DNA of 64,000 nucleotides from Marinifilum flexuosum (GTDB taxonomy: Bacteria; Bacteroidota; Bacteroidia; Bacteroidales; Marinifilaceae). Both the position numbers and the translations under genes were made by a program. The notes under the pieces are model-generated. The model ran no database searches and had not been told where the DNA came from. It saw only the letters and a program-made list of their open reading frames with translations. Shown in pieces: positions 1 to 64,000 of the stretch (position 1 is the first letter of the stretch; every line of letters starts with the position of its first letter). Where the stretch lies: NCBI RefSeq assembly GCF_003610555.1, contig NZ_RAPQ01000010.1:372001-436000 (forward strand), in the 5' to 3' direction.

Positions 1-931
1 AACCGTCTATTCTCTTTATGGCAAAAACAAAAAGCCAAATTCTGAAATGCTAAAGGAACTAGATGCCTTAGTTTACGATATTCAAGACATTGGAGTAAGA
101 TCGTACACCTATATAAGTACGATGGGGCTAGCAATGGAAGCCTGCCAAGAAAACGATATTGAATTAATTATTTTGGATCGTCCTAACCCAATTGGCGGTT
201 TAAAAGTTGAAGGCGGTTTGGTTGAACCTGACTATATTTCCTTTGTAAGTCAGTTTCCCGTTCCTTATGTTTATGGCCTAACTTGTGGAGAGCTTGCCAA
301 TTATTTAAACGAAGAAGGCTTATTAAAAGATGGCAAAAAATGCAAGCTAACCGTTGTAGAAATGGATGGCTGGAAACGAGATATAATTTTTGCTGAAACA
401 GGTTTACCATGGGTCCCAACATCACCTCATATCCCAAATTCGAATACTGCAATTTACTATGCAATTTCAGGAATTTTAGGAGAACTTTACACAGTATCAA
501 TTGGAGTTGGATACACGCAACCTTTTGAACTATTTGCTGCCGAATGGATCAATGCCGACAAATTAGCATCTAATTTAAATAAACTATCTCTACCTGGAGT
601 AATATTCCGTCCGGTACATTACAAACCATACTATTCAGTTAGCAAGGGAGAAATGATTCATGGTGTACAGTTACATTTTACCGATGTGACAAAAGCGCCA
701 CTTTCTTTAATTCAATTCTACGTTCTGCAAGAACTACACAAATTAAATCCAGACAAAAATGTATTTGAAATGTGCGATAAAGCTCGTCTGAACATGTTTG
801 ATAAAGTTTGCGGAGACAAGAAAATCAGAGATGAGTTTTCGAAAAACTTCCTTGTGAAAGACATTGAGGATTTATGGAATATTCCTGCTGAAGATTTTAA
901 AGAAAAATCGAAAAAATATTGGTTGTACTAA
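1..931 (+). CDS. namZ: NamZ-like exo-beta-N-acetylmuramidase (DUF1343), 5' end outside window
   Basis: This is a DUF1343 (glycoside hydrolase family 171) protein. The characterised member NamZ removes terminal MurNAc from the non-reducing end of peptidoglycan fragments. The reading frame is open to the first base, and the codons before the first internal ATG (base 47) encode matching family sequence. The true start therefore lies left of the window, and roughly the first quarter of a ~400-residue protein, including any signal peptide, is missing. Visible signatures are YDIQDIGVRSYTYI and RPNPIGG near the start of the visible part, then PWVPTSPHIP. It converges on the nagX end of the minus-strand recycling operon, which fits a role in supplying MurNAc to MurK/MurQ. 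The family call is firm; the exact substrate is inferred. Confidence 0.9.
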   Translation, partial: TVYSLYGKNKKPNSEMLKELDALVYDIQDIGVRSYTYISTMGLAMEACQENDIELIILDRPNPIGGLKVEGGLVEPDYISFVSQFPVPYVYGLTCGELANYLNEEGLLKDGKKCKLTVVEMDGWKRDIIFAETGLPWVPTSPHIPNSNTAIYYAISGILGELYTVSIGVGYTQPFELFAAEWINADKLASNLNKLSLPGVIFRPVHYKPYYSVSKGEMIHGVQLHFTDVTKAPLSLIQFYVLQELHKLNPDKNVFEMCDKARLNMFDKVCGDKKIRDEFSKNFLVKDIEDLWNIPAEDFKEKSKKYWLY

Positions 932-940
932 TGCATTTAT

Positions 941-969
941 ATGGTCGCTAAAAAGCGACCATTTTTTTT
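941..969 (+). terminator. Intrinsic terminator after namZ-like gene
   Basis: A perfect 9-bp stem (941-949 with 954-962, ATGGTCGCT / AGCGACCAT) has an AAAA loop and runs into a T tract, starting 9 bases after the stop codon. Confidence 0.9.
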
Positions 970-972
970 ACG

Positions 973-1036
973 CTTCCGCAAAAACTTGCGCACCGTTGTG
1001 CAAAAAATTGTGCAAACTTCCGCAACTTTTTGCGAA
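973..1036. repeat. Phased array of six TTsyGCA-type 8-mers
   Basis: Six related 8-mers start at 973, 985, 995, 1007, 1017 and 1029 (cttccgca, cttgcgca, gttgtgca, attgtgca, cttccgca, tttgcgaa). Spacing alternates 12 and 10 bp, so the mean is about one helical turn. Several are near-palindromic (TTGCGCA, TTGTGCAA). The array lies between two convergent genes, just after the terminator, and does not look coding. The core TTCCGCA also appears in the larger array at 61 kb. Confidence 0.6.
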
Positions 1037-1160
1037 AGGTACATTTTAATAAGAGGGAAATTTGCTTTGGGTTTTGCAAACAGTTTGCAGATACAATTTC
1101 GTGCTTTAGCTCACTTCAACATTAAGCCTTAAACGAACTTCTCATTAACTATAAGCAAAA

Positions 1161-1190
1161 AAGAAAGCTTCGGAATTCCGAAGCTTTCTT
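1161..1190 (-). terminator. Intrinsic terminator after nagX-like gene
   Basis: A perfect 13-bp stem (1161-1173 with 1178-1190) has an AATT loop and T-rich flanks. It sits immediately after the nagX stop on the minus strand. It is near-symmetric and may work in both directions. Confidence 0.9.
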
Positions 1191-1191
1191 T

Positions 1192-2301
1192 TTATATCTT
1201 AATAAAAATGCGTTTTCGATACAGGTACAACACAATTAACCAGTATACTATGATATGAGAAAGTGCAAAAAACAAAGATCCATTTAATGGTCCTGCCCAG
1301 GATACAAATGCATTTTGATACAGCCAGGCATATCCCGTTATCGATTTTCCCGAGACATCAGAAAAGTGAACCAAATAGATAATCACCTTTACCCAAACTA
1401 CAGATAGTACAAAAATGAAAAGTGGATTCATTCCGAAAACCAAAAATGGATGAGCCCATTTTTTATAATCCAGTATATCGATAAAGAAAATCATTACGGC
1501 CATTACCAATTGAGCCAATCCTGCTGTATAAAACACATAGGAACTTGACCAAATTGGTTTATTAATAGGAAATCCAATATTCCAAATCAAACCTGCAATC
1601 ACTCCCAACACACCAAAAATTAGTAATCCAGGAACAATCATTTTTCTATCTGAAGAAGAAATTAAACTACCGGTAAGGTATCCTAACAAAACGGTTACAA
1701 TTGCAGGCAGTGTACTAAACAGTCCTTCCGGGTCGAAAGGAATTCCAAATCCTTTAAACAAATGACTTTCGCCTAAAATTGCAGTATCGAAAGCAATTGT
1801 TGAATTTCCTTCCAGACTATAAGGCTGATCACCACCAAGGAAATAAACCAATCCCCAATAGGCAAAAAGCATTGCGCCTGAAACAATCAACAACCTGGTT
1901 TTACTTAGAGCAAGACACAACAAACTACCCAAGCCATAGGCAAGTGCAATACGTTGCAGAACTCCCATTATTCTAAGATTCTCTAACTTTAAATGATAAA
2001 AAGGGAATGCATTTAGTAACAATCCGATTCCAAAAATGATTACTGTTCTTTTCAGAATTTTTTTCCCTGCATCGGCATTTAGTTCATGATTAAATTTTCC
2101 GAATGCAAAGAACATTGCCACCCCCACTGCAAACAGGAAAAAAGGAAATACCAAATCTGTTGGTGTGCAACCATGCCACTTAGAGTGCAAGAGTGGTGCA
2201 TACACATGCCTCCAACTACCTGGAGTGTTTACCGTAATCATTGCAGCAATGGTTAATCCCCGAAAGGCATCCAAAGCCATTAATCTTTGCGATTTTCCCA
2301 T
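1192..2301 (-). CDS. nagX: NagX-like membrane acyltransferase (DUF5009 / HGSNAT-like)
   Basis: This polytopic inner-membrane protein of 369 residues has about ten hydrophobic segments. The N-terminus carries the family signature LDAFRGLTIAAMI followed by GCTPTDLVFPFFLF, typical of NagX and heparan-alpha-glucosaminide N-acetyltransferase relatives. These are thought to acetylate amino sugars across the membrane or to aid amino-sugar uptake; the bacterial reaction is not well settled. It is the last gene of the minus-strand recycling operon. It lies 30 bp after the predicted GDSL esterase, so an acetyl donor/acetyl remover pairing is possible but inferred. The length is normal for the family and nothing looks broken. 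Confidence 0.85.
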   Translation of the reverse strand: MGKSQRLMALDAFRGLTIAAMITVNTPGSWRHVYAPLLHSKWHGCTPTDLVFPFFLFAVGVAMFFAFGKFNHELNADAGKKILKRTVIIFGIGLLLNAFPFYHLKLENLRIMGVLQRIALAYGLGSLLCLALSKTRLLIVSGAMLFAYWGLVYFLGGDQPYSLEGNSTIAFDTAILGESHLFKGFGIPFDPEGLFSTLPAIVTVLLGYLTGSLISSSDRKMIVPGLLIFGVLGVIAGLIWNIGFPINKPIWSSSYVFYTAGLAQLVMAVMIFFIDILDYKKWAHPFLVFGMNPLFIFVLSVVWVKVIIYLVHFSDVSGKSITGYAWLYQNAFVSWAGPLNGSLFFALSHIIVYWLIVLYLYRKRIFIKI

Positions 2302-2331
2302 GATATTAAATTATACCGATTTGTTTATAAA

Positions 2332-2856
2332 TTATATCAAATCTTCAGATTGCAAGCAGTTTTTCCAAACCTTATATCCTGCATCATTCAAATGAAGTCC
2401 GTCGTAAGTGTATTCTCTCATCAACTCATTGGAATAAGTAGAAAAAGAAGGATATAAATCCACAAAAGTGATATTTTCTTCTTCGCACAGACTTTTCAAC
2501 AACTTGTTAACATCTCTGATTTTTACAGAATCAAACACATTGCTTGGAAACATTTCAAAATTAACCGGCAATAAAGACTGTATAACCAATTTGCTACCGG
2601 TTTCATTCTTTACTTTTAGGATCAGCTTCGAAAAGTTCTCAATAATTACACTTGACTCAATACCATCTCCCAAATCGTTAACGCCCATCATTAAAAAAAT
2701 CAGATCGTTTTTTTGATCCAACACTGCAGGCAGTCGCATCAGTATATCATTCGATTTTTCTCCCGGAACACCATGATTGTAGACTTCATGATTGGGAAAG
2801 AAATCATCCCATCTTCCTGCGTATGTTAGACTATCTCCTAGAAATGCGATTTTCAT
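2332..2856 (-). CDS. SGNH/GDSL-family esterase
   Basis: A small serine esterase of the SGNH/GDSL family. The block I motif FLGDSLTYAGRW lies at the extreme N-terminus, the oxyanion Asn is in MMGVNDLG, and the catalytic Asp/His pair is in DGLHLND near the C-terminus. I start it at the internal Met of MKIAFLGDS because the sequence upstream is atypical and overlaps a palindromic repeat; an upstream ATG at 2889 would add 11 residues. No signal peptide is visible, so it is probably cytosolic. Its place between the AmpG-like permease and the NagX-like protein suggests it removes acyl groups, perhaps O-acetyl, from imported muropeptide sugars. That substrate is inferred. Confidence 0.8.
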   Translation of the reverse strand: MKIAFLGDSLTYAGRWDDFFPNHEVYNHGVPGEKSNDILMRLPAVLDQKNDLIFLMMGVNDLGDGIESSVIIENFSKLILKVKNETGSKLVIQSLLPVNFEMFPSNVFDSVKIRDVNKLLKSLCEEENITFVDLYPSFSTYSNELMREYTYDGLHLNDAGYKVWKNCLQSEDLI

Positions 2857-2870
2857 GATTGCTATTGTAA

Positions 2871-2892
2871 GCCATGGGTTAAAACCCATGGC
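2871..2892. repeat. REP-like palindrome
   Basis: Perfect 9-bp arms GCCATGGGT / ACCCATGGC are separated by TAAA, between the permease and esterase genes. It has the shape of a dispersed extragenic palindrome rather than a terminator because no T tract follows on either strand. Confidence 0.6.
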
Positions 2893-2926
2893 AATTCATA
2901 TTTACACAAACTATTCTTGCAAGTAA

Positions 2927-4225
2927 TTACTTCTTTTTTATCCCATATTTAGGGTCAATCTTAATGAGTTTAACCATTATAAAACTTGGAATGGTACAAA
3001 GGATTACCCAGATAAAGAAATGCTGATATCCTATCATTTCCTGAATCCACCCAGAAATCATACCTGGCACCATCATTCCCAAGGCCATAAATGCCGTGCA
3101 AAATGCAAAGTGAGCAGTTTTGTGTTTTCCTTCAGATACATAAATTTGGTACAACATGTAAGCCGTGAAACCAAACCCATAACCAAATTGCTCAACCGCA
3201 ACCGATGCACAAACCAAAACAAATGATTCAGGCAATGCATAAGACAGGTACACATATACTAAATTTGGAAGATTAATAGCAATTACCATTGGCCACAACC
3301 AATATTTCAAGCCTTTTCTTGAAGCTGCATATCCCCCAAGAATTCCTCCTATGGTTAAGAATAAAACTCCAATGGTTCCATATACAATCCCCACATCACT
3401 GGTTGATAAACCTAAACCTCCTACTTCTCTTCCATCTAGTAAGAAAGGTGAAGCCATTTTTACCAATTGTGATTCACCCAATCTATAGGTTAACAATACT
3501 CCCAAAATCACCCAAATGTCTTTTTTCACAAAGAAACCAACTATCGTTTCCCCAAACTCTTGCATCACATCAGAAAAACTTTTCACGTCTTTATCTTCAT
3601 CTTCCTTTGGATATGGTAATGCGAATTTGTGATAGAAAGTAAATAAGAAAAACAAGACTGCCAAAATCACAAAAATCATCGACCAGGCCATTGGGATATC
3701 TTCTCCCTTTCCAAACAAATCTGTTGTTTCAAAAATCCCGGCAAGGTATACCAATGCACCTTGTCCAACAATCATAGCCAATCGATAAAAAGTACTTCGT
3801 ATTCCAATAAAATAAGCCTGTTGACTATCGTCTATTCCATACATATAAAAACCATCAGCAGCAATATCGTGAGTTGCTGAACTAAATGCCAACAACCAGA
3901 AAAATGCCAGTGTAGATTGAAAAAACAATGATGTTGGAACGGTAAAGGCTACTCCAGCCAGGCCTGCTCCAATAAACAATTGCATGGTCACAATCCACCA
4001 ACGCTTGCTTTTCAGAATATCAACCAATGGACTCCAAAATGGTTTAATTACCCATGGCAAATACAACCATGATGTGTACAAAGCAATATCGGTATTCGAA
4101 ATTCCCAATCGTTTGTACATGATTACAGCTACTGTCATCACTACCACATATGGAATTCCCTCAGCAAAATACAAGGATGGAATCCATGCCCAGGGCGAGC
4201 GAGTTTTTGATTTTGTTTTAGACAT
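2927..4225 (-). CDS. ampG: AmpG-like muropeptide permease (MFS)
   Basis: A 432-residue major facilitator with about twelve membrane segments. The opening SLYFAEGIPYVVV and the cytoplasmic loop LYLPWVIKPFWSPLVD match the AmpG family, which imports GlcNAc-anhydroMurNAc and its peptides into the cytosol. SSATHDIAADGFYMY is another family landmark. It lies in the middle of the recycling operon, between a SpoIID-like enzyme and the GDSL/NagX pair, which supports the muropeptide role. The exact substrate (disaccharide, MurNAc or peptide-linked) cannot be read from sequence. The nucleotide end abuts a short repeat-containing gap. Confidence 0.85.
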   Translation of the reverse strand: MSKTKSKTRSPWAWIPSLYFAEGIPYVVVMTVAVIMYKRLGISNTDIALYTSWLYLPWVIKPFWSPLVDILKSKRWWIVTMQLFIGAGLAGVAFTVPTSLFFQSTLAFFWLLAFSSATHDIAADGFYMYGIDDSQQAYFIGIRSTFYRLAMIVGQGALVYLAGIFETTDLFGKGEDIPMAWSMIFVILAVLFFLFTFYHKFALPYPKEDEDKDVKSFSDVMQEFGETIVGFFVKKDIWVILGVLLTYRLGESQLVKMASPFLLDGREVGGLGLSTSDVGIVYGTIGVLFLTIGGILGGYAASRKGLKYWLWPMVIAINLPNLVYVYLSYALPESFVLVCASVAVEQFGYGFGFTAYMLYQIYVSEGKHKTAHFAFCTAFMALGMMVPGMISGWIQEMIGYQHFFIWVILCTIPSFIMVKLIKIDPKYGIKKK

Positions 4226-4302
4226 TTTTTATAATTTTTCAATCTGACTAATAACTTTCAATTTTATAATCTCCCCTCTTAAAAATTAGGGGCTTTTGAT
4301 GT

Positions 4303-4340
4303 TTAGTTTTGGTGCTCTCACTTAGAGTGAGAATCTCAAA
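4303..4340. repeat. Short intergenic repeat, CTCACTTAGAGTGAG type
   Basis: A hairpin CTCACTTAGAGTGAGA lies between the SpoIID-like and AmpG-like genes. The same core recurs at 6806-6830, and a related form lies at 5690-5712, each in a gap of the same operon. Confidence 0.5.
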
Positions 4341-4347
4341 TAAGCAA

Positions 4348-5670
4348 TTAATATCTTTTCTCTAATTCTGCTCCTCTAAAATAGTGAAGCAAAATTTCAT
4401 CGTGCTTATACCCTTTTGCACCCATTACTGCAGCACCAATCTGACAAAGTCCTACTCCATGTCCCCAGCCTGCGCCAATCAGTACAAATTTCGAAGGTAC
4501 TCCATTAACCACATCTAGCTTGTCTACCACAAATTCTGAACTGTAAAGGTGCGATTCAGAAAGCACTTTGCGGATTTCCAATTCTTTCCCGATAGTTAAT
4601 GTACGCTTGCCACCAACAATTTTCAGGCTGATTAATCTACCTGATTCTCCACGTTCGCCTGGAATCAAATCCAAAATCTGACCAAATTCTTTTCCTGTTT
4701 TTCTTTCAATCAGTTCCGCAATTTCCTCTTGGGTATATTCAACTTTCCAGCGATAAAAATCCATGGTTTCCTGATCGTAATCGTTCAATACCTGAGATAA
4801 AATTTCCTTATCAGTAGTATTACAGAATGCTTCTGGTGAAGTACGAATAAATTTGTCTGCAGCTTCCTCCCTGGTCAAATCCATATCATATCCCTTTGGA
4901 GCTTGAGGATTATCGATTACAGCTTGCAAATATTTATGGTTTTCAGGCTCCCAAACATTCTCAAAGGTTTCTGCTACACCTCCGCAACATTTTGAGAATC
5001 TCGCATCACAGATTTTTCCTTCACTGGTCAATATAAGACCGCGTGTTTCATTAATGGCATCCACCACCAATGGAGTAGACTGCTTTGTCATTCCCTGGTA
5101 ACGCTGACAATGATCGTCAGCACAAACATCAAAACTCACATGATCTTCTCTGTCATACCAACGAATGAATGAATCTTCTGTTTCTACAATGCTTTGATAT
5201 TGAGCGTTTGACTTCTGCAACTCTTCACCCTTTATAACCTGGGCCATTAGCCATGAACGAGAAATAACCGCATGCGCCTTTAACAACTCAAAACTACTGG
5301 TCGCACTCATTTCTGAAGAAATCACACTTACCAAATAGTCTTCAAGTGATAAAACATTGATTGCAGTTAACTTCTCATCTTCACAAATAAAATGAAGACT
5401 TCCTTTAAATCTCTGGTCTTCTTTACGCTCCCAGTGAAATTTAATTCCAATGGTAACTCCAAACAGATCAAAATTCCCTGTTTCATACTCTTTAGGATCG
5501 AAAATCAACTCCTCATCAATAATTCCATCGAAAGAGATTTTGCCATCCATGTATTTTACTTGCTGTTCTCCTGTATATTCTTTTCCATTTTGCTGTAGTA
5601 CGTAGGCTCCATTCAATTGAAAGGAGATTTCCTTTTCGTACATGATTCCAACTCGTAATTGTGGTTCCAT
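4348..5670 (-). CDS. SpoIID/LytB-domain protein, likely cytosolic
   Basis: A 440-residue protein with a SpoIID core. SpoIID is a lytic transglycosylase that cuts glycan strands lacking stem peptides. Visible landmarks are ISSEMSATSSFELLKAHAV, holding the expected catalytic Glu, then FSKCCGG, then the C-terminal GAGWGHGVGLCQIGAAVMG. The N-terminus (MEPQLRVGIMYEKE) is not hydrophobic, so no signal peptide is seen, unlike the sporulation enzymes that act outside the membrane. Sitting beside an AmpG-like permease, it may act on imported, peptide-free glycan pieces in the cytosol; that is inference. It is downstream of the GNAT gene in the same transcription unit. Confidence 0.85.
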   Translation of the reverse strand: MEPQLRVGIMYEKEISFQLNGAYVLQQNGKEYTGEQQVKYMDGKISFDGIIDEELIFDPKEYETGNFDLFGVTIGIKFHWERKEDQRFKGSLHFICEDEKLTAINVLSLEDYLVSVISSEMSATSSFELLKAHAVISRSWLMAQVIKGEELQKSNAQYQSIVETEDSFIRWYDREDHVSFDVCADDHCQRYQGMTKQSTPLVVDAINETRGLILTSEGKICDARFSKCCGGVAETFENVWEPENHKYLQAVIDNPQAPKGYDMDLTREEAADKFIRTSPEAFCNTTDKEILSQVLNDYDQETMDFYRWKVEYTQEEIAELIERKTGKEFGQILDLIPGERGESGRLISLKIVGGKRTLTIGKELEIRKVLSESHLYSSEFVVDKLDVVNGVPSKFVLIGAGWGHGVGLCQIGAAVMGAKGYKHDEILLHYFRGAELEKRY

Positions 5671-5683
5671 AATGTTTAGGTGT

Positions 5684-5776
5684 TAAACTTGCTACTCTCA
5701 CTCTAAGTAAGGGTACCAATATATTCTTATAACCTCACCCTAAGTTCCTCTCCTCGGGGAGAGGAACTTTTGAGGC
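5684..5776. repeat. Intergenic repeat pair with hairpin
   Basis: It contains CTCTCACTCTAAGTAAGGGT followed by ACCAATAT, which resembles 6764-6795. A G+C-rich hairpin TTCCTCTCC-tcgg-GGAGAGGAA follows at about 5751-5770. The spacer lies between the GNAT and SpoIID genes. Confidence 0.5.
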
Positions 5777-5786
5777 ATCTTTGTTT

Positions 5787-6698
5787 TTAGTTCAATTTTT
5801 TCTCGTATCTCCAAAATATTCTTTCTACAACAGCACCGGTATGATGCGAATAGAAATCAATTGGGCCAACCCAAGGAATGATTGCTGTTTTATACCCTAG
5901 ATTTTTCAAATCTTCCAAACAATGATACAATAGCACTCTTCCCATTCCTTTACCTCTTAAATCGGGGTGCGTCCCCATTGGACCAAACCAAGGCAAGCCT
6001 TTATTATTTGCTGAATGCGCCGAAAAAGCACGAATCTTACCATTTAGCTTTGCGATATGAATACCGATTGGTTCAGTTTTGTACGCCATTTCCAACTCAT
6101 ATTGCCACAACTTCCACTCTTCTTCAACAAAATCCATTAACTCTTGTTTGTCTTCTGGAGTAGCTCGACAAACTTCAATTTTATCTGCCTTTAAAGCTTC
6201 TATCTTTTTGCGATCATTCCAATCTCTATTATCCAGATCTACCAAAAGATTTGAGGTGTCCATGAATCTATCGAATCCCATTCGAATGGCGAAACAAAGA
6301 GATGGAGTATATCTTGGATCGATACCTGGCATGAAATAATTCATTGGCACATCCCCCAAACGCATTACATCTACTTTTCTTTGTTTCAGCTCTGTTTCCA
6401 ATAACTCATACATCGATCTTGCAATTCGATTTCTTCTGTATGCATTATCTACAGCCATCATTTTTACATAGCCATAGTTCACTCCTCGAATATCCATTCG
6501 ACAGGTTCCCATCAGGAATCCAACAATTTTATCCTGATCGCATGCAATCCAAACTAATTCTTGCTCATAAAATGGATCCTCGTAGATTTTCTCTCTAAGT
6601 AGATCCTTACTAATCACATCCAGATAATAGCTTTTCTGACACAATGGTAATACCTGTTCAAAATCGGAATCCTGATATTGGCGAATGGTGTAATTCAT
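5787..6698 (-). CDS. Tandem GNAT N-acetyltransferase
   Basis: A 303-residue protein with two GNAT folds. The first (about residues 1-150) has the acetyl-CoA loop AVDNAYRRNRIARSMYE. The second (about 170-303) has GTHPDLRGKGMGRVLLYH, the standard R/QxxGxG/A pattern. No signal peptide is present, so it is cytosolic. Its place between DUF4922 and the SpoIID-like gene suggests an amino-sugar or muropeptide substrate, for example re-acetylation of a glucosamine-containing fragment. The substrate is unknown. The tandem arrangement, with two intact CoA loops, is worth noting because many GNAT doubles keep only one active half. Confidence 0.85.
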   Translation of the reverse strand: MNYTIRQYQDSDFEQVLPLCQKSYYLDVISKDLLREKIYEDPFYEQELVWIACDQDKIVGFLMGTCRMDIRGVNYGYVKMMAVDNAYRRNRIARSMYELLETELKQRKVDVMRLGDVPMNYFMPGIDPRYTPSLCFAIRMGFDRFMDTSNLLVDLDNRDWNDRKKIEALKADKIEVCRATPEDKQELMDFVEEEWKLWQYELEMAYKTEPIGIHIAKLNGKIRAFSAHSANNKGLPWFGPMGTHPDLRGKGMGRVLLYHCLEDLKNLGYKTAIIPWVGPIDFYSHHTGAVVERIFWRYEKKLN

Positions 6699-6757
6699 AG
6701 TTTCTTTATCCTTTCACAAAAGGTTAGGAATTTTGGGGCAAGGTTGTTGTTTTAAAA

Positions 6758-6832
6758 TTTGATACTCTCGCTTTAAAATGAGGGTGTCAATATGTTTTTA
6801 CTGAGAGCCTCACTTAGAGTGAGACCCTCAGA
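6758..6832. repeat. Intergenic repeat, third copy in recycling operon
   Basis: It contains ATACTCTCGCTTTAAAATGA then GGGTGTCAATAT, parallel to 5688-5720, followed by CCTCACTTAGAGTGAGACC, parallel to 4309-4326. It lies between the DUF4922 and GNAT genes. Confidence 0.5.
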
Positions 6833-6845
6833 TCATTAACTCTAA

Positions 6846-7844
6846 CTAAGCTTTTATTTTTTCGCAAAGCAATGAGAAAACATCCTCATCAACACAAACT
6901 TGTTTGAAAATGTCTTCTATATCCTCAGCCGTTATTTTCTCGAAGTCCTCTCTTCTTGGCGTAATAAATACACCACCAAAATCAACAGATGCAGGACTAA
7001 TTAGTATCTGATCATCTCCTTCTGCAAAATATTGAGTTGGGCGATGTAATTTTCTTGGGAACAAATGCATCATGTATTTTCCATCTACATAAGAGCAAAT
7101 CACATTCAACATTGGCTCTTTTTCTTCTGCTTGCATTGCTGCAAATGCGTTGTAAAATTTACTTACAACAGCGATCAATTCTTCAGTATTAGTTGTCTCA
7201 ACACTAATCATCTTTCTTAAATAATGATTGAATGCACAAACCTCTATCTCTTCTGATTTCACAAGCAAGTCAGCCTTGTCTTTTAATGCAAAACACTCTT
7301 CTTCAACTGGCATAAAACCTTTGTTTCCTCCCTGGAAATGCATGTGGTCTGGTGCCGAAGCTCCACATTTAGGCCCATTATAGAAAAGCGTATACCCTTG
7401 CATATCCTTCACCAAAGACAACATTCCTTCCAAATTATCCATGAATGATTGATCTACATGATCAACTTTTGGAATGGTAAAATGTTGAGGAATAATTGGA
7501 AATGGATTCACCAAAATAACATACTCTTTGCCTTGAGCAATTCCTCCCTGTTCTGCTGGTAATTTATCCAAACACAAAAAACAAGCTCGATTTTCAATGC
7601 TTTTCTTGTCAACTTTAGCTGCAGAAGAACGAATTCTTTCTGGATTAAATTGAACTTTCATTTTAAATCCATCAAAACCAAATTCTTTTTCCTCTACTTT
7701 TTCCAATCCTTTAAAATTCCCATTGGCAAGTGGCCAATCTCTTACTTGTTGATTTAAAAAACCACTTAGTATTTCAACTGAAGATTTCTCTTTCAGTAAA
7801 TCTTCAATATTATCTATACTGTGTACATCCATTTCTCTGAACAA
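6846..7844 (-). CDS. DUF4922 protein, HIT/GalT-like nucleotidyl transferase or phosphorylase
   Basis: A 332-residue cytosolic protein of the DUF4922 family. The signature H167-M-H169-F-Q has the HxHxQ form seen in GalT and in GDP-hexose phosphorylases of the VTC2/GDPGP1 group, where a His carries the nucleotidyl group. An upstream CFLC pair (C88, C91) may bind zinc. Its start is only 8 bp after the DUF1460 stop, so the two are translationally close, and the glycosyltransferase gene lies just beyond. A nucleotide-sugar reaction that feeds on, or supplies, the neighbouring cytosolic glycosyltransferase is a reasonable inference. The substrate is unknown. The family assignment is good; the reaction type is moderate. 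Confidence 0.8.
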   Translation of the reverse strand: MFREMDVHSIDNIEDLLKEKSSVEILSGFLNQQVRDWPLANGNFKGLEKVEEKEFGFDGFKMKVQFNPERIRSSAAKVDKKSIENRACFLCLDKLPAEQGGIAQGKEYVILVNPFPIIPQHFTIPKVDHVDQSFMDNLEGMLSLVKDMQGYTLFYNGPKCGASAPDHMHFQGGNKGFMPVEEECFALKDKADLLVKSEEIEVCAFNHYLRKMISVETTNTEELIAVVSKFYNAFAAMQAEEKEPMLNVICSYVDGKYMMHLFPRKLHRPTQYFAEGDDQILISPASVDFGGVFITPRREDFEKITAEDIEDIFKQVCVDEDVFSLLCEKIKA

Positions 7845-7852
7845 ACTATTAT

Positions 7853-8734
7853 TTATTGTACTCTGGCAACCATTATCCCCGATTGCAATTTGCTTTCCTT
7901 TAATATATCGGCTAATGGAATATCTGAAATCACAACTTCTTTTGCCAAGCTGGATGCATGCATCAAGTGCAATCTATCATTTACATGAATCGCAATGCCC
8001 ACATGCGAAATATCCAAGCCTTTAATTTTTGTAGTTATGGCAATTAAATCTCCATTATGAATCTTATTCTCTACATTCTGAACATTATCCTCTGGGATAT
8101 AGAACAAATCTCGCCCATTGATTGCATTTTCAGTATCCTGAATCGATACAATCAATGAAGAGTCTGCTTTTAGTGCCGAATATGAATCAACATGCTTGCT
8201 CATAAAATTGATTTCTTTCTTGTATTCAACACCACCAATTTCTGAACTAACATTCTTCACAATCCCTTTCTGCTCGTTCTCATAAATCCAGTCAGAAAAG
8301 TAGTGTAATCGGGAGGTGTAATCCTTAATTTTTCCTTTTCGATAACGCAGTTCTTCTAGCATTTTCAGAAAATCATTTTCAGAAAATTCATTTTGCTTCG
8401 AAATTGATGAAAGCACAACCACATTCTCAAGATAAGTAGTGCAGTCCAGTTCTCTTAAGTTCACCACCAACCTCTCGCCCCCTTCAGTTTCAAGAGTTCC
8501 ACCAATATAAGGAGTTTGCAAAAACAACTTTCCTACTTCCAGTATTCGATCGGCATTTTCGAGCTGAGAAAAAGAATTTTCCCTCGCCAAATCCTTGATC
8601 GAATTAAAAATTGACTGATCAAGAGTATCTGTAAACTGAACTACTTTACTGTCTTCATTTTTCTGAACAGCTTTCCCTTTACAGGCCACAAGGGCAAATA
8701 AAAGGATTAACAATTGCAAACTCAATAGTTTCAT
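7853..8734 (-). CDS. DUF1460 lipoprotein, N-acetylmuramoyl-L-alanine amidase-like
   Basis: A DUF1460 (NlpC/P60-like fold) protein. I start it at the Met of MKLLSLQLLILLFALVAC because this gives a clean lipoprotein signal ending at Cys; the upstream ATG at 8764 would put ten charged residues before it. Catalytic features are Cys in LRELDCTTYLENV and His in ISHVGIAIH. Structurally known relatives cleave peptidoglycan stem peptides or amide bonds. It is expected to be anchored in the outer or inner membrane, facing the periplasm. It is followed 8 bp later by DUF4922, so one periplasmic and one cytosolic enzyme are co-expressed. Confidence 0.85.
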   Translation of the reverse strand: MKLLSLQLLILLFALVACKGKAVQKNEDSKVVQFTDTLDQSIFNSIKDLARENSFSQLENADRILEVGKLFLQTPYIGGTLETEGGERLVVNLRELDCTTYLENVVVLSSISKQNEFSENDFLKMLEELRYRKGKIKDYTSRLHYFSDWIYENEQKGIVKNVSSEIGGVEYKKEINFMSKHVDSYSALKADSSLIVSIQDTENAINGRDLFYIPEDNVQNVENKIHNGDLIAITTKIKGLDISHVGIAIHVNDRLHLMHASSLAKEVVISDIPLADILKESKLQSGIMVARVQ

Positions 8735-8829
8735 AAGTCTAACTTTTACGGATAAATATTCCAAAATTCAATTTGCTTAAAAGGAACCAGGAGAATGCTC
8801 CCCCGATTCCCAGCCAAGCTTATATTTTG

Positions 8830-10284
8830 TTATTTCGCCAATAATTTTCTTGCTTTTAGCTCAATCGTGCGAACTCTATCTTTGTAAGTGTTGTGTGCGT
8901 TCATTTTCTCGATATCCAATGATGCATCTGAATTATCTTCCCAACGACGACATAGGTAAATCGTATTATAAATTCTACCAATTTGATAGTTACGAGAGAT
9001 TGCCAAACCAAGTGCATAATCTTCACCATAGTTCACATTTGGAATAGGATTATTACGAAGAACAGGAGTGTAGAAAGCACGAGGTGCACCCAAACCGTTA
9101 ATACGAAGCGCATTGTTTCTGCCATTCTCAGGTGTCCATTCTCTGTGATCAATAATTCCCGGAGGAATTTCTTCCAATTTGAAATTCACCATTTGGTAGG
9201 TTCCAACAACCATTGCACAGTTTTCTCTGTAAAATGCATCTACCACTTGTTGTACTGTTGTTTCATCAGCATACAAATCATCACTATCTAACTGAATGGC
9301 AAACTTACCACAAGCTTCATGATTTACTGCCTCGTTCCAACATCCTCCAATTCCCAGGTCTTTTCTTTCCGGAATAATATGAATCAACCTCTCATCTTGC
9401 TCTGCATATTTTTCAATGATTTCTGTAGTTCCGTCTGTTGAGTAATTATCAACGATAATCAAGTTGAAATCTACATTTGCCTTTTGAGAAAGAACTGATT
9501 TGATTGCATCTTCAATTGTTTTTACACGATCGCGAACCGGAATTACAACAGAAGCCTCTACTTTAAAGTCTCCTTCATTAAAAGCTACATCCTTAAATTT
9601 AGGCTCTAAATAAGCACCAATTCTCTTCAAATGCTCAGTACATGCTTCTTCCATCTCTATTTGTACTGAACGGTTTTTAGGATCAACATAGTCGAAAATC
9701 TTTTCACCTGATTTTCTGGTATCCATCTCTTCCTCTGTGTACAATACTTCAGGAATTCTCATGAATTCAGAACGAGCCGCTACAGCCAAACGCAATGCAT
9801 ACAAACCTGCATGTTCATATTTTACATCCACATCTTCTACTGCATACTTAAACATTTTGGCATCATAAAAAAGAACTGAACCAAAGTTGAAATCATCTCT
9901 CAAGCTACCTTCCTGGTAATCGATAACCGGTAGATTTTCTACTTTACCTTCTTTAATTGCACGATGGTTTGAATACACCAAACCACTATTGGTATCAGTT
10001 GCTACTTGATAAAAACGCTCAACTGCCAATTGTCCCAAAGTCAATGCACTGGTTTTAGTGTAAAGTAAAACATATTCTGAATCTGACTTCTCAGCAATTA
10101 ACTGAATGGTTTTTCCATTCGTCAATGCCTCACAATTCAAAACTTCTGCACCTTCAACTTCTTCAGCATTGTTTCCAACAATAAAGATGTTAGACACCAA
10201 TTCTGATTTTCTTAACTCACTTACCGTAATTGTTGTTTCTTCTTTTGTTCCAAAAGGCAGAAAACATGTAATTTTTGCACTCAT
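8830..10284 (-). CDS. Cytosolic glycosyltransferase family 2 protein with two GT-A-like halves
   Basis: A 484-residue protein with no signal peptide and no membrane segment. The C-terminal half (from about residue 240) is a normal GT2 domain: EASVVIPVRDRVKTIEDAI, then LIIVDNYSTDGT, then the metal-binding LDSDDLYAD, and GLGAPRAF downstream. The N-terminal half (ITCFLPFGTKEETTITV, VLLYTKTSALTLGQLA) looks like a second, diverged GT-A fold without a clear DxD. It lies between the amidase-like gene and DUF1460. A soluble glycosyltransferase in a catabolic recycling operon is unexpected; the acceptor and donor are unknown. The GT2 assignment is firm; the two-domain reading is from pattern only. Confidence 0.8.
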   Translation of the reverse strand: MSAKITCFLPFGTKEETTITVSELRKSELVSNIFIVGNNAEEVEGAEVLNCEALTNGKTIQLIAEKSDSEYVLLYTKTSALTLGQLAVERFYQVATDTNSGLVYSNHRAIKEGKVENLPVIDYQEGSLRDDFNFGSVLFYDAKMFKYAVEDVDVKYEHAGLYALRLAVAARSEFMRIPEVLYTEEEMDTRKSGEKIFDYVDPKNRSVQIEMEEACTEHLKRIGAYLEPKFKDVAFNEGDFKVEASVVIPVRDRVKTIEDAIKSVLSQKANVDFNLIIVDNYSTDGTTEIIEKYAEQDERLIHIIPERKDLGIGGCWNEAVNHEACGKFAIQLDSDDLYADETTVQQVVDAFYRENCAMVVGTYQMVNFKLEEIPPGIIDHREWTPENGRNNALRINGLGAPRAFYTPVLRNNPIPNVNYGEDYALGLAISRNYQIGRIYNTIYLCRRWEDNSDASLDIEKMNAHNTYKDRVRTIELKARKLLAK

Positions 10285-10375
10285 TCTTTTATAATTAGGC
10301 TTTTGTTATTATTCTTATCTACATTAGTTCAACACATTAAGTAATAGATATTTTGCATCCTCCAAACCTTAAGAT

Positions 10376-10463
10376 TCAAGCTATTGGCTCTTAACAGTTA
10401 GCTATTGGCATTTAAAAACTCAAATCTATGATTTGAAAGCTAACAGCTAAAGGCTAATTTCTT
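10376..10463. repeat. Imperfect inverted repeat with GCTATTGGC units
   Basis: GCTATTGGC occurs twice (10380 and 10401), followed by a partly complementary arm AGCTAACAGCTAAAGGCTAA at about 10438-10458 and a small hairpin CAAATCTATGATTTG in between. It lies in the 249-bp gap upstream of the glycosyltransferase. It looks like a dispersed intergenic repeat; no coding signal is seen. Confidence 0.5.
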
Positions 10464-10533
10464 AAAGCCTTTTGAGATGAAACCTTACTTGCAATTTTTT
10501 CAGAATCTTATATCATATTGCTCAAATCGAACT

Positions 10534-13500
10534 TTACTTATTAAAAAATCGAAAAATCTTATTCATCAAATCATTACGATCTTCCTTTGTTTTAAGTGTT
10601 TCAAAAGGAAATCCTAAAATGATTGACTGATAGTCTCCATCGTAAACAACACCAGCACTTTTGGTATTGTTAGTGTATCGTAGAAACACCTTAGCATTCT
10701 TACCTACAGGCTCGATGGCATCCGGAGCTTCTACCTTGTATATCTGTTCATTCAATCCTGTTTCGAATTGATAATTTCCTGTAAAATTTTCTTTTACTTC
10801 ATTGGGATGAGATATGGCACCAGATTTACTTGCATAATTGGTTCTGAATAAGAAATGCAGCTCTTTTTCTGCAAACTCTTTGATTAATGTATCTCCACAT
10901 TCTACAACATCTGTTCCCAGGTATGCTCCCGAAAGAATCAATTTTGCTTCTTTTGATTGAATGTATTTTCTGATTGCCTTCACCATTTCCGGAGTGTAAA
11001 TCGTAAAATCCTTATTCTCTTTCCCGTATAATCTTTTGGTGGTTTTCTCTTCACCAAAAATCAAATCCAGTGCTTTGTAATCAGAAGCTTCCCAATTTCC
11101 ACTTTCAAAAGATTCATCACTCATTGATACAAAACCATATCCGACAGCTTTAATAGCTTCGCCATGCACATAAGGGTAATCAAAACTATTCCCGGCAATG
11201 ATCTTTTCTTCCTGGTCAGCATAACTTGAACCATGACCAGAAGCATCATCATCCAACCATGGTGATTTTCTATCGAAATCGTACTGATCACCTACATAGG
11301 CGATATTTCTTTTATAAGCTACCCCTTCATCCACAGCGCTATTGAAACCAGCATATTTACCATCATCAAAACCTTGTGGCGAAGCAATTCTGTCAAAACC
11401 ATTTACAATCAAAACAGGCTTTTCACCATTTTCCGATTTGCGATAAGACAAAATCTCGGATGGGAAACTTTCACCTCCTTCGTTTAAAGCTGTTATCTTA
11501 AAACTGTAAATATTTTCAGAACTTAAGTTTTTAAGCTGTAATTCCTCTTTTTCAACCAGTACGCCATTGTCAAATCCACCATCATTCAACCGGGTGTAAA
11601 CTTTATATTTCTTTGCCACTGCACTTTTTTCCAAAGGATCGACAACAGCTTTCCAGCTCAGTCTGATTCCATTTTCATTTTCATCAATTCTAAAATGATC
11701 GATAGGCAATGGTTGTACCACATACTCTTTCCCTTCCTGCGAAGTCAAAAATCTCAACACTCCCTTATAATAGGCACGACTAATGTGAAATTTAAATTTC
11801 GGATCCATTCCCTGGTACATATCAGCAAAATTGTGATGCGAAAGCATTTCCGACAACATGGTTGGCACTTTAGGTCGGTAAGCTTCTGAATATTGTTTAT
11901 TCCACATTCCTCTTCTTGTCCATGTTGGCTCGAACAGTTTTCTGATATCTTCTACCACCTGTGTTTGCACAATATCTGTTAAATCTCTACTAGCCCATTT
12001 CGACTGTCCATTTACAAATTTATCTGTATTATCACGAGTAGTATTATAAATTGCTAAAGTTCCAATAATGGAATCATTCGGTGTAAAGCCAGCGTCGGTA
12101 TGAAATGCCAAAGCCATATCAACAGGAATTCCAAGTCCTTTTGCATTTACATGCTTTGTGGGTCCGTTAGGTGCACCAATTAAATAGTCTACCCATTCAC
12201 CACGACTCATATAATCATCTTTGTAATCAGTCTTCCCACTTTCTCGTTTTTGAAACTTTACAGCATCCTTTCCTCTGTTGCTATAATCTGCCTTGTAATT
12301 TTTATTGATACTATAAACCGTTGAGTCTGGCATACCAGCATATTGCAAATAGTAACGGGCAGCTTCGTGATATCTCGGACGATTACTGGTGTATTTTTGC
12401 CACTTGGCTGAATCCATGGCAAAAGCAAGTTGATTTCTTTCCTGAACCAATTCATTCAGTTCATCTACCTTACCCCTGGCAATATTTCCCATTCCTCCGC
12501 CAAAACGAACAGCATCAGCAGAAACCCAATTTCCTTCTTCCTTACTTTCATTTGTAAGTACTACTTTACCGCTTTCCGGATTTTTGCCCTGATCAAACAA
12601 GAAAGTTCCTAGGTAAATCCATGTACTTCCACCCATACTCTGATTTACAAGAAAATCTGTTTTGCCTCCGGCATGATAAACTGAATAATGAGCATCACTT
12701 ACATTATCATCATCAACTGAATAAGATACATAAACAGCATATTCTCCTTTTTCAGGAATATACGGTGTGTATTCTACTCTTGCAGTCTCCGCTGTAACAG
12801 CCTCTGTCTGCAAACTACTTCCCATTTCGAATGGATTTTCACCCTCAACATAAAACGGATACTTGTTGTTAAAACCAGATTGAGAATTGGTTTCCCAATT
12901 TCCAGATTCTTTATAATCCGACAGAATCGAACACCAGTCAGCATCCACAATTACTTCATTGGTTTGAACATCACGCTCTCTTGGAAATAAAACGTTTGCA
13001 CCTGCATTTTCCAACATAGGCGCTATGTAAGGAACTACAAATTCCATGGTCCACATATCTTCAACGGTAGTATATACTCTGGCTCTTTGCCACTCCCAAC
13101 GATCTAAAGTGTTTTCGTAATACCATCCATGCGAATGCCATAAGGCAATGTGTTTATTCTCTAATCCATTTGAATAGATATCATTACCAAGTTTTCTAAC
13201 CAAAGGCTTCGTATTAATGTTTTCAACAGACAAACGATCTTTTGCCAAAGGAGATGATTCATCTCTGTAGTAATTAGGAATCAATTCCCCAATTTCCATT
13301 CCCATACTTTCGATACGAACATCGTATTTCTTGAACTTACGACCAAGAATCTCTCTTAATTCAGCTCGATACTGCTTTACCGTATTGGGTCTGAAAGGGA
13401 TATAGGAAAAAGTTGAATTCACATATACTGTAATTTCTTTTTTGCTGGAATTCACGTTCAAACTGTCCAGTTTAAAACGATACACAAACTCATTCGAAGC

Positions 13501-13647
13501 TTGTTTTAAAAATTCTAAAGCAGCCTTCTCAGCTTTCTTATTCAAACGATCGGATTTCTCCGCCGCCTGAAGCGAAAAACCAATCAGTAAAAAAGCAAAT
13601 AATAAAAGTAAATTCGACTTCACAAGTCTGTTTGATATAGAACTCAT
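10534..13647 (-). CDS. Large secreted amidase-like protein with golvesin-like insert and fibronectin III region
   Basis: A 1037-residue protein with an N-terminal signal peptide (hydrophobic residues 11-28, SLQAA cleavage region). The parts suggest an Amidase_3-type zinc enzyme split by an insert. HSHG lies at 171-174, ENAGANVLFPRERD at 213-226, a golvesin C-terminal-like beta domain at about 265-385, then AFHTDAG at 514-520 where amidases have their second His. A fibronectin type III stretch lies near 660-760 and an unassigned C-terminal domain follows. Close relatives are often labelled 'xanthan lyase', which I do not trust here. It sits directly after nagB, consistent with peptidoglycan stem-peptide removal in the periplasm. 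Confidence 0.75.
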   Translation of the reverse strand: MSSISNRLVKSNLLLLFAFLLIGFSLQAAEKSDRLNKKAEKAALEFLKQASNEFVYRFKLDSLNVNSSKKEITVYVNSTFSYIPFRPNTVKQYRAELREILGRKFKKYDVRIESMGMEIGELIPNYYRDESSPLAKDRLSVENINTKPLVRKLGNDIYSNGLENKHIALWHSHGWYYENTLDRWEWQRARVYTTVEDMWTMEFVVPYIAPMLENAGANVLFPRERDVQTNEVIVDADWCSILSDYKESGNWETNSQSGFNNKYPFYVEGENPFEMGSSLQTEAVTAETARVEYTPYIPEKGEYAVYVSYSVDDDNVSDAHYSVYHAGGKTDFLVNQSMGGSTWIYLGTFLFDQGKNPESGKVVLTNESKEEGNWVSADAVRFGGGMGNIARGKVDELNELVQERNQLAFAMDSAKWQKYTSNRPRYHEAARYYLQYAGMPDSTVYSINKNYKADYSNRGKDAVKFQKRESGKTDYKDDYMSRGEWVDYLIGAPNGPTKHVNAKGLGIPVDMALAFHTDAGFTPNDSIIGTLAIYNTTRDNTDKFVNGQSKWASRDLTDIVQTQVVEDIRKLFEPTWTRRGMWNKQYSEAYRPKVPTMLSEMLSHHNFADMYQGMDPKFKFHISRAYYKGVLRFLTSQEGKEYVVQPLPIDHFRIDENENGIRLSWKAVVDPLEKSAVAKKYKVYTRLNDGGFDNGVLVEKEELQLKNLSSENIYSFKITALNEGGESFPSEILSYRKSENGEKPVLIVNGFDRIASPQGFDDGKYAGFNSAVDEGVAYKRNIAYVGDQYDFDRKSPWLDDDASGHGSSYADQEEKIIAGNSFDYPYVHGEAIKAVGYGFVSMSDESFESGNWEASDYKALDLIFGEEKTTKRLYGKENKDFTIYTPEMVKAIRKYIQSKEAKLILSGAYLGTDVVECGDTLIKEFAEKELHFLFRTNYASKSGAISHPNEVKENFTGNYQFETGLNEQIYKVEAPDAIEPVGKNAKVFLRYTNNTKSAGVVYDGDYQSIILGFPFETLKTKEDRNDLMNKIFRFFNK

Positions 13648-13686
13648 ATTCCTAAAATTCAGTACAATATTATCAATCTATGTATG

Positions 13687-13712
13687 ATTGGGCAGAAGAA
13701 ATTCTGCCCAAT
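13687..13712 (-). terminator. Perfect hairpin after nagB
   Basis: An 11-bp perfect stem (13687-13697 with 13702-13712, ATTGGGCAGAA arms) has a GAAA loop in plus orientation. There is no T tract on the minus strand, so it may be a processing or stability hairpin that lowers, rather than ends, transcription into the amidase-like gene. Confidence 0.5.
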
Positions 13713-13729
13713 AAAATGTAATGATAAAT

Positions 13730-15712
13730 CTAAACAATAAACCTGACAAAAGCTTCGATTGCTTCATATTCTGCTAAGCCTAATTTATTAAACAAATTGG
13801 CCGTTGCTCGATTTCTGTCTTCTGATCTCTGCCAGAACAATCTTGAATCGTTCCCCATATATGGGGCACTTTCCATTTGCGATTGATGACGTAAAATTGC
13901 ATTTCGTTTGTGTTGCAATTCTTCCGGGCTGATTGGCACTGCCATTTGAATTTCATCCAAATCCCACTCTTGCCAAGCTCCTCGATATAACCACACATAG
14001 CAATTCTCCATCCACTCTTCATCTTTTACAATCTGAAGTGCCTGGTAAATTCCTTCCCAACAAACTCGGTGAGTTCCGTGTGGATCAGACCAGTCTCCAG
14101 CTGCAAAAATCTGTTGTGGCTTCACCTTTCTCAGCAAATTCACAACAATTTGAACATCTTCTTTTTTTAGCGGATTTTTCTTCACTTTACCCGTTTCATA
14201 AAAAGGCATGTCAAGGAAGTGAAGATTTTTAGAACGAAGACCAACAAAACGACAAGCAGCTTTTGCTTCACCTCGGCGAATCAAAGATTTCATTCTGCGA
14301 ACTTCAACAGTATCCATCTCGCCCGGAGATTTGTTCTCCAATAAGAATTTGCGAATATCTTCAATCACGCTTGGCAAATTGCCTTCATTGGTGTCGTGAG
14401 TTTGCGCAAAACTTTTCACAAACGACAAATATCGAATCGCCTCATCATCAGCTACCGCAATATTACCCGATGTTTGATAAGCAACATGTACTTCATGACT
14501 TTGATCCACCAATCTCTTTAGGGTTCCACCCATCGAAATCACATCATCATCAGGATGCGGACTAAACACCAAAACTTTTTTCTGAGCTGGTTCAGCTCTT
14601 TCCGGGCGATTCGAGTCATCAGCATTAGGCTTACCACCAGGCCAGCCAGTAATTGTATGTTGTAAATCGTTAAAAACTTTAATATTTACTTCATAAGCCG
14701 ATCCATACCAGGCAAGAAGTTCGCTCAATCCATTATCATTATAATCTCTATTGGTCAACTTCAGAACTGGTTTCTCCAATTTATTACAAAGCCAAACCAC
14801 AGCTTTACGAATCCAGTAACGATCCCACTCTACACTCCCTACCAACCACGGCTGTTTCACTCTTGTTAGCTCATTAGCTGCAGGCACATCTAACACAAAT
14901 TGCACATCATTATGGCGTTGCAAATAACTAGCAGGAACAGAATCACACTGCCCTTCCTCTAATGCTTTTTTTACAATAGGTGCTTTACCTTCTCCCCAAG
15001 CCATCAGAATTACACGCTTTGCTTTAAATATGGTACCAACTCCCATTGTGATTGCAGCCTTAGGCACCTTGTTTAATCCGTTAAAATCCTTTGCAGCATC
15101 ACGCCTGGTTAAAGCATCAAGCATGATCAAACGAGTTTTCGAATCCAATTGAGAACCCGGCTCATTAAAACCAATATGCCCTGTTCTACCAATACCTAAT
15201 ATTTGCATATCAAGTCCACCAAAAGAATCAATCTTTGCTTCGTATCCAGAACAGTAATTAAAAATTCCTTCTTTGCTCACTTCCCCATCTGGAACATTGA
15301 TTTGATCACGAGGAATATCTATATGATTGAAAAGAACATCATCCATGTAATAATTATAGCTCTGTGCGCTTTTATTATCCATTGGATAATATTCATCAAG
15401 ATTAAATGTAATTACATTTTGAAACGACATGCCCTCTTCTTTATGCAGTCGTACCAATTCGGAATACACTCCTAAAGGTGTTGCTCCCGTAGCTAATCCA
15501 AGTACACAGGGATCATTATTCTCTGCCTTCTCTTTAATAAGGTTTGCGATTTCATGAGCCACCCACTTTGCACCCTTTTCGGCCGTAGCAAAAATATCAG
15601 CAGGCATTTTCTCATATCTTGTTTTTACCGTTTTATCGAACTCATCCGATGGTTGGTAATACAACTTAGCTTCATCCAGCTCTCCTCTAAATTGTAGTAT
15701 TTGATTTTCCAT
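13730..15712 (-). CDS. nagB: Glucosamine-6-phosphate deaminase with C-terminal PIG-L deacetylase-like domain
   Basis: A 660-residue fusion, the usual long form in Bacteroidota. The N-terminal NagB domain (about 30-330) converts glucosamine-6-phosphate to fructose-6-phosphate plus ammonia. The acid/base region is NLDEYYP (D106), and GRTGHIGFNEPGS holds H179 and E184. The C-terminal domain (about 375-560) is PIG-L/LmbE-like, with the zinc motif HPDDD at 386-390. It might deacetylate GlcNAc-6-phosphate or a related sugar, making one polypeptide do both steps; this is inference. No separate nagA is seen in the window, which fits that idea. It is divergent from murK. Confidence 0.92.
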   Translation of the reverse strand: MENQILQFRGELDEAKLYYQPSDEFDKTVKTRYEKMPADIFATAEKGAKWVAHEIANLIKEKAENNDPCVLGLATGATPLGVYSELVRLHKEEGMSFQNVITFNLDEYYPMDNKSAQSYNYYMDDVLFNHIDIPRDQINVPDGEVSKEGIFNYCSGYEAKIDSFGGLDMQILGIGRTGHIGFNEPGSQLDSKTRLIMLDALTRRDAAKDFNGLNKVPKAAITMGVGTIFKAKRVILMAWGEGKAPIVKKALEEGQCDSVPASYLQRHNDVQFVLDVPAANELTRVKQPWLVGSVEWDRYWIRKAVVWLCNKLEKPVLKLTNRDYNDNGLSELLAWYGSAYEVNIKVFNDLQHTITGWPGGKPNADDSNRPERAEPAQKKVLVFSPHPDDDVISMGGTLKRLVDQSHEVHVAYQTSGNIAVADDEAIRYLSFVKSFAQTHDTNEGNLPSVIEDIRKFLLENKSPGEMDTVEVRRMKSLIRRGEAKAACRFVGLRSKNLHFLDMPFYETGKVKKNPLKKEDVQIVVNLLRKVKPQQIFAAGDWSDPHGTHRVCWEGIYQALQIVKDEEWMENCYVWLYRGAWQEWDLDEIQMAVPISPEELQHKRNAILRHQSQMESAPYMGNDSRLFWQRSEDRNRATANLFNKLGLAEYEAIEAFVRFIV

Positions 15713-15745
15713 ATTGCTAACTCCTGATTTAAATTACTTTCGCAT

Positions 15746-15779
15746 CAAAAATAGAACAGAATTTCAAAAAATCCAAAAT
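15746..15779 (-). promoter_or_regulatory. Promoter for nagB operon
   Basis: On the minus strand a -7 box TATTTTTG (complement of 15746-15753) and a -33 TTTTGG (15774-15779) are about 20 bp apart, matching the Bacteroidota pattern. The start would fall about 25 bases before the nagB ATG. Confidence 0.6.
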
Positions 15780-15780
15780 T

Positions 15781-15795
15781 GGTATTACATGTTAT
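15781..15795. promoter_or_regulatory. Candidate GntR-type operator, nagB side
   Basis: GGTATTACATGTTAT shares ACATGTTAT with 15960-15968 and abuts the nagB -33 box. It also forms the left part of a GTATTA/TAATAC inverted repeat (15782-15802). Confidence 0.4.
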
Positions 15796-15802
15796 ATAAT
15801 AC

Positions 15803-15833
15803 TTTTTGAATGGAATTTATTTTTCTATATTTG
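15803..15833 (+). promoter_or_regulatory. Promoter for murK-murQ
   Basis: A -33 TTTTG (15803-15807) and a -7 TATATTTG (15826-15833) are 18 bp apart. The predicted start is near 15840, leaving a leader of about 145 nt before murK. Confidence 0.6.
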
Positions 15834-15953
15834 TATCATGAAAATGAAGTTCCTTTTAATACAAGACTTTTGACGAGATTAATTTTAAGAAAAGCCTCCA
15901 GAAAACAATTGTAAATCGTATATTAAATTGAAATTTCATTTTTCTTTCATACT

Positions 15954-15968
15954 CATCATACATGTTAT
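15954..15968. promoter_or_regulatory. Candidate GntR-type operator, murK side
   Basis: CATCATACATGTTAT (reverse ATAACATGTATGATG) lies 19 bp before the murK ATG. Its TGTATGAT core recurs upstream of the regulator at 18489-18496. Confidence 0.4.
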
Positions 15969-15986
15969 AAAAGCAAAAAAGCGGAT

Positions 15987-16817
15987 ATGATTTTAATTGC
16001 CGAAAGCGGATCAACAAAAACAGACTGGGTTTTTTTAAAGGAGGGCAAAATTCAAAAGCAACAACAGACTTTAGGAATAAATCCTTTTCACATGGACATC
16101 AGTTCGATTATTGATAATATCAAATCACTTGAAAATTTTCATTTGGTTGAGCAAATCTTTTTTTATGGTGCTGGTTGTGCGACTGACGAAACAAAACAAA
16201 AGGTGAAAGATGCATTGCTGGAAGTATTTCCTTCTGCCTCTTGCGAAATTCATAGCGATGTACTTGCAGCAGCAAGATCGGTATGCGGAAGAGAAAAAGG
16301 AATTGCCTGCATTATAGGAACAGGATCAAATTCATGCTTATATGATGGTAAGGACATTACTCACAATGTTCGTCCTTTAGGATACATTCTGGGAGATGAA
16401 GGAAGCGGAGCCGTGCTGGGGAAAAGACTTATTGCCGACATATTAAAAGGTGTTGCCCCTGAAGACATTGCTACTGCTTTTTATAAAAAGCATGATCTGG
16501 AATATGCTTATATCATTAATAAGATTTACAGAGAAGAAGCTCCAAGTCGATTTTTGGCTCAGTTTACGGTTTTCCTTTCGGAAAATATTGAGCATCCATA
16601 TGTATCAAACCTACTTCAGGAAGAGTTTACTAAGTTCTTTGAACGAAACATCAAACAATACAATGACCATTCTAGCCTTCCAATTCATTTTATTGGTAGC
16701 ATAGCATACTATTTTAAAAAGGAATTAAATAAAGTGGCTGAAAAATTAAACTTACAGACTGGAAAAATCATCAAAAGTCCACTTGAAGGCTTGATTGAAT
16801 TCCATATTGCAGAATAA
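15987..16817 (+). CDS. murK: N-acetylmuramate/N-acetylglucosamine kinase, BadF/BadG type
   Basis: A 276-residue sugar kinase of the BadF/BadG/BcrA ATPase fold. It would phosphorylate MurNAc and/or GlcNAc at the 6-position in the cytosol. ATP-site motifs are ILIAESGSTKTDW at the N-terminus and IIGTGSNSCLYDG near residue 110, followed by LGDEGSGAVLGKRL. The next gene, 10 bp on, is the MurNAc-6-phosphate etherase, which gives the substrate context and favours MurK. The length is normal. Alternative: a GlcNAc-only kinase. A long leader with a candidate operator precedes it. Confidence 0.88.
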   Translation: MILIAESGSTKTDWVFLKEGKIQKQQQTLGINPFHMDISSIIDNIKSLENFHLVEQIFFYGAGCATDETKQKVKDALLEVFPSASCEIHSDVLAAARSVCGREKGIACIIGTGSNSCLYDGKDITHNVRPLGYILGDEGSGAVLGKRLIADILKGVAPEDIATAFYKKHDLEYAYIINKIYREEAPSRFLAQFTVFLSENIEHPYVSNLLQEEFTKFFERNIKQYNDHSSLPIHFIGSIAYYFKKELNKVAEKLNLQTGKIIKSPLEGLIEFHIAE

Positions 16818-16827
16818 AATTTGAATC

Positions 16828-17664
16828 ATGAATAACACACCAAATAAGAAAACCGATAACAAAATAACAGAAGCACCTTCAAACTTTTCCAACCTGGAGC
16901 AAATGTCGGTGAGTGAATTATTGTATGGAATTAACCAGGAAGATGGACAAATTCACATAGCTGTTAACAAAGCCATTCCTACTATTGAAAAATTTGTAAG
17001 CCTGTTGATTGATAGAATTAAATCAGACGGACGGTTGTTTTATCTTGGAGCAGGAACAAGCGGAAGGCTAGGTGTTCTTGATGCATCCGAACTGCCTCCA
17101 ACATTTGGTGTACCTGCAAATATTGTGATTGGTTTAATTGCCGGAGGAGAAAAAGCACTAAGAAGCGCCGTTGAGTCTGCCGAAGATGATCCAGAAAAAG
17201 CTTGGCAAGAACTTCAAGACTATGATATCAATGAAAATGATTCTGTTTTAGGAATTGCAGCCTCCGGAACAACTCCATATGTTATTGGCGGTGTGAAGAA
17301 AGCCAGGGAAAATGGATTACTTACCGCTTGCATTACTTGTAATCCTGATGCACCCGTTTCAAAAGAGGCAGAAATTGTAATTGAAGCTGTTGTAGGTCCT
17401 GAATTCGTAACAGGAAGTACAAGACTGAAAGCAGGAACTGCTCAAAAAATGATCTTGAACATGATTACAACCAGCTTAATGATTAAATTGGGAAGAGTAA
17501 AAGGCAACAAAATGGTAAACATGCAACTAACCAATAAAAAATTAGTTGAAAGAGGAACCTTAATGATTATGGAGGAACTAAAACTCGATAAAGAAACTTC
17601 TAAAAGTTTATTGCTTGAACATGGTTCTGTAAAAAAAGCAATTGAAGCTTATAAGAAATCTTAA
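16828..17664 (+). CDS. murQ: N-acetylmuramic acid 6-phosphate etherase
   Basis: MurQ cleaves the lactyl ether of MurNAc-6-phosphate to give GlcNAc-6-phosphate and D-lactate. The SIS-fold signature GAGTSGRLGVLDASELPPTF is intact near residue 72. GGEKALRSAVESAEDD supplies the conserved acidic residue, and GSTRLKAGTAQKMILNM is the second family block. At 278 residues it is a standard length. It is co-transcribed with murK, and its product feeds the divergent nagB. A long hairpin follows the stop codon. Confidence 0.95.
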   Translation: MNNTPNKKTDNKITEAPSNFSNLEQMSVSELLYGINQEDGQIHIAVNKAIPTIEKFVSLLIDRIKSDGRLFYLGAGTSGRLGVLDASELPPTFGVPANIVIGLIAGGEKALRSAVESAEDDPEKAWQELQDYDINENDSVLGIAASGTTPYVIGGVKKARENGLLTACITCNPDAPVSKEAEIVIEAVVGPEFVTGSTRLKAGTAQKMILNMITTSLMIKLGRVKGNKMVNMQLTNKKLVERGTLMIMEELKLDKETSKSLLLEHGSVKKAIEAYKKS

Positions 17665-17689
17665 ATAAGTACCACACATATAAATACGA

Positions 17690-17728
17690 AAAGCGGAGTC
17701 TGAAAAATTATTTTCAAGCTCCGCTTTT
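17690..17728. terminator. Bidirectional terminator between murQ and regulator
   Basis: AAAGCGGAG and CTCCGCTTT pair around an inner TTTTC/GAAAA stem, with A and T tracts on the two sides. The two genes converge here. Confidence 0.85.
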
Positions 17729-17750
17729 TCATTTACCCAAACTTCTAGAG

Positions 17751-18467
17751 TTACTTCAAATATTGAGTATATATTTCTAAGGTACGATCAATTTGTCCAG
17801 CCATTTCCTGGTAAGCTTGCTCACCATTCTTATCACGAATGGCTTCAAAAATTGCACGATGTGCTTTTATAGTAAAATCCTTTTCACCGTCAACATTGGC
17901 ATAAATTAGATTACGCATTCTTGGCAGTAATGAATAGATAGGTTCCATCGAAATAATCATCACTTTATTACCTGTTGCCTTAGCTACATTCAAGTGAAAT
18001 TTATTGATTATATCCGCTTCCAACTGCGTGTTATCAGGATCACAATCTGCAAGATCCGTAATGTTTTTATTCAAGGCAGTTAAGTCTTCATCAGTTCTAT
18101 TTGATGCAGCTATTCTTGCTATCTCTGGTTCAAACACACGACGCACTTCTATAATCTGAGAAATCAAATCGCTATCGAAGCTAAGATCGTAATATAGATT
18201 TAAAGATTCAATTGCATCTTCAATCTTCAGTTCACTAACGAACATTCCACTACCCTTTTTGATTTGAATTAATCCTCTTGCACTTAATCGACGTAATGCC
18301 TCACGTAAAGCTGTTCTACTTACAGCAAACATTTCGCAAAGCTCACGCTCTGATGGCAATTTGGTCCCTACAAGTAATTTTTTTTGTCGAATTGCCTCTT
18401 CAATTCTACGCTCAATTTTTTGGCTGAGAGTTTGAGCAGTACCAATTTTTCCAAATATTTCGTCCAT
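17751..18467 (-). CDS. FadR-subfamily GntR transcriptional regulator
   Basis: A 238-residue regulator. The N-terminal winged helix (about 10-80) has the GntR signature GTKLPSERELCEMFAVSRTA and LREALRRLSARGLI. The C-terminal FCD domain (about 95-230) carries the metal/ligand-binding His and Asp pattern, including FHLNVAKATGN and KAHRAIFEAI. It lies convergent with murQ, and TGTATGAT-like motifs are found both upstream of it and in the nagB-murK gap. A local role in controlling the recycling genes, probably responding to a sugar acid or sugar phosphate, is therefore likely but inferred. Confidence 0.88.
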   Translation of the reverse strand: MDEIFGKIGTAQTLSQKIERRIEEAIRQKKLLVGTKLPSERELCEMFAVSRTALREALRRLSARGLIQIKKGSGMFVSELKIEDAIESLNLYYDLSFDSDLISQIIEVRRVFEPEIARIAASNRTDEDLTALNKNITDLADCDPDNTQLEADIINKFHLNVAKATGNKVMIISMEPIYSLLPRMRNLIYANVDGEKDFTIKAHRAIFEAIRDKNGEQAYQEMAGQIDRTLEIYTQYLK

Positions 18468-18787
18468 GTATTAAAATTTACTACAACTTGTATGATCTCT
18501 GATGTTCCCTACCTGTCTTCCTGTTTAATTTACGATAAATTGAGAATCAAATCACACAAAAGATCTTACTACTAATTTAGCTATAAATATGACTAAATCC
18601 AATATTATCAACACATATCGAATCATTCAATTTATTTACATAGGAAATATAATAATTATATTCTAAATATTCTGATGAATGTCACATACTTTATAGCAGC
18701 ATGCAAAGTTATCATACCAAAATGTTTTTTCCAATAAAAAAGGGTATTTCAATTAGAAATACCCTTAATTTATAGTTATTTAACGAA
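18468..18787. other. 320-bp spacer upstream of regulator
   Basis: An AT-rich spacer. It holds TTGTATGAT at 18488-18496 and TATCATACCAA at 18710-18720, both candidate sites for the GntR protein, plus the dipeptidase terminator. No coding potential is seen. Confidence 0.5.
18734..18766 (-). terminator. Intrinsic terminator after dipeptidase
   Basis: A 10-bp stem AGGGTATTTC / GAAATACCCT (18741-18750 with 18756-18765) is followed on the minus strand by a T tract. Confidence 0.88.
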
Positions 18788-20161
18788 CTATTTTTTCAAC
18801 AATTCAGCATAATGCTTGTAGAACAAAGGAATTGTATTAATTCCATTAAAGAATTGCTCCAATGGATAGTTTTCATTTGGCGAGTGAATTGCATCACTTT
18901 CCAAACCGAATCCCATCAACACTGATTTAATACCTAAAATCTCTTCGAAAGAAGAAATAATTGGAATAGATCCACCTGAACGAACAGGAACCGGACGCTT
19001 ACCATATACTTCTGTATACGCTTTTTCAGCAGCAATGTAAGCTGGGAAATCAATTGGACAAACATATCCTTGACCACCATGCAATGGAGTAACTTCAACT
19101 TTAACACAATCAGGAGCAATTGCTTCGAAATGCTCTTTAAAAAGAACAGAAATCTTTTCCCAGTTTTGATTAGGTACCAAACGAGTAGAAATTTTAGCAT
19201 GAGCTTTTGAAGGAAGTACAGTTTTAGCACCTTCACCAATGTAACCACCCCAAATACCACAAACATCAAATGATGGACGGATACCAGTGTGTTCCGATGG
19301 AGTATATCCTTTTTCACCAGCCAAAGCTTTTACATCAATAGCTTTCTTATACTCTTCCTCATTAAAAGGAGCTTCAGCCATCATTGCTCTTTCTTCAGCA
19401 GATACTTCAATTACATCATCGTAGAATCCAGGAATGGTAATGCGACCATTCTCGTCAACCATTTGAGTAATCATTTTTGCCAATACGTTAATAGGGTTAG
19501 CAACAGCACCACCAAATAATCCTGAATGAAGATCACGGTTAGGACCAGTTACTTCAACTTCCCAATACATCAAACCACGAAGACCTGTTGTAATAGATGG
19601 TATATCCGGAGCAATCATTCCAGTATCAGATACTAAAATAACGTCTGCCTGTAACATCTCTTTGTTATCTTCACAAAACTTAGGAAGGTTTGGCGAACCA
19701 ACTTCTTCTTCACCTTCAATCATGAACTTCACGTTACATGGAAGACAATCGTTCTTCACCATATATTCGAAAGCTTTCGCGTGCATGAATGCCTGACCTT
19801 TATCATCATCAGCACCACGAGCCCAAATTTTACCATCTTTAATTACTGGCTCAAATGGATCAGTATCCCAAAGATCAATAGGATCAACTGGCATCACGTC
19901 CATATGACCGTAAACCATTACAGTTGGTAAACTTGGATCGATAATTTTCTCACCATAAGTAACAGGATTTCCTTCTGTTTCCATTACTACAGCCTTATCT
20001 GCACCTGCATCAAGCATTAACTTTTTCCAGCATTCAGCAGCTCTGTACATATCTGGCTTATTAGCTTCAATCGAGCTAATAGAAGGAATACGAATTAATT
20101 CGAATAACTCCTCAAGGAATCTTTCCTTGTTCTCTTCGATATATGATTTAATATTTTCCAT
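18788..20161 (-). CDS. M20-family dipeptidase
   Basis: A 457-residue zinc metallopeptidase of the M20 family. Metal and catalytic landmarks are VYGHMDVMPVD, RGADDDKGQ and IEGEEEVGSPNL, with the C-terminal His in GLESDAIHSPNENY. No signal peptide is present, so it is cytosolic. It cleaves dipeptides or short peptides. Its place beside the recycling locus suggests it could finish the breakdown of stem peptides imported by AmpG, but it has its own terminator and a separate upstream region, so it need not be co-regulated. The length is typical of the 'dipeptidase' subgroup. Confidence 0.9.
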   Translation of the reverse strand: MENIKSYIEENKERFLEELFELIRIPSISSIEANKPDMYRAAECWKKLMLDAGADKAVVMETEGNPVTYGEKIIDPSLPTVMVYGHMDVMPVDPIDLWDTDPFEPVIKDGKIWARGADDDKGQAFMHAKAFEYMVKNDCLPCNVKFMIEGEEEVGSPNLPKFCEDNKEMLQADVILVSDTGMIAPDIPSITTGLRGLMYWEVEVTGPNRDLHSGLFGGAVANPINVLAKMITQMVDENGRITIPGFYDDVIEVSAEERAMMAEAPFNEEEYKKAIDVKALAGEKGYTPSEHTGIRPSFDVCGIWGGYIGEGAKTVLPSKAHAKISTRLVPNQNWEKISVLFKEHFEAIAPDCVKVEVTPLHGGQGYVCPIDFPAYIAAEKAYTEVYGKRPVPVRSGGSIPIISSFEEILGIKSVLMGFGLESDAIHSPNENYPLEQFFNGINTIPLFYKHYAELLKK

Positions 20162-20338
20162 ACTAAAGTGTGTTTATTGGATTTAAATATTTTCGGAAGG
20201 TAAATATACAATAGATCGTGATATTTTAGATATGCAAGTGCAGAATTATTTACAAATTCCAACCAAACAATTCATTACAAAAAAAAACAGCAACCAAAAT
20301 GATCACTGTTTCTTTAAAATATTATCGTAAAAATTCTA

Positions 20339-20920
20339 TTATCTCATCTTCATGATTTCGCCAATATTCTCAGCTGCATATTCCAATTCATTATACCAAT
20401 CTTCACCATATTTACGAATTAATGGTTCTTTTAAAAATTTATATACAGGTGTTCCTTTTTTAAAACCAAGTTCTCTTGCTGGTTTACAAATATCCCACTT
20501 GTTATAATTTACGGCGTCAAATTCGGCATATTTATCTATTCGAATTGGATATAAAGAACATGAAATTGGCTTGCGATAAGAGATTTTTCCATCAAGATAT
20601 GCCTTTTCGATACCACACAAAGCCGATCCATTTTCAAATACCGTATAAACACACTCTTTATCATTAATGATAGGAGTGACCAAATCGTCATCCGAATCAA
20701 TTACCGAAGTCCCTTGTTTTTCTATCTCTTCTATTCCTTTTTTAGTAAGATATTCTTTAATATCTGGATAGATTTCTTCCAAAATAGCTTTCTCTTCCTC
20801 ATCCAAAGGTGCACCTGAATCTCCTTCGATACAACATGCGCCTTTACATTTGCCAAAATCGCAAATGAATTTCTTCTCGATAACATCAAGACTAACTATG
20901 GCTTTTCCTATCTGTAACAC
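20339..20920 (-). CDS. DUF3109 Cys-rich protein
   Basis: A 193-residue DUF3109 protein of unknown function. It has a Cys cluster near the N-terminus (CDFGKCKGACC), then CVYTVF, CGIEKA, CSLYPI and CKPA. This spacing resembles the YkgJ-type zinc or iron-sulfur cluster proteins. It is cytosolic and widespread in Bacteroidota. It stands alone between the dipeptidase and gpmI, with a possible -7 box TATCTTTG (minus strand, 20977-20984) inside the gpmI terminator loop. No function can be assigned. Confidence 0.88.
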   Translation of the reverse strand: MLQIGKAIVSLDVIEKKFICDFGKCKGACCIEGDSGAPLDEEEKAILEEIYPDIKEYLTKKGIEEIEKQGTSVIDSDDDLVTPIINDKECVYTVFENGSALCGIEKAYLDGKISYRKPISCSLYPIRIDKYAEFDAVNYNKWDICKPARELGFKKGTPVYKFLKEPLIRKYGEDWYNELEYAAENIGEIMKMR

Positions 20921-20955
20921 TATTTCCTTATTTAAATTGTATCAGTTATACGGAC

Positions 20956-20991
20956 AAAAAAATCCGTACTATCGCGCAAAGATAGTACGGA
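20956..20991 (-). terminator. Intrinsic terminator after gpmI
   Basis: An 11-bp stem TCCGTACTATC / GATAGTACGGA (20963-20973 with 20981-20991) has a minus-strand T tract of seven. Confidence 0.9.
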
Positions 20992-21016
20992 ATGTTTTAT
21001 ATACGGTTACAATCTT

Positions 21017-22546
21017 TTATTTTATCAAAGATTTTCCAGTCATATCTTCAGGCTTCTCAATCCCCATGATATCCAACAAAGTTGGAGCAACATCGGCCAA
21101 AATACCATCTTCAATTTGTTTTGGATTTTCAGTAACCCAAACACATGGAACCGGATTCAAAGAGTGAGCGGTATTTGGAGAACCATCAGCATTTACCGCA
21201 AAATCAGCATTACCGTGGTCTGCAATAATAATCACATCATATCCATTTGCTTTAGCAGCTTCTACAACTTGCTCTACACAGTTGTCAACAGCTTGAACTG
21301 CCTTGGAAATTGCTTCATACACTCCTGTGTGTCCAACCATATCGCCATTAGCAAAGTTCAAACAAACAAAATCAGCCGATTGAGCATTCAACTCTGCAGT
21401 AATTTTATCAGCAACTTCAGGAGCTGACATTTCTGGTTGAAGATCGTAAGTTGCTACTTTTGGAGATGCAACCAACAAGCGACTTTCACCTTCGAATTCA
21501 TCCTCACGACCACCCGAAAAGAAGAAAGTTACGTGAGCATATTTTTCAGTTTCTGCAATTCGGATTTGCTTTTTACCAGCAGCTGCTACAACTTCACCCA
21601 TTGTATTCTGAACGTTCTCTTTATCGTAGATAACATTCACACCTTTAAAGTTAGCATTATAACAAGTCATTGTATACCACTCAACATCCATTGTGTGCAT
21701 ACCAAATTCCTTTTTGTCTTCTTGTGAGAAAACAGTAGTCATTTGACGCAAACGGTCGGTACGGAAGTTGAAACAAATCACTACATCACCTTCTTCGATT
21801 TTTGCCAAAGGAGCTCCAGCTTCATCAACCACCACAACAGGTTTGATAAATTCATCGGTTACACCCTCTGCATATGATTCTTCGATAGCAGCAACAACAT
21901 CCGTAGTAGCTTTACCTTCACCTTTGGTGTAAAGATCGTAAGCCAACTTCACACGATCCCAGTTGTTATCGCGATCCATACCAAAATAACGACCAATTAA
22001 AGAAGCAAATTTTGCAGTTCCTTTGTTTGCAATATCATTTACGAAAGTCTTAACGAATTCTAATCCTGATTTTGGATCAGTATCACGTCCATCTGTTAAA
22101 CCATGTACGAATACATCTTCCACTCCGAATGCTTTAGCAGCATCACAAAGAGCCAAGGCGTGCTTACTTAAAGAGTGCACTCCACCATCACCAATCAAAC
22201 CGATTAGGTGAACTTTCTTTCCATTTTCTTTAGCGTGAGTAAATGCCTTAACAACTTGCTCGTTATCTTTTAAAGTATCCTGCTCAACCGCCATATTGAT
22301 CTTTACCAAATCCTGATAAACAACACGCCCTGCACCAATATTCAAGTGACCTACTTCTGAGTTACCCATCTGTCCTTCTGGTAATCCAACAAATCTACCT
22401 GCAGCTTGCAATTGTGAATTTGGATATTTTTCCAATAATTCATCCATATAAGGAGTTGCAACTGAAGAAATCACATCTGAATTCGATTTGTCTCCGATCC
22501 CCCATCCATCAAGGATCATCAATAAAGCTTTTTTGCTATCTGTCAT
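21017..22546 (-). CDS. gpmI: 2,3-bisphosphoglycerate-independent phosphoglycerate mutase
   Basis: A 509-residue cytosolic glycolytic enzyme that interconverts 3- and 2-phosphoglycerate using two Mn ions. The alkaline-phosphatase-type metal site begins at [10 protein letters not shown], and the phosphoserine nucleophile lies in [35 protein letters not shown] and IIADHGNAD are all present. The length is full and intact. It is a single-gene unit with its own terminator and no functional link to its neighbours. Confidence 0.97.
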
Positions 22547-22743
22547 TTTAAAGTATTTTATATCTTAAATTCTGTTTTACTTGATCTTAGTCATGCAAAA
22601 ATATCTTATTAATTCTAATAAAAAAAGCACTTAGACAGTTGAAAGTCTTTATTTTAGATCGAAAACGTTTGTAATTTAAAAATTGTTCAAAGACGAACAG
22701 AATAAGTGTCAGAAAGTGAGGAGAAAATACACAAACGAATATG

Positions 22744-22779
22744 CAAAAAGAGGAGAAGATTTTATTAATCTCCCCCTCT
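22744..22779 (-). terminator. Terminator after tRNA-Phe copy 1
   Basis: Arms AGAGGAGAAGATT and AATCTCCCCCTCT (22749-22761 with 22767-22779) pair with two mismatches. A T tract follows on the minus strand. Confidence 0.7.
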
Positions 22780-22783
22780 TTCG

Positions 22784-22856
22784 TGGTACCACCTGGAATC
22801 GAACCAGGGACACATGGATTTTCAGTCCATTGCTCTACCAACTGAGCTATGGTACC
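22784..22856 (-). tRNA. tRNA-Phe (GAA), copy 1
   Basis: 73 nt. The acceptor GGTACCA pairs with TGGTACC, the anticodon loop CTGAAAA gives GAA, and the T arm GGTTCGATTCC is intact. CCA is not encoded. Two identical copies lie at 24548 and 24652. Confidence 0.97.
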
Positions 22857-22872
22857 CTTTGTTTTCGTGCTA

Positions 22873-22902
22873 CAAAAGTAAGGAAAAATCCTTTTCTGCA
22901 AA
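22873..22902 (-). promoter_or_regulatory. tRNA-Phe promoter, copy 1
   Basis: Minus-strand -7 TACTTTTG (22873-22880) and -33 TTTG (22899-22902), spacing 18. The same -7 box occurs before the second tRNA-Phe unit and the cobalamin riboswitch. Confidence 0.7.
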
Positions 22903-23105
22903 ATAAATTATGCTGTACATTTTAAAAAGATACAGATGCAATTCCGAAAACAGTTCAAAATCAATTTTTTCTACACAATTTAGAATTATTTCAAATATTT
23001 ATTTTTTTTTAAACAATACACAAGTTCATCATTCGTTTAAATAAAACCAGGTACAGTTTTTGTTATTTTTAAAATCCGTTCATTAATCACTAAATCAACA
23101 AATCG

Positions 23106-24404
23106 ATGACTGAAAATAGATTATTAAAATCATTTAAATTTTTTCTTACTCTTTTTATCGTTTCTTCATTTTTCATTGCCTGCAGCGATGATGACAACAA
23201 TAACTCTGAACGAGAAACCAAAACCATTTACGAAACCATTGATCAAACTATGAGTGAATGGTACTATTGGAATGAAGAATTACCAAATATTAATACTTCA
23301 AATTATTCTTCTGTAAATGACTATTTCAAAGCATTACTGGTGAGCCAAGACAGGTGGAGTTATATTGCCAATCTTGATGCTCTTTTGGCATATCTTGAAA
23401 ACGGAACCTATAAAGGCTATGGCTTAGCATTTAAATATGATTCTGAGGGAAAACTTAGGGTAAAGTTGATTTTCGATGAATCTCCTTTAGCATCAGAAGG
23501 AATTACTCGAGGTTGGGCATTAATCAATATTAATGGTGCTGCAGTGGTTGACTTAACTGAAAATCAAGTTTTAGATGAACTGGATAAAACTACCTCTACC
23601 TTTATTTTTGAAAATAACTTGGGGGAACAAAAAGAAATTACCGCTAGTCAACAGGAAATTGATCAAAACTCAGTATTAAGTCGAAAAATTATTGATCACG
23701 AAGGAATTAAAGTAGCCTACCTGGCTTTTGATAGTTTTATAGGAAGCTCAGAAGATGCTCTGAATGAAGCATTTGATTATTTCAAAAATAATGAAGCTAA
23801 AGAATTGGTTCTAGATTTTCGTTACAACGGAGGAGGAAGTACCACCATATCAAATCAACTTTCTAGTTTAATTACTGGCAATCTATTCGAAGGAGAAATC
23901 TATTCTAAAGTATTCCACAATAATTCTAAAAGTGATGAAGACTTCACATACGCATTTAGTAGCCAATCATCTGCCCTTGGCTTTGAAAGGGTTTTCATAA
24001 TAACAACAGACAGAACTGCATCTGCGAGCGAAATGGTAATAAATGGCTTAAAACCATACCTGGGTGATGATAAGGTAATTTTAATCGGTAGTAAAACACA
24101 TGGCAAGCCAGTAGGAATGTACGTTTTCGAAAACCAAGATTTTAACTTGGCAATTGTTCCAATCAGTTTCTCTATTACCAATGCAGATGACGAAGGCAAT
24201 TACTTTGAAGGAATTCCTGTGGATTTTGAAATTTCTGACGACTTAAGTCATGATTTTGGTGATCCAGAAGAGAGCAATCTGCAAGCAGCACTCCAATACA
24301 TTAGTCAAGGTAATTTCCCAGCAATTACTGCTGCAAAATCTTTATCTACAACCGAGAGAGAATTTAAAAAGAAAGGATTCGATTTATTGATTGATGCAAA
24401 CTAA
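23106..24404 (+). CDS. S41-family C-terminal-processing-like protease, lipoprotein
   Basis: A 432-residue secreted serine protease. The N-terminal signal ends at the lipobox FFIACSDDD, so it is lipid-anchored. A short N-terminal helical part and a PDZ-like region (about 120-190) lead into the S41 tail-specific protease domain. The nucleophile Ser is in RTASASEMVI and the general-base Lys in GSKTHGKPVG, while LDFRYNGGGS is the other S41 landmark. It probably degrades or trims envelope proteins; the target is unknown. It lies on the opposite strand between identical tRNA-Phe copies. The length is normal. Confidence 0.9.
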   Translation: MTENRLLKSFKFFLTLFIVSSFFIACSDDDNNNSERETKTIYETIDQTMSEWYYWNEELPNINTSNYSSVNDYFKALLVSQDRWSYIANLDALLAYLENGTYKGYGLAFKYDSEGKLRVKLIFDESPLASEGITRGWALININGAAVVDLTENQVLDELDKTTSTFIFENNLGEQKEITASQQEIDQNSVLSRKIIDHEGIKVAYLAFDSFIGSSEDALNEAFDYFKNNEAKELVLDFRYNGGGSTTISNQLSSLITGNLFEGEIYSKVFHNNSKSDEDFTYAFSSQSSALGFERVFIITTDRTASASEMVINGLKPYLGDDKVILIGSKTHGKPVGMYVFENQDFNLAIVPISFSITNADDEGNYFEGIPVDFEISDDLSHDFGDPEESNLQAALQYISQGNFPAITAAKSLSTTEREFKKKGFDLLIDAN

Positions 24405-24512
24405 TAACATTAAGAGAAATATTTTTCAGAATAGAGACAACATAAATGCTGTCTTTACTGTAACCAATTAAAATATCCGATATTTATAAGTCACCGAATC
24501 AAGGTTAACAGA

Positions 24513-24545
24513 TAAAAAAAAGCCGATCGTTTGATCGGCTTTTTT
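24513..24545. terminator. Bidirectional terminator, S41 gene and tRNA-Phe
   Basis: A perfect 8-bp stem AGCCGATC / GATCGGCT (24521-24528 with 24533-24540) is flanked by A7 and T5, ending both the plus-strand protease and the minus-strand tRNA pair. Confidence 0.92.
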
Positions 24546-24547
24546 CG

Positions 24548-24620
24548 TGGTACCACCTGGAATCGAACCAGGGACACATGGATTTTCAGTCCATTGCTCT
24601 ACCAACTGAGCTATGGTACC
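24548..24620 (-). tRNA. tRNA-Phe (GAA), copy 2
   Basis: Identical over 73 nt to the copies at 22784 and 24652. It shares a transcript with copy 3 (31-nt spacer). Confidence 0.97.
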
Positions 24621-24651
24621 CCTTGGTATTCATTACTCGAAGAAAAAGATG

Positions 24652-24724
24652 TGGTACCACCTGGAATCGAACCAGGGACACATGGATTTTCAGTCCATTG
24701 CTCTACCAACTGAGCTATGGTACC
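24652..24724 (-). tRNA. tRNA-Phe (GAA), copy 3
   Basis: Identical over 73 nt to the other two copies and the first in its transcript. Confidence 0.97.
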
Positions 24725-24742
24725 CTCTTTACTTGAGCGATG

Positions 24743-24773
24743 CAAAAGTACGTAAAAAATTTACATCACCAAA
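24743..24773 (-). promoter_or_regulatory. tRNA-Phe promoter, copies 2 and 3
   Basis: Minus-strand -7 TACTTTTG (24743-24750) and -33 TTTG (24770-24773), spacing 19. Confidence 0.7.
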
Positions 24774-24824
24774 TAAAATCAAGAAAAATAGAAAGGAATT
24801 TTAATCGGATTCTAAACTTCTTGT

Positions 24825-24832
24825 TACCTTTG
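24825..24832 (+). promoter_or_regulatory. -7 box for M16 protease gene
   Basis: TACCTTTG lies 19 bp before the ATG. No good -33 box is seen. Confidence 0.45.
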
Positions 24833-24851
24833 CAGCCTAATAAAAAAGTAT

Positions 24852-26072
24852 ATGGTATTCGAAACTTACACATTATCAAATGGTATCCGGTTAATTCATC
24901 GACCGGTTAAAGCAAATGTTGCACATTGCGGAATTATTTTGAATACCGGTTCCCGTGATGAGAAAGAGGACGAATGGGGAATTGCTCACTTTATAGAGCA
25001 TGTTGTGTTTAAAGGAACAACAAAACGTAAAGCATATCACATACTTAGCCGAATGGAAGATGTAGGTGGAGAACTAAATGCCTACACTACCAAGGAAGAA
25101 ACATGCGTTTACACTACTTTTTTGGATAAAGATTACAAAAGAGCTCTTGAGTTAATAAGCGATATCACATTTAATTCTGTTTTCCCGGAAAAAGAACTGG
25201 AAAAAGAGAAAGAGGTAATTCTCGACGAAATCAATTCATATAAAGATTCTCCGTCAGAACTAATTTTTGATGATTTTGAGGAATTGATTTTCAAAAAAGA
25301 TCCGATTGGAAGAAATATTTTAGGTACACCAAAGCATATTAAAGCCTTCAAACGCGATGATATCTTAAACTTCATCAGAAATAATTATCACACCGATCAG
25401 ATGGTAATTAGTTCTGTTGGAAATATTCCTTTCAAGAAATTGGTTAAGATGGTTGAAAAGTATTTTGGAGGAATTGCCGAAAACATACGAGTAGACAAAA
25501 GGAAAAAGCCAAATTCCTACAAACCAAGAACTCAAACATTGGTAAAAAACACTTACCAAAGACATTGTGTTTTAGGAAATGTTGCCTACGATGCAAATGA
25601 TGATCGAAGAATTCCATTGTCGCTTTTAACGAATATTTTGGGTGGGCCAGGAATGAATTCGCGACTGAATCTTTCATTGCGTGAAAAGCATGGCTTAGCT
25701 TATAATATTGAAGCAAACTACACTCCTTATGCCGACACTGGAGTTTTTAGCATCTATTTTGGCACTGATAAAGGATATTTGGACAAGTGCCTTAGTCTGA
25801 TCCATAAGGAAATGGATTTGCTTTGCACAAAAAAGCTAGGACCAGGACAGTTGACCAAAGCAAAAAATCAGATGATTGGACAAATTGCTATATCATCGGA
25901 AAACAACGAGAACTTGATGCTTAATGTTGGCAAAAGCTTCTTGTTGTACAATCGAGTTGATTCTTTGGAAGAGATTTACCAAAAAGTAGAATCGATAACT
26001 GCAGAGCAATTAATGGAAGTTGCCAACGAAATTTTGAATAAAGACAAATTAACCACTTTGATGTATAAATAA
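24852..26072 (+). CDS. M16-family zinc peptidase (insulinase/processing-peptidase type)
   Basis: A 406-residue single-lobe pair of the M16B type. The inverted zinc motif HFIEH (HxxEH) is near residue 48, followed by the distal Glu region TKEETCVYTTFL. The C-terminal M16 domain (about 170-360) has GGPGMNSRLNLSLREKHGLAY. No signal peptide is visible, so the location is probably cytosolic. Members degrade short peptides or process precursors. Its stop is followed after 3 bp by the O-methyltransferase start, so the two form an operon. Confidence 0.92.
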   Translation: MVFETYTLSNGIRLIHRPVKANVAHCGIILNTGSRDEKEDEWGIAHFIEHVVFKGTTKRKAYHILSRMEDVGGELNAYTTKEETCVYTTFLDKDYKRALELISDITFNSVFPEKELEKEKEVILDEINSYKDSPSELIFDDFEELIFKKDPIGRNILGTPKHIKAFKRDDILNFIRNNYHTDQMVISSVGNIPFKKLVKMVEKYFGGIAENIRVDKRKKPNSYKPRTQTLVKNTYQRHCVLGNVAYDANDDRRIPLSLLTNILGGPGMNSRLNLSLREKHGLAYNIEANYTPYADTGVFSIYFGTDKGYLDKCLSLIHKEMDLLCTKKLGPGQLTKAKNQMIGQIAISSENNENLMLNVGKSFLLYNRVDSLEEIYQKVESITAEQLMEVANEILNKDKLTTLMYK

Positions 26073-26075
26073 GTC

Positions 26076-26717
26076 ATGTTGGAGATTAATAAAGAGCTGG
26101 AAGAATACATCCTTACACATACTGAAAACGAAGATCAGGTTTTAAAGGACCTTACCCGTGAAACTCACGTAAAAATGCTGCGCCCAAGAATGCTATCAGG
26201 ACACATGCAAGGCAAATTTTTGAAGATGATTTGTCAAATGATGAATCCAAAACGAGTTTTAGAAATTGGAACTTATACCGGATATTCAGCAATTAGCATG
26301 GCCATGGGAACATCAAATGATTGTGTGATTCATACCATTGATTGCAATGATGAATTGGAATATTTCACTCGTAAATTCATCAAACAATCGGGTTGCGAAA
26401 ACAAAATCGAATTCCACATTGGAGAGGCTTTAGATATCATTCCAAATATCGATGAAGAATTTGATTTGGTGTTTATAGATGCCGACAAAAGACAGTATAT
26501 TGAATATTTCGAAGCGATTTATCCAAAACTAAAACAAGGTGGCTTTGTATTGGCTGATGATGTTCTGTGGGATGGAAAAGTTTTAGAAGAAGTAGAATCA
26601 AAAGACAAGCAGACGCAAGGTATTTTAGCCTTTAATGATTTTATCCAAAATGATGAAAGAGTGGAGAATTTAATGCTTCCTATTCGTCATGGTCTGATGA
26701 TGATTAGAAAAAAATAA
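26076..26717 (+). CDS. Class I SAM-dependent O-methyltransferase
   Basis: A 213-residue methyltransferase of the catechol/caffeoyl-CoA O-methyltransferase group. Motif I is VLEIGTYTGYSAISMA. The acidic motif FIDADKRQYIEYF and the metal-binding Asp in LADDVLWDG follow. It is cytosolic. Substrates of bacterial members vary, including small phenolics and tRNA-linked groups, and cannot be set here. It is tightly coupled to the M16 protease upstream and convergent with the phosphatase gene after a 4-bp gap. Confidence 0.9.
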   Translation: MLEINKELEEYILTHTENEDQVLKDLTRETHVKMLRPRMLSGHMQGKFLKMICQMMNPKRVLEIGTYTGYSAISMAMGTSNDCVIHTIDCNDELEYFTRKFIKQSGCENKIEFHIGEALDIIPNIDEEFDLVFIDADKRQYIEYFEAIYPKLKQGGFVLADDVLWDGKVLEEVESKDKQTQGILAFNDFIQNDERVENLMLPIRHGLMMIRKK

Positions 26718-26721
26718 ATTT

Positions 26722-27504
26722 CTACTTTAAGTCAACAATCTTAACAAGAACAGTTGCTCCCAGGTTGGTTTGTCCATTTTTTTGAATGACTTGCCAGCCT
26801 TGTTTTTTCAACTGTTTCTCCAATCCATGGTTCAACATGCCATGAGCAACAAGCACTGCTGTTTCTTCTTTTTCTGCAACCTTTATCAGATTTTCAACTG
26901 CATACTTTACTCTTTGCTTGGCCTCTTTATTGCTTTCAATTCCTTTGTGATTAAAACCCAACAACCAACTACCACGGCTAAAAAATTGCCAAATCGGTAA
27001 AGGCAATTTGATAATGCTAGCGGCTTTTACCATTTTTATTTCATATTCTCGAAATATGGAATCGGAAACAACAGTATAATCTTTTCCAAATATTGCCAAT
27101 GCAGTTTCTTGTGAACGTGGCAAGTTGGAACAGTAAATGATATGATTCGGGTTTAAATTCACCTTCACCATTTCAGGATCGAAAGGAATAATTGGTGCTG
27201 AATTGTAATCGTAAACATACTGTTGAGCCTGTTTTGCAGAATAAAACAGTTTCTTTTTTAGGTTTGGTTTAGCATGGCGAATCAAATAAATCTGTAATTT
27301 TCTCTTGCCTTGTTTTTGCAATTCCAACTGCTCACCTGCATCTACCTCGTTAACACATGTAAATGCATCACATGTATTTACTGATTGCAGATACCTATTC
27401 TGAGTAACACATGATTGCATTACAAATCCACAAATAATCAGTAACAAATAATTTATCGGAACAAACTTTTTCAATTCTCTACTATCTAATTTCACAAACA
27501 CCAA
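26722..27504 (-). CDS. Histidine-phosphatase-family lipoprotein
   Basis: A 260-residue protein with an N-terminal hydrophobic stretch ending in GFVMQSC, a likely lipoprotein signal, so it is envelope-located. The phosphoglycerate-mutase-like fold is marked by the catalytic RHA in IYLIRHAKPNL (RHG in most members) and the second His in VLVAHGMLNHGL, with CSNLPRSQETA supplying the usual Arg. It probably removes phosphate from an unknown extracytoplasmic substrate. It stands alone between convergent and divergent neighbours. Confidence 0.82.
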   Translation of the reverse strand: MVFVKLDSRELKKFVPINYLLLIICGFVMQSCVTQNRYLQSVNTCDAFTCVNEVDAGEQLELQKQGKRKLQIYLIRHAKPNLKKKLFYSAKQAQQYVYDYNSAPIIPFDPEMVKVNLNPNHIIYCSNLPRSQETALAIFGKDYTVVSDSIFREYEIKMVKAASIIKLPLPIWQFFSRGSWLLGFNHKGIESNKEAKQRVKYAVENLIKVAEKEETAVLVAHGMLNHGLEKQLKKQGWQVIQKNGQTNLGATVLVKIVDLK

Positions 27505-27589
27505 ATTTACAAGATTTAAGTGATCATGAGCAAATAAATATTGTAAAAATTAGACCATAAGTTGGATGACAATCAATACTAAAAAGTGA

Positions 27590-27597
27590 TATCTTTG
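27590..27597 (+). promoter_or_regulatory. -7 box for selD
   Basis: TATCTTTG (TAnnTTTG type) lies 28 bp before the selD ATG. The -33 region is weak. Confidence 0.5.
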
Positions 27598-27625
27598 CCG
27601 GATCATTTAACAGATTACAAAAACA

Positions 27626-28666
27626 ATGGAAACAAAGAAACTGACACAGTTTAGTCCGGGAGCCGGATGTGGATGTAAAATCTCACCGAAAGATTTAGAA
27701 TGCATTTTAAAAAGCAGCACACCAAGAATTCCCAATCCGAACTTGCTGGTTGGTAACGATACTAAAGATGATGCGGCTGTTTACGATTTGGGTAATGGTC
27801 AGGCGCTAATTAGTACAACTGATTTCTTTACTCCAATTGTAGATGATCCATACGACTTTGGAAGAATTGCTGCTACAAATGCCATAAGTGATATTTATGC
27901 AATGGGTGGTAAACCAATTATGGCCTTGGCTATTCTTGCCTGGCCTTTGGAAAAACTTTCTACCGATATTGCTCAGAAAGTAGTTGAAGGTGCAAGAGAT
28001 GTGTGCGCAAATGCAGGCATTCAATTGGCGGGAGGACACTCTATTGACATTGGCGATCCTGTTTTTGGTTTATCGGTAAACGGAATTGTAGCCACCGAAA
28101 GAGTAAAGAAAAACAATACAGCCAGTCCAAACTGTACCTTATTCCTAACAAAACCTCTTGGTATTGGTGTTTTAACCACTGCCGAGAAAAAGAAATTAAT
28201 CGCTCACGAAAACAATCAAATTGCTGTTGATTTAATGTGCAGTTTGAACAAAGTTGGAGTTGTGTTTGGCGAGCAAGAATACATCAAGTCGATGACTGAT
28301 GTTACTGGTTTTGGTTTGTTGGGTCACCTAAGCGAAATCTGCGAAGGCAGTAATGTAAATGCAATAATCAATTACAATGATGTACCTAAAATTGAAGGCG
28401 TGGAAGAATTGATTCAGCAGGGAAGTACTCCTGGTGGAACCAGAAGAAACTGGGCTTCATACGGACATTTGATTGGTGAAATTACCGAAGATCAGAAAGC
28501 ATTGCTTTGCGATCCGCAAACAAGTGGTGGATTATTGGTTGCTGTTGACGACAATCATATTGATGAGTTTATCAGCATGGCTAAAAATGAAGGATTTGAC
28601 CTAAATCCAATTGGAGAATTGGTAGAAAGAACAAACAATAACGAACCTTATATCAGCGTAAAATAA
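27626..28666 (+). CDS. selD: Selenide, water dikinase
   Basis: SelD makes selenophosphate from selenide and ATP for selenocysteine and selenouridine. The N-terminal active-site loop [13 protein letters not shown] gives Cys15, Cys17 and Lys18. Cys15 aligns with the catalytic Cys17 of the E. coli enzyme, so this is the cysteine rather than the selenocysteine form. [28 protein letters not shown] and [10 protein letters not shown] are intact. It is followed after 2 bp by a YedF-like gene. No selA, selB or selU is in the window, so the downstream use of selenophosphate is not visible. Confidence 0.97.
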
Positions 28667-28668
28667 TC

Positions 28669-29010
28669 ATGCACAGAAATACATTAATTCAAGTTACTCA
28701 AAACGGAATGGGTAACGGAAGTGAAGAATTGGGCGTAAAATTGGCAAGCAATTACTTTAAATTATTGGATGCAGAAAACAGATTACCAAAAATAATTGTA
28801 TTCTACAATGCTGGTGTAAAATTGATTTGTGAAGATTCTCCAGCTTTGGAAGGATTGCAAAATCTGGCAAACAAAGGAGTAAGCTTGCTGGCTTGCAAAA
28901 CCTGTCTTGATCATTACAATTTACTGGATAAAGTAAAAGTTGGTAATGTTGGTAGCATGCCAGACATTATAACGCTTCAGGCTGATGCCGATAAGGTAAT
29001 TAATTTATAA
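28669..29010 (+). CDS. yedF: YedF-like selenium-metabolism protein, DsrE domain only
   Basis: A 113-residue DsrE-fold protein with LIQVTQNGMGNGSEELG, FYNAGVKL and LACKTCLDHY. This matches the C-terminal half of YedF, the sulfurtransferase-like protein associated with selD. The usual N-terminal TusA/SirA-like domain with its CPxP motif is absent, and the upstream sequence is selD itself, so the short form looks real rather than truncated by an edge. A role in handling selenium or sulfur for SelD is inferred from context. Confidence 0.85.
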   Translation: MHRNTLIQVTQNGMGNGSEELGVKLASNYFKLLDAENRLPKIIVFYNAGVKLICEDSPALEGLQNLANKGVSLLACKTCLDHYNLLDKVKVGNVGSMPDIITLQADADKVINL

Positions 29011-29033
29011 ACCGAGTTCAACTAAAAATATCC

Positions 29034-29068
29034 GAAGCTTATCACATAGTGTGGTAAGCTTTTTTTAT
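29034..29068 (+). terminator. Intrinsic terminator after selD-yedF
   Basis: An 11-bp stem with one wobble (29036-29046 with 29050-29060, AGCTTATCACA / TGTGGTAAGCT) is followed by T7. Confidence 0.9.
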
Positions 29069-29093
29069 TGTCTTGATATTCAAAACTGGCTTT

Positions 29094-29268
29094 TCGAAAA
29101 AATTGTGCATTTCCAATGACAATTACACATCCGTTCGAAAAGTCAGCCTCTTTCCAAGTGAAAAACTACTTTCATTCAAAAAGTTGGCCTTTTTCCAGTG
29201 GAAAATCTACTTCCAACCAAAAAGTCAAGCTTTTTCTATTGGAAACATCAATTCATTTAAGAAAATTG
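29094..29268. repeat. Degenerate ~41-bp tandem repeat with ~20-bp sub-period
   Basis: Four units begin at 29107, 29146, 29187 and 29228 (39, 41 and 41 bp apart). Each contains a TTTCCAnTG-type motif and an AAAAAGTyr end (gcctctttccaagtg, gcctttttccagtgg, agctttttctattgg). TTCC/TTCG cores recur about every 20 bp. The array fills the gap between yedF and the small membrane protein. Reading frames through it look like chance. Confidence 0.55.
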
Positions 29269-29324
29269 TTTGTGGATACCTTCCCTAAATTCAAATTCCT
29301 ACTCGTTGAATAATAAAATATTCA

Positions 29325-29792
29325 TTGGATAGAATTATCTATATGGATAATCTTTCGAAAGTTTCCAGAATGATTACATCCAAAAGATTTGTATATTTAA
29401 TACATATTAGTCTGTTATTATTCCTATTGAAAAGATTATTCACATACTTACTCCTGCTTTTATTCTCATTCCAAACTTTTGAGATCGCTTTTGTAGTGTT
29501 GAATTTCAAAATTAATCAGGATTTCTTTGCCGAGATTTGTGAAAACAAAGACAAACCAGAAATGAAGTGTAATGGGAAGTGTCACCTAAAAAAGCAAATC
29601 AAAAAACAAGAAGAGCAAAAATCGAAAAAGGAAAAAATAAACATCGAAAAAGAAATTCAGAACTGCATATTAATCACTAGCAAGATACTTCCACAACCTA
29701 AAACTAAAGTTATAGATGCTTCTTCCTTGTATAAATTCAATCACAAGCCAAGAAACTGCATCTCCGATGTTTTTCATCCTCCCCGAGTTTAA
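29325..29792 (+). CDS. Small membrane protein with Cys-rich MKCNGKCHL motif
   Basis: A protein of up to 155 residues, with starts possible at 29325, 29343 or 29370. A hydrophobic N-terminal region (one or two membrane passes) is followed by CENKDKPEMKCNGKCHLKK, then a Lys/Glu-rich stretch. Proteins with this CxGKC-type motif are commonly found next to TonB-dependent receptors in Bacteroidota. I do not know a named family. The Cys/Met/His set suggests copper or another soft metal. The downstream receptor carries copper-receptor residues, which supports that reading, but it is inference. Confidence 0.65.
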   Translation: MDRIIYMDNLSKVSRMITSKRFVYLIHISLLLFLLKRLFTYLLLLLFSFQTFEIAFVVLNFKINQDFFAEICENKDKPEMKCNGKCHLKKQIKKQEEQKSKKEKINIEKEIQNCILITSKILPQPKTKVIDASSLYKFNHKPRNCISDVFHPPRV

Positions 29793-29915
29793 TCCTTTCA
29801 ATTTTATCGAATAACGATGGCCTATTTTGTCCATCGTGTAATTGTATGTACCCAAAACTAAATACATACTACGATATCAATCGCTTAAAATTTTAAGGAA
29901 AAAAAATACAATCAG

Positions 29916-32135
29916 ATGAAACACATATTACTGACCTGTTTTATACTTTTAGGTATACAGGTCTACTCACAAAAAAGCATTCAGCTTTTAGATCAGGAAA
30001 CTGAACATCCCATTGCATTTGCCCACTACCTTTATCAAAACCAGAAAGGAAATACCAATGCCAATGGTGAATTTTCAATCAACTTTGTTAAAGGAGAAAA
30101 GCTTTACTTATCGCATGTAAACTATGGGAAAATTTCGTTTGCCGATAACGAAATAAAATCGGCCTTGCAATCGGGCAAGATTTATATGAGTAAAACCTAT
30201 GTTAGCTTGCTGCCAACCACAATTATTGCCCGAAAAAGAACTGCAAAAGAATCGGAAACCATGCAAATTAGTTCAAACGATAAACTTTCGCATGATGCTG
30301 GCGAATTCTTAAGTCAATCAGGTTTAATTGGTGGAATCCGTAAGAGCGGCAGTTACGGATTTGATCCTGTGATGAGAGGTTTTAAGTACGATCAGTTAAA
30401 CATTGTAATGGATAATGGAATGAGCGCTACGGCGGCTTGTCCCAACCGAATGGATCCCCCCATTAGTCAGGTTCCTTTAAACATGGTGGACAGGGTAGAA
30501 ATCACAAAAGGACCGCATTCGCTGCGATATGGGAATTCCTTTGCAGGTAGCATCCATTTCAAATCATCTACCAATGGATTTGCTGATAAAGCCAGTGCAT
30601 TTGGTCGTGCAACCGGAAGCTACGAAAGCAACGGAGAAATATTCAGAACCGAAGCTTTAGCAGGTGCAAAAGGCAAGTTCTACAATTTTGGAGTTTTTGG
30701 AGCCTACAGCGAGGGTTCGGATTATGAAGATGGCAATGGCGATAAGGTGGCTTCAGGTTTTAACAGAAGAAACATTGGACTTGCAGCCAATTTTAAACTC
30801 TCCAATTCTCAAAATATCCAAGTATCTGCCAATAGCAACTATGCCGAAGATGTTGATTTTCCAGCTTTAAATATGGATCTTCGAGAAGACGACACCAAAA
30901 TGATAAGTGTGGGTCACAAAATAACTTTTAAAAATTCAGCCTTGGCTTCTATCTCAACATCGGCAAATGCATCATTCGTTGATCATGAAATGGATAATCT
31001 TACAAAGAATTTAAATCCGCGAAAAGTGAATGCCATTACAAAAGCCGAAACGAAAAATTATGCTTTTAGATCGGAAGCGGCTTTTCAATTTAAGGAAAGT
31101 TCATTGTTTGCAGGTATCGATTACAAATCGGAAGAAGCAGATGGAACCCGTTCTCGTGAAATGCTGATGGGACCAATGGCTGGAAAAACAGCTTACGATA
31201 ATATTTGGCAAGACAGTAAAATTGAAAAACTGGGCTTTTTTGGTGAATATCATTTCTCTTTAAATGAGACACATTTTATTGCCTCAAGCAGATTGGAACA
31301 CAATTCCGCGAAAAGCAATTTTAGTTCTGTAATAAATGATCCTTCCGACGAAATAAATTTTTCATTTAGCATTGGTGCAAGTAAAAATTTATCGGAAAAT
31401 ATTAGAATGGGGATTTGGTTTGGAAAAGCTGAAAGAAGTGGAAGTTTAACCGAACGATTCATCAATCATATTCCCGTTGATGTGGATCCTTATGAAAGAA
31501 TTGGTAATCCTGATTTAGATCCGGAAATCAATTACCAAATTGACTACAATTTCAATTGGAACACTAAGTATTTTTCATTGGATATTAACCTGTTTAATTC
31601 TTGGTTGAGAGATTATATCAGCTCCGAAATCAGTTCGGATGTTCAGCCATTAATGGCAAGTGCTCCTGGTGTTAAACAATTTGTAAACATCAACAAAGCT
31701 GTGATGCGAGGATTCGAAATCGGTTTTAATCAATCCATCACAAATCTTTTGTATCACCGATTGAACCTGGCTTATACCTACGGTAAAAACAAGGAAATCA
31801 ATCAGCCATTGCCTGAAATTCCTCCTTTGGATATCCGATACAGCCTGGGGGCTAATTTGTGCAAGCAAAAGTTTACTCCTGAATTGATGCTAAGATATGC
31901 AGCCAAACAGGGACGAATCGCGGAAAATTATGGCGAAACGGAAACGCCTGATTTTACCGTTCTAGATTTTAAAGCAAGCTATCTGTTTTCCGATCATTTT
32001 CAAATTATTGGAGGAATCAGAAATTTATTCAATGAAGCTTACTACGAACACTTGAGTCGATCGGTAAAAGGCAGTAATCAGGCAATTTATGCACCAGGCA
32101 GAAGTTTTTACCTTACACTTAGCTTAAATCTGTAA
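29916..32135 (+). CDS. TonB-dependent receptor, predicted copper type (OprC-like)
   Basis: A 739-residue outer-membrane receptor. Signal peptide at 1-18, a carboxypeptidase-like N-domain to about residue 100, a plug at about 115-220, then a beta barrel ending SFYLTLSLNL. The plug has TAACPNRMDPP, giving Cys175 and Met179 in a CxxxM pattern, and the barrel has DHEM, giving His357 and Met359 in an HxM pattern. The copper receptor OprC uses CxxxM and HxM ligands about 180 residues apart; here the spacing is 182. That points to copper import. It is paired with the Cys-rich small protein upstream and is convergent (1 bp) with the nucleotidase. Confidence 0.88.
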   Translation: MKHILLTCFILLGIQVYSQKSIQLLDQETEHPIAFAHYLYQNQKGNTNANGEFSINFVKGEKLYLSHVNYGKISFADNEIKSALQSGKIYMSKTYVSLLPTTIIARKRTAKESETMQISSNDKLSHDAGEFLSQSGLIGGIRKSGSYGFDPVMRGFKYDQLNIVMDNGMSATAACPNRMDPPISQVPLNMVDRVEITKGPHSLRYGNSFAGSIHFKSSTNGFADKASAFGRATGSYESNGEIFRTEALAGAKGKFYNFGVFGAYSEGSDYEDGNGDKVASGFNRRNIGLAANFKLSNSQNIQVSANSNYAEDVDFPALNMDLREDDTKMISVGHKITFKNSALASISTSANASFVDHEMDNLTKNLNPRKVNAITKAETKNYAFRSEAAFQFKESSLFAGIDYKSEEADGTRSREMLMGPMAGKTAYDNIWQDSKIEKLGFFGEYHFSLNETHFIASSRLEHNSAKSNFSSVINDPSDEINFSFSIGASKNLSENIRMGIWFGKAERSGSLTERFINHIPVDVDPYERIGNPDLDPEINYQIDYNFNWNTKYFSLDINLFNSWLRDYISSEISSDVQPLMASAPGVKQFVNINKAVMRGFEIGFNQSITNLLYHRLNLAYTYGKNKEINQPLPEIPPLDIRYSLGANLCKQKFTPELMLRYAAKQGRIAENYGETETPDFTVLDFKASYLFSDHFQIIGGIRNLFNEAYYEHLSRSVKGSNQAIYAPGRSFYLTLSLNL

Positions 32136-32136
32136 A

Positions 32137-33561
32137 CTACTCACGAACAATCACGAATCGGCCTTGTACCTTTGGGTGCAAGGCTTTTTGTTTTTTGCAG
32201 TAATTACGCAATACTTCGTAGTCTTCTTTGGCATTTGCATCGGTTTCATCTATTAAAACATCACATTCCACATCAAGCTTTTTCAGAAAATAATTGTTCA
32301 AGGAAACAGTTAGCAATTCATCATCAGAAAGTACCTTATCTTTCCATTTTACTTGAATTGAATCTGTTTTCTGATCGTATTGATACGAAATGCCTGACAC
32401 ATGTAGCAATTGTCCTTTGGTATTGCCAGCAAATTTCTTTAGCAAAGATTTGAGCCCCTTTCCTTTTATCAGAATCTGGCAAATTTTATTACCAAATGGC
32501 AATAAGGATCGGGCCGACTTTAAAGTAAAATCACCTTGGGGAATATCAGCTCTAATACCACCTCCATTTATCAGGCCAATATCTGATTTGTGCCATTCTC
32601 TATAGGCATCAGTCACCAAGTTACCAGCTACACTTTCTTTGGTAATTCCATCTCTAAAATTCAATGGAACTTCCAAATAAGAAATCTTCTCTGCTAGTTT
32701 TAGTTCCATATCTTTCTTATAGTAGATTTCCATATCATGCAAATACTTCTCCGAGGCAATATTTTCATCTAGTGGAATGATATCAATCAAAGGCCTTACA
32801 TCTTTTTGCAAACTGATTTTGGCAACAGAACTCATGTTGCCTGCCGTAGCCACAATGGGTTTGTTTCCTTTGTAAAATACATTGCTTTCGTATTCGTATT
32901 GCTCCTCGGTAAGCACCAAGTCGATATCGGGAAATTGCTCCAAAAGTTTTCGGTTGGTTTCCAAATCTGTTTGAGTAATGGCAATTAAGAAGTCAACATT
33001 TTGCAAGTCTTCGATAATATCAGAAATCGCAATTGATAAATCTTCCTGTATTACTCGATTGCTTTTCATGGTAGAATTCATTGCATCGGTTAAACCGATA
33101 AATGCAATTTTAATTCCTCCAATTCTCTTCATTAGATACTTTGGTAACTTGCCAAAAGGCTCCCCATCTCGGTTTTTCAGATTAGAGCTAAACCATTCCG
33201 ATTTTGATTTACTTAAAAGTTCCAATATGTGATCTACACCAAAATCAAACTCGTGCTGACCAAAGTTACAGATGTCGACAGGAATTTCATTGAAGGCCTC
33301 AACCATAGGCAAACCTTTGTACATGCCTCCGAACAGAACGCCACCACACAAATCGCCACCATGAATTACCAGGGTATTTGAATTATCCGATTGGCTTTCA
33401 TCTACAACGGTCTTCAAACGAGCCACTCCTCCTCGTCCACCTTCTACATCATCAACAGGAAATATACGGTGAGCATCGGTAAAGTAGAGAATGTCTACCT
33501 TTTGAGCTGATAAATTGACATTTATCAGAAGTAATAGTAGTAAAATTAAAGGTCTGTGCAT
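32137..33561 (-). CDS. 5'-nucleotidase/UDP-sugar-hydrolase-like metallophosphatase
   Basis: A 474-residue exported protein with signal peptide LLLLLLINVNLSAQ. The N-terminal metallophosphatase domain has ILYFTDAHR, IHGGDLCGG and the family block FGQHEFDFG, in which the normal Asn of GNHEFD is Gln. The C-terminal 5-nucleotidase domain has LINGGGIRADIPQGDFT and LLPFGNKI. Family members cleave nucleotides or UDP-sugars in the periplasm. The Asn-to-Gln change touches a metal/catalytic position, so activity may be altered. It sits just downstream of the cobalamin series on the same strand but has a 64-bp gap and may be separate. Confidence 0.85.
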   Translation of the reverse strand: MHRPLILLLLLLINVNLSAQKVDILYFTDAHRIFPVDDVEGGRGGVARLKTVVDESQSDNSNTLVIHGGDLCGGVLFGGMYKGLPMVEAFNEIPVDICNFGQHEFDFGVDHILELLSKSKSEWFSSNLKNRDGEPFGKLPKYLMKRIGGIKIAFIGLTDAMNSTMKSNRVIQEDLSIAISDIIEDLQNVDFLIAITQTDLETNRKLLEQFPDIDLVLTEEQYEYESNVFYKGNKPIVATAGNMSSVAKISLQKDVRPLIDIIPLDENIASEKYLHDMEIYYKKDMELKLAEKISYLEVPLNFRDGITKESVAGNLVTDAYREWHKSDIGLINGGGIRADIPQGDFTLKSARSLLPFGNKICQILIKGKGLKSLLKKFAGNTKGQLLHVSGISYQYDQKTDSIQVKWKDKVLSDDELLTVSLNNYFLKKLDVECDVLIDETDANAKEDYEVLRNYCKKQKALHPKVQGRFVIVRE

Positions 33562-33625
33562 TGGAGTTTATTTTTCACTAAAATTACAAAAATGATAAGC
33601 TTATTGTATTAATGAATTATCAATT

Positions 33626-35458
33626 TTATTTCACGATAATCATTCCCTCATCGCCAACCAAAAGAAATAATTGAAGAGAACAAGAGTCATTCAGTAGTTG
33701 TTGACAATTTTTCAAGCATTTCTGAGCTACCAAATTGTAGAATGATTCATTCTCTGAGAATGGAATGATGTCTAAAATTGCATTGCCCAATTTCAACTCC
33801 ATAATTTGTTTTTGGATTATATCAGAATATCCAGCTTGTTTGGCCAAATCAGCAACAAAGTCAGCATTAAAAACCACATTCTTGCTGTGGGTATTCAAGT
33901 TTCCTTCTGCAAGCTTTACTGATTTACCGAACATGATGGCCACATTGATTTTCTCCATTCCCTCATCAACTGCCAACTTTATGGTATCACCAACCAAGTT
34001 GCCAAAGTGAATGTAAGCTACCTGTGGCAAGTGTGGAAATTTATCTTTCAGCCTGTTTTCACTTCTCTTTCCTGAGGTTAAAACAATTTCGGTGCACTGG
34101 TTTCCTTTGGCCACTTTCACCTGTTGTTTAATACTGGCCAAAAAAGCTTCATTCGATAAAGGTTTTACAATTCCCGTTGTCCCGATAATTGAAATACCAC
34201 CTTCCACTCCAATTCTTGGGTTAAAGGTAAGTTTGGCCAACTCTTCTCCTTCAGGAATATATGCCTTCACATTAAAAGCCAAGTCCATTTCGTATTGATC
34301 AGACAATTTTTCCAAAACATTGGAAACCATTTTTCGGGGAACCGGATTAATGGCTGGTTCACCAACAGGAACCTGTAGACCAGGCAAAGTAACCACACCT
34401 AAACCTTTTCCTCTTACAAACTGAACTCCTGACTGATCCATAACAGACAATTCACAACCAATTTCTTTGCCATGAATCACATCCGGATCATCACCTGCAT
34501 CTTTTATTACCACACAAGAAGCTGATTTACTTGATAAATTCTCTGGAAAAATAGCATACCTGGCTTTTTCTCCTCCCGGTAGCTCCACCTCAACCCATTT
34601 GGGAAATTCCTTTTCTGCCAAGGCAATAAGGCAAGCTTTTGTAGCCGCAGTTAAGCAAGTTCCGGTAGTAAATCCACTTCGCAATTGTCCATCAATTTTT
34701 AGGCTCGTTTTCTTTACCTGGTAGAATTGCTGCAGGAAAGATTTGGCATCATCCACCACATAATCGAAAGCAGGCAACTCTGGTCGCTTCACTACCCATA
34801 AAGGTATATTCAACTGTTCGGCAACGTTCTCTTTTGTTTCAAACAAACCCGATTCTCCACTCTCTTTCGAAAGTAAAATTTCAGCATTCAACTTCTTTGT
34901 TAAAATCGCCAATTCCTCTACTCCTGCCTTTGGATCCATTGGAATTACATACTGATAATCCAAATCGGTTTCCCTAGCTTTTTGGCGACTAAGGTCGGTA
35001 TCTAAAATTCTAAAATGACAAATTCTTTGAGTCCAGAGCGGTTTTAATTTGTTGATCGTTTGAACACCTGTTAAGGCCAATATATTCTGATACTCTTCTT
35101 GCAAAAGTGCCTCTGTCATGCACTCGTAGGAATCGAACAAGCGCACCTGATTGGATGATTTAATTTCTGGAAACTTTCGCTCGTAACGTATGGTTGAAAT
35201 TCCTAACTCCTGAGCGACCTGGTAGATGTTATCATGCAAATGAACGGCAAAAGGGTGAGCCGCATCAACAATCAATCGAATATCCTTTTTTTGACAGAAC
35301 TCCTTAATTTTCGAGCTGTCCATATCTCCAAAAATACGCTCGCCTTTAATTTGTTTGTGCGAGTCGTTTTTTGTGGAATAAAAGTACTGCTGATCGATAA
35401 TGTCGAATAGTTCAGCAACTCTTTTTCCTTCTGTTGTTCCGCCAAAAATCAGTATCAT
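33626..35458 (-). CDS. cbiJ-cbiD: Fused precorrin-6A reductase and cobalt-precorrin-5B C1-methyltransferase
   Basis: A 610-residue fusion. Residues 1-245 are CbiJ/CobK, a NADPH reductase of the corrin macrocycle (FGGTTEGKRVAELFD, DAAHPFAVHLHDN, LTGVQTINKL). Residues 255-600 are CbiD, the SAM-dependent C1 methylase of the anaerobic route (LRSGFTTGTCLTAATKACLIA at 259-279 in part, then GTTGIVKP). CbiD occurs in the anaerobic pathway, which fits CbiG nearby. It is the last biosynthetic gene of the riboswitch operon, cytosolic. Fusing steps that follow each other closely may help pass on labile intermediates. Confidence 0.93.
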   Translation of the reverse strand: MILIFGGTTEGKRVAELFDIIDQQYFYSTKNDSHKQIKGERIFGDMDSSKIKEFCQKKDIRLIVDAAHPFAVHLHDNIYQVAQELGISTIRYERKFPEIKSSNQVRLFDSYECMTEALLQEEYQNILALTGVQTINKLKPLWTQRICHFRILDTDLSRQKARETDLDYQYVIPMDPKAGVEELAILTKKLNAEILLSKESGESGLFETKENVAEQLNIPLWVVKRPELPAFDYVVDDAKSFLQQFYQVKKTSLKIDGQLRSGFTTGTCLTAATKACLIALAEKEFPKWVEVELPGGEKARYAIFPENLSSKSASCVVIKDAGDDPDVIHGKEIGCELSVMDQSGVQFVRGKGLGVVTLPGLQVPVGEPAINPVPRKMVSNVLEKLSDQYEMDLAFNVKAYIPEGEELAKLTFNPRIGVEGGISIIGTTGIVKPLSNEAFLASIKQQVKVAKGNQCTEIVLTSGKRSENRLKDKFPHLPQVAYIHFGNLVGDTIKLAVDEGMEKINVAIMFGKSVKLAEGNLNTHSKNVVFNADFVADLAKQAGYSDIIQKQIMELKLGNAILDIIPFSENESFYNLVAQKCLKNCQQLLNDSCSLQLFLLVGDEGMIIVK

Positions 35459-35575
35459 ATCAGTAAAGTCTTGAATAGTTGAAATAGTGAAAAAGTAGAA
35501 AAGTCCTGAAATGTAAACTCAAAATAATTAGCTCAATCAAGTAATTCTCATTCCTAATTCACACAATAAGGTAAA

Positions 35576-35616
35576 ACTTTCATGACGGCAGGTGATTCTC
35601 ATTCCATCATGAAAGT
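35576..35616. repeat. Long-loop hairpin in cob operon gap
   Basis: Arms ACTTTCATGA and TCATGAAAGT enclose a 21-nt loop in the 167-bp gap between cbiJD and cbiGF. No T tract is seen; it could be a repeat or an RNA-stability element. Confidence 0.45.
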
Positions 35617-35625
35617 ATTTACAAT

Positions 35626-37398
35626 CTATTTTCCCTCACGAAATGCGTGAGTAAATTTCTTATCGTACAGTTTTGAAAATCCCGATCGGTTGTCTATGGC
35701 TTTACCCACAACAATCATAGTAGTCATTTTCAAATTGTTTTCTTCTACTGTTTTTGCCAAAGTTTCCAGTGTACAACGATAGATTTTTTCATCCTTCCAG
35801 GTAAGTTTGTAGCAAACTGCCACAGGTGTTTCCGGTGGATAATGCTCTAAAAGTTGCGCCTGAACTTTTTCGGCAATGGAAGCACTCAGGTAAATACACA
35901 TGGTACTTTGCGATCGGGCCAACTTGTTCAATTGCTCGCGATCTGGCATTGGCGTTCTTCCCTCTCCACGAGTCAAAATAATGGTTTGCACCTCTTCCGG
36001 GATAGTAAACTGAGATTCCAAAGCTGCTGCTGCTGCCTGGAATGAAGAAATTCCCGGGGTGATGTGATAGTTCCATTTCAACTGATCCATAATGGCCATT
36101 TGCTCTTGAATAGCACCATAAATACAAGGATCACCAGTATGCAAACGCACCACAAACAATCCACGATCGTAATATGGTTTCATGCTTTCAATCTGAGTGA
36201 TCAAATCCATGCCTGCCGAACTTTTCACCACACATCCAGGCTTTGCATAATTGGTCAATTCTTTTGGAACCAAGCTGCCTGCATACAGAATCATATCTGC
36301 CGTTTGAAGCATTCTTTTTCCACGAACCGAAACCAGTTCCGGATCGCCGGGACCTGCCCCAACAAACTCTACAAAACCTTTACGCTCGCTATTCTTATCC
36401 ATTGCCAAAGCAAACGTGAAATGCTTATCGCCAGCTTTTGCTTTTTGTTTTTCTACTAATAAAGCATTTCCTGAAAGATGCATAGATGCTGCCTCAGAAA
36501 CGCTGTAACTTCCCGTTACCTCGCTTACTTTTTGCGATGGGTTTGGAATATCATATTGTGATAATACTTCTTCGCCAAACGGATTCAATGGAATGTTCCA
36601 TTTTTCGGATAATTCAATCAATGCCTTTTCATCGGCTTTTAAGTCAACCGTTCCGATTGCAGCAATAGAGAGTGGAGAAATTTGCTGCTCTGCCAATTTC
36701 GAAAGCAATTCTGTTTCGAAAGCCTCAAATGGAAGATCGCGCTGACAACCTAGGCCCAATTGCAAAACTTTAGGACGGTAATAAATCACTTTGGCTCCAA
36801 AATCATGAACGAATGGAGTTACTGCCAAAACTAACTGGTACTCTTCCAACTTTATTTCATCCGCACTAAAAAACACATCTACATGATCTGGTTTTTCCGT
36901 CTCCAAAACCAAGCTTCCTTTATCGCGTACCTCAAGCAGCAAGGCAGTTTTTTGTTTGTTCACAAAGGCTGCCATCAATTGAGTAAGCTTGCCCTTGCAA
37001 TCAAGAGTCCAATTGTGTTTTTCCGGCAATAAATCCAATGCCCACAAGCCTGATGTATCGCTAACAGTAGTAAGAACAGGAGTTGCTCCCAACAGGCGAG
37101 AAATATCTTCCGACAATTGATTTGCCCCACCCAAATGTCCTGAAACAACAGGCTGAACAAATTGTCCGTTGGCATCGATATTGATCACTGCAGGATCTGT
37201 TTTTTTATCATTTAAAAATGCAGCGATCTCGCGCACGCAAATGCCCAAAGCTCCAATAAAAATTAGCGCTTCGTATTTGTTCCAAAGCTCTTCGTAGTTC
37301 TTTGGCGAGCGCATAATATCAGCCTCCAAGCCATTATTGGTAATGTGCTTGGCAAGCGCCTCTCCCTTATCGGAATGTGTGATTATTATTTTTGACAT
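35626..37398 (-). CDS. cbiG-cobM: Fused cobalt-precorrin-5A hydrolase and precorrin-4 C11-methyltransferase
   Basis: A 590-residue fusion. Residues 1-320 are CbiG, which opens the lactone ring of cobalt-precorrin-5A in the anaerobic route (GALGICVREIAAFL, VVSGHLGGANQLS, GTVDLKADE). Residues 341-590 are CobM/CbiF, the C11 methylase (VEFVGAGPGDPELVSVRGKR, LHTGDPCIYGAIQEQ, ITPGISSFQAAAA). The two activities are consecutive in the pathway (F then G), although the domain order is reversed. A ~20-residue linker joins them. It is cytosolic and mid-operon. The upstream gap to cobL holds a copy of a dispersed repeat. Confidence 0.94.
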   Translation of the reverse strand: MSKIIITHSDKGEALAKHITNNGLEADIMRSPKNYEELWNKYEALIFIGALGICVREIAAFLNDKKTDPAVINIDANGQFVQPVVSGHLGGANQLSEDISRLLGATPVLTTVSDTSGLWALDLLPEKHNWTLDCKGKLTQLMAAFVNKQKTALLLEVRDKGSLVLETEKPDHVDVFFSADEIKLEEYQLVLAVTPFVHDFGAKVIYYRPKVLQLGLGCQRDLPFEAFETELLSKLAEQQISPLSIAAIGTVDLKADEKALIELSEKWNIPLNPFGEEVLSQYDIPNPSQKVSEVTGSYSVSEAASMHLSGNALLVEKQKAKAGDKHFTFALAMDKNSERKGFVEFVGAGPGDPELVSVRGKRMLQTADMILYAGSLVPKELTNYAKPGCVVKSSAGMDLITQIESMKPYYDRGLFVVRLHTGDPCIYGAIQEQMAIMDQLKWNYHITPGISSFQAAAAALESQFTIPEEVQTIILTRGEGRTPMPDREQLNKLARSQSTMCIYLSASIAEKVQAQLLEHYPPETPVAVCYKLTWKDEKIYRCTLETLAKTVEENNLKMTTMIVVGKAIDNRSGFSKLYDKKFTHAFREGK

Positions 37399-37489
37399 GA
37401 TGTATTTTGTTCTGTTTTGGTCTTTATCTAATGCTTATTCTTTCTCGTTGGTGACTGCAAAAAAGCATCTCCCGTTTCAAATTCAATTT

Positions 37490-37588
37490 TTCCCTCTTAG
37501 GGAAAATGTCGACAGACAAAAGGGTGAGTTTTGGAAAACAATACACCCCTCTCCCTGTCGGGATCTCCCCTATAAGGGGAGAATCTCA
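37490..37588. repeat. Dispersed intergenic repeat, copy A
   Basis: It contains TTCCCTCTTAGGGAAA, then GACAGACAAAAGGGTGAG, then CACCCCTCTCCCTGTCGGGA and TCTCCCCTATAAGGGGAGA. The same blocks in the same order and strand occur at 39004-39108, on the other side of cobL. Confidence 0.75.
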
Positions 37589-37634
37589 ACATTCTGCTGC
37601 GTGCCGAATTTCAAATGGCACCCTCAAAATATAT

Positions 37635-38825
37635 CTAATTTTCCTTCTTTTTCTCGGCTATTAATATCGTTATCGGATTAAATTCATCAACACTCACCAG
37701 CATTTCATGTGTTAGCTGATAAGATTTTATTTCGCACCATTGCTTAAATCCCAATTTGCTTTTTTCGCTCACCGAGTTAAAAGCTATGATTCCCCCTTCC
37801 AACAAGCGCAAATGAATGTCATCCAGTACCTCATCCATTTTTCCACCATAACCGCCAACAAAAACGGCATCTGGTTTTTCTATTTCTGCCTTATCGGTTT
37901 GCAAATAATCCCCAATAAAAATATCGATTCCCGGCGTTTGAAAGGTTTCTGTATTGCGCTGAATAATTCCTCTGGACTCTTCACGAATCTCGAAAGATTT
38001 TACCTTCAAATGCGGATGATTCAAGCGAGCTTCGATAGATACACTTCCCGTACATGCTCCCACATCCCAAAACACCTTTTTGTTTTGCAATTCCATTAAG
38101 GCAAGTGTTGCCAAACGAATGGGCATTTTGGTGATCATTTTTGGGCGGCCTTCCAAGGGTTCAAAATCACTTTCCTTAATTCCCTTTTTAGGAATCGCCT
38201 TATCGGTTTTTTCCAGGTAAAAGCAATTCGGGTGATTAAAATCCAAACTCAAGGCTTCTTCCAAACTCAACTCCTTCACCACTTCTCTTTCGCCACCCAA
38301 GCGTTCACCATAGTACATTTTGTAGTTCGAATATCCGTATTGTAACATTCGCTCGGCAATGCTTTTTGGCGTATTTTTTCTATCGGTAAGAACTCCCATT
38401 CTCTCCTGACCTCTAATCAATGCCTGATCGAATCGCTCGAAAGATCTGCCGGTAAGCGTAATGGTTTGAAACTCGCCGTAAGGCAATTTAAAACGATGTG
38501 CCAGCAATTGCAGGGAATTAAAATCAGGAAGAATATCAAGCTCTGCATTTGGAATCTCGCGTTTTAATGTGATGCCAATTCCATAAAACAATGGGTCGCC
38601 CGACGCAAACACAATCCAATCGCTATTGGAGTGGTTTATGGCATCGTACAATGTTGACAAAGGCACTACAATATCATGCCAATGGTGTTGCTCTGGCAGA
38701 TAATCTCCCACCAATTCACGGTGACGACTTCCTCCTGCAAAATATTTTCCCGATTGAATCAGAGTCAACTCCTTCTTTGTAAAATCAGGAGTTAAATCTG
38801 ATATTCCTATGATGCTTATTTTCAT
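37635..38825 (-). CDS. cobL: Precorrin-6Y C5,15-methyltransferase (CbiE-CbiT fusion)
   Basis: A 396-residue protein with the CobL layout. CbiE (about 1-200) has FAGGSRHRELV, FASGDPLFYGIG and a tetrapyrrole-methylase fold. CbiT (about 215-390) has the SAM motif FWDVGACTGSVSIEA and FVGGYGG. Together they methylate C5 and C15 and decarboxylate the ring-C acetate. It is cytosolic. Its gene is bracketed by two copies of a ~100-bp direct repeat and by long gaps on both sides, unlike the tight spacing of the upstream cob genes. Confidence 0.94.
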   Translation of the reverse strand: MKISIIGISDLTPDFTKKELTLIQSGKYFAGGSRHRELVGDYLPEQHHWHDIVVPLSTLYDAINHSNSDWIVFASGDPLFYGIGITLKREIPNAELDILPDFNSLQLLAHRFKLPYGEFQTITLTGRSFERFDQALIRGQERMGVLTDRKNTPKSIAERMLQYGYSNYKMYYGERLGGEREVVKELSLEEALSLDFNHPNCFYLEKTDKAIPKKGIKESDFEPLEGRPKMITKMPIRLATLALMELQNKKVFWDVGACTGSVSIEARLNHPHLKVKSFEIREESRGIIQRNTETFQTPGIDIFIGDYLQTDKAEIEKPDAVFVGGYGGKMDEVLDDIHLRLLEGGIIAFNSVSEKSKLGFKQWCEIKSYQLTHEMLVSVDEFNPITILIAEKKKEN

Positions 38826-39003
38826 TTCGTTCTCGCTGATTCACGCAAATCTACACGCAGATTTATGCTGATAAATATTTTAAAGCTTATCTACTACTCA
38901 TTTCATTTAGGTCTCGCTGATCTTCTCAAATTTTAATTTGATGTTCTGACTCTAAGTCTGGATATCAATAGTTCACTTTATCTACTCATTTTCAAAATGA
39001 GTG

Positions 39004-39108
39004 TTTCCCTTTTAGGGAAACTGTCCACAGACTAAAGGGTGAGATAAGACAAATATAATCCAAAATACACCCCTCTCCCTGTCGGGATCTCCCCTAGAAG
39101 GAGAGAAT
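39004..39108. repeat. Dispersed intergenic repeat, copy B
   Basis: TTTCCCTTTTAGGGAAA, CACAGACTAAAGGGTGAG, CACCCCTCTCCCTGTCGGGA and TCTCCCCTAGAAGGAGAGA are collinear with copy A at 37490. The GGGTG and CACCC segments can pair, suggesting a folded RNA or DNA form. Confidence 0.75.
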
Positions 39109-39179
39109 TCAAACATTTAACTGTCTACAAATTATTTATTCATAGATTCCCAACAATATTCTGCGAGACACTTACAATT

Positions 39180-39310
39180 CCGATTTAGGTAAAGCTTTTT
39201 TTCATTTTTTACGATGCCAGTATTGGTAAAGCTCAAAATATTCAATTTTGGCTTTTGCGAGTTTAGGCAAAGCTCTTTTTCATTTTTTTCAGTGCCAGTT
39301 TAGGCAAAGA
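39180..39310. repeat. Degenerate tandem repeat with GGyAAAG cores
   Basis: GGTAAAG or GGCAAAG occurs at 39188, 39225, 39266 and 39303 (37, 41 and 37 bp apart). Units share TTTAGGyAAAGCTC, a TTTTTTCAT run and a GATGCCAG/GTGCCAG end. Confidence 0.6.
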
Positions 39311-39340
39311 AAAAAATGAACTTTTCCAATTACCTAAAAT

Positions 39341-40744
39341 CTACAAACCTTCACCCGGATGCATTTGTTCCGCTTCGCTCCAGCTTAAAATGGCATTGAT
39401 AATGGTTGCTGCCACATTGCTTCCTCCTTTTCTGCCATTTACAAAAACTGCAGGAACATCGGGACAACCATATTTTAACTGCCATTTGCTTTCTTTTACA
39501 TTTACAAAACCAACCGGAGCTGCAATTACACCCGCAGGATTTGCTTTTCCGTTTCGGATTAATTTGATCAACTCGATTAATGCAGTTGGTGCATTTCCGA
39601 ATGCAAAAATGGCATCGGGATGCTCTTCTACTGCCAACTGTATTCCGGCCTGAGTTCTTGTAATATTTTTCTGCGAAGCCATTTCAGCCACGCGCTCATC
39701 ATCCAAATAGCATTTAATTTCAAGACCTAATTTGGCTGCAGTTGCTCTTCGAATTCCCCTTGTAACCATCGAAACATCGGTAACAATAACCGGTGGTTTT
39801 CCCGAATAAAATTTCTCGTGCAATTGCTCCACCACATTATTGCTCAGCTCAACCGATTCGTTCAATTTAAAATCGGCAGTCGTGTGAATACAATGCAATG
39901 CCACCCAAACATGAGCCAATGATTTGTCTGTGATATCGATATGATCCAAAATGGTTTGGAAACTTGCATTCATGATGCGGCGTCCAAGCTTGTCCTGGCT
40001 ATTGTTCTTGTTGGCATAGTAACCTCTAGGTGTTACCATCTTACCTTGAGCCTTAAAAGTTTGACTGTTACCAATCACAATAACGGTAAACATATCGGCT
40101 TTGGTCACATCCAATTCGGCAAGGGTAATTACCTCAATGCTCTCATCTTCTCTTCCCACATTTCGGGCAATTCCAACAGGAGTTTCCGGCGAACGTACTT
40201 CCAGGAACAATTCCCTCAGCCTCATCAATTGCCAGAATCTGCCTTTGCTTAAGGGATTGTAAACCGCTGTTACAAAATCGGCATTAGCTGCTGCTACAAT
40301 TCTTTTCTCAATTTTTTCCCATGGGGTTAACAAATCCGACATGGAAATGGAACAAAAGTCGTGTCCAAGAGGTGCTCCCAATTTTGACGCAGCCGCAAAC
40401 ATGGCAGAGATTCCCGGAACTACTTCCAAATCAACATCCGAAGCTTTTTCCGCTTTCATTTCCCAAAGCAAAGGTGCCATTCCGTAAACACCGGAATCAC
40501 CACTACTAATTACAGCAACGGTTTTTCCCGATTCGGCTATTTCGAATGCTTTCTCTGCTCGTTGGCGCTCTTTTTTCATACCCGTATCAATCAGCTCTTT
40601 TCCTCCTGACAACTGCTTGATGTGCTCAAAATAAAAGCTATAACCAACAATTACTTCTGCTTCCTGAATGGCTTGCAAAGCCTGTGGAGTAAGGAATTTC
40701 TCATTTCCCGGTCCAATTCCTATGCTATATATTTTCTTAGGCAT
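39341..40744 (-). CDS. cobJ-cobH: Fused precorrin-3B C17-methyltransferase and precorrin-8X methylmutase
   Basis: A 467-residue fusion. Residues 1-240 are CobJ/CbiH, the ring-contracting C17 methylase (IYSIGIGPGNEKFLTPQA, ISSGDSGVYGMAPL, TAVYNPLSKGRFWQL). Residues 255-467 are CobH/CbiC, the methylmutase that moves a methyl from C11 to C12 (VTDVSMVTRGIRRA with its catalytic His replaced or placed elsewhere; ALHCIHTTADF holds candidate His residues; GAPVGFVNVKESK-type block). These two steps are not adjacent in the pathway, yet fusions of them occur in Bacteroidota. It overlaps the cobI 3' end by 8 bp, so translation is coupled. Confidence 0.93.
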   Translation of the reverse strand: MPKKIYSIGIGPGNEKFLTPQALQAIQEAEVIVGYSFYFEHIKQLSGGKELIDTGMKKERQRAEKAFEIAESGKTVAVISSGDSGVYGMAPLLWEMKAEKASDVDLEVVPGISAMFAAASKLGAPLGHDFCSISMSDLLTPWEKIEKRIVAAANADFVTAVYNPLSKGRFWQLMRLRELFLEVRSPETPVGIARNVGREDESIEVITLAELDVTKADMFTVIVIGNSQTFKAQGKMVTPRGYYANKNNSQDKLGRRIMNASFQTILDHIDITDKSLAHVWVALHCIHTTADFKLNESVELSNNVVEQLHEKFYSGKPPVIVTDVSMVTRGIRRATAAKLGLEIKCYLDDERVAEMASQKNITRTQAGIQLAVEEHPDAIFAFGNAPTALIELIKLIRNGKANPAGVIAAPVGFVNVKESKWQLKYGCPDVPAVFVNGRKGGSNVAATIINAILSWSEAEQMHPGEGL

Positions 40745-41426
40745 AAATTATAATTAATGAAAAGTAAGGTATTGTTCGCAACTTTAAATCCTGAACATCA
40801 CTTGTGGAATACTGTTGCGGTGTTCCCACACGTTCGATATAAAAAAATGATCTATTTTGTTTTTCAAGAAAATCGCTCCAGTTATCAAGCACACTCATTT
40901 TCATTACAACCAGTGTTTGATTTTCTTTCAAAGCTTCTTCAATTTCTTCAAAACCATTTGGTCGGGCAATTACCTTTAAGGCCTGATTCCCTTCGGTAAC
41001 CGGTTTTTCGCCTTCGGCACCTGTAGCAATAAAAGCAGGTATTCCCGGAATTACTTTACAGTCAACATTTGCTTCTTGTGCCATTTTTAAAATGTATCCA
41101 AAAGTGCTATAGAAAAGAGCATCTCCTTCGGAAACCACGGCTACATTTTTTCCTTTTTTCAATTCCTCATGAATCTCATCAAAGGCTTTTTGGTAGTGCA
41201 TCTCCCTGTTTTTCCCTGTCATGGGAATCACAAGCGGCAGACTCTCGGTTTCTACATTCAACTGCTTTAATATATCGTATGAAAAAGAAATTACTTTCCA
41301 TTCCTTTATGCTCGATGCCGGATAAAAAATAAGATCCGCATTCTGAAGTGCCTTTAAGCCTTTAAGAGTGATCAATTCCGGATCACCAGGTCCTAATGCC
41401 ACTCCAATTAATTTTCCCAAACTCAT
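40737..41426 (-). CDS. cobI: Precorrin-2 / cobalt-factor II C20-methyltransferase
   Basis: About 229 residues, a tetrapyrrole methylase that adds the C20 methyl (cobI/cbiL). I start at the ATG at 41426 because it overlaps the cbiA stop in an ATGA and gives the canonical opening LIGVALGPGDPELITLKGL; an earlier in-frame ATG at 41501 would add 25 residues inside cbiA. EGDALFYSTFGYI and VIPGIPAFIATGA are the other methylase blocks. It is cytosolic and in tight series with cbiA and cobJ-cobH. Confidence 0.94.
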   Translation of the reverse strand: MSLGKLIGVALGPGDPELITLKGLKALQNADLIFYPASSIKEWKVISFSYDILKQLNVETESLPLVIPMTGKNREMHYQKAFDEIHEELKKGKNVAVVSEGDALFYSTFGYILKMAQEANVDCKVIPGIPAFIATGAEGEKPVTEGNQALKVIARPNGFEEIEEALKENQTLVVMKMSVLDNWSDFLEKQNRSFFYIERVGTPQQYSTSDVQDLKLRTIPYFSLIIIYA

Positions 41427-42742
41427 AATCCCAATTCTTTTATCATTTGCAACATTTTCTCTCTTTTTCCCAAATACAGGTGCATGTAGGAAGCCCAACA
41501 ATTCTCTCTTCTGAATACAGGCATTTCCACATCGCGCCCTCTTGCCGTTTTGGCCTGATAATCGGCACTGGCTTTTTCTTCTCCAATTAAATTGGAATAG
41601 TGAAACTCGTGGCCTTTTATACTGATATCCTTTCCTTTCAAATCGCGATATCCCAGGTGCAACTTCATATTTTCAAAGGAAGTATCAAAGTCAAAAACAC
41701 CAGTCATTTGGTATGTTTCCCCTTCTTTGGTAATGATATTTTTTCCCAGATACATCATTCCACCACATTCAGCTATTAAAGCTTTACCACTTTCAATATA
41801 CTCGGTAATGGCCTGTTTCATTTTTTCATTGTTCGCCAATTGCTCTGCAAACAACTCCGGATATCCACCTGGTAACCAAAGTAAATCTGCCTCGGGCAAT
41901 TCTTCATCATTCAATGGGCTAAATTCTACTAAGTCTCCCAATTCGGCCAAAACATCACGGTTTGCCTGATAGGAAAAATTGAAAGCCTCATCGTGAGCCA
42001 AAGCAATTTTGAATTGCTTCTTTGTATCTATATTTTGGTTTGTTAATGGCTGAATCTCCTTCTGCGTAATTTCCAGGAGCAAATCAATATCAACATGATT
42101 CTCCAGCAATTCAGCCGCAACATTTACGATTTCTCGATTTTGATTCTCACCCGGAAGGTGCAAGCCCAAGTGTCTTGATTCTATGGCCAATCTCTGATCT
42201 CGTGGCATGTATCCCAATACATGAACACCAGCATCGATGGCAGCCTCTTTTAAAAACTGAAAGTGCGACTGGCTGGCCACCTTATTAAAAATAACACCTG
42301 CCAAATTGATGCTTTTATCGAAGTTCTTGAATCCATATAACAAGGGAGCTACCGAATAAGCCGTACTCGATGCATCCACCACCAGAATAACTGGCAAATC
42401 AAGCAAACGTGCAACTACCGCCGAACTCCCTACATCTTTTTGAGCACCATCGAACAAACCCATTACCCCTTCGGCAATGGAAACATTTGCCTTGGCAGCA
42501 TGCTGGGTAAATGTTTGCTGAACATGAGCCTCATCGGTCATCCACATGTCCAGATTATAGGAAGGCTGCCCTGCAATTTTAGTATGGTGCATGGGATCGA
42601 TATAATCTGGTCCGCATTTAAAGGGCTGAACCTTCAATCCTCTATTCACCAAGGCCTGCATCAAACCAAGTGTAATCATGGTTTTACCCGAATTACTCTT
42701 TGGTGCAGCAATTAAAAATGCATTTGTATCTATTTTATTCAT
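41423..42742 (-). CDS. cbiA: Cobyrinate a,c-diamide synthase
   Basis: A 439-residue glutamine-dependent amidase-ligase (CbiA/CobB). The N-terminal DTB-synthetase-like ATPase domain has FLIAAPKSNSGKTMITLGL and VAEGVMGLFDG. The C-terminal class I glutaminase has LWLPGGYPELFAEQL and the nucleophile Cys in LIAECGGMMYLG, with the triad His in GHEFHYSN. It amidates the a and c side chains, the last ring-stage step before adenosylation. It overlaps the nitrilase-like gene by 8 bp and cobI by 4 bp. Confidence 0.96.
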   Translation of the reverse strand: MNKIDTNAFLIAAPKSNSGKTMITLGLMQALVNRGLKVQPFKCGPDYIDPMHHTKIAGQPSYNLDMWMTDEAHVQQTFTQHAAKANVSIAEGVMGLFDGAQKDVGSSAVVARLLDLPVILVVDASSTAYSVAPLLYGFKNFDKSINLAGVIFNKVASQSHFQFLKEAAIDAGVHVLGYMPRDQRLAIESRHLGLHLPGENQNREIVNVAAELLENHVDIDLLLEITQKEIQPLTNQNIDTKKQFKIALAHDEAFNFSYQANRDVLAELGDLVEFSPLNDEELPEADLLWLPGGYPELFAEQLANNEKMKQAITEYIESGKALIAECGGMMYLGKNIITKEGETYQMTGVFDFDTSFENMKLHLGYRDLKGKDISIKGHEFHYSNLIGEEKASADYQAKTARGRDVEMPVFRRENCWASYMHLYLGKREKMLQMIKELGL

Positions 42743-43541
42743 AATATTCTCTTAACCATTCTGTTCGTTTATGAGCATTAAAGAATGCCATCTTCGATTC
42801 TTTGATCCTGTTGATTTCACTGATATCAATTTCTGCCACAGCAAATTCATTTTCTTCAACAAATGATTCTGACATCACTTTTCCCTTGGGATCTATAATC
42901 AAACTGGCACATGGAAAAACCGTTCCTCTATCATTTGTGGTCACCTGATTGCAAATCATGGCAAAACAAGCATTATCGTATGCCCTTGCGGGGATATATC
43001 TTTTGAACCTTTCAATTTTATCCTGACAAGTTTCTTTTGGAGATGCAAAGGCCATTGCCAATACATTGGCTCCTTTTTGTGCTTGAATGGCACTAATTTC
43101 AGGAAAGTGAGTTTCGTAACAAATCTGAATGCCTATGCGCATATCCTTTACGGGAAATACATTTATCTCATCGCCTTCTGAGTAAACCTCTTTTTCGCTA
43201 ATGCTTACATGTGTTTTTCTATGCTTTCCTACAACTTTCCCTCCTTCAAACACAAAGTGAGTAATAAAATATCTTTCTCCTTCTTGTTCTGGAAATCCTA
43301 CTGCAAATGCTAAATTCGTACTCTTCGATATTTCCAATAAAGATGTAAACACCTGCTCTTCCTCATTCAATACCGTTTTTAGAATCTCAATATCTCTTAT
43401 ATAGCCAGACAAATTCAACTCCGGGAACAAAATAAAATTAACTCCCTGTTCATCGAAACTTTTAATCCATTCCATCGTGGTGGATAGATTAAACCCCACA
43501 TCGCCAATTCTACATTTTGAACTTACTACTGCAACTATCAT
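42735..43541 (-). CDS. Nitrilase-superfamily carbon-nitrogen hydrolase in cob operon
   Basis: A 268-residue hydrolase with the Glu-Lys-Cys triad of the nitrilase/amidase family: Glu in FPELNLSGY, Lys in KHRKTHVSISE, Cys in IGIQICYETHFPE. It is cytosolic with no signal peptide. It would cleave or form a C-N bond in an amide. It sits between the ABC ATPase and cbiA with tight overlaps on both sides (1 and 8 bp), so co-expression is certain if the operon is read as one. Its role in cobalamin metabolism is unknown. A link to corrin side-chain amides or to ammonia supply is speculation. Confidence 0.88.
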   Translation of the reverse strand: MIVAVVSSKCRIGDVGFNLSTTMEWIKSFDEQGVNFILFPELNLSGYIRDIEILKTVLNEEEQVFTSLLEISKSTNLAFAVGFPEQEGERYFITHFVFEGGKVVGKHRKTHVSISEKEVYSEGDEINVFPVKDMRIGIQICYETHFPEISAIQAQKGANVLAMAFASPKETCQDKIERFKRYIPARAYDNACFAMICNQVTTNDRGTVFPCASLIIDPKGKVMSESFVEENEFAVAEIDISEINRIKESKMAFFNAHKRTEWLREYYE

Positions 43542-44557
43542 TACCGATTATTTAAAGTTAGAGTTAGTAAGTTTTCAATGGTTTTCTCTTGTCCCACACA
43601 TTTTCCATTCTCGAAGTATTTAAAACTTGTACTTACATTTTTACACACTTCTAGCCATGTGGTATCTTTTTCTGCTTTGCGGATGGTTTTTATTCCATTT
43701 CTGGCAAAGGCTCTTCTAAGCAATACATACTCAAAGCCGTGACCTTTTACTGGAATCTCATGATTGTAGTCATAGCCTACTCTGAACAATCCTGTTTTGT
43801 TATCAAACTCAATTCCTTTGTTCTGAAAAATGGTTTGAAATTCATTTCTCAATAACAAATCTTCAGGTGTTCCTGTTAGCAAGCCTTTCTCGGCAGATAA
43901 CAACCATAGTTTATCGGCCATTTGTAAGGCCAAATCCAAATCGTGGGTTGACATCAAAACTGATTTTCCTGAATTGCTTGCAATTTGTCTTAGCAATTGC
44001 ATGATCTCAACACGAGCAGGCATATCTAAAAAGGCGGTTGGCTCATCAAGAATAATGATTTGGGTATCCTGTGCCAAAGCTTTCGCTATAAAAGCCTTTT
44101 GTTTTTCCCCATCACTCAAGTTCGATAATCGTTCCTTTTTCTTGTGCAGAATCCCACATTTCTCAATCGAAGTATGAACAATATCTTTATCCTCATCATT
44201 CAAGATGCCAAATGTTCCGGTATACGGACTTCTTCCCAAACCTACCAATTCCTCTACTGTTGCATTGGGTACAATTACCCGATCGGTAAGTACTACGGCT
44301 GCCATTTTCGACAATTCCTTTTCGGAAAGCTGTAGCAGATCTTTACCCATAAGACTTGCTTCCCCTCCCAATGCAGGTTGGAATCCGCAAATTGTACGAA
44401 TTAAAGTACTTTTTCCTGTTCCGTTCTCTCCCAGTAGACAAACCAATTCGCCAGTAAACATTTTAGCTTGCAATTGATCATGCACCACCTTCGCACGCTT
44501 ACCTTTTCCGTAACCTATACACAGCTTGTTGATATCTAGAATCTCTTTCCCTGCCAT
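43541..44557 (-). CDS. btuD: Cobalamin/iron-chelate ABC transporter ATPase with C-terminal extension
   Basis: A 338-residue ABC ATPase. Walker A GENGTGKSTLIRT, signature LSDGEKQKAFIAKAL and Walker B IIILDEPTAFLD are intact within the first ~250 residues. About 85 extra residues follow, starting near GYDYNHEIPVKG and ending ENLLTLTLNNR, which the usual BtuD/FecE proteins lack. It sits at the inner membrane with the permease next to it, 2 bp upstream. The riboswitch-led operon makes cobalamin or a corrinoid the likely cargo; siderophore transport cannot be excluded from the ATPase alone. Confidence 0.88.
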   Translation of the reverse strand: MAGKEILDINKLCIGYGKGKRAKVVHDQLQAKMFTGELVCLLGENGTGKSTLIRTICGFQPALGGEASLMGKDLLQLSEKELSKMAAVVLTDRVIVPNATVEELVGLGRSPYTGTFGILNDEDKDIVHTSIEKCGILHKKKERLSNLSDGEKQKAFIAKALAQDTQIIILDEPTAFLDMPARVEIMQLLRQIASNSGKSVLMSTHDLDLALQMADKLWLLSAEKGLLTGTPEDLLLRNEFQTIFQNKGIEFDNKTGLFRVGYDYNHEIPVKGHGFEYVLLRRAFARNGIKTIRKAEKDTTWLEVCKNVSTSFKYFENGKCVGQEKTIENLLTLTLNNR

Positions 44558-44559
44558 AA

Positions 44560-45606
44560 CTATTCCAATCGATTTTCTTTCCTACGCTTCCAAATTACCC
44601 AAATCACAACTGGTGCTCCAATAAATGCAGTTACCGAATTGATAGGCATTTCCTGCTCCATTCCTGGCATTCGTGCCAAAAGATTACACAATAAGGCTGT
44701 TGCTGCTCCCAGCAAAGCTGCATTCAATATCAAATAAAAATGGTTTGAAGTTTTCGATAACAACTTGGCCAAATGCGGTACTGCAACACCTATAAAAATT
44801 ATGGGGCCACAAAATGAAGTCACAATGGCGGTTAAAAATCCCGAAAAGGCAATAATTAAAAAACGTGCCCTTTTGATATTCAATCCCAAGTTAGAAGCAT
44901 ATCGATCTCCCAAAGCCAATAAATTTAACGACTTGCTTAAAAATGTTGCCAAGATAGAAGGAATTACGGTAATTAAACCAAACATCATGGCACGTTCGGT
45001 TGCCAAACGGCTAAAACTACCCAAACCCCAAATCACGTAATTGTATACATCTTCTTCAGGGCTATAGAATTTTAGCAAACTTACCAATGAACTGCTTAGG
45101 TATCCAATCATCACACCAATAATCAGGACACTTAAAGTTCCTCCTATGCGATGCGAAATAAACAGGATCAAAGCCAAAACCAAGGCTGCTCCAATTAAGG
45201 ATGAAAAAACAACTGCAAAATCTCCCCAGGCTCCCAAACTGGTAAAAGTAAATCCCAGAATATTCCCTGTGAATAGCATTACAAAGGCAACACCCAAACT
45301 CGAACCTGATGAAATCCCCAAAACCGAAGGTCCAGCCAGTGGATTTCGAAACAAAGTTTGCATTAATAAACCAGCAACTCCCAAAGCCATTCCTGCACCC
45401 AAAGAAACTATGGTTTGAGGCAATCTTGTTTTAAGAATAATGTTCTCATAAATTCTGTTTACCTCTTCTCCGGTAAACAAAATTGCTTTAATCTCCGACA
45501 AAGGGATGTGTATCGATCCCAACACAAGGTTCAATAAAACAAGAAAAACCAGCAACAGAGTTGCCAGTGTTATTACAATTGATATTCTTCCTAATTTATG
45601 GATCAT
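44560..45606 (-). CDS. btuC: FecCD-family permease, cobalamin type
   Basis: A 348-residue inner-membrane permease with about ten hydrophobic segments. The family block RNPLAGPSVLGISSGS is near residue 90, and GPIIFIGVAVPHLAK is near the C-terminal third, the loop that contacts the ATPase. It overlaps the substrate-binding gene by 4 bp and is 2 bp from btuD. With btuF and btuD it forms a full importer. The cargo is assigned from the cobalamin operon, not from the sequence of this protein. Confidence 0.9.
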   Translation of the reverse strand: MIHKLGRISIVITLATLLLVFLVLLNLVLGSIHIPLSEIKAILFTGEEVNRIYENIILKTRLPQTIVSLGAGMALGVAGLLMQTLFRNPLAGPSVLGISSGSSLGVAFVMLFTGNILGFTFTSLGAWGDFAVVFSSLIGAALVLALILFISHRIGGTLSVLIIGVMIGYLSSSLVSLLKFYSPEEDVYNYVIWGLGSFSRLATERAMMFGLITVIPSILATFLSKSLNLLALGDRYASNLGLNIKRARFLIIAFSGFLTAIVTSFCGPIIFIGVAVPHLAKLLSKTSNHFYLILNAALLGAATALLCNLLARMPGMEQEMPINSVTAFIGAPVVIWVIWKRRKENRLE

Positions 45607-46724
45607 TTCAGCTTTTCGTAAAAATAAGGTTTATGCCCCGGTAACAATTCCGGATGAAAAAAGTGAATGTAATCTGCCAGCAGAACATCAGGTTTCATAC
45701 CTGCCTGTTCGTAATATGGCTTTTCACGAATGTTGCACAAAATTACATTCTTATTCTGAAATGCACTAAAGTCCATATATCTTGGATCCTGATCACCCAA
45801 ATCTTTTAAGCTTAATCCTGATTTTTCGGGATGAATAATTCTCCAAAAATCACAATTGGAAGCCTTGCTGTATATGGTTTCAAAATCTACCGGGTAAGCG
45901 CCTTGTTTATTGTCCTTGATAATGTAATCAGCTCCTGCATCGCGAAAATAGTGCGCATAAAAACTATTTCCTCCAGGAACATACCAGCTTCCCGATCTCA
46001 TTTTACCAGAGAAAACTGTTGGTCGTTTTTCAACATTCGAGGCAATTTTTTTTAGGTTTTGATATCGCGATTCAATTCCATTAAAGATAGAATCTGCTTT
46101 CTCTTCCTGCCCTACAAAAAGAGCAAGCATTTTAATCCATTCTGCGCGCCCCAATGGAGTTTCCTCATTATAGGCAGCCATTGGTACCAAAGGAATCCCA
46201 AGGTTTCTCAACACATCGAAACCTCCAACTTTAAATGGAGATACAAAGATTACATCCGGATCTAGAGCCGCAAGCATTTCAAGATTAAAGTTTCCTTCTT
46301 TTCCAATTCTTTTCACCTTTCCGGCTTCAACCAAGGCTTTCATTCCTTCGTGTCGCAGGTATCGACTGCTGTTTATGGCTACAATATCATCGATATCATC
46401 CAAGGCAAAAAAGTAACTTAACTGCGTACTCGACAAACAAACAATTCTTTTACAAGGAACCGGAATATCATTTGGAAGGCCTTTTGCCTTTGCTTTATTC
46501 TTCACAAGACTGAAGGTATCAAAAACACCATCTTCTCCTTTTTTATGAATCTTTACAAGTGTCTTGTCACCATGCTTTTCAATCTTGAATTCTTTAGCAT
46601 GCTTTAATGATATCTCAATGACTTCATCTTGTTTGTTTTCTTTTGTTGCATTTGATGACTTGTTATTGCAAGCATTCAGAAACAAGCTTAAACTTATAGT
46701 CAGAAGAAAAATAATCTTTTTCAT
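45603..46724 (-). CDS. btuF: ABC substrate-binding lipoprotein, BtuF-like
   Basis: A 373-residue lipoprotein with signal LLTISLSLFLNAC. The periplasmic-binding fold of the TroA/FecB/BtuF class follows, with PVPCKRIVCLSSTQLSYFFA, the helix backbone region, and LDPDVIFVSPFKVGG. About 75 residues between the lipid anchor and the core form a spacer. It delivers cargo to BtuC. Given its neighbours this is expected to be cobalamin, cobinamide or another corrinoid. The gene lies 10 bp after cbiK. Confidence 0.87.
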   Translation of the reverse strand: MKKIIFLLTISLSLFLNACNNKSSNATKENKQDEVIEISLKHAKEFKIEKHGDKTLVKIHKKGEDGVFDTFSLVKNKAKAKGLPNDIPVPCKRIVCLSSTQLSYFFALDDIDDIVAINSSRYLRHEGMKALVEAGKVKRIGKEGNFNLEMLAALDPDVIFVSPFKVGGFDVLRNLGIPLVPMAAYNEETPLGRAEWIKMLALFVGQEEKADSIFNGIESRYQNLKKIASNVEKRPTVFSGKMRSGSWYVPGGNSFYAHYFRDAGADYIIKDNKQGAYPVDFETIYSKASNCDFWRIIHPEKSGLSLKDLGDQDPRYMDFSAFQNKNVILCNIREKPYYEQAGMKPDVLLADYIHFFHPELLPGHKPYFYEKLK

Positions 46725-46734
46725 GATTCAGATT

Positions 46735-47610
46735 TTAACGAATTCCTAGCTCTTGACAAATTGCTTTCAAATGTTCAACCCAAATTCCAACAACAGAATC
46801 ATATTCAGCCAAACCTATCATTGCAACTTCTGTTTTAAACCCTTCCTTCTCAAGATTGGTTTTCCAACTGTCCTCCTCGTTTCCTGCCATATCATTTCGC
46901 GCGTGATCACCAGCTACCGACATAAAAGGAGTTAATATTACCTTTTTAATTCCATTCGATTTTAACTGAGGAAGAATAGCATCCAAAAGAGGAAATCCTT
47001 CTACCGTACCTACAAAGTATTGATCTGATTTTTGCTTTAAATAGTATTCAAATCCAGGATAATAAATATTCGACTGGTGATGTGAACCATGTCCCATAAA
47101 CAGAACTGCTGTTTTAGAATTCAGTTTACTTTTAAACTGTTGGTGAAGGGCATCCGCCAATTGCATCTGATCATGATCTAAAAATAGCAATGGAGCTCCT
47201 ATCTCAGTTACTTTAATTCCTTTAGGCATTCCATTAAAGGCTTCAACTGTATGCTTCAAATTATCGTACTCTTCGCCAGGAATGATATGTAAGGATTGAA
47301 CCGCAACATGAGTAAATCCATCCTCTCCCATTTTAGCCAATGCTTCAGCAGGAGAATCAATATTTTCACCTCTTTTCTTCAAAATCTTTCTAACGATTTT
47401 GGAAGTATAAGCCCATCGAATCTCCACATTGGGAAACTCGGCTTTTACAATTTTATCAATATTCTCGAATGCCACTCTGGTCTCAGGATAGCTACTTCCA
47501 AATGTTACCAAAAGAATGCCTTTTTTGTCCTCTGCTTTTTTATGCGCATATGTCATTTGCACATTCAATATCAACAAGAAAAATATACTTAAATGCAATA
47601 TTCGTCTCAT
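46735..47610 (-). CDS. cbiK: Exported sirohydrochlorin cobaltochelatase (CbiK type)
   Basis: A 291-residue CbiK-family class II chelatase. CbiK inserts Co2+ into sirohydrochlorin, the first committed step of the anaerobic route. Family blocks are GILLVTFGSSYPETRVAF, HIIPGEEYDNL with a metal-site His, LFMGHGSHHQSN and LTPFMSVAGDHARNDMAG with the second and third His. The N-terminus MRRILHLSIFFLLILNVQMTYA is a signal peptide, so the protein should be periplasmic, while its substrate is cytosolic. A periplasmic CbiK is known in Desulfovibrio. It may instead handle metal or tetrapyrrole at the envelope with the receptor and PepSY genes beside it. Confidence 0.88.
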   Translation of the reverse strand: MRRILHLSIFFLLILNVQMTYAHKKAEDKKGILLVTFGSSYPETRVAFENIDKIVKAEFPNVEIRWAYTSKIVRKILKKRGENIDSPAEALAKMGEDGFTHVAVQSLHIIPGEEYDNLKHTVEAFNGMPKGIKVTEIGAPLLFLDHDQMQLADALHQQFKSKLNSKTAVLFMGHGSHHQSNIYYPGFEYYLKQKSDQYFVGTVEGFPLLDAILPQLKSNGIKKVILTPFMSVAGDHARNDMAGNEEDSWKTNLEKEGFKTEVAMIGLAEYDSVVGIWVEHLKAICQELGIR

Positions 47611-47614
47611 AGTG

Positions 47615-49093
47615 CTATAATTTTTTAGTTTTAATTAGTTTGTTGTAATTTCTTTTAAACCATTTAAAAGAAAGCCTCATTCCTGTAATGCTAACTGCTA
47701 AACCAATTAGCGATAAGAGAACCAAAAGAGTTTTTCGTATCGTGTCATTTTGCTTTAGTATGGCCAAATCGAATGTGTGAAAAAAGCGATACAGCCAGCG
47801 TCGCAATCGAGTATTTTTAGTTAATTTTTTAATGCGTTCTCCACTTGCCGGATCAATATACAGCCAGGTATTAAGCGCATCAGAAAGTTCTATTTTATAG
47901 GCCGAAGTCGGTAAATAATACATCGCTGATCCAGAATAATAATTGTCGTAACCTTTCTGCTCAACTACAGAGAATTTAGTATCCTTAAATTTCTCTTCAG
48001 ACTCTTGTTTGATATCCGCTAAACTAAATTTCTTTTGCGGAATCACTTTACCATGATCTAAAGAGTAAATCTCAGATTTTTGATAATCGTCGTAATAAAC
48101 CCTGAATTGAGGAGAGTTTAAAACGCTTTTCCACTCAACTTTGCGAACTCCTTCCTTCTTGTCGAGAGCTGCAAAAATTTCCTTTGGCAATATATTTTTA
48201 TGACCCGATAATTCTAACTTTTGATTCCATTCAATGTCAACCTTCTCTTTAGAATTTACACCAACCATCCAGTCGGGGATTGAAGTAACAGAAACCAATC
48301 CACTCAAAATAAAAGTGAACACAAATATACCAAAGAAAAAACCTGTTAGGTGATGCCACTTGTACCAAAACTTCTTGTATGGACTGATTCCCTTTTCTTT
48401 TCTCTTTCGAAGTCGAACCAATCCAGCATAAATGCCTGTTACAGACATTAAAATTCCTAATGAGGATAGAATGATAATGACCAATCTCCATGTATCTTTC
48501 GCCAAGCGAAGTTTTTTAAAGTAAATCCAATGCGGAATTGCTCCAAAACGCGCACTCCATCTGGCTCTTCTGTTGGTTTCCTGTACAATTTCACCTGTTT
48601 TTTCTGAAATGTATAAAACAGTGTGAGCCGGGTCATTCATTTTGCATTTGTACAATGGCAATAAAGGTCGATAGTAAGACCATGGCATCCAATCATCCAA
48701 TTCATTCATCTTTTCTATTTCCTTCACAGGATATCCGTTAAAAGATGAGCTTAGTTTTTTGGCATGATTTTCATCAAAAGAAGCAATCTTTTTTAAACTT
48801 ATCGCATCATAAGTTTTTTGAGCTTTTCGGCCTGATTTAACTCTATAAACAGGTTTTCCATCACACAATTCCAATGTAACTTTACCATTGAAAGAATTTG
48901 GAGGAGCTTGTAAATTCTCAAAATCCTGTTTATGAAACTCGGTAAGATGTAAAAATCGATCTTTGCGAGAAGCATGAGGAAAGCCATCGAAAATAAGAAC
49001 GATACCAGAAATGAACCAAACCACAAACATCAGGCTCAATAGTGAACCTGATATGTTGTGGATTTGAATGAGATATTTATTTAATTTTTTCAA
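47615..49093 (-). CDS. PepSY-domain inner-membrane protein (PiuB-like)
   Basis: A 492-residue protein with four membrane helices: LIQIHNISGSLLSLMF at the N-terminus, LVIIILSSLGILMSVTG, WHHLTGFFFGIFVFTFIL and LLVLLSLIGLAVSITGM. PepSY-type periplasmic segments lie between. His residues on helices 1, 3 and 4 (IHNISG, WHHLTG, FHTFDL) resemble the heme-binding pattern of PepSY membrane reductases linked to metal-chelate uptake. It is 3 bp upstream of cbiK by gap and just after the receptor gene. A reductase step in corrinoid or metal uptake is plausible but inferred. Confidence 0.82.
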   Translation of the reverse strand: MKKLNKYLIQIHNISGSLLSLMFVVWFISGIVLIFDGFPHASRKDRFLHLTEFHKQDFENLQAPPNSFNGKVTLELCDGKPVYRVKSGRKAQKTYDAISLKKIASFDENHAKKLSSSFNGYPVKEIEKMNELDDWMPWSYYRPLLPLYKCKMNDPAHTVLYISEKTGEIVQETNRRARWSARFGAIPHWIYFKKLRLAKDTWRLVIIILSSLGILMSVTGIYAGLVRLRKRKEKGISPYKKFWYKWHHLTGFFFGIFVFTFILSGLVSVTSIPDWMVGVNSKEKVDIEWNQKLELSGHKNILPKEIFAALDKKEGVRKVEWKSVLNSPQFRVYYDDYQKSEIYSLDHGKVIPQKKFSLADIKQESEEKFKDTKFSVVEQKGYDNYYSGSAMYYLPTSAYKIELSDALNTWLYIDPASGERIKKLTKNTRLRRWLYRFFHTFDLAILKQNDTIRKTLLVLLSLIGLAVSITGMRLSFKWFKRNYNKLIKTKKL

Positions 49094-49095
49094 AA

Positions 49096-51279
49096 CTATT
49101 GAGCAAAATTGATTTTAATACCAGCAAAAAATGTACGTCCAGGATTAATGGTTCCATAATGAGAGCCATAAGGACTATCATCTACATAGTCGAAAATGTT
49201 ATCAACCCCAATCTGAGCTTCTAAAATGAATGAACCCAAGTTTAAAAACTTGTGATTGGTGGTTAATTTCCACAAATCGTATCCTTTGGCATTATCTTCT
49301 CCATTGTCATATGATTTTTCATCCTGAATACGTCCCAAAATCGTTGCATTAAAGGAATAGTTCTTCCATGAACGATCGTAAGCCAAACGAACATTTCCAT
49401 AGTTTTCAGCAACTCCATCTAATTTTTCGCCTGTAGTTTCATCTTTGGCATCAACATAGCTGTATCCTCCTCCAAGCGTAAAACCTGCTCCTAATTTTGC
49501 ATTCAGTAAGAAATCAATCCCTTGCGATTTCGATTCCTCAACATTGTAATGTTTTCGTCTATTCTTAATGCCATTATCAGCATCTCCAGGTTCAAGATCA
49601 ATGGTTTCATAGGCAATCAAATCATCTACATTATTAATGTATCCTGTAATGCTTGCAGTTAGAAAATCATTGTGAAACTCTACGCCCAAAGAAGAATATT
49701 GTGATTTCTGAGGATCCAGCTTTTCATTACCCAAATAAAGAGTTCCTCTTTTTTCGTAGGCATAATACAATTCTTTTACTGTTGGGGCTTTAAAACCATA
49801 TCCATAAGTTCCCCTAAAATTGAAATGGTCTAGTTTATAAAGTAAAGATACTTTAGGAGTAAAAGCGCTACCAAACTCATTATGCTTTACGTAACGGGCT
49901 CCTGCTACCAACTGAAATCTTTCCAGGAATTTGATTTCTTCCTGTGCATACAAAGCAATTGTTTTAGCATCAGCCTTTCCATTTACCAATCGATCTTCCG
50001 AAACCATTTTCTCTTTCAGATAATCAGCACCAAGAGTAAGCGTGTTACTCTTAGAAATGGCATTCACATACTTCATTCTAAAATTGCTCATTCTTTGATC
50101 ATTCTGAATGTCTTTATCGCTTTTCTTGTAACTCTTGAACTCTTGATTGTATCGATAATAGTATCTGTATTGATCAAAGTTATAATCAACAGATATATAA
50201 TCTTTCTTATTCAATAAGTACTTGGCTCCTGCTTCAAAAGATTTGTCGGTATAGAAATAACCATATTTATAGATAGAAGTAGGCCTTTTTACATGTTTTT
50301 TGAAAAATGAATTTCCGGCATATACTTCCAATCTTTTAGTGGCACGAAACTTTAAGGTTTGAGCAAATGTAAAGTCATTGTACTCATATTGTGCTTTTTT
50401 ATCCGTTTCAACCAATTCATCATCATCAATTTCAAAAGGGCTTAATTTCCAGCCATCACTTCTTTTGTGATTAAAGTTTCCATTCCATGAGAACTTACCC
50501 AGGTTAAGATCAACCGTATTGCTTTGCTGATAAGTTCGATATTCACGAATACGACTCGTATTTGAAATATTAATCTTCTGCTTTGATTTTTTGGTAATGA
50601 TATTCACAACACCCGCAATCGCATCCGATCCATAAAGCAGAGAAGATGCACCTTTTAAAACTTCAATGCGCTCCACATCATCAGGATTAATTCTATTTAG
50701 GTCGGTATTTCCACCAACATCTCCATACATGCGTTTGCCATCAACAAGAACCAGAATAAAATCGTTCCCCAAACCATTAATGGTCATCATACCTCCCATG
50801 GTTCCTGGGTTAAAATCGAATGATGGACTCACACTCATCATCAGCTCATTAAAATCTGAAGCTCCTGCACTTGCAATGGCTTTTTTACCAATCAATTCAG
50901 TTTGAACCGGAGCTGTTTTCAAATGGTGAGCGGTACCTGTTCCGGTTACAACAATTTCTCCCAACTGACTTTTGGATTCAACCATTGCAAAATTTAGAAC
51001 ATTAATACCTTCTTTAATGGTAATTTTCTGCTTTTGACGGCTATATCCCGAAAAGGATACAACCAAATCGTAATCACCCGGCGATAAATTTTTAATCTTA
51101 TATTCACCTTTGTTGTTTGTTGCTGTACCTGTAGTAGTGCCTGAAAAATATACACTGGCACCTGGCATTGCTTGTTGGTTGCTTTTTTGGGTTACCACCC
51201 CTTTTAGCACAGCATTCTGTGCATTAACGAAAGTCACTGAAATCAGTAGCATAATAGCTACAACATAAATCTTTTGCAT
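49096..51279 (-). CDS. btuB: TonB-dependent outer-membrane receptor, BtuB-like
   Basis: A 727-residue receptor with signal peptide AIMLLISVTFVNAQ. A carboxypeptidase-like domain (MPGASVYFSGT, about 25-105) comes first. The TonB box region and plug (EIVVTGTGTAHHLKTAP; VERIEVLKGASSLLYGSDAIAG) lead to a 22-strand-type barrel ending AGIKINFAQ. It is the first gene after the cobalamin riboswitch, so it is probably the corrinoid importer of this locus. The length and layout are usual for Bacteroidota. The substrate rests on the riboswitch and neighbours. Confidence 0.92.
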   Translation of the reverse strand: MQKIYVVAIMLLISVTFVNAQNAVLKGVVTQKSNQQAMPGASVYFSGTTTGTATNNKGEYKIKNLSPGDYDLVVSFSGYSRQKQKITIKEGINVLNFAMVESKSQLGEIVVTGTGTAHHLKTAPVQTELIGKKAIASAGASDFNELMMSVSPSFDFNPGTMGGMMTINGLGNDFILVLVDGKRMYGDVGGNTDLNRINPDDVERIEVLKGASSLLYGSDAIAGVVNIITKKSKQKINISNTSRIREYRTYQQSNTVDLNLGKFSWNGNFNHKRSDGWKLSPFEIDDDELVETDKKAQYEYNDFTFAQTLKFRATKRLEVYAGNSFFKKHVKRPTSIYKYGYFYTDKSFEAGAKYLLNKKDYISVDYNFDQYRYYYRYNQEFKSYKKSDKDIQNDQRMSNFRMKYVNAISKSNTLTLGADYLKEKMVSEDRLVNGKADAKTIALYAQEEIKFLERFQLVAGARYVKHNEFGSAFTPKVSLLYKLDHFNFRGTYGYGFKAPTVKELYYAYEKRGTLYLGNEKLDPQKSQYSSLGVEFHNDFLTASITGYINNVDDLIAYETIDLEPGDADNGIKNRRKHYNVEESKSQGIDFLLNAKLGAGFTLGGGYSYVDAKDETTGEKLDGVAENYGNVRLAYDRSWKNYSFNATILGRIQDEKSYDNGEDNAKGYDLWKLTTNHKFLNLGSFILEAQIGVDNIFDYVDDSPYGSHYGTINPGRTFFAGIKINFAQ

Positions 51280-51404
51280 AGCAAGATATTAAAACATTAA
51301 TAACTTCACTTTGCAATCCTTAATAACGACGAGAATAATTCAGAACATTAAAACCAATAAGTCCCAAACACAAACTTCTGTCCCGGAAGCAAAATGTTTA
51401 ATCA

Positions 51405-51598
51405 CTGTGATGGCAGGTCTTCTGACTTATCCTGATTTTTATGCCTTCCCATTCAATCTAAAACCGAACAGTGGCTGTAGTATAAAAACCGCGATCCCGA
51501 AACTTTGGAACCAGACTTACAGCAGCGGGAACTGTTGCAGATTTTCACTGCATTCCCTTTTAATCCTATTGCACAAGAAGATGCAACTAGAACCATTA
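51405..51598 (-). ncRNA. Cobalamin riboswitch
   Basis: On the minus strand the B12 box AAGTCAGAAGACCTGCCATC (complement of 51409-51428) ends an aptamer. It also holds AAAAGGGAATGCAGTGAAAA, CAACAGTTCCCGCTGCTGTA and CCACTG...GGGAAGGC, all in the class order. It lies between its own promoter and the btuB start, about 130 bases downstream, so B12 binding should repress the whole uptake and biosynthesis operon. The 3' sequence CTTCCGGGACAGAAG may be part of the switching hairpin. Confidence 0.95.
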
Positions 51599-51604
51599 CG
51601 ATCG

Positions 51605-51634
51605 CAAAAGTATATATTATTTTTTTACTGACAA
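51605..51634 (-). promoter_or_regulatory. Promoter of the cobalamin operon
   Basis: Minus-strand -7 TACTTTTG (51605-51612) and -33 TTG (51632-51634), spacing 19. Transcription would begin close to the riboswitch 5' end. Confidence 0.7.
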
Positions 51635-51664
51635 GTGTGCTATTGAGCAGGAAAGTTTATTGCA

Positions 51665-51699
51665 TAAAAAAAGCCGTTTCATTTCTGAAACGGCTTTTA
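51665..51699 (-). terminator. Terminator after tRNA-Gly/tRNA-Leu
   Basis: A 10-bp perfect stem AAGCCGTTTC / GAAACGGCTT (51671-51680 with 51687-51696) is followed by a minus-strand T tract. Confidence 0.92.
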
Positions 51700-51702
51700 C
51701 CC

Positions 51703-51789
51703 TGGTACCCGGGGCGGGACTTGAACCCGCACGGCCGTGAAGCCACTGGATTTTAAGTCCAGCGTGTCTACCAATTCCACCACCCGGGC
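51703..51789 (-). tRNA. tRNA-Leu (TAA)
   Basis: A long-variable-arm tRNA: acceptor GCCCGGG/CCCGGGT, anticodon loop CTTAAAA giving TAA, T arm GGTTCAAGTCC. The 3' CCA (51703-51705) is encoded, unlike the other tRNAs here. Confidence 0.96.
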
Positions 51790-51805
51790 ATCCTTATTGG
51801 ATTTG

Positions 51806-51878
51806 AGCGAGAAACGAGACTCGAACTCGCGACCCTAACCTTGGCAAGGTTATGCTCTACCAACTGAGCTATTCTCGC
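51806..51878 (-). tRNA. tRNA-Gly (GCC)
   Basis: 73 nt, acceptor GCGAGAA/TTCTCGC, anticodon loop TTGCCAA giving GCC. It precedes tRNA-Leu by 16 bp on one transcript. CCA is not encoded. Confidence 0.96.
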
Positions 51879-52204
51879 ATTTTGCTTTTTAAAAGTGAAC
51901 CGTTGTTCTCTCAATTGCGATGCAAATATATGCGTATTTTTTTATTCTGCAAAAGAAAAAAAACAATTATCTCATTTTTTTTTGATCCCTATAAAAGCTT
52001 TCATCGCCACAGCATTTCTGACTTGTTGAAATTCAGACAATAGGCTCCAAAAGCCTTTAATAATGGGAATCTCACTTTTTTTATTTTTTTTTTATAAAGC
52101 TAAGATCAAATAAAAATATTGTCACAGTTTGAACTGATTTTTTAAAGTAAATTTCAAATAAATCTGACTTTTTGTGGCGGATATTTTTAATCGAGCTCAG
52201 CTTA
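51879..52204. other. 326-bp spacer upstream of tRNA-Gly
   Basis: It holds a tRNA promoter (minus-strand -7 TATATTTG at 51923-51930 and -33 TTTTG near 51950, spacing 19). The rest is AT-rich with T runs; I see no gene or clear mutS terminator. Confidence 0.5.
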
Positions 52205-54868
52205 TTACAATCCTGAGATCTTTTTTATCTCATTTAATTTGTTCAAAGCTTCAATCGGAGTAAGATTATTTACATCCAAATCCGATATTTCTTCACGAAT
52301 TTGTTCCAATACCGGATCATCAAGCTGGAAAAAACTCATTTGGTAACCTTCTCTTTGTTGTGCAATATCACCAACAGGTTTTGCCAAGGACTCTCCATTC
52401 TTGTTTCCTTCCAACTGAATTAGAATTTCATCAGCACGTTTCACTACCGATTTTGGCATACCAGCCATTCTGGCAACATGAATCCCAAAACTGTGATTTG
52501 AACCTCCAGGAACCAATTTTCTTAAGAAAATCACCTTATTGTTGACTTCCTTTACCGAAACATTGTAATTTTTTACCCTATTAAATGCTTTCTCCATCTC
52601 ATTCAATTCGTGGTAATGGGTTGCAAATAAAGTTTTTGCCTTTGCTTTTGCATTTTCATGGATATACTCCACAATTGACCATGCTATGGAAATACCATCA
52701 TAAGTACTGGTACCTCGTCCCAATTCATCCAAAAGAATCAAGCTTCGCGATGATAGGTTATTCAAAATGCTGGCAGCCTCATTCATCTCTACCATGAAAG
52801 TTGATTCCCCCAAAGAGATGTTATCCGAAGCTCCTACACGTGTAAATATCTTGTCAACATATCCTATTTTTGCTGATTCGGCCGGAACGAAACTACCAAT
52901 TTGCGCCATCAGAACAATTAATGCAGTTTGCCTTAACAAGGCAGATTTCCCAGCCATATTCGGACCTGTAATAATAATTACCTGCTGGCTTTCATTGTCA
53001 AGATAAACATCATTGGCAATGTACTGCTCATCAATTGGCAATTGCTTTTCGATTACCGGATGTCTTCCTTGTTTTATATCTATTACCGATGAATCATTAA
53101 TTTCCGGACAAGAATAATGATTGTCTCTTGCCAATCGCGCAAAAGACAATAAACAATCCAAGCGACCAATCATTGCTGCATTTAACTGAATGGAAGAAAT
53201 ATAATCCGCAATACTTAAAACCAACTCATTGTAAAGTCTGGTTTCCAGAGCTAATATTTTCTCTTCAGCACCAAGAATTTTCTCTTCATACTCTTTTAAT
53301 TCCTGAGTAATATAACGCTCAGCACTCACCAAAGTCTGTTTTCTTATCCATTCTTCAGGAACTTTATCCTTATGCGTATTTCTTACCTCAATATAGTATC
53401 CAAACACATTATTGAAACCTATTTTTAAGGAAGGAATTCCTGTTCTCTCACTCTCGCGAACCTGCATTTGCACCAGGTAATCTTTACCTGAGAATGCAAT
53501 TTTTCGCAATTCATCCAATTCTTCAGAAACACCATCAGCTATTACACCACCTTTGCTTACCATATTTGGAGGATCAGCTTTTATCTCCTTCTCAATTTTC
53601 TCACGAACACTAATGCATGGGTTCAACTGCTCTCCAATTTTTAGCAGGCCAGCATTTCCGGAGTTCAAACAGAAACTCTTGATTGGTTCAATGGCTAACA
53701 GAGCATTTTTTAACTGAACCACTTCGCGAGGACTCACTCTTGCCACAGCCACTTTGGAAATAATTCTTTCCAAATCTCCAATTTGCCTGATTTCATCCTC
53801 AACACTAAAGGCTTCATTGTCCTTTTCGTAGAAATATTTCACTACATCCAATCGGGTATTGATACGAGCGGTATCTTTTAATGGCAAAGCAATCCAACGT
53901 TTCAGCAAACGAGAACCCATTGGACTCAAAGTTTTGTCCATGATCTGAGAAAGTGTATGCGCTCCATCATTTAAAGCACCAAATAGTTCAAGGTTTCGAA
54001 CCGTGAATTTATCCAACCACACATATCTGTCTTCCTCAATTCTGGAAAGCTGAGTCACATGTCCGGCCTGGCTGTGTTTGGTAATATCCAGATAATGTAA
54101 AACCGCACCCGAAGCAATGATTCCACTTCTTAAGTTTTGCACTCCAAAACCTTTTAGCGATGTGGTTTCAAAGTGTCTTAACAATCGATCATTAGCTGCA
54201 CTTTCGGTAAACACCCAATCATCCATTGTGAAGGTATAGAATTTACCACCAAACAATTCATGAAAGACTTTCTCTTTGCCTTTTTGATATAGTACTTCCT
54301 TGGGTTGAAAGTTCCCAAGCAATTTATCGATGTATTCAAAATTTCCTTCAGCAGTTAAAAACTCACCTGTCGATGCATCTAAAAAAGCAATCCCAGCAGT
54401 TTTCTTCTCCAAATGCACACAGGCCAAAAAATTATTTTCTCTATGCTCAAGTACATTATCATTATAGGAAACACCAGGAGTTACCAACTCGATAATTCCT
54501 CTTTTTACCAGCTTTTTGGTTTTTTTAGGATCTTCCAATTGCTCACAAATGGCAACGCGCATTCCTGCTCGAACCAATTTTGGCAAATATGTATCTATCG
54601 CATGATGTGGAAATCCGGCAAGTTCAACATATGATGCCGAACCATTGGCACGTTTGGTTAAAGTAATCCCTAAAATCTCCGATGCACGAATCGCATCACT
54701 CTCAAATGTCTCGTAAAAATCGCCCACTCTAAATAACAATATTGCATCAGGATGCTTTTCCTTCATCTGATAATATTGTTTCATTAATGGTGTTTCGACA
54801 GCTTTCTTCTGTTTTGCCAAGGGAATTCTATTTTGTGTGTTTGGTAATCTATTCTTTATCTCGAACAA
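52205..54868 (-). CDS. mutS: DNA mismatch repair protein MutS
   Basis: An 887-residue MutS that recognises mispairs and small loops. The mismatch-reading Phe-x-Glu is in [15 protein letters not shown] near residue 50. Connector, lever and clamp regions follow, then the ATPase with Walker [30 protein letters not shown] and [10 protein letters not shown]. The first ~17 residues ([12 protein letters not shown]) are not typical; a TTG start at the LAKQKK segment may be the true one. It is a single-gene unit divergent from the saccharopine-dehydrogenase-like gene. Confidence 0.96.
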
Positions 54869-55004
54869 ATATACTCATTCCACAATAAAGTAATTGAGAG
54901 AATTTATGATTCAACAAAAGAAAAAAAGCTAAAATCTCATGGGATTTCAATATACAATGTTGTAAATTTAAGCTGATCGCATCTAAAATTTGACACATAA
55001 AATC

Positions 55005-56339
55005 ATGACTAATATTCTTATTATTGGAGCCGGTCTTTCATCAACAGATCTAATTCAGTATTTGTTAAAACACTCTGATAAATACAATTGGAAAATAAAT
55101 GTTGGTGATATGTCTCTCGAACTTGCCCAGCAAAAAGTTGGTAATCATCCTAATGGATCAGCATTCCGATTTAATCTAAAAGATTTGGAACAAAGAGCTT
55201 CAGAAATTTCTGCAGCAGATATCGTTATCAGTATGGTTCCTGCGTCTATGCATATTATTGTTGCTCGCGAATGTTTACAGCATAAAAAACACATGCTTAC
55301 TCCATCCTATGTAAGTCAAGAGATGATGGACTTACATGAGGAAGCAAAAGAACTTGGCTTGTGTTTTTTTAATGAACTCGGTGTTGATCCTGGAATTGAT
55401 CACATGTCGGCAATGCAGGTTATTGATCGCATAAAAGCTGAAGGTGGAAAGCTATTATCTTTTAAATCGTTCTGCGGAGGATTGGTTGCTCCTGCCTGTG
55501 ATGACAATCCCTGGCATTACAAGTTTTCCTGGAATCCCAGAAATGTTGTGGTTGCCGGACAGGGAATTGCGCAATTTAAAGAAAACGGACATTACAAATA
55601 CGTTCCGTACAACAATCTTTTCCATAAGTTAACTAAGACCAATGTTAACGGATATGGTGAGTTCGAAGTTTATCCAAACCGAGATTCATTGCAATATTGT
55701 GAGTTGTACGATATAGAAGATATTCCAACCATTATGCGTGGAACCATGAGACGCCCAGGATATGCCGAGGCTTGGAATATTCTGGTTCGTTTGGGTTGCA
55801 CCGATGATTCGTATGTGATGAAAGATTCGCATAAATTATCAAATATGGATTTTATAAAAAGTTTCCTTCCCGAAAATGGATCCTCTACAAAAGAGAGCCT
55901 GGCAAATTTTGTTGATATCGATTCTAATTCACAAATCATGGAGAAATTAAACTGGCTGGGATTATTCTCAAACGAGGTAATGGAAATTAAAGAAGCTACT
56001 CCTGCTTTTTTCCTTCAAAAAATTCTGGAAAAAAAATGGGCTTTAGGTGATAAAGATCGAGATTTATTGGTCATGCAACACCAATTTGAATATGAAAACA
56101 CTGGTATGAAGAAAAGGATCATCTCCTCGATGACTTATGAGGGTAAAGATCGTGAACATACAGCAATGTCGTACACAGTTGGAACTCCCCTGGCTATTGC
56201 AACCAAGCTATTGGCAACGGGAAAGATTAACTTAACCGGAGTTCATATTCCAACCATGCCAGAACTTTACCAACCCATCTTAAAAGAATTAGAAGATTTG
56301 GGAGTTCAATTTATAGAGGAAGAAAGTATTATTCAGTGA
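55005..56339 (+). CDS. Saccharopine-dehydrogenase-family NAD(P)-dependent oxidoreductase
   Basis: A 444-residue cytosolic oxidoreductase. The Rossmann motif NILIIGAGLSSTDLIQYLL is at the N-terminus, and the C-terminal catalytic domain (from about residue 120) has GVDPGIDHMSAMQVID and SFCGGLVAPACDDNPW. I use the ATG at 55005, which puts the Rossmann glycine loop at the usual place; a TTG at 54990 would add five residues. Family members act in lysine or carboxynorspermidine metabolism; the specific substrate cannot be read here. Confidence 0.88.
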   Translation: MTNILIIGAGLSSTDLIQYLLKHSDKYNWKINVGDMSLELAQQKVGNHPNGSAFRFNLKDLEQRASEISAADIVISMVPASMHIIVARECLQHKKHMLTPSYVSQEMMDLHEEAKELGLCFFNELGVDPGIDHMSAMQVIDRIKAEGGKLLSFKSFCGGLVAPACDDNPWHYKFSWNPRNVVVAGQGIAQFKENGHYKYVPYNNLFHKLTKTNVNGYGEFEVYPNRDSLQYCELYDIEDIPTIMRGTMRRPGYAEAWNILVRLGCTDDSYVMKDSHKLSNMDFIKSFLPENGSSTKESLANFVDIDSNSQIMEKLNWLGLFSNEVMEIKEATPAFFLQKILEKKWALGDKDRDLLVMQHQFEYENTGMKKRIISSMTYEGKDREHTAMSYTVGTPLAIATKLLATGKINLTGVHIPTMPELYQPILKELEDLGVQFIEEESIIQ

Positions 56340-56353
56340 ACAATGATCAGTAA

Positions 56354-56382
56354 ACAGTTACCAAATGGGTAGCTGTTTTTTT
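56354..56382 (+). terminator. Intrinsic terminator
   Basis: ACAGTTACC and GGTAGCTGT form a stem with one wobble, followed by T7, just after the saccharopine-dehydrogenase-like gene. Confidence 0.8.
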
Positions 56383-56452
56383 ATTTCTAAGAATGATGAT
56401 AATCTCGATACTAAAACTTAGTTTTGTTAGCATTCAAGTTTAATCATCCGAT

Positions 56453-57196
56453 ATGATCAAGAGAAATACATTACTGATTTTTATAGCAATTATATTACAA
56501 GCCTGTGCAGGTTCTAAACCATTCACTGCTTATTGGAATGCGAAGACGAATACTCAAACCAACAAATTCTCAGAAAAGGAGGCGTTGTATTATCAGCCTG
56601 CAGATCAAATTTCAGTTAAAGTTTTTAACAACAATGAGTTTATCGATATTTTTCTTGAAACCAACTCCCCGGGAACACTTAAAAAAATATACAATTTAGG
56701 ATTAAGCCTTTGGATCGATCCAGACGGAAAATCGAAAAGGGTTTTTGCCATAAATTATCCGATGCCCGCAGAAATACCTTATACCGACAAACAATTTAAA
56801 TCCTACCTGGAAAGATTCACTAGAGTAGAATTTCAGGAAGAATTAATCGATCGATTTCAGGATTACGAACTGATTGATACAAGAATCAATGAGAGTGTTT
56901 TAACCTCCACTACTGTAAAAGAAGAGAGAGTTAAAGTTCAACTAAAAACTGTTAATCAGATCCTATTTAGCTATCATGTGCAGATTCCAATAAAAGTGTT
57001 ATATCTGAATAATGCAGAAGCTAAAGAAATCAGTATTGGTATTAATAGCATAAACGTAGCCAATAAACAATACTATTCAGCGATGAGTAGCAAAGAGGTG
57101 ATTCAAAAAAATCTGGATGAATTAAAAGTAGGAGCTTACCAAAACAAATATGAACTGGAAGAATGGTGGGTGAACTTTACTCTTGCTAACGAGTAA
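56453..57196 (+). CDS. Hypothetical lipoprotein
   Basis: A 247-residue protein with a lipoprotein signal (LLIFIAIILQACAG). I do not recognise a family. The mature part is rich in beta-type segments with no Cys and no clear catalytic motif; LWIDPDGKSKRVFAINYP and SFHVQIPIKVLYLN-like stretches suggest an Ig-like or lipocalin-like shell. It is envelope-located. It stands alone, after the terminator of the upstream gene and convergent with trmN6. Confidence 0.7.
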   Translation: MIKRNTLLIFIAIILQACAGSKPFTAYWNAKTNTQTNKFSEKEALYYQPADQISVKVFNNNEFIDIFLETNSPGTLKKIYNLGLSLWIDPDGKSKRVFAINYPMPAEIPYTDKQFKSYLERFTRVEFQEELIDRFQDYELIDTRINESVLTSTTVKEERVKVQLKTVNQILFSYHVQIPIKVLYLNNAEAKEISIGINSINVANKQYYSAMSSKEVIQKNLDELKVGAYQNKYELEEWWVNFTLANE

Positions 57197-57295
57197 GTTT
57201 AAAGAATAATTCAAGAAAGCAATAGTTGTTAAAGACAGAGTTAATGCCGTCTTTACAATGCCTCATAAAAATTGTTTTTTATATACTGACCGAGA

Positions 57296-58015
57296 TTAAA
57301 ACTTTAGATAGAAATCTTTAGTCAATTCAATATATTGTGGAGAATATATATGTCTTTGTCCATTTTCAACAATAAGGTCTTCCTCTTGGGAATTGCATTC
57401 ACTCAACGAAAATTCGAGCAAATACCTTTTTGCTGGCTTTCCCGGATTGGGCAACACACAACACTTTCTTTTCAAAAAAAATCCTGTAAGCTTCGCTAAC
57501 CTCATGAAGTAATTTCCTTCCTCGATAGGCAAAACCACCGAAAAAGTTCCTTCAGGATTCAAAAGTTTTTTGGCACCCTCCAGCAATTCTTCAAATGGCA
57601 AGTGATCTGCATTTCTGGCCTTGGTTCTCGATTCCTCTTTTGCATCCAAACCATTCATAAAATAGGGTGGATTGCTAACAATGGCATCATACTTTTCTTC
57701 GCTACGAGCACAAAATTCCTGGAAGGATTCGTGAATACCACAAATTCTATTGGTCCAAGGACAAGCATTGATATTTTCCATAGCTTGTTGATAAGCCGAG
57801 TCATCAATTTCAACAGCATCGATTCTAACCTCTGAATTGGTTCTTTGCGCCAACATGATAGCAATCAATCCTGTTCCTGTTCCAACATCAAGTATTCTTT
57901 GCGATTTTTCCACATCGGTCCATGCCCCCAATAGCACACCATCGGTACCCACCTTCATGGCAGATCCATCTTGATGTATTGTAAATTGCTTGAATTTGAA
58001 ATAATTGTTAGGCAT
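57296..58015 (-). CDS. trmN6: tRNA1(Val) (adenine37-N6)-methyltransferase
   Basis: A ~239-residue class I methyltransferase (YfiC/TrmN6). Motif I is RILDVGTGTGLIAIMLAQ, and the N6-adenine catalytic motif is IVSNPPYFMNG, with VGTDGVLLGAW near the N-terminus. I start at the Met of MPNNYFKFKQF, the usual family opening; an ATG at 58042 would add nine residues. It is cytosolic, modifying A37 of tRNA-Val. It is followed upstream in the same direction by the TIGR02757 gene. Confidence 0.9.
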   Translation of the reverse strand: MPNNYFKFKQFTIHQDGSAMKVGTDGVLLGAWTDVEKSQRILDVGTGTGLIAIMLAQRTNSEVRIDAVEIDDSAYQQAMENINACPWTNRICGIHESFQEFCARSEEKYDAIVSNPPYFMNGLDAKEESRTKARNADHLPFEELLEGAKKLLNPEGTFSVVLPIEEGNYFMRLAKLTGFFLKRKCCVLPNPGKPAKRYLLEFSLSECNSQEEDLIVENGQRHIYSPQYIELTKDFYLKF

Positions 58016-58066
58016 GTTTCTTTCTAATTGAGTAATGATCAAATGAGTGAATAGGTAATGTAAGAA

Positions 58067-58834
58067 TCAAAATTTCTCGAATATTCCCAATCCGAAAAGC
58101 GCATAATCATATTTTACAGGATCATTGGGATCAAAGGTGCGAAGACTCTTTGTTATTTCTTCCACAGCTAACCAATCGCTTTGCTTACGGGTTAATAAAC
58201 CCAGTTTTCTCCCAACATTTCCGGTATGAACATCCAATGGCAAAAATAAATCCTTGGATTCAATTCCTTTCCACAAACCAAAATCTACATCGCGTTCATC
58301 ATCGCGAACCATCCAACGCAAATACATATTAATTCGTTTTGCAGATGATTTCTTCAGTACATTCGAAATGTGTTTCTGAGTTCGATCCAAATGTTCAGGT
58401 TCAAAAAATACTTCTCGAAAATAGGCAATTGCCGATTTTACATCTCCTCCTTTATTAAATCCTTTAGTAAAAACACTTTCGAGTCCATCATGTTTCTGGT
58501 AAATGTTCTTTAGCGATTTGATAAAGAAAATACAATCATCACCATTAAAGGTTCTGTGCTTAAACTCTCTGAAAACATCCAAGTTTGCCTCTGTAGAATT
58601 CATTAGAAACTCATAAGGCTGTTGATTCATGAACTCCATCAATCGCTTTGCATTGCGAATAATGGTAGGTCTTTGTCCCCATGCAATACTTGCACTCAAG
58701 AATCCGGCAATTTCAATATCTTCTTTGCGCGAAAATTGTTTTGGTATTTGTATGGGGTCAGATTCTATGAATGATTCTCGATTGTAGAGATCATATTTTT
58801 CTTCCAGGAAATCCTTTAGGTCAGCAAAAATCAT
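58067..58834 (-). CDS. TIGR02757 family protein (DUF2400)
   Basis: A 255-residue protein of the TIGR02757 family, unknown function. Conserved blocks are EIAGFLSASIAWGQRPTI, SAKRINMYLRWMVRDDERD, LDVHTGNVGRKLGLL and FDPNDPVKYDYALFGLGI. The GxNxGRxLG and DPxDPxxYDxAL patterns recall HhH-GPD DNA glycosylase folds, which is only suggestive. It is cytosolic and 5 bp after lolD, so the two are probably co-transcribed. Confidence 0.85.
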   Translation of the reverse strand: MIFADLKDFLEEKYDLYNRESFIESDPIQIPKQFSRKEDIEIAGFLSASIAWGQRPTIIRNAKRLMEFMNQQPYEFLMNSTEANLDVFREFKHRTFNGDDCIFFIKSLKNIYQKHDGLESVFTKGFNKGGDVKSAIAYFREVFFEPEHLDRTQKHISNVLKKSSAKRINMYLRWMVRDDERDVDFGLWKGIESKDLFLPLDVHTGNVGRKLGLLTRKQSDWLAVEEITKSLRTFDPNDPVKYDYALFGLGIFEKF

Positions 58835-58839
58835 ATTGC

Positions 58840-59502
58840 TTATTTTTCGATCAGCCCATCAGATATCACAATTTTTCGATCAGACATTTCAGCCAATTCC
58901 AAATCGTGTGTTACAATTACAAAAGTCTGATCGAATTTATCTCTTAGCGTAAAAAACAGTTCGTGCAATTCCTGCCTTGTTTTAGAATCAAGATTTCCTG
59001 AAGGTTCATCGGCAAGAATCACCAAAGGATCGTTTATTAGTGCTCTGGCAACTGCAACTCTTTGTTTCTCTCCTCCCGATAATTCTGAAGGCTTGTGGTC
59101 CATTCTGTGTCCCAGGTTCAACATTTCCAAAAGTTCCTTCGCTCTTTCTGTAGCTTCCGCCTTCGATTTTTTGGCAATGTATGCAGGAATACAAACATTT
59201 TCCAAGGCAGTAAACTCAGGCAATAAATGATGAAACTGGAAAACAAATCCAATATTGGAATTGCGAAATGCAGATAAATCCTTTTCGTTTAATGTAGCCA
59301 CATTGGTTCCATCATAAACAATGGCTCCACTATCAGGTCGATCAAGGGTACCCAGAATTTGAAGTAGAGTGGTTTTACCTGCACCGCTGGCTCCCACAAC
59401 TGATACAATCTCTCCTTTTCCAATGGTAAGGTCAACCCCCTTAAGAACATTTACTTCGCCAAAACTCTTTTTGATTTGTTCTGCACTAATCATACTCATC
59501 AA
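58840..59502 (-). CDS. lolD: LolD-like ABC transporter ATPase
   Basis: A 220-residue ATPase of the LolD/MacB class. Walker A is [14 protein letters not shown], the Q loop is in [15 protein letters not shown], the signature is [16 protein letters not shown] and Walker B is [24 protein letters not shown] is the hallmark of LolD, which drives lipoprotein release from the inner membrane. Several ATGs (59502, 59499, 59493) compete as start. No lolC/E is nearby. Confidence 0.88.
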
Positions 59503-59600
59503 TTATTTCATCTGTTTATAATTTTCTTTTAATTGTCAGATGGAAGTCGCAAGATCAAAATAATTAATGTTTGTATTTTTACTAATTATTTTAATCATGC

Positions 59601-60536
59601 TTATTTCATGAAAACCAAATATACATAAAATAGGTAAGATGAAAGCAATAAAACACCCTTCCATCTATGCAGTTTTCCTTTTTTCAAAGGCAAAATCAGT
59701 AAGAATAGCAGCACCGATACTGCAAGCATAAACAATGCATCAAAAGAAATAATTTCAGCACTTACTCGTATATTCTTAATGATAGATGTTACACCTAATA
59801 CACCAAGAATATTAAAGATATTTGATCCAATAATATTACCTATCGAGATATCCATCTCCTTCTTATAGGCAGCAACAGCCGAAGTCGCCAATTCAGGAAC
59901 CGATGTTCCGAAGGCAACAATGGTTAATCCAATTACACGTTCGCTCACACCAAAATCGATGGCAATATTTTTTGCACTTCCTACTAAAAGGCTGGCTCCA
60001 AAATACAATCCTAGCGATGATGCAGCTATTAATAATCCTGCAACCGGAATAGATTGTTTAGCTGGTTTTGCTTCCTCAGAAAGGTTTCTGTTTTCTCTTC
60101 TCGAATTCCAAATGGTCCATACCATAAATGAAATCAACAATACGATAAACATAATTCCTTCTATGGTTTGCAGCTTACCATTTAGTGCAAATATATAGAA
60201 CAGAAGCGATGCTCCCATCATAACCGGCCAATCGTATTTAATAGAATTACTACGAACCGGCAACGGCAATAAAATAGCTGTAAAACCAAGTACTAAAGCA
60301 ATGTTGGAGATATTCGATCCAACCACATTTCCAATAGAAATATCCGGACTACCACTAAGAGCTGCGTCTAAACTAACAAAGAGTTCAGGAGCCGAAGTTC
60401 CAAAAGATACAACGGTAACTCCAACCACCAAAGTTGAAATTTTAAAATGCGATGCAAGGGCAACTCCTCCTTTTACAAGAAGATCACCACTATACAATAG
60501 GATTACAAATCCTAATAATAAATAGATATAGTCCAT
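59601..60536 (-). CDS. Calcium/sodium antiporter (YrbG/CaCA family)
   Basis: A 311-residue inner-membrane exchanger with about ten helices in two repeated halves. The alpha-1 motif is VVSFGTSAPELFVSL with GNVVGSNISNIALVLG, and alpha-2 is IVAFGTSVPELATSAV with GNIIGSNIFNILGVLG. The paired Glu residues bind the ion. It exchanges Ca2+ for Na+. It is 46 bp downstream of tatA on the same strand. Confidence 0.93.
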   Translation of the reverse strand: MDYIYLLLGFVILLYSGDLLVKGGVALASHFKISTLVVGVTVVSFGTSAPELFVSLDAALSGSPDISIGNVVGSNISNIALVLGFTAILLPLPVRSNSIKYDWPVMMGASLLFYIFALNGKLQTIEGIMFIVLLISFMVWTIWNSRRENRNLSEEAKPAKQSIPVAGLLIAASSLGLYFGASLLVGSAKNIAIDFGVSERVIGLTIVAFGTSVPELATSAVAAYKKEMDISIGNIIGSNIFNILGVLGVTSIIKNIRVSAEIISFDALFMLAVSVLLFLLILPLKKGKLHRWKGVLLLSSYLFYVYLVFMK

Positions 60537-60582
60537 TGATATGAAGATTTATCCATGAAGGATAAGGAAGGCTTTTGCCTGT

Positions 60583-60810
60583 TTAAAGCTTTTTATTGAT
60601 ATCATCCTTAAAATCCTTGATGTTATCAAGAATTTCTGTTTCATCTTTTATTTCTTTTTTGATATCGTCGGCCGCTCGTTTGAATTCCTTCATTCCTTTA
60701 CCAAGGCCTTGGGCCAATTCAGGAATTTTTTTCGACCCAAAAAGTAGAAGAATTACAACCAGAACAATAACAATTTCCGCTCCACTAATAAATAAAAGTA
60801 TGCTTTCCAT
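60583..60810 (-). CDS. tatA: Sec-independent translocase TatA/E
   Basis: A 75-residue TatA. One N-terminal helix ([21 protein letters not shown]) leads to the FGSKKIPEL hinge and an amphipathic helix [20 protein letters not shown] use the ATG of MESILLF at 60810; the upstream ATG adds six residues that look like leader. It forms the twin-arginine channel pore. No tatC is seen in the window. Its upstream region contains the 21-bp phased array. Confidence 0.93.
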
Positions 60811-61028
60811 CTGATGAATATTTTTCACAAATATACCTAAGAAATTTCAAATTAATACGATAGTTGTTCATACTTGTATGCGAAAGTATTATTTAGAGAT
60901 AAAGTATTAATTGAACCACCAATGTTTTTTATCAGGAACTGATTACAAATCGAAGATCATTCAATCTTTCCAGGTAGATAAAAGCCATTGCTATTCTTTA
61001 TTTAAAAGCATTTTTAAGCTCCAGATAG

Positions 61029-61384
61029 GTTCCGTGCATAAAGCGAATCATTCCGAAACAAATTATAACTGTTCCGTTACAACAATCAGAACTTGCGAAC
61101 ACAATTCCTCTACCTGCGTTCGCCAAGTGGATCCTTCCGTATGCTAAATGAATAGTTCCGAACAAATTTTCAGCATTACTTTTTATGTGCGGAAGAACCA
61201 AAACTGCGTGCGGAACAACTTCCTGTGTGTGCGGAAAGGCCACTTTTGTGTTCGGAAGGATCTCCTTCGCGTTCGGAAGAAGAAAATGAGCGTGCGGAAG
61301 GGGTACCTTGATGTTCGGAAAGGGTATTCCAGCGTGCGGAAACCATTTCTTTGCGTGCGGAAGCAATTCCTTATCGTACGGAGC
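61029..61384. repeat. Exact 21-bp phased motif array, two opposed arms
   Basis: Units start at 61029, 61050, 61071, 61092, 61113, 61134 and 61155 (left arm, TTCCGwA type), then, after one 32-bp step, at 61187 and every 21 bp to 61376 (right arm, ten units, GTkCGGAA type). The right-arm core read on the minus strand is TTCCGCAC or TTCCGAAC, so the arms face opposite ways. Each unit is 8-9 conserved bases plus 12-13 variable ones. Several right-arm units carry GGAA-n4-TTCC. Open frames through it follow from a repeat length of seven codons. Confidence 0.9.
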
Positions 61385-61396
61385 AATATCCTAAAA

Positions 61397-61428
61397 CAAA
61401 AATCCCCCGAACCCAAAGGCCGGGGGAT
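61397..61428 (-). terminator. Intrinsic terminator after secDF
   Basis: An 8-bp stem ATCCCCCG / CGGGGGAT (61402-61409 with 61421-61428) is followed on the minus strand by a T tract. Confidence 0.92.
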
Positions 61429-61448
61429 GAAATTTATTGAAAGTTCAA

Positions 61449-64000
61449 TTATTTCTTTCTCTTGTCTGCTACTTTCTGAACACGTAAGCTTGTGTCGTAA
61501 GCAATAGGAGATGCAATAAATAGTGATGAGTATGTACCTACCATAACACCAATTAACAATGCAAATGTAAATCCTTGAATTGAAGTACCACCAAACAAGA
61601 AGATTGCCAACAATACTACCATTGTAGAAAGCGATGTACTAAATGTACGACGCATAGTACTGTTCAAGGCTTTGTTTACAACCTCTTCGCGATCGCGCTT
61701 AGGATATAATCCCAAATACTCACGGATACGGTCGAATACTACCACGGTATCGTTAATAGAGTAACCAACTACCGTAAGGATTGCAGCGATAAATGCCTGA
61801 TCAATCTCTAATGAAAATGGTAACCATCCGTAAAAAATAGAGAAAATCCCCAATACGATGATCGAGTCGTGAGCCAATGCAGCAACTGCACCTAAACCAT
61901 ACTGCCAGTTCGAGAAACGAACCATGATGTATAGGAAGATCACGATCAGTGCACCTAAGATAGACCACAATGCAGAAGTACGAATATCATCAGCAATGGT
62001 AGGACCTACTTTCTGAGACATTTTACGGTTGTTTTCCAAGAAATCAGCTTTAGTTGTTCCATTAGCAAGATATGGTTTCAAACCTTCATAAAGTAGATTT
62101 TCTACTTCATCATCAACTTCTGTTCCTGATTCTTCAATCTTGTATTTTGTAGAAATTTTAACCTGGTTAGCACCACCAAAAGTTTTTACTTCTGGAGCAT
62201 GACCATATACAGTTTCCAATGATTTAGCAACATCTTCAACACCTATAGCTTTATCGAAAGCTACAACGTAAGTTCTACCACCAGTAAAATCGATACCTTG
62301 GTTCAAACCTTTTGTAGAAAGTGATACAACACTTAATACAATAGCAATACCAGAAACTACATAGAATACTTTTCTTTTTTGTAGGAAAGTAACTGCTGAA
62401 TTTCTCAACCAGTTATCGGTAAATTTAGTTGCAAAAGTTACTTTACGGTTACGAGCTGTTTGTGCTTCAAAAATTAATCTTGTAATAAAGATTGCAGCAA
62501 ACAGTGATGAGAAGATACCGATTACCAATGTAGTTGCGAAACCTTTAATTGGACCTTCACCGAATAAGTAAAGAATGATACCAGTTAATAAGGTAGTGAT
62601 GTTACCATCGATAATTGCAGAGTAAGCATTCTTGTAACCATCAGAGATTGCAAGGCCTAATCCTTTGCCTGATTTCAACTCTTCCTGAATACGCTCATAA
62701 ATCAGTACGTTCGCATCAACCGACATACCGATTGTTAATACAATACCCGCAATACCTGGTAAAGTAAGCACAGCTCCTAATGAAGCCAACACACCAAAGA
62801 TGAAGAACAAGTTCGTGATCAATGCAATGTTAGCTGCTAAACCAGCACCTCTACTGTAGAAGAAGAACATGTAAACCAATACCAACACGAAAGCAATGAT
62901 AAATGAGTACATCCCTTTTTGGATTGACTCTTTACCAAGAGATGGACCAACAACTTCGTCGGCAATAATATGCGCTGGAGCAGGAAGTTTACCTGACTTC
63001 AAGATGTTTGCCAAGTCTTTTGCTTCAGCAACAGAAAAACCTCCTGTTATACTTGATTGACCACCTTTAATTTCACCTATTACGTTTGGTGCAGAATATA
63101 CATATCCGTCCAATACAATTGCAATTGCACGGTTTACATTGTCTTTGGTTAAACGAGCCCATGTTTTAGCACCTTCACCACTCATACTCATCGAAACTTC
63201 GTATTTCGCAGTTTGTTGGTCAACCTGTTCACGTGCTGAAGTAACAGCATCACCATCCAATGGAGCTTTTCCATCGCGGCTTGTTACTTTAATTGCAAAT
63301 AATTCGAACCAGTTAGCTCCTTCATCAATTGCTTTTACTCCCCAAAAGAATTTCAAATTACGAGGCAATACCGATTTGATAGCAGGCATTGCCAAAATAC
63401 GGTTTACATCAGCAGTATCCTTAATATGAGATCTACCCACAACTGCTGTTGGACGTCCACCTGGTTGAGTTGGATTCAAGATTGAGAATAATGGATACAT
63501 TTTAGCCATTGCTTTTGCATCTTGCGATGTAGCCAATGAATCTTGAGCACCTTCTTCTTCAATTTTATCTAAAAGAGCAACCTCTTCATCTTTTGCTTCT
63601 TCTTTTACCTCTTCTTTAGTAGCTTCTTCTTCAACATCACCTGCATTGTTAATTTCAGCAAGTTTTGTATTGGCTGCATTTAAATACTGCATTACTTCAG
63701 AAGCACTGTAAGTTTCCCAGAACTCAAGACTTGCAGTTCCTTGAAGAAGCTTACGTACACGAGCAGCATCTTTAATACCTGGAAGTTCGATGATGATACG
63801 ACCCGACACATCAGCTTTTTGGATGTTTGGCTGAGCAACACCGAAACGGTCGATACGAGAACGAAGAATATTGTATGTATTATCAATCGCTCCGTCAGTT
63901 TCTTCCTTGATCACCTTTAACACCTCTGCGTTTGAAGCTCCAAAAGGAATCTTGTCTTTCATCTCAAGGGTACCGAAGATATCAGGAGATGATAACTGAG
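61449..64000 (-). CDS. secDF: SecDF protein-export fusion, N-terminus outside window
   Basis: The frame is open to the window edge beyond the ATG at 63962, and QLSSPDIFGTLEM continues the SecD sequence, so at least the first membrane helix and part of the P1 domain are missing. Visible: SecD P1 parts (LRSRIDRFGVAQPNIQ, IIIELPGI), a Glu/Lys-rich insert near 110-150, the SecD membrane block (GIAGIVLTIGMSVDANVLIYERI) and the SecF half (GIDFTGGRTYVV, IAAILTVVGYSINDTVVVFDRIRE). It uses the proton gradient to pull exported proteins from SecYEG. One chain for both parts is normal for this phylum. It ends at a strong terminator. Confidence 0.96.
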   Translation of the reverse strand, partial: QLSSPDIFGTLEMKDKIPFGASNAEVLKVIKEETDGAIDNTYNILRSRIDRFGVAQPNIQKADVSGRIIIELPGIKDAARVRKLLQGTASLEFWETYSASEVMQYLNAANTKLAEINNAGDVEEEATKEEVKEEAKDEEVALLDKIEEEGAQDSLATSQDAKAMAKMYPLFSILNPTQPGGRPTAVVGRSHIKDTADVNRILAMPAIKSVLPRNLKFFWGVKAIDEGANWFELFAIKVTSRDGKAPLDGDAVTSAREQVDQQTAKYEVSMSMSGEGAKTWARLTKDNVNRAIAIVLDGYVYSAPNVIGEIKGGQSSITGGFSVAEAKDLANILKSGKLPAPAHIIADEVVGPSLGKESIQKGMYSFIIAFVLVLVYMFFFYSRGAGLAANIALITNLFFIFGVLASLGAVLTLPGIAGIVLTIGMSVDANVLIYERIQEELKSGKGLGLAISDGYKNAYSAIIDGNITTLLTGIILYLFGEGPIKGFATTLVIGIFSSLFAAIFITRLIFEAQTARNRKVTFATKFTDNWLRNSAVTFLQKRKVFYVVSGIAIVLSVVSLSTKGLNQGIDFTGGRTYVVAFDKAIGVEDVAKSLETVYGHAPEVKTFGGANQVKISTKYKIEESGTEVDDEVENLLYEGLKPYLANGTTKADFLENNRKMSQKVGPTIADDIRTSALWSILGALIVIFLYIMVRFSNWQYGLGAVAALAHDSIIVLGIFSIFYGWLPFSLEIDQAFIAAILTVVGYSINDTVVVFDRIREYLGLYPKRDREEVVNKALNSTMRRTFSTSLSTMVVLLAIFLFGGTSIQGFTFALLIGVMVGTYSSLFIASPIAYDTSLRVQKVADKRKK

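Follow-up and report, generated by a model that had tools for sequence, protein, structure and literature searches.

The window, by which we mean the whole 64-kb stretch of DNA analysed here, carries between tatA and secDF an array of short phased motifs (Table 1), which on re-reading unit by unit resolves, as the original prediction had it, into seven left and ten right units with a 21 bp period, set in opposed arms over 61029–61384. Left units start at 61029+21k, the last at 61155, and right units at 61187+21k, the last at 61376. The central step is 32 bp, again as predicted, when these unit starts are used, and 34 bp when measured from the start of TTCCG to the start of CGGAA. Degenerate cores are found in two of the seven left units (61093, TTGCGAAC, and 61114, CTGCGTTC) and in the last right unit (GTACGGAG). 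Within the 64-kb window the pattern CGGAA-N16-CGGAA occurs 11 times where 0.04 occurrences are expected, a number reached by none of 100 shuffles. The proposed setting, after the secDF terminator and upstream of tatA, is borne out by the coordinates of the hairpin and the genes. One detail needs correction: GGAA-n4-TTCC, said to be present in many right units, is seen in only two of the ten. The spacers, described as differing in every unit, do so within the window array but are partly conserved between species.

Table 1. Features at the secDF-tatA locus (window positions).
Feature	Position	Strand	Description
tatA	60583..60828	-	downstream neighbour, not part of the element
Left arm	61029..61163	-	7 units x 21 bp, core TTCCGNNAC-like, reverse orientation, 2 degenerate
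Centre between arms	61164..61186	.	TTCCG start to CGGAA start 34 bp = 13 mod 21
Right arm	61187..61384	+	10 units x 21 bp, core GT[GT]CGGAA, last degenerate
Terminator-like hairpin and T-run of secDF	61404..61419	-	between secDF and array
secDF (part in window)	61449..63962	-	array follows 3' side of gene

CRISPR arrays consist of near-identical repeats of 20–50 bp separated by unique spacers; here the shared part is only a core of 8–9 bp with 12–13 bp between cores, and this identity was rejected. No Rfam model matched the array, and a promoter scan of the sigma-70 type, the one type scanned for, found none in 60800–61500. Elsewhere in the window there is a cobalamin riboswitch (51395–51612), with two tRNA genes near it (51706–51878).

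The window's genome (G000) has the array at the secDF-tatA site in common with G002 and G003, which together with G004 belong to the same GTDB genus (g1); the G003 copy is shortened by whole units, with the 34-bp centre kept. The corresponding gap of G001 lacks the array and holds other sequence instead, and the array is absent from the remaining genomes read. By eye, the G011 gap (L078) contains an AT-rich repeat of ~42 bp with an unrelated motif. Between G000 and G002, cores and spacers differ at 2/56 and 13/79 positions in the left arm and at 11/80 and 24/118 in the right arm, and the centre at 2/23. The flanks differ at 47/198 and 5/64 positions, so that the array, taken whole, does not exceed all of its surroundings in conservation; in the alignment ~61071–61130 appears nearly unchanged by eye. 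The same comparison bears on whether the 21-bp unit, equal to seven codons, encodes a heptapeptide repeat; in favour, both genomes have one minus-strand frame that no stop interrupts along the array. With substitutions distributed 22/16/14 among the codon positions there is no sign of coding, the arms are inverted, stops interrupt the matching frame of TTCCGTAAC arrays in other genera (by eye), and alternating steps of 20 and 21 bp, as found in some arrays, shift the frame; we regard the chance of a coding repeat as close to negligible.

Further arrays, on the existence of which the original prediction had staked its case, were found at three other sites of the genome and in relatives, all of the same design. 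In G000 the window core recurs at the same spacing at C1:1934356, C3:329545 (C3 being the window's own contig) and C8:74718, and these three type A arrays share one plan, with an arm on either side of a centre, the TTCCG arm being the more degenerate and the CGGAA arm the longer. Of 24 stretches scanned, from five genera, 16 yielded a chain for each arm; the 16 include several orthologs and represent at least seven separate sites. TTCCG precedes CGGAA in all 16. Measured by hand between the innermost TTCCG and the first CGGAA, the spacing of the arms is 34 bp in nine and falls in register 13 mod 21 in 14. The exceptions are L155 and L148, the latter with 22-bp steps and a register of 13 at its innermost pair, while a further array (L010) has register 12. 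We state the rule of arm order for type A only, because a two-armed array with another motif (L032, G011:C5, 1464–1722, core AGCCAACGGAA) has CGGAA first; L020 was also flagged as having the reverse order. G009 carries two A arrays (L148, L149) and no family gene of the kind described below, even beyond a nearby IS21 element; one of the two contains recently copied identical units at 21/22 bp steps, and the other adjoins the IS21 element.

A candidate partner for the arrays is encoded beside one of them. The gene G000:C8:75123–75866 (L009) specifies a protein of 248 aa and adjoins its own A array, which lies just downstream. Across three GTDB genera, eight arrays lie 60 to 248 bp downstream of genes for a 248-aa protein with 54 to 95% identity to the G000 copy. 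The L009 family has nine copies in G000 and the gene was found in 22 of 56 genomes of the taxonomic family, with relatives in records named Marinifilum, Labilibaculum, Ancylomarina, Carboxylicivirga and Saccharicrinis, plus Marinilabiliaceae and Salinivirgaceae. It is present in 16 of 393 sampled genomes of the order, with at most six candidates scored per genome, and in a phylum sample of 395 genomes only in the window's own genome. L009 gave no significant Pfam or PHROG match; a PDB sequence search with it returned nothing, and one with the family alignment a single chance-level match (E 0.15). Over 20 members Pfam gave scattered weak matches, the best being Enhancer of rudimentary in 2 of the 20 (E 3.8e-5), and PADLOC, run on four members, gave no match. 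The AlphaFold model of the 248-aa protein is all-helical (mean pLDDT 92.9, pTM 0.74), and a fold search with it against PDB and viral libraries produced no match at E ≤0.001. The two halves of the protein are homologous to one another (hhalign E 1.3e-6; best of ten column shuffles 0.018). The net charge is acidic in 17 of 20 members (−7 for L009), although in 14 of the 20 the C-terminal 45 residues carry a net basic charge; this speaks against a protein that simply binds DNA and would allow for a partner. Judged from these searches, the L009 family is an undescribed family, predicted to be all-helical, of no known family.

Family genes are followed by arrays far more often than control genes: of 95 family entries, 78 have a downstream chain score of at least 4.8, compared with 10 of 264 controls taken from 424 kb of contig C3. 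The 95 entries count three loci twice, as broken-gene pieces (L185, L187, L244), distinct loci giving 77/92; genes lacking a stop or with less than 250 bp downstream were dropped before counting. After collapsing at 90, 80 and 55% identity, groups with any array number 60/71, 51/61 and 16/22. The chain finder permits steps of 20–22 and 40–43, and the mean periods of linked arrays therefore lie within that range by construction; the period itself was tested by searching the same regions at other periods, where 20–22 bp gave 78/95, 18–20 bp, which shares 20, gave 7/95, and seven others gave 0 or 1. An earlier lag test had found the downstream side above shuffles in 49 of 57 entries and the upstream side in 3 of 56. 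Loci taken separately from the order's other families behave likewise, 21 of 26 exceeding all shuffles downstream against 2 of 23 upstream (17/26 and 1/23 at a score of at least 4.8, from printed values), the 26 being those of 32 listed matches outside the own genome that have a locus. Motifs vary across 20 paralog loci and, by eye, follow nearly every gene; examples are CCACACC|GTGTGG, GCTACAG, TAGGCTATGG, CTGGAGAA and GTCTTGGAG.

Linked arrays differ in their distance from the gene. Thirty-five of the 78 begin less than 75 nt after the stop (mean period 20.63), with a hairpin and T-run before 7, and 43 begin at 75 nt or more (mean period 20.94), with a hairpin and T-run before 39; these hairpin counts are without a shuffle control, and in the longer stretch before distant arrays a hairpin is more likely to occur by chance. 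Among the 78, 18 showed opposed arms (6/35 near, 12/43 distant), and several near arrays alternate steps of 20 and 21 bp. Of the 35 near arrays, the 28 that have no detected hairpin and T-run between them and the stop are probably inside the mRNA, and a gene with its own tandem repeats is also what would be seen if private repeats acted as RNA, as in a type III toxin-antitoxin system. We consider this unlikely, because of the distant arrays set behind a hairpin and T-run, the confinement of the period to about two helical turns, the presence of the motif on both strands of two-armed arrays, and the position of arrays upstream of the gene in the sister family described below. The folding of the window array, with z = −1.28 and 10 of 100 shuffles folding equally well, speaks against it too, as do the four PADLOC results and the weak Pfam matches listed for 20 members, among which there is no toxin; neither search found a ToxN-like endoribonuclease. 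As far as the accessible account of ToxIN extends, that system is similar in pairing a protein gene with its own tandem repeats, but here the array is downstream, often behind a hairpin and T-run, and helix-phased, and the protein is predicted to be all-helical with no toxin match. The suggestion in the original prediction that the window array is a source of small structured RNAs gained no support from the same folding result, and in 39 of 43 distant linked arrays a hairpin and T-run separates gene from array.

A second, homologous family, PQLLE (NCBIfam NF052641), extends the linkage. Its cut-off of 80 bits is not reached by L009 (24.3 bits) or by two other members (17.1 and 28.5), while 11 of 20 members match it at E ≤0.001 (best E 5.1e-9) and the two families align by hhalign with a probability of 94.7 and E 6e-8, five column shuffles giving E ≥0.3. 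PQLLE-family genes were found in 26 of 393 genomes of the order. Arrays of ~21 bp lie upstream of 23 of 30 PQLLE loci and downstream of 1 of 30, compared with 5 of 262 control genes upstream; the 30 loci were drawn from 63 listed matches, with ORFs picked by position, and include two 143-aa fragments of near-identical loci, L361–L363 being below the family cut-off. The PQLLE family thus resembles the L009 family in being homologous to it and linked to ~21-bp arrays, and differs in that its arrays are upstream and that L009-family proteins fall far below its cut-off. By these counts, two homologous protein families are associated with phased arrays. G000 has at least one PQLLE-like gene (C1:556257–556772, 45 bits, below the cut-off of 80), and ~430–700 bp upstream of its likely start stands an array of a second type, B (CAACCGAGCGGCGGAA / TTGGCTAAGG.CGGAA). 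Type B arrays of G000 (L042, L044, L046, L047) are listed at C1:557358, 990507 and 2120194 and at C3:282949; L044 and L046 start with TAGCCCCAACGGAA and decay towards the far end. We had considered type B a separate repeat and dropped this, the C1:557358 array being the one upstream of the PQLLE-like gene.

With both linkages at hand, two other readings of the arrays can be weighed. Neutral minisatellites merely accumulating near family genes would explain the gain and loss of whole 21-bp steps, as in G003, the recently copied units of G009, and a window array that is as a whole not clearly more conserved than its flanks. This is nevertheless very improbable given that cores are less diverged than spacers, that the arm register is fixed over genera, that the arrays are linked to two homologous families on defined sides, and that the period is confined to two helical turns. 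Alternatively, the arrays may act as punctuation at gene ends, influencing mainly the transcription of neighbours by termination, insulation or autoregulation with no wider role in the chromosome. Linked arrays do hug the 3' or 5' side of their gene, and in all four A arrays of G000 the right arm meets, or extends slightly into, the 3' end of a gene transcribed in the direction of the array. Many arrays, however, are already preceded by a hairpin and T-run, and the orphan A arrays, those with no family gene beside them, have as neighbours secDF and the genes for a DUF4294 protein and a methyltransferase, which share no obvious feature, leaving a purely local role an improbable one.

Across genera, more closely related proteins tend to have more similar motifs. 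Protein identity and motif similarity correlate with a Spearman coefficient of 0.29 over 1926 cross-genus pairs from 75 loci (75 of the 95 entries, with genus labels assigned by hand), a value reached by none of 500 permutations (maximum 0.12). Similarity of motifs rises from ~40% identity, with medians of 0.31–0.32 below this and of 0.35, 0.46 and 0.53 above, and for 46 of the 75 loci the motif of the nearest protein outside the genus ranks within the top 10% by similarity. In linked and orphan arrays alike, the core is shorter by one base in genus g1: eight-base and nine-base cores number 35 and 1 in its linked arrays and 64 and 5 in its orphans, against 0 and 38 (linked) and 0 and 65 (orphan) in other genera, G011 included (exact CGGAA only, with 59 such units of neither core form left out). 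At least two A-type pairs are present in 10 of 12 genomes whose best protein is at least 60% identical to that of L009, and in 2 of 44 others. An array was called in this 56-genome table from two pattern pairs upwards, so that the one-match genomes G032, G062 and G079 count as without; the GT[GT]CGGAA pattern was run in five genomes of the genus only. Four genomes depart from this: pairs without a close protein occur in G009 and in G059, where the match resembles type B, and a close protein without an A array by pattern occurs in G001 and G071. Against a pairing it must be set that linked gene and array are inherited together and that motif similarity rises only from ~40% identity, and also that the other eight G000 motifs, searched over 424 kb, gave a single chain of three units. 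Orphan arrays could, moreover, be copies of a linked array rather than co-evolving with the protein.

Arrays of this period extend well beyond the family loci. In an unbiased lag scan (lags 12–60) of 424 kb of C3, 20 groups had at least 56% identity over 126 bp, of which 16, in ten places, were at 20, 21, 41 or 42 bp; ~21-bp-period arrays thus dominate the tandem periodicity in the scanned 424 kb of this one contig. The ten places comprise two A arrays, one type B array and others with motifs of their own. There are no family genes on C3, suggesting that there are more partners or more orphans, or that some of the arrays are of another kind. Among those observed (L318–L335), arrays at C3 194554, 266041, 301709 and 352410 have 20/21/41/42-bp periods and own motifs and lie at gene ends, the one at 194554 looking like repeated hairpins. 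The window itself contains an intergenic tandem array of period 41 between two plus-strand genes (29088–29245, G000:C3:401088) and a short array of period 22 (TRF) after a gene end (973–1025), with TTCCGCAAA and TTGCGCA-like units.

The nine paralogs and the orphan arrays of G000, together with array-free sites in relatives, raise the question of whether the array, with or without its gene, has spread selfishly as a mobile cassette, the array serving as the site of mobility and IS200/RAYT-like transposases perhaps assisting. Such genes adjoin 6 of 118 family loci (L184, L215, L263, L266, L302 and L314, with L302 on a short match only) and none was found by tblastn in the 424 kb of C3. Only one of four tested passes the Pfam cut-off, however, and in the comparison with REP/RAYT systems, where these same 6 of 118 loci have Y1-type genes beside them, there was none near the A arrays of G000: its eight Y1_Tnp places are all far from the four, although a family gene lies ~3 kb from one of them and a type B array ~3 kb from another. 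In some species of the genus, arrays also persist at orthologous sites and keep their register, and searches of plasmids and phages found no relatives of the L009 protein. We therefore judge a mobile cassette an unlikely explanation.

Plasmid iterons offer a familiar layout, tandem sites spaced at about two helical turns next to the gene of the Rep protein that pairs specifically with them. The family loci share the adjoining gene, the spacing and a probable specific pairing, but this is a chromosomal multi-paralog family in which the array is mostly 3', some arrays have opposed arms and orphans lie elsewhere, and no Rep initiator family is among the Pfam matches listed. ParB-parS and other bacterial centromeres combine a protein with several chromosomal site clusters. 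The likeness lies in such clusters and in possible bridging between them; unlike them, one genome here has many different motifs, no widely recurrent neighbour gene was found, and the Pfam matches listed include no ParB domain. The BrickBuilt MITE minisatellite of Porphyromonas gingivalis is likewise an intergenic tandem array with many copies per genome, but its 23-nt units follow one another without spacers and are framed by a leader and tail with small inverted ends, and the available part of its description names no cognate protein (PMC4596501). TAACTGA heptamer repeats, some of them in Bacteroidetes too, are also short and intergenic, but are heptamer direct repeats which in the main species mostly lie just before start codons, and no linked protein family appears in the part of that account available (PMC4679880). 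In the openly accessible literature, to which our search was confined with most subscription papers outside its scope, we found no description of such arrays or of their pairing with a protein.

The original prediction had listed a landing pad for a cooperative DNA-binding protein among several possible roles, and this part of it is the best-supported, with the L009 protein as the candidate; a nucleoid or segregation role, which it also named, may apply as well. The window array is probably an orphan copy of phased sites that serve a cognate L009-type protein as a binding platform, a reading for which the counted support is the array itself, the linkage to two families, the relatedness of motif and protein, the shared change of core and the fixed register of type A. 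Some functional pairing of protein and array is very likely. That family proteins would bind DNA directly and sequence-specifically we also favour, with moderate confidence. We infer that the near-two-turn spacing is easiest explained by proteins on one face of double-stranded DNA. In our proposed model a family protein, or a complex holding it, would bind the cores cooperatively, with bound proteins sitting two turns apart on one helix face, and the bound array would form a nucleoprotein filament or cluster that may fold, mark or insulate the chromosome at gene ends; protein bound at a linked array may also feed back on the gene that encodes it. That the role is architectural or insulating, and not of some other kind, is the most tentative part of this model and is itself somewhat doubtful.

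More broadly, the chances seem about even that the two families represent a Bacteroidales superfamily of duplicated helical proteins, in which each subfamily would have a DNA specificity and a two-turn phased array of its own, downstream of the gene in one branch and upstream in the other, with orphan arrays acting in trans. If this is true, marine Bacteroidales would possess a class of paired proteins and phased DNA arrays, and about ten orthogonal protein-DNA scaffolds would operate side by side in one cell. The paralogs would then provide dozens of natural motif variants on one protein fold, and with them direct access to how a protein of this kind selects its DNA, as well as a toolbox of orthogonal arrays.
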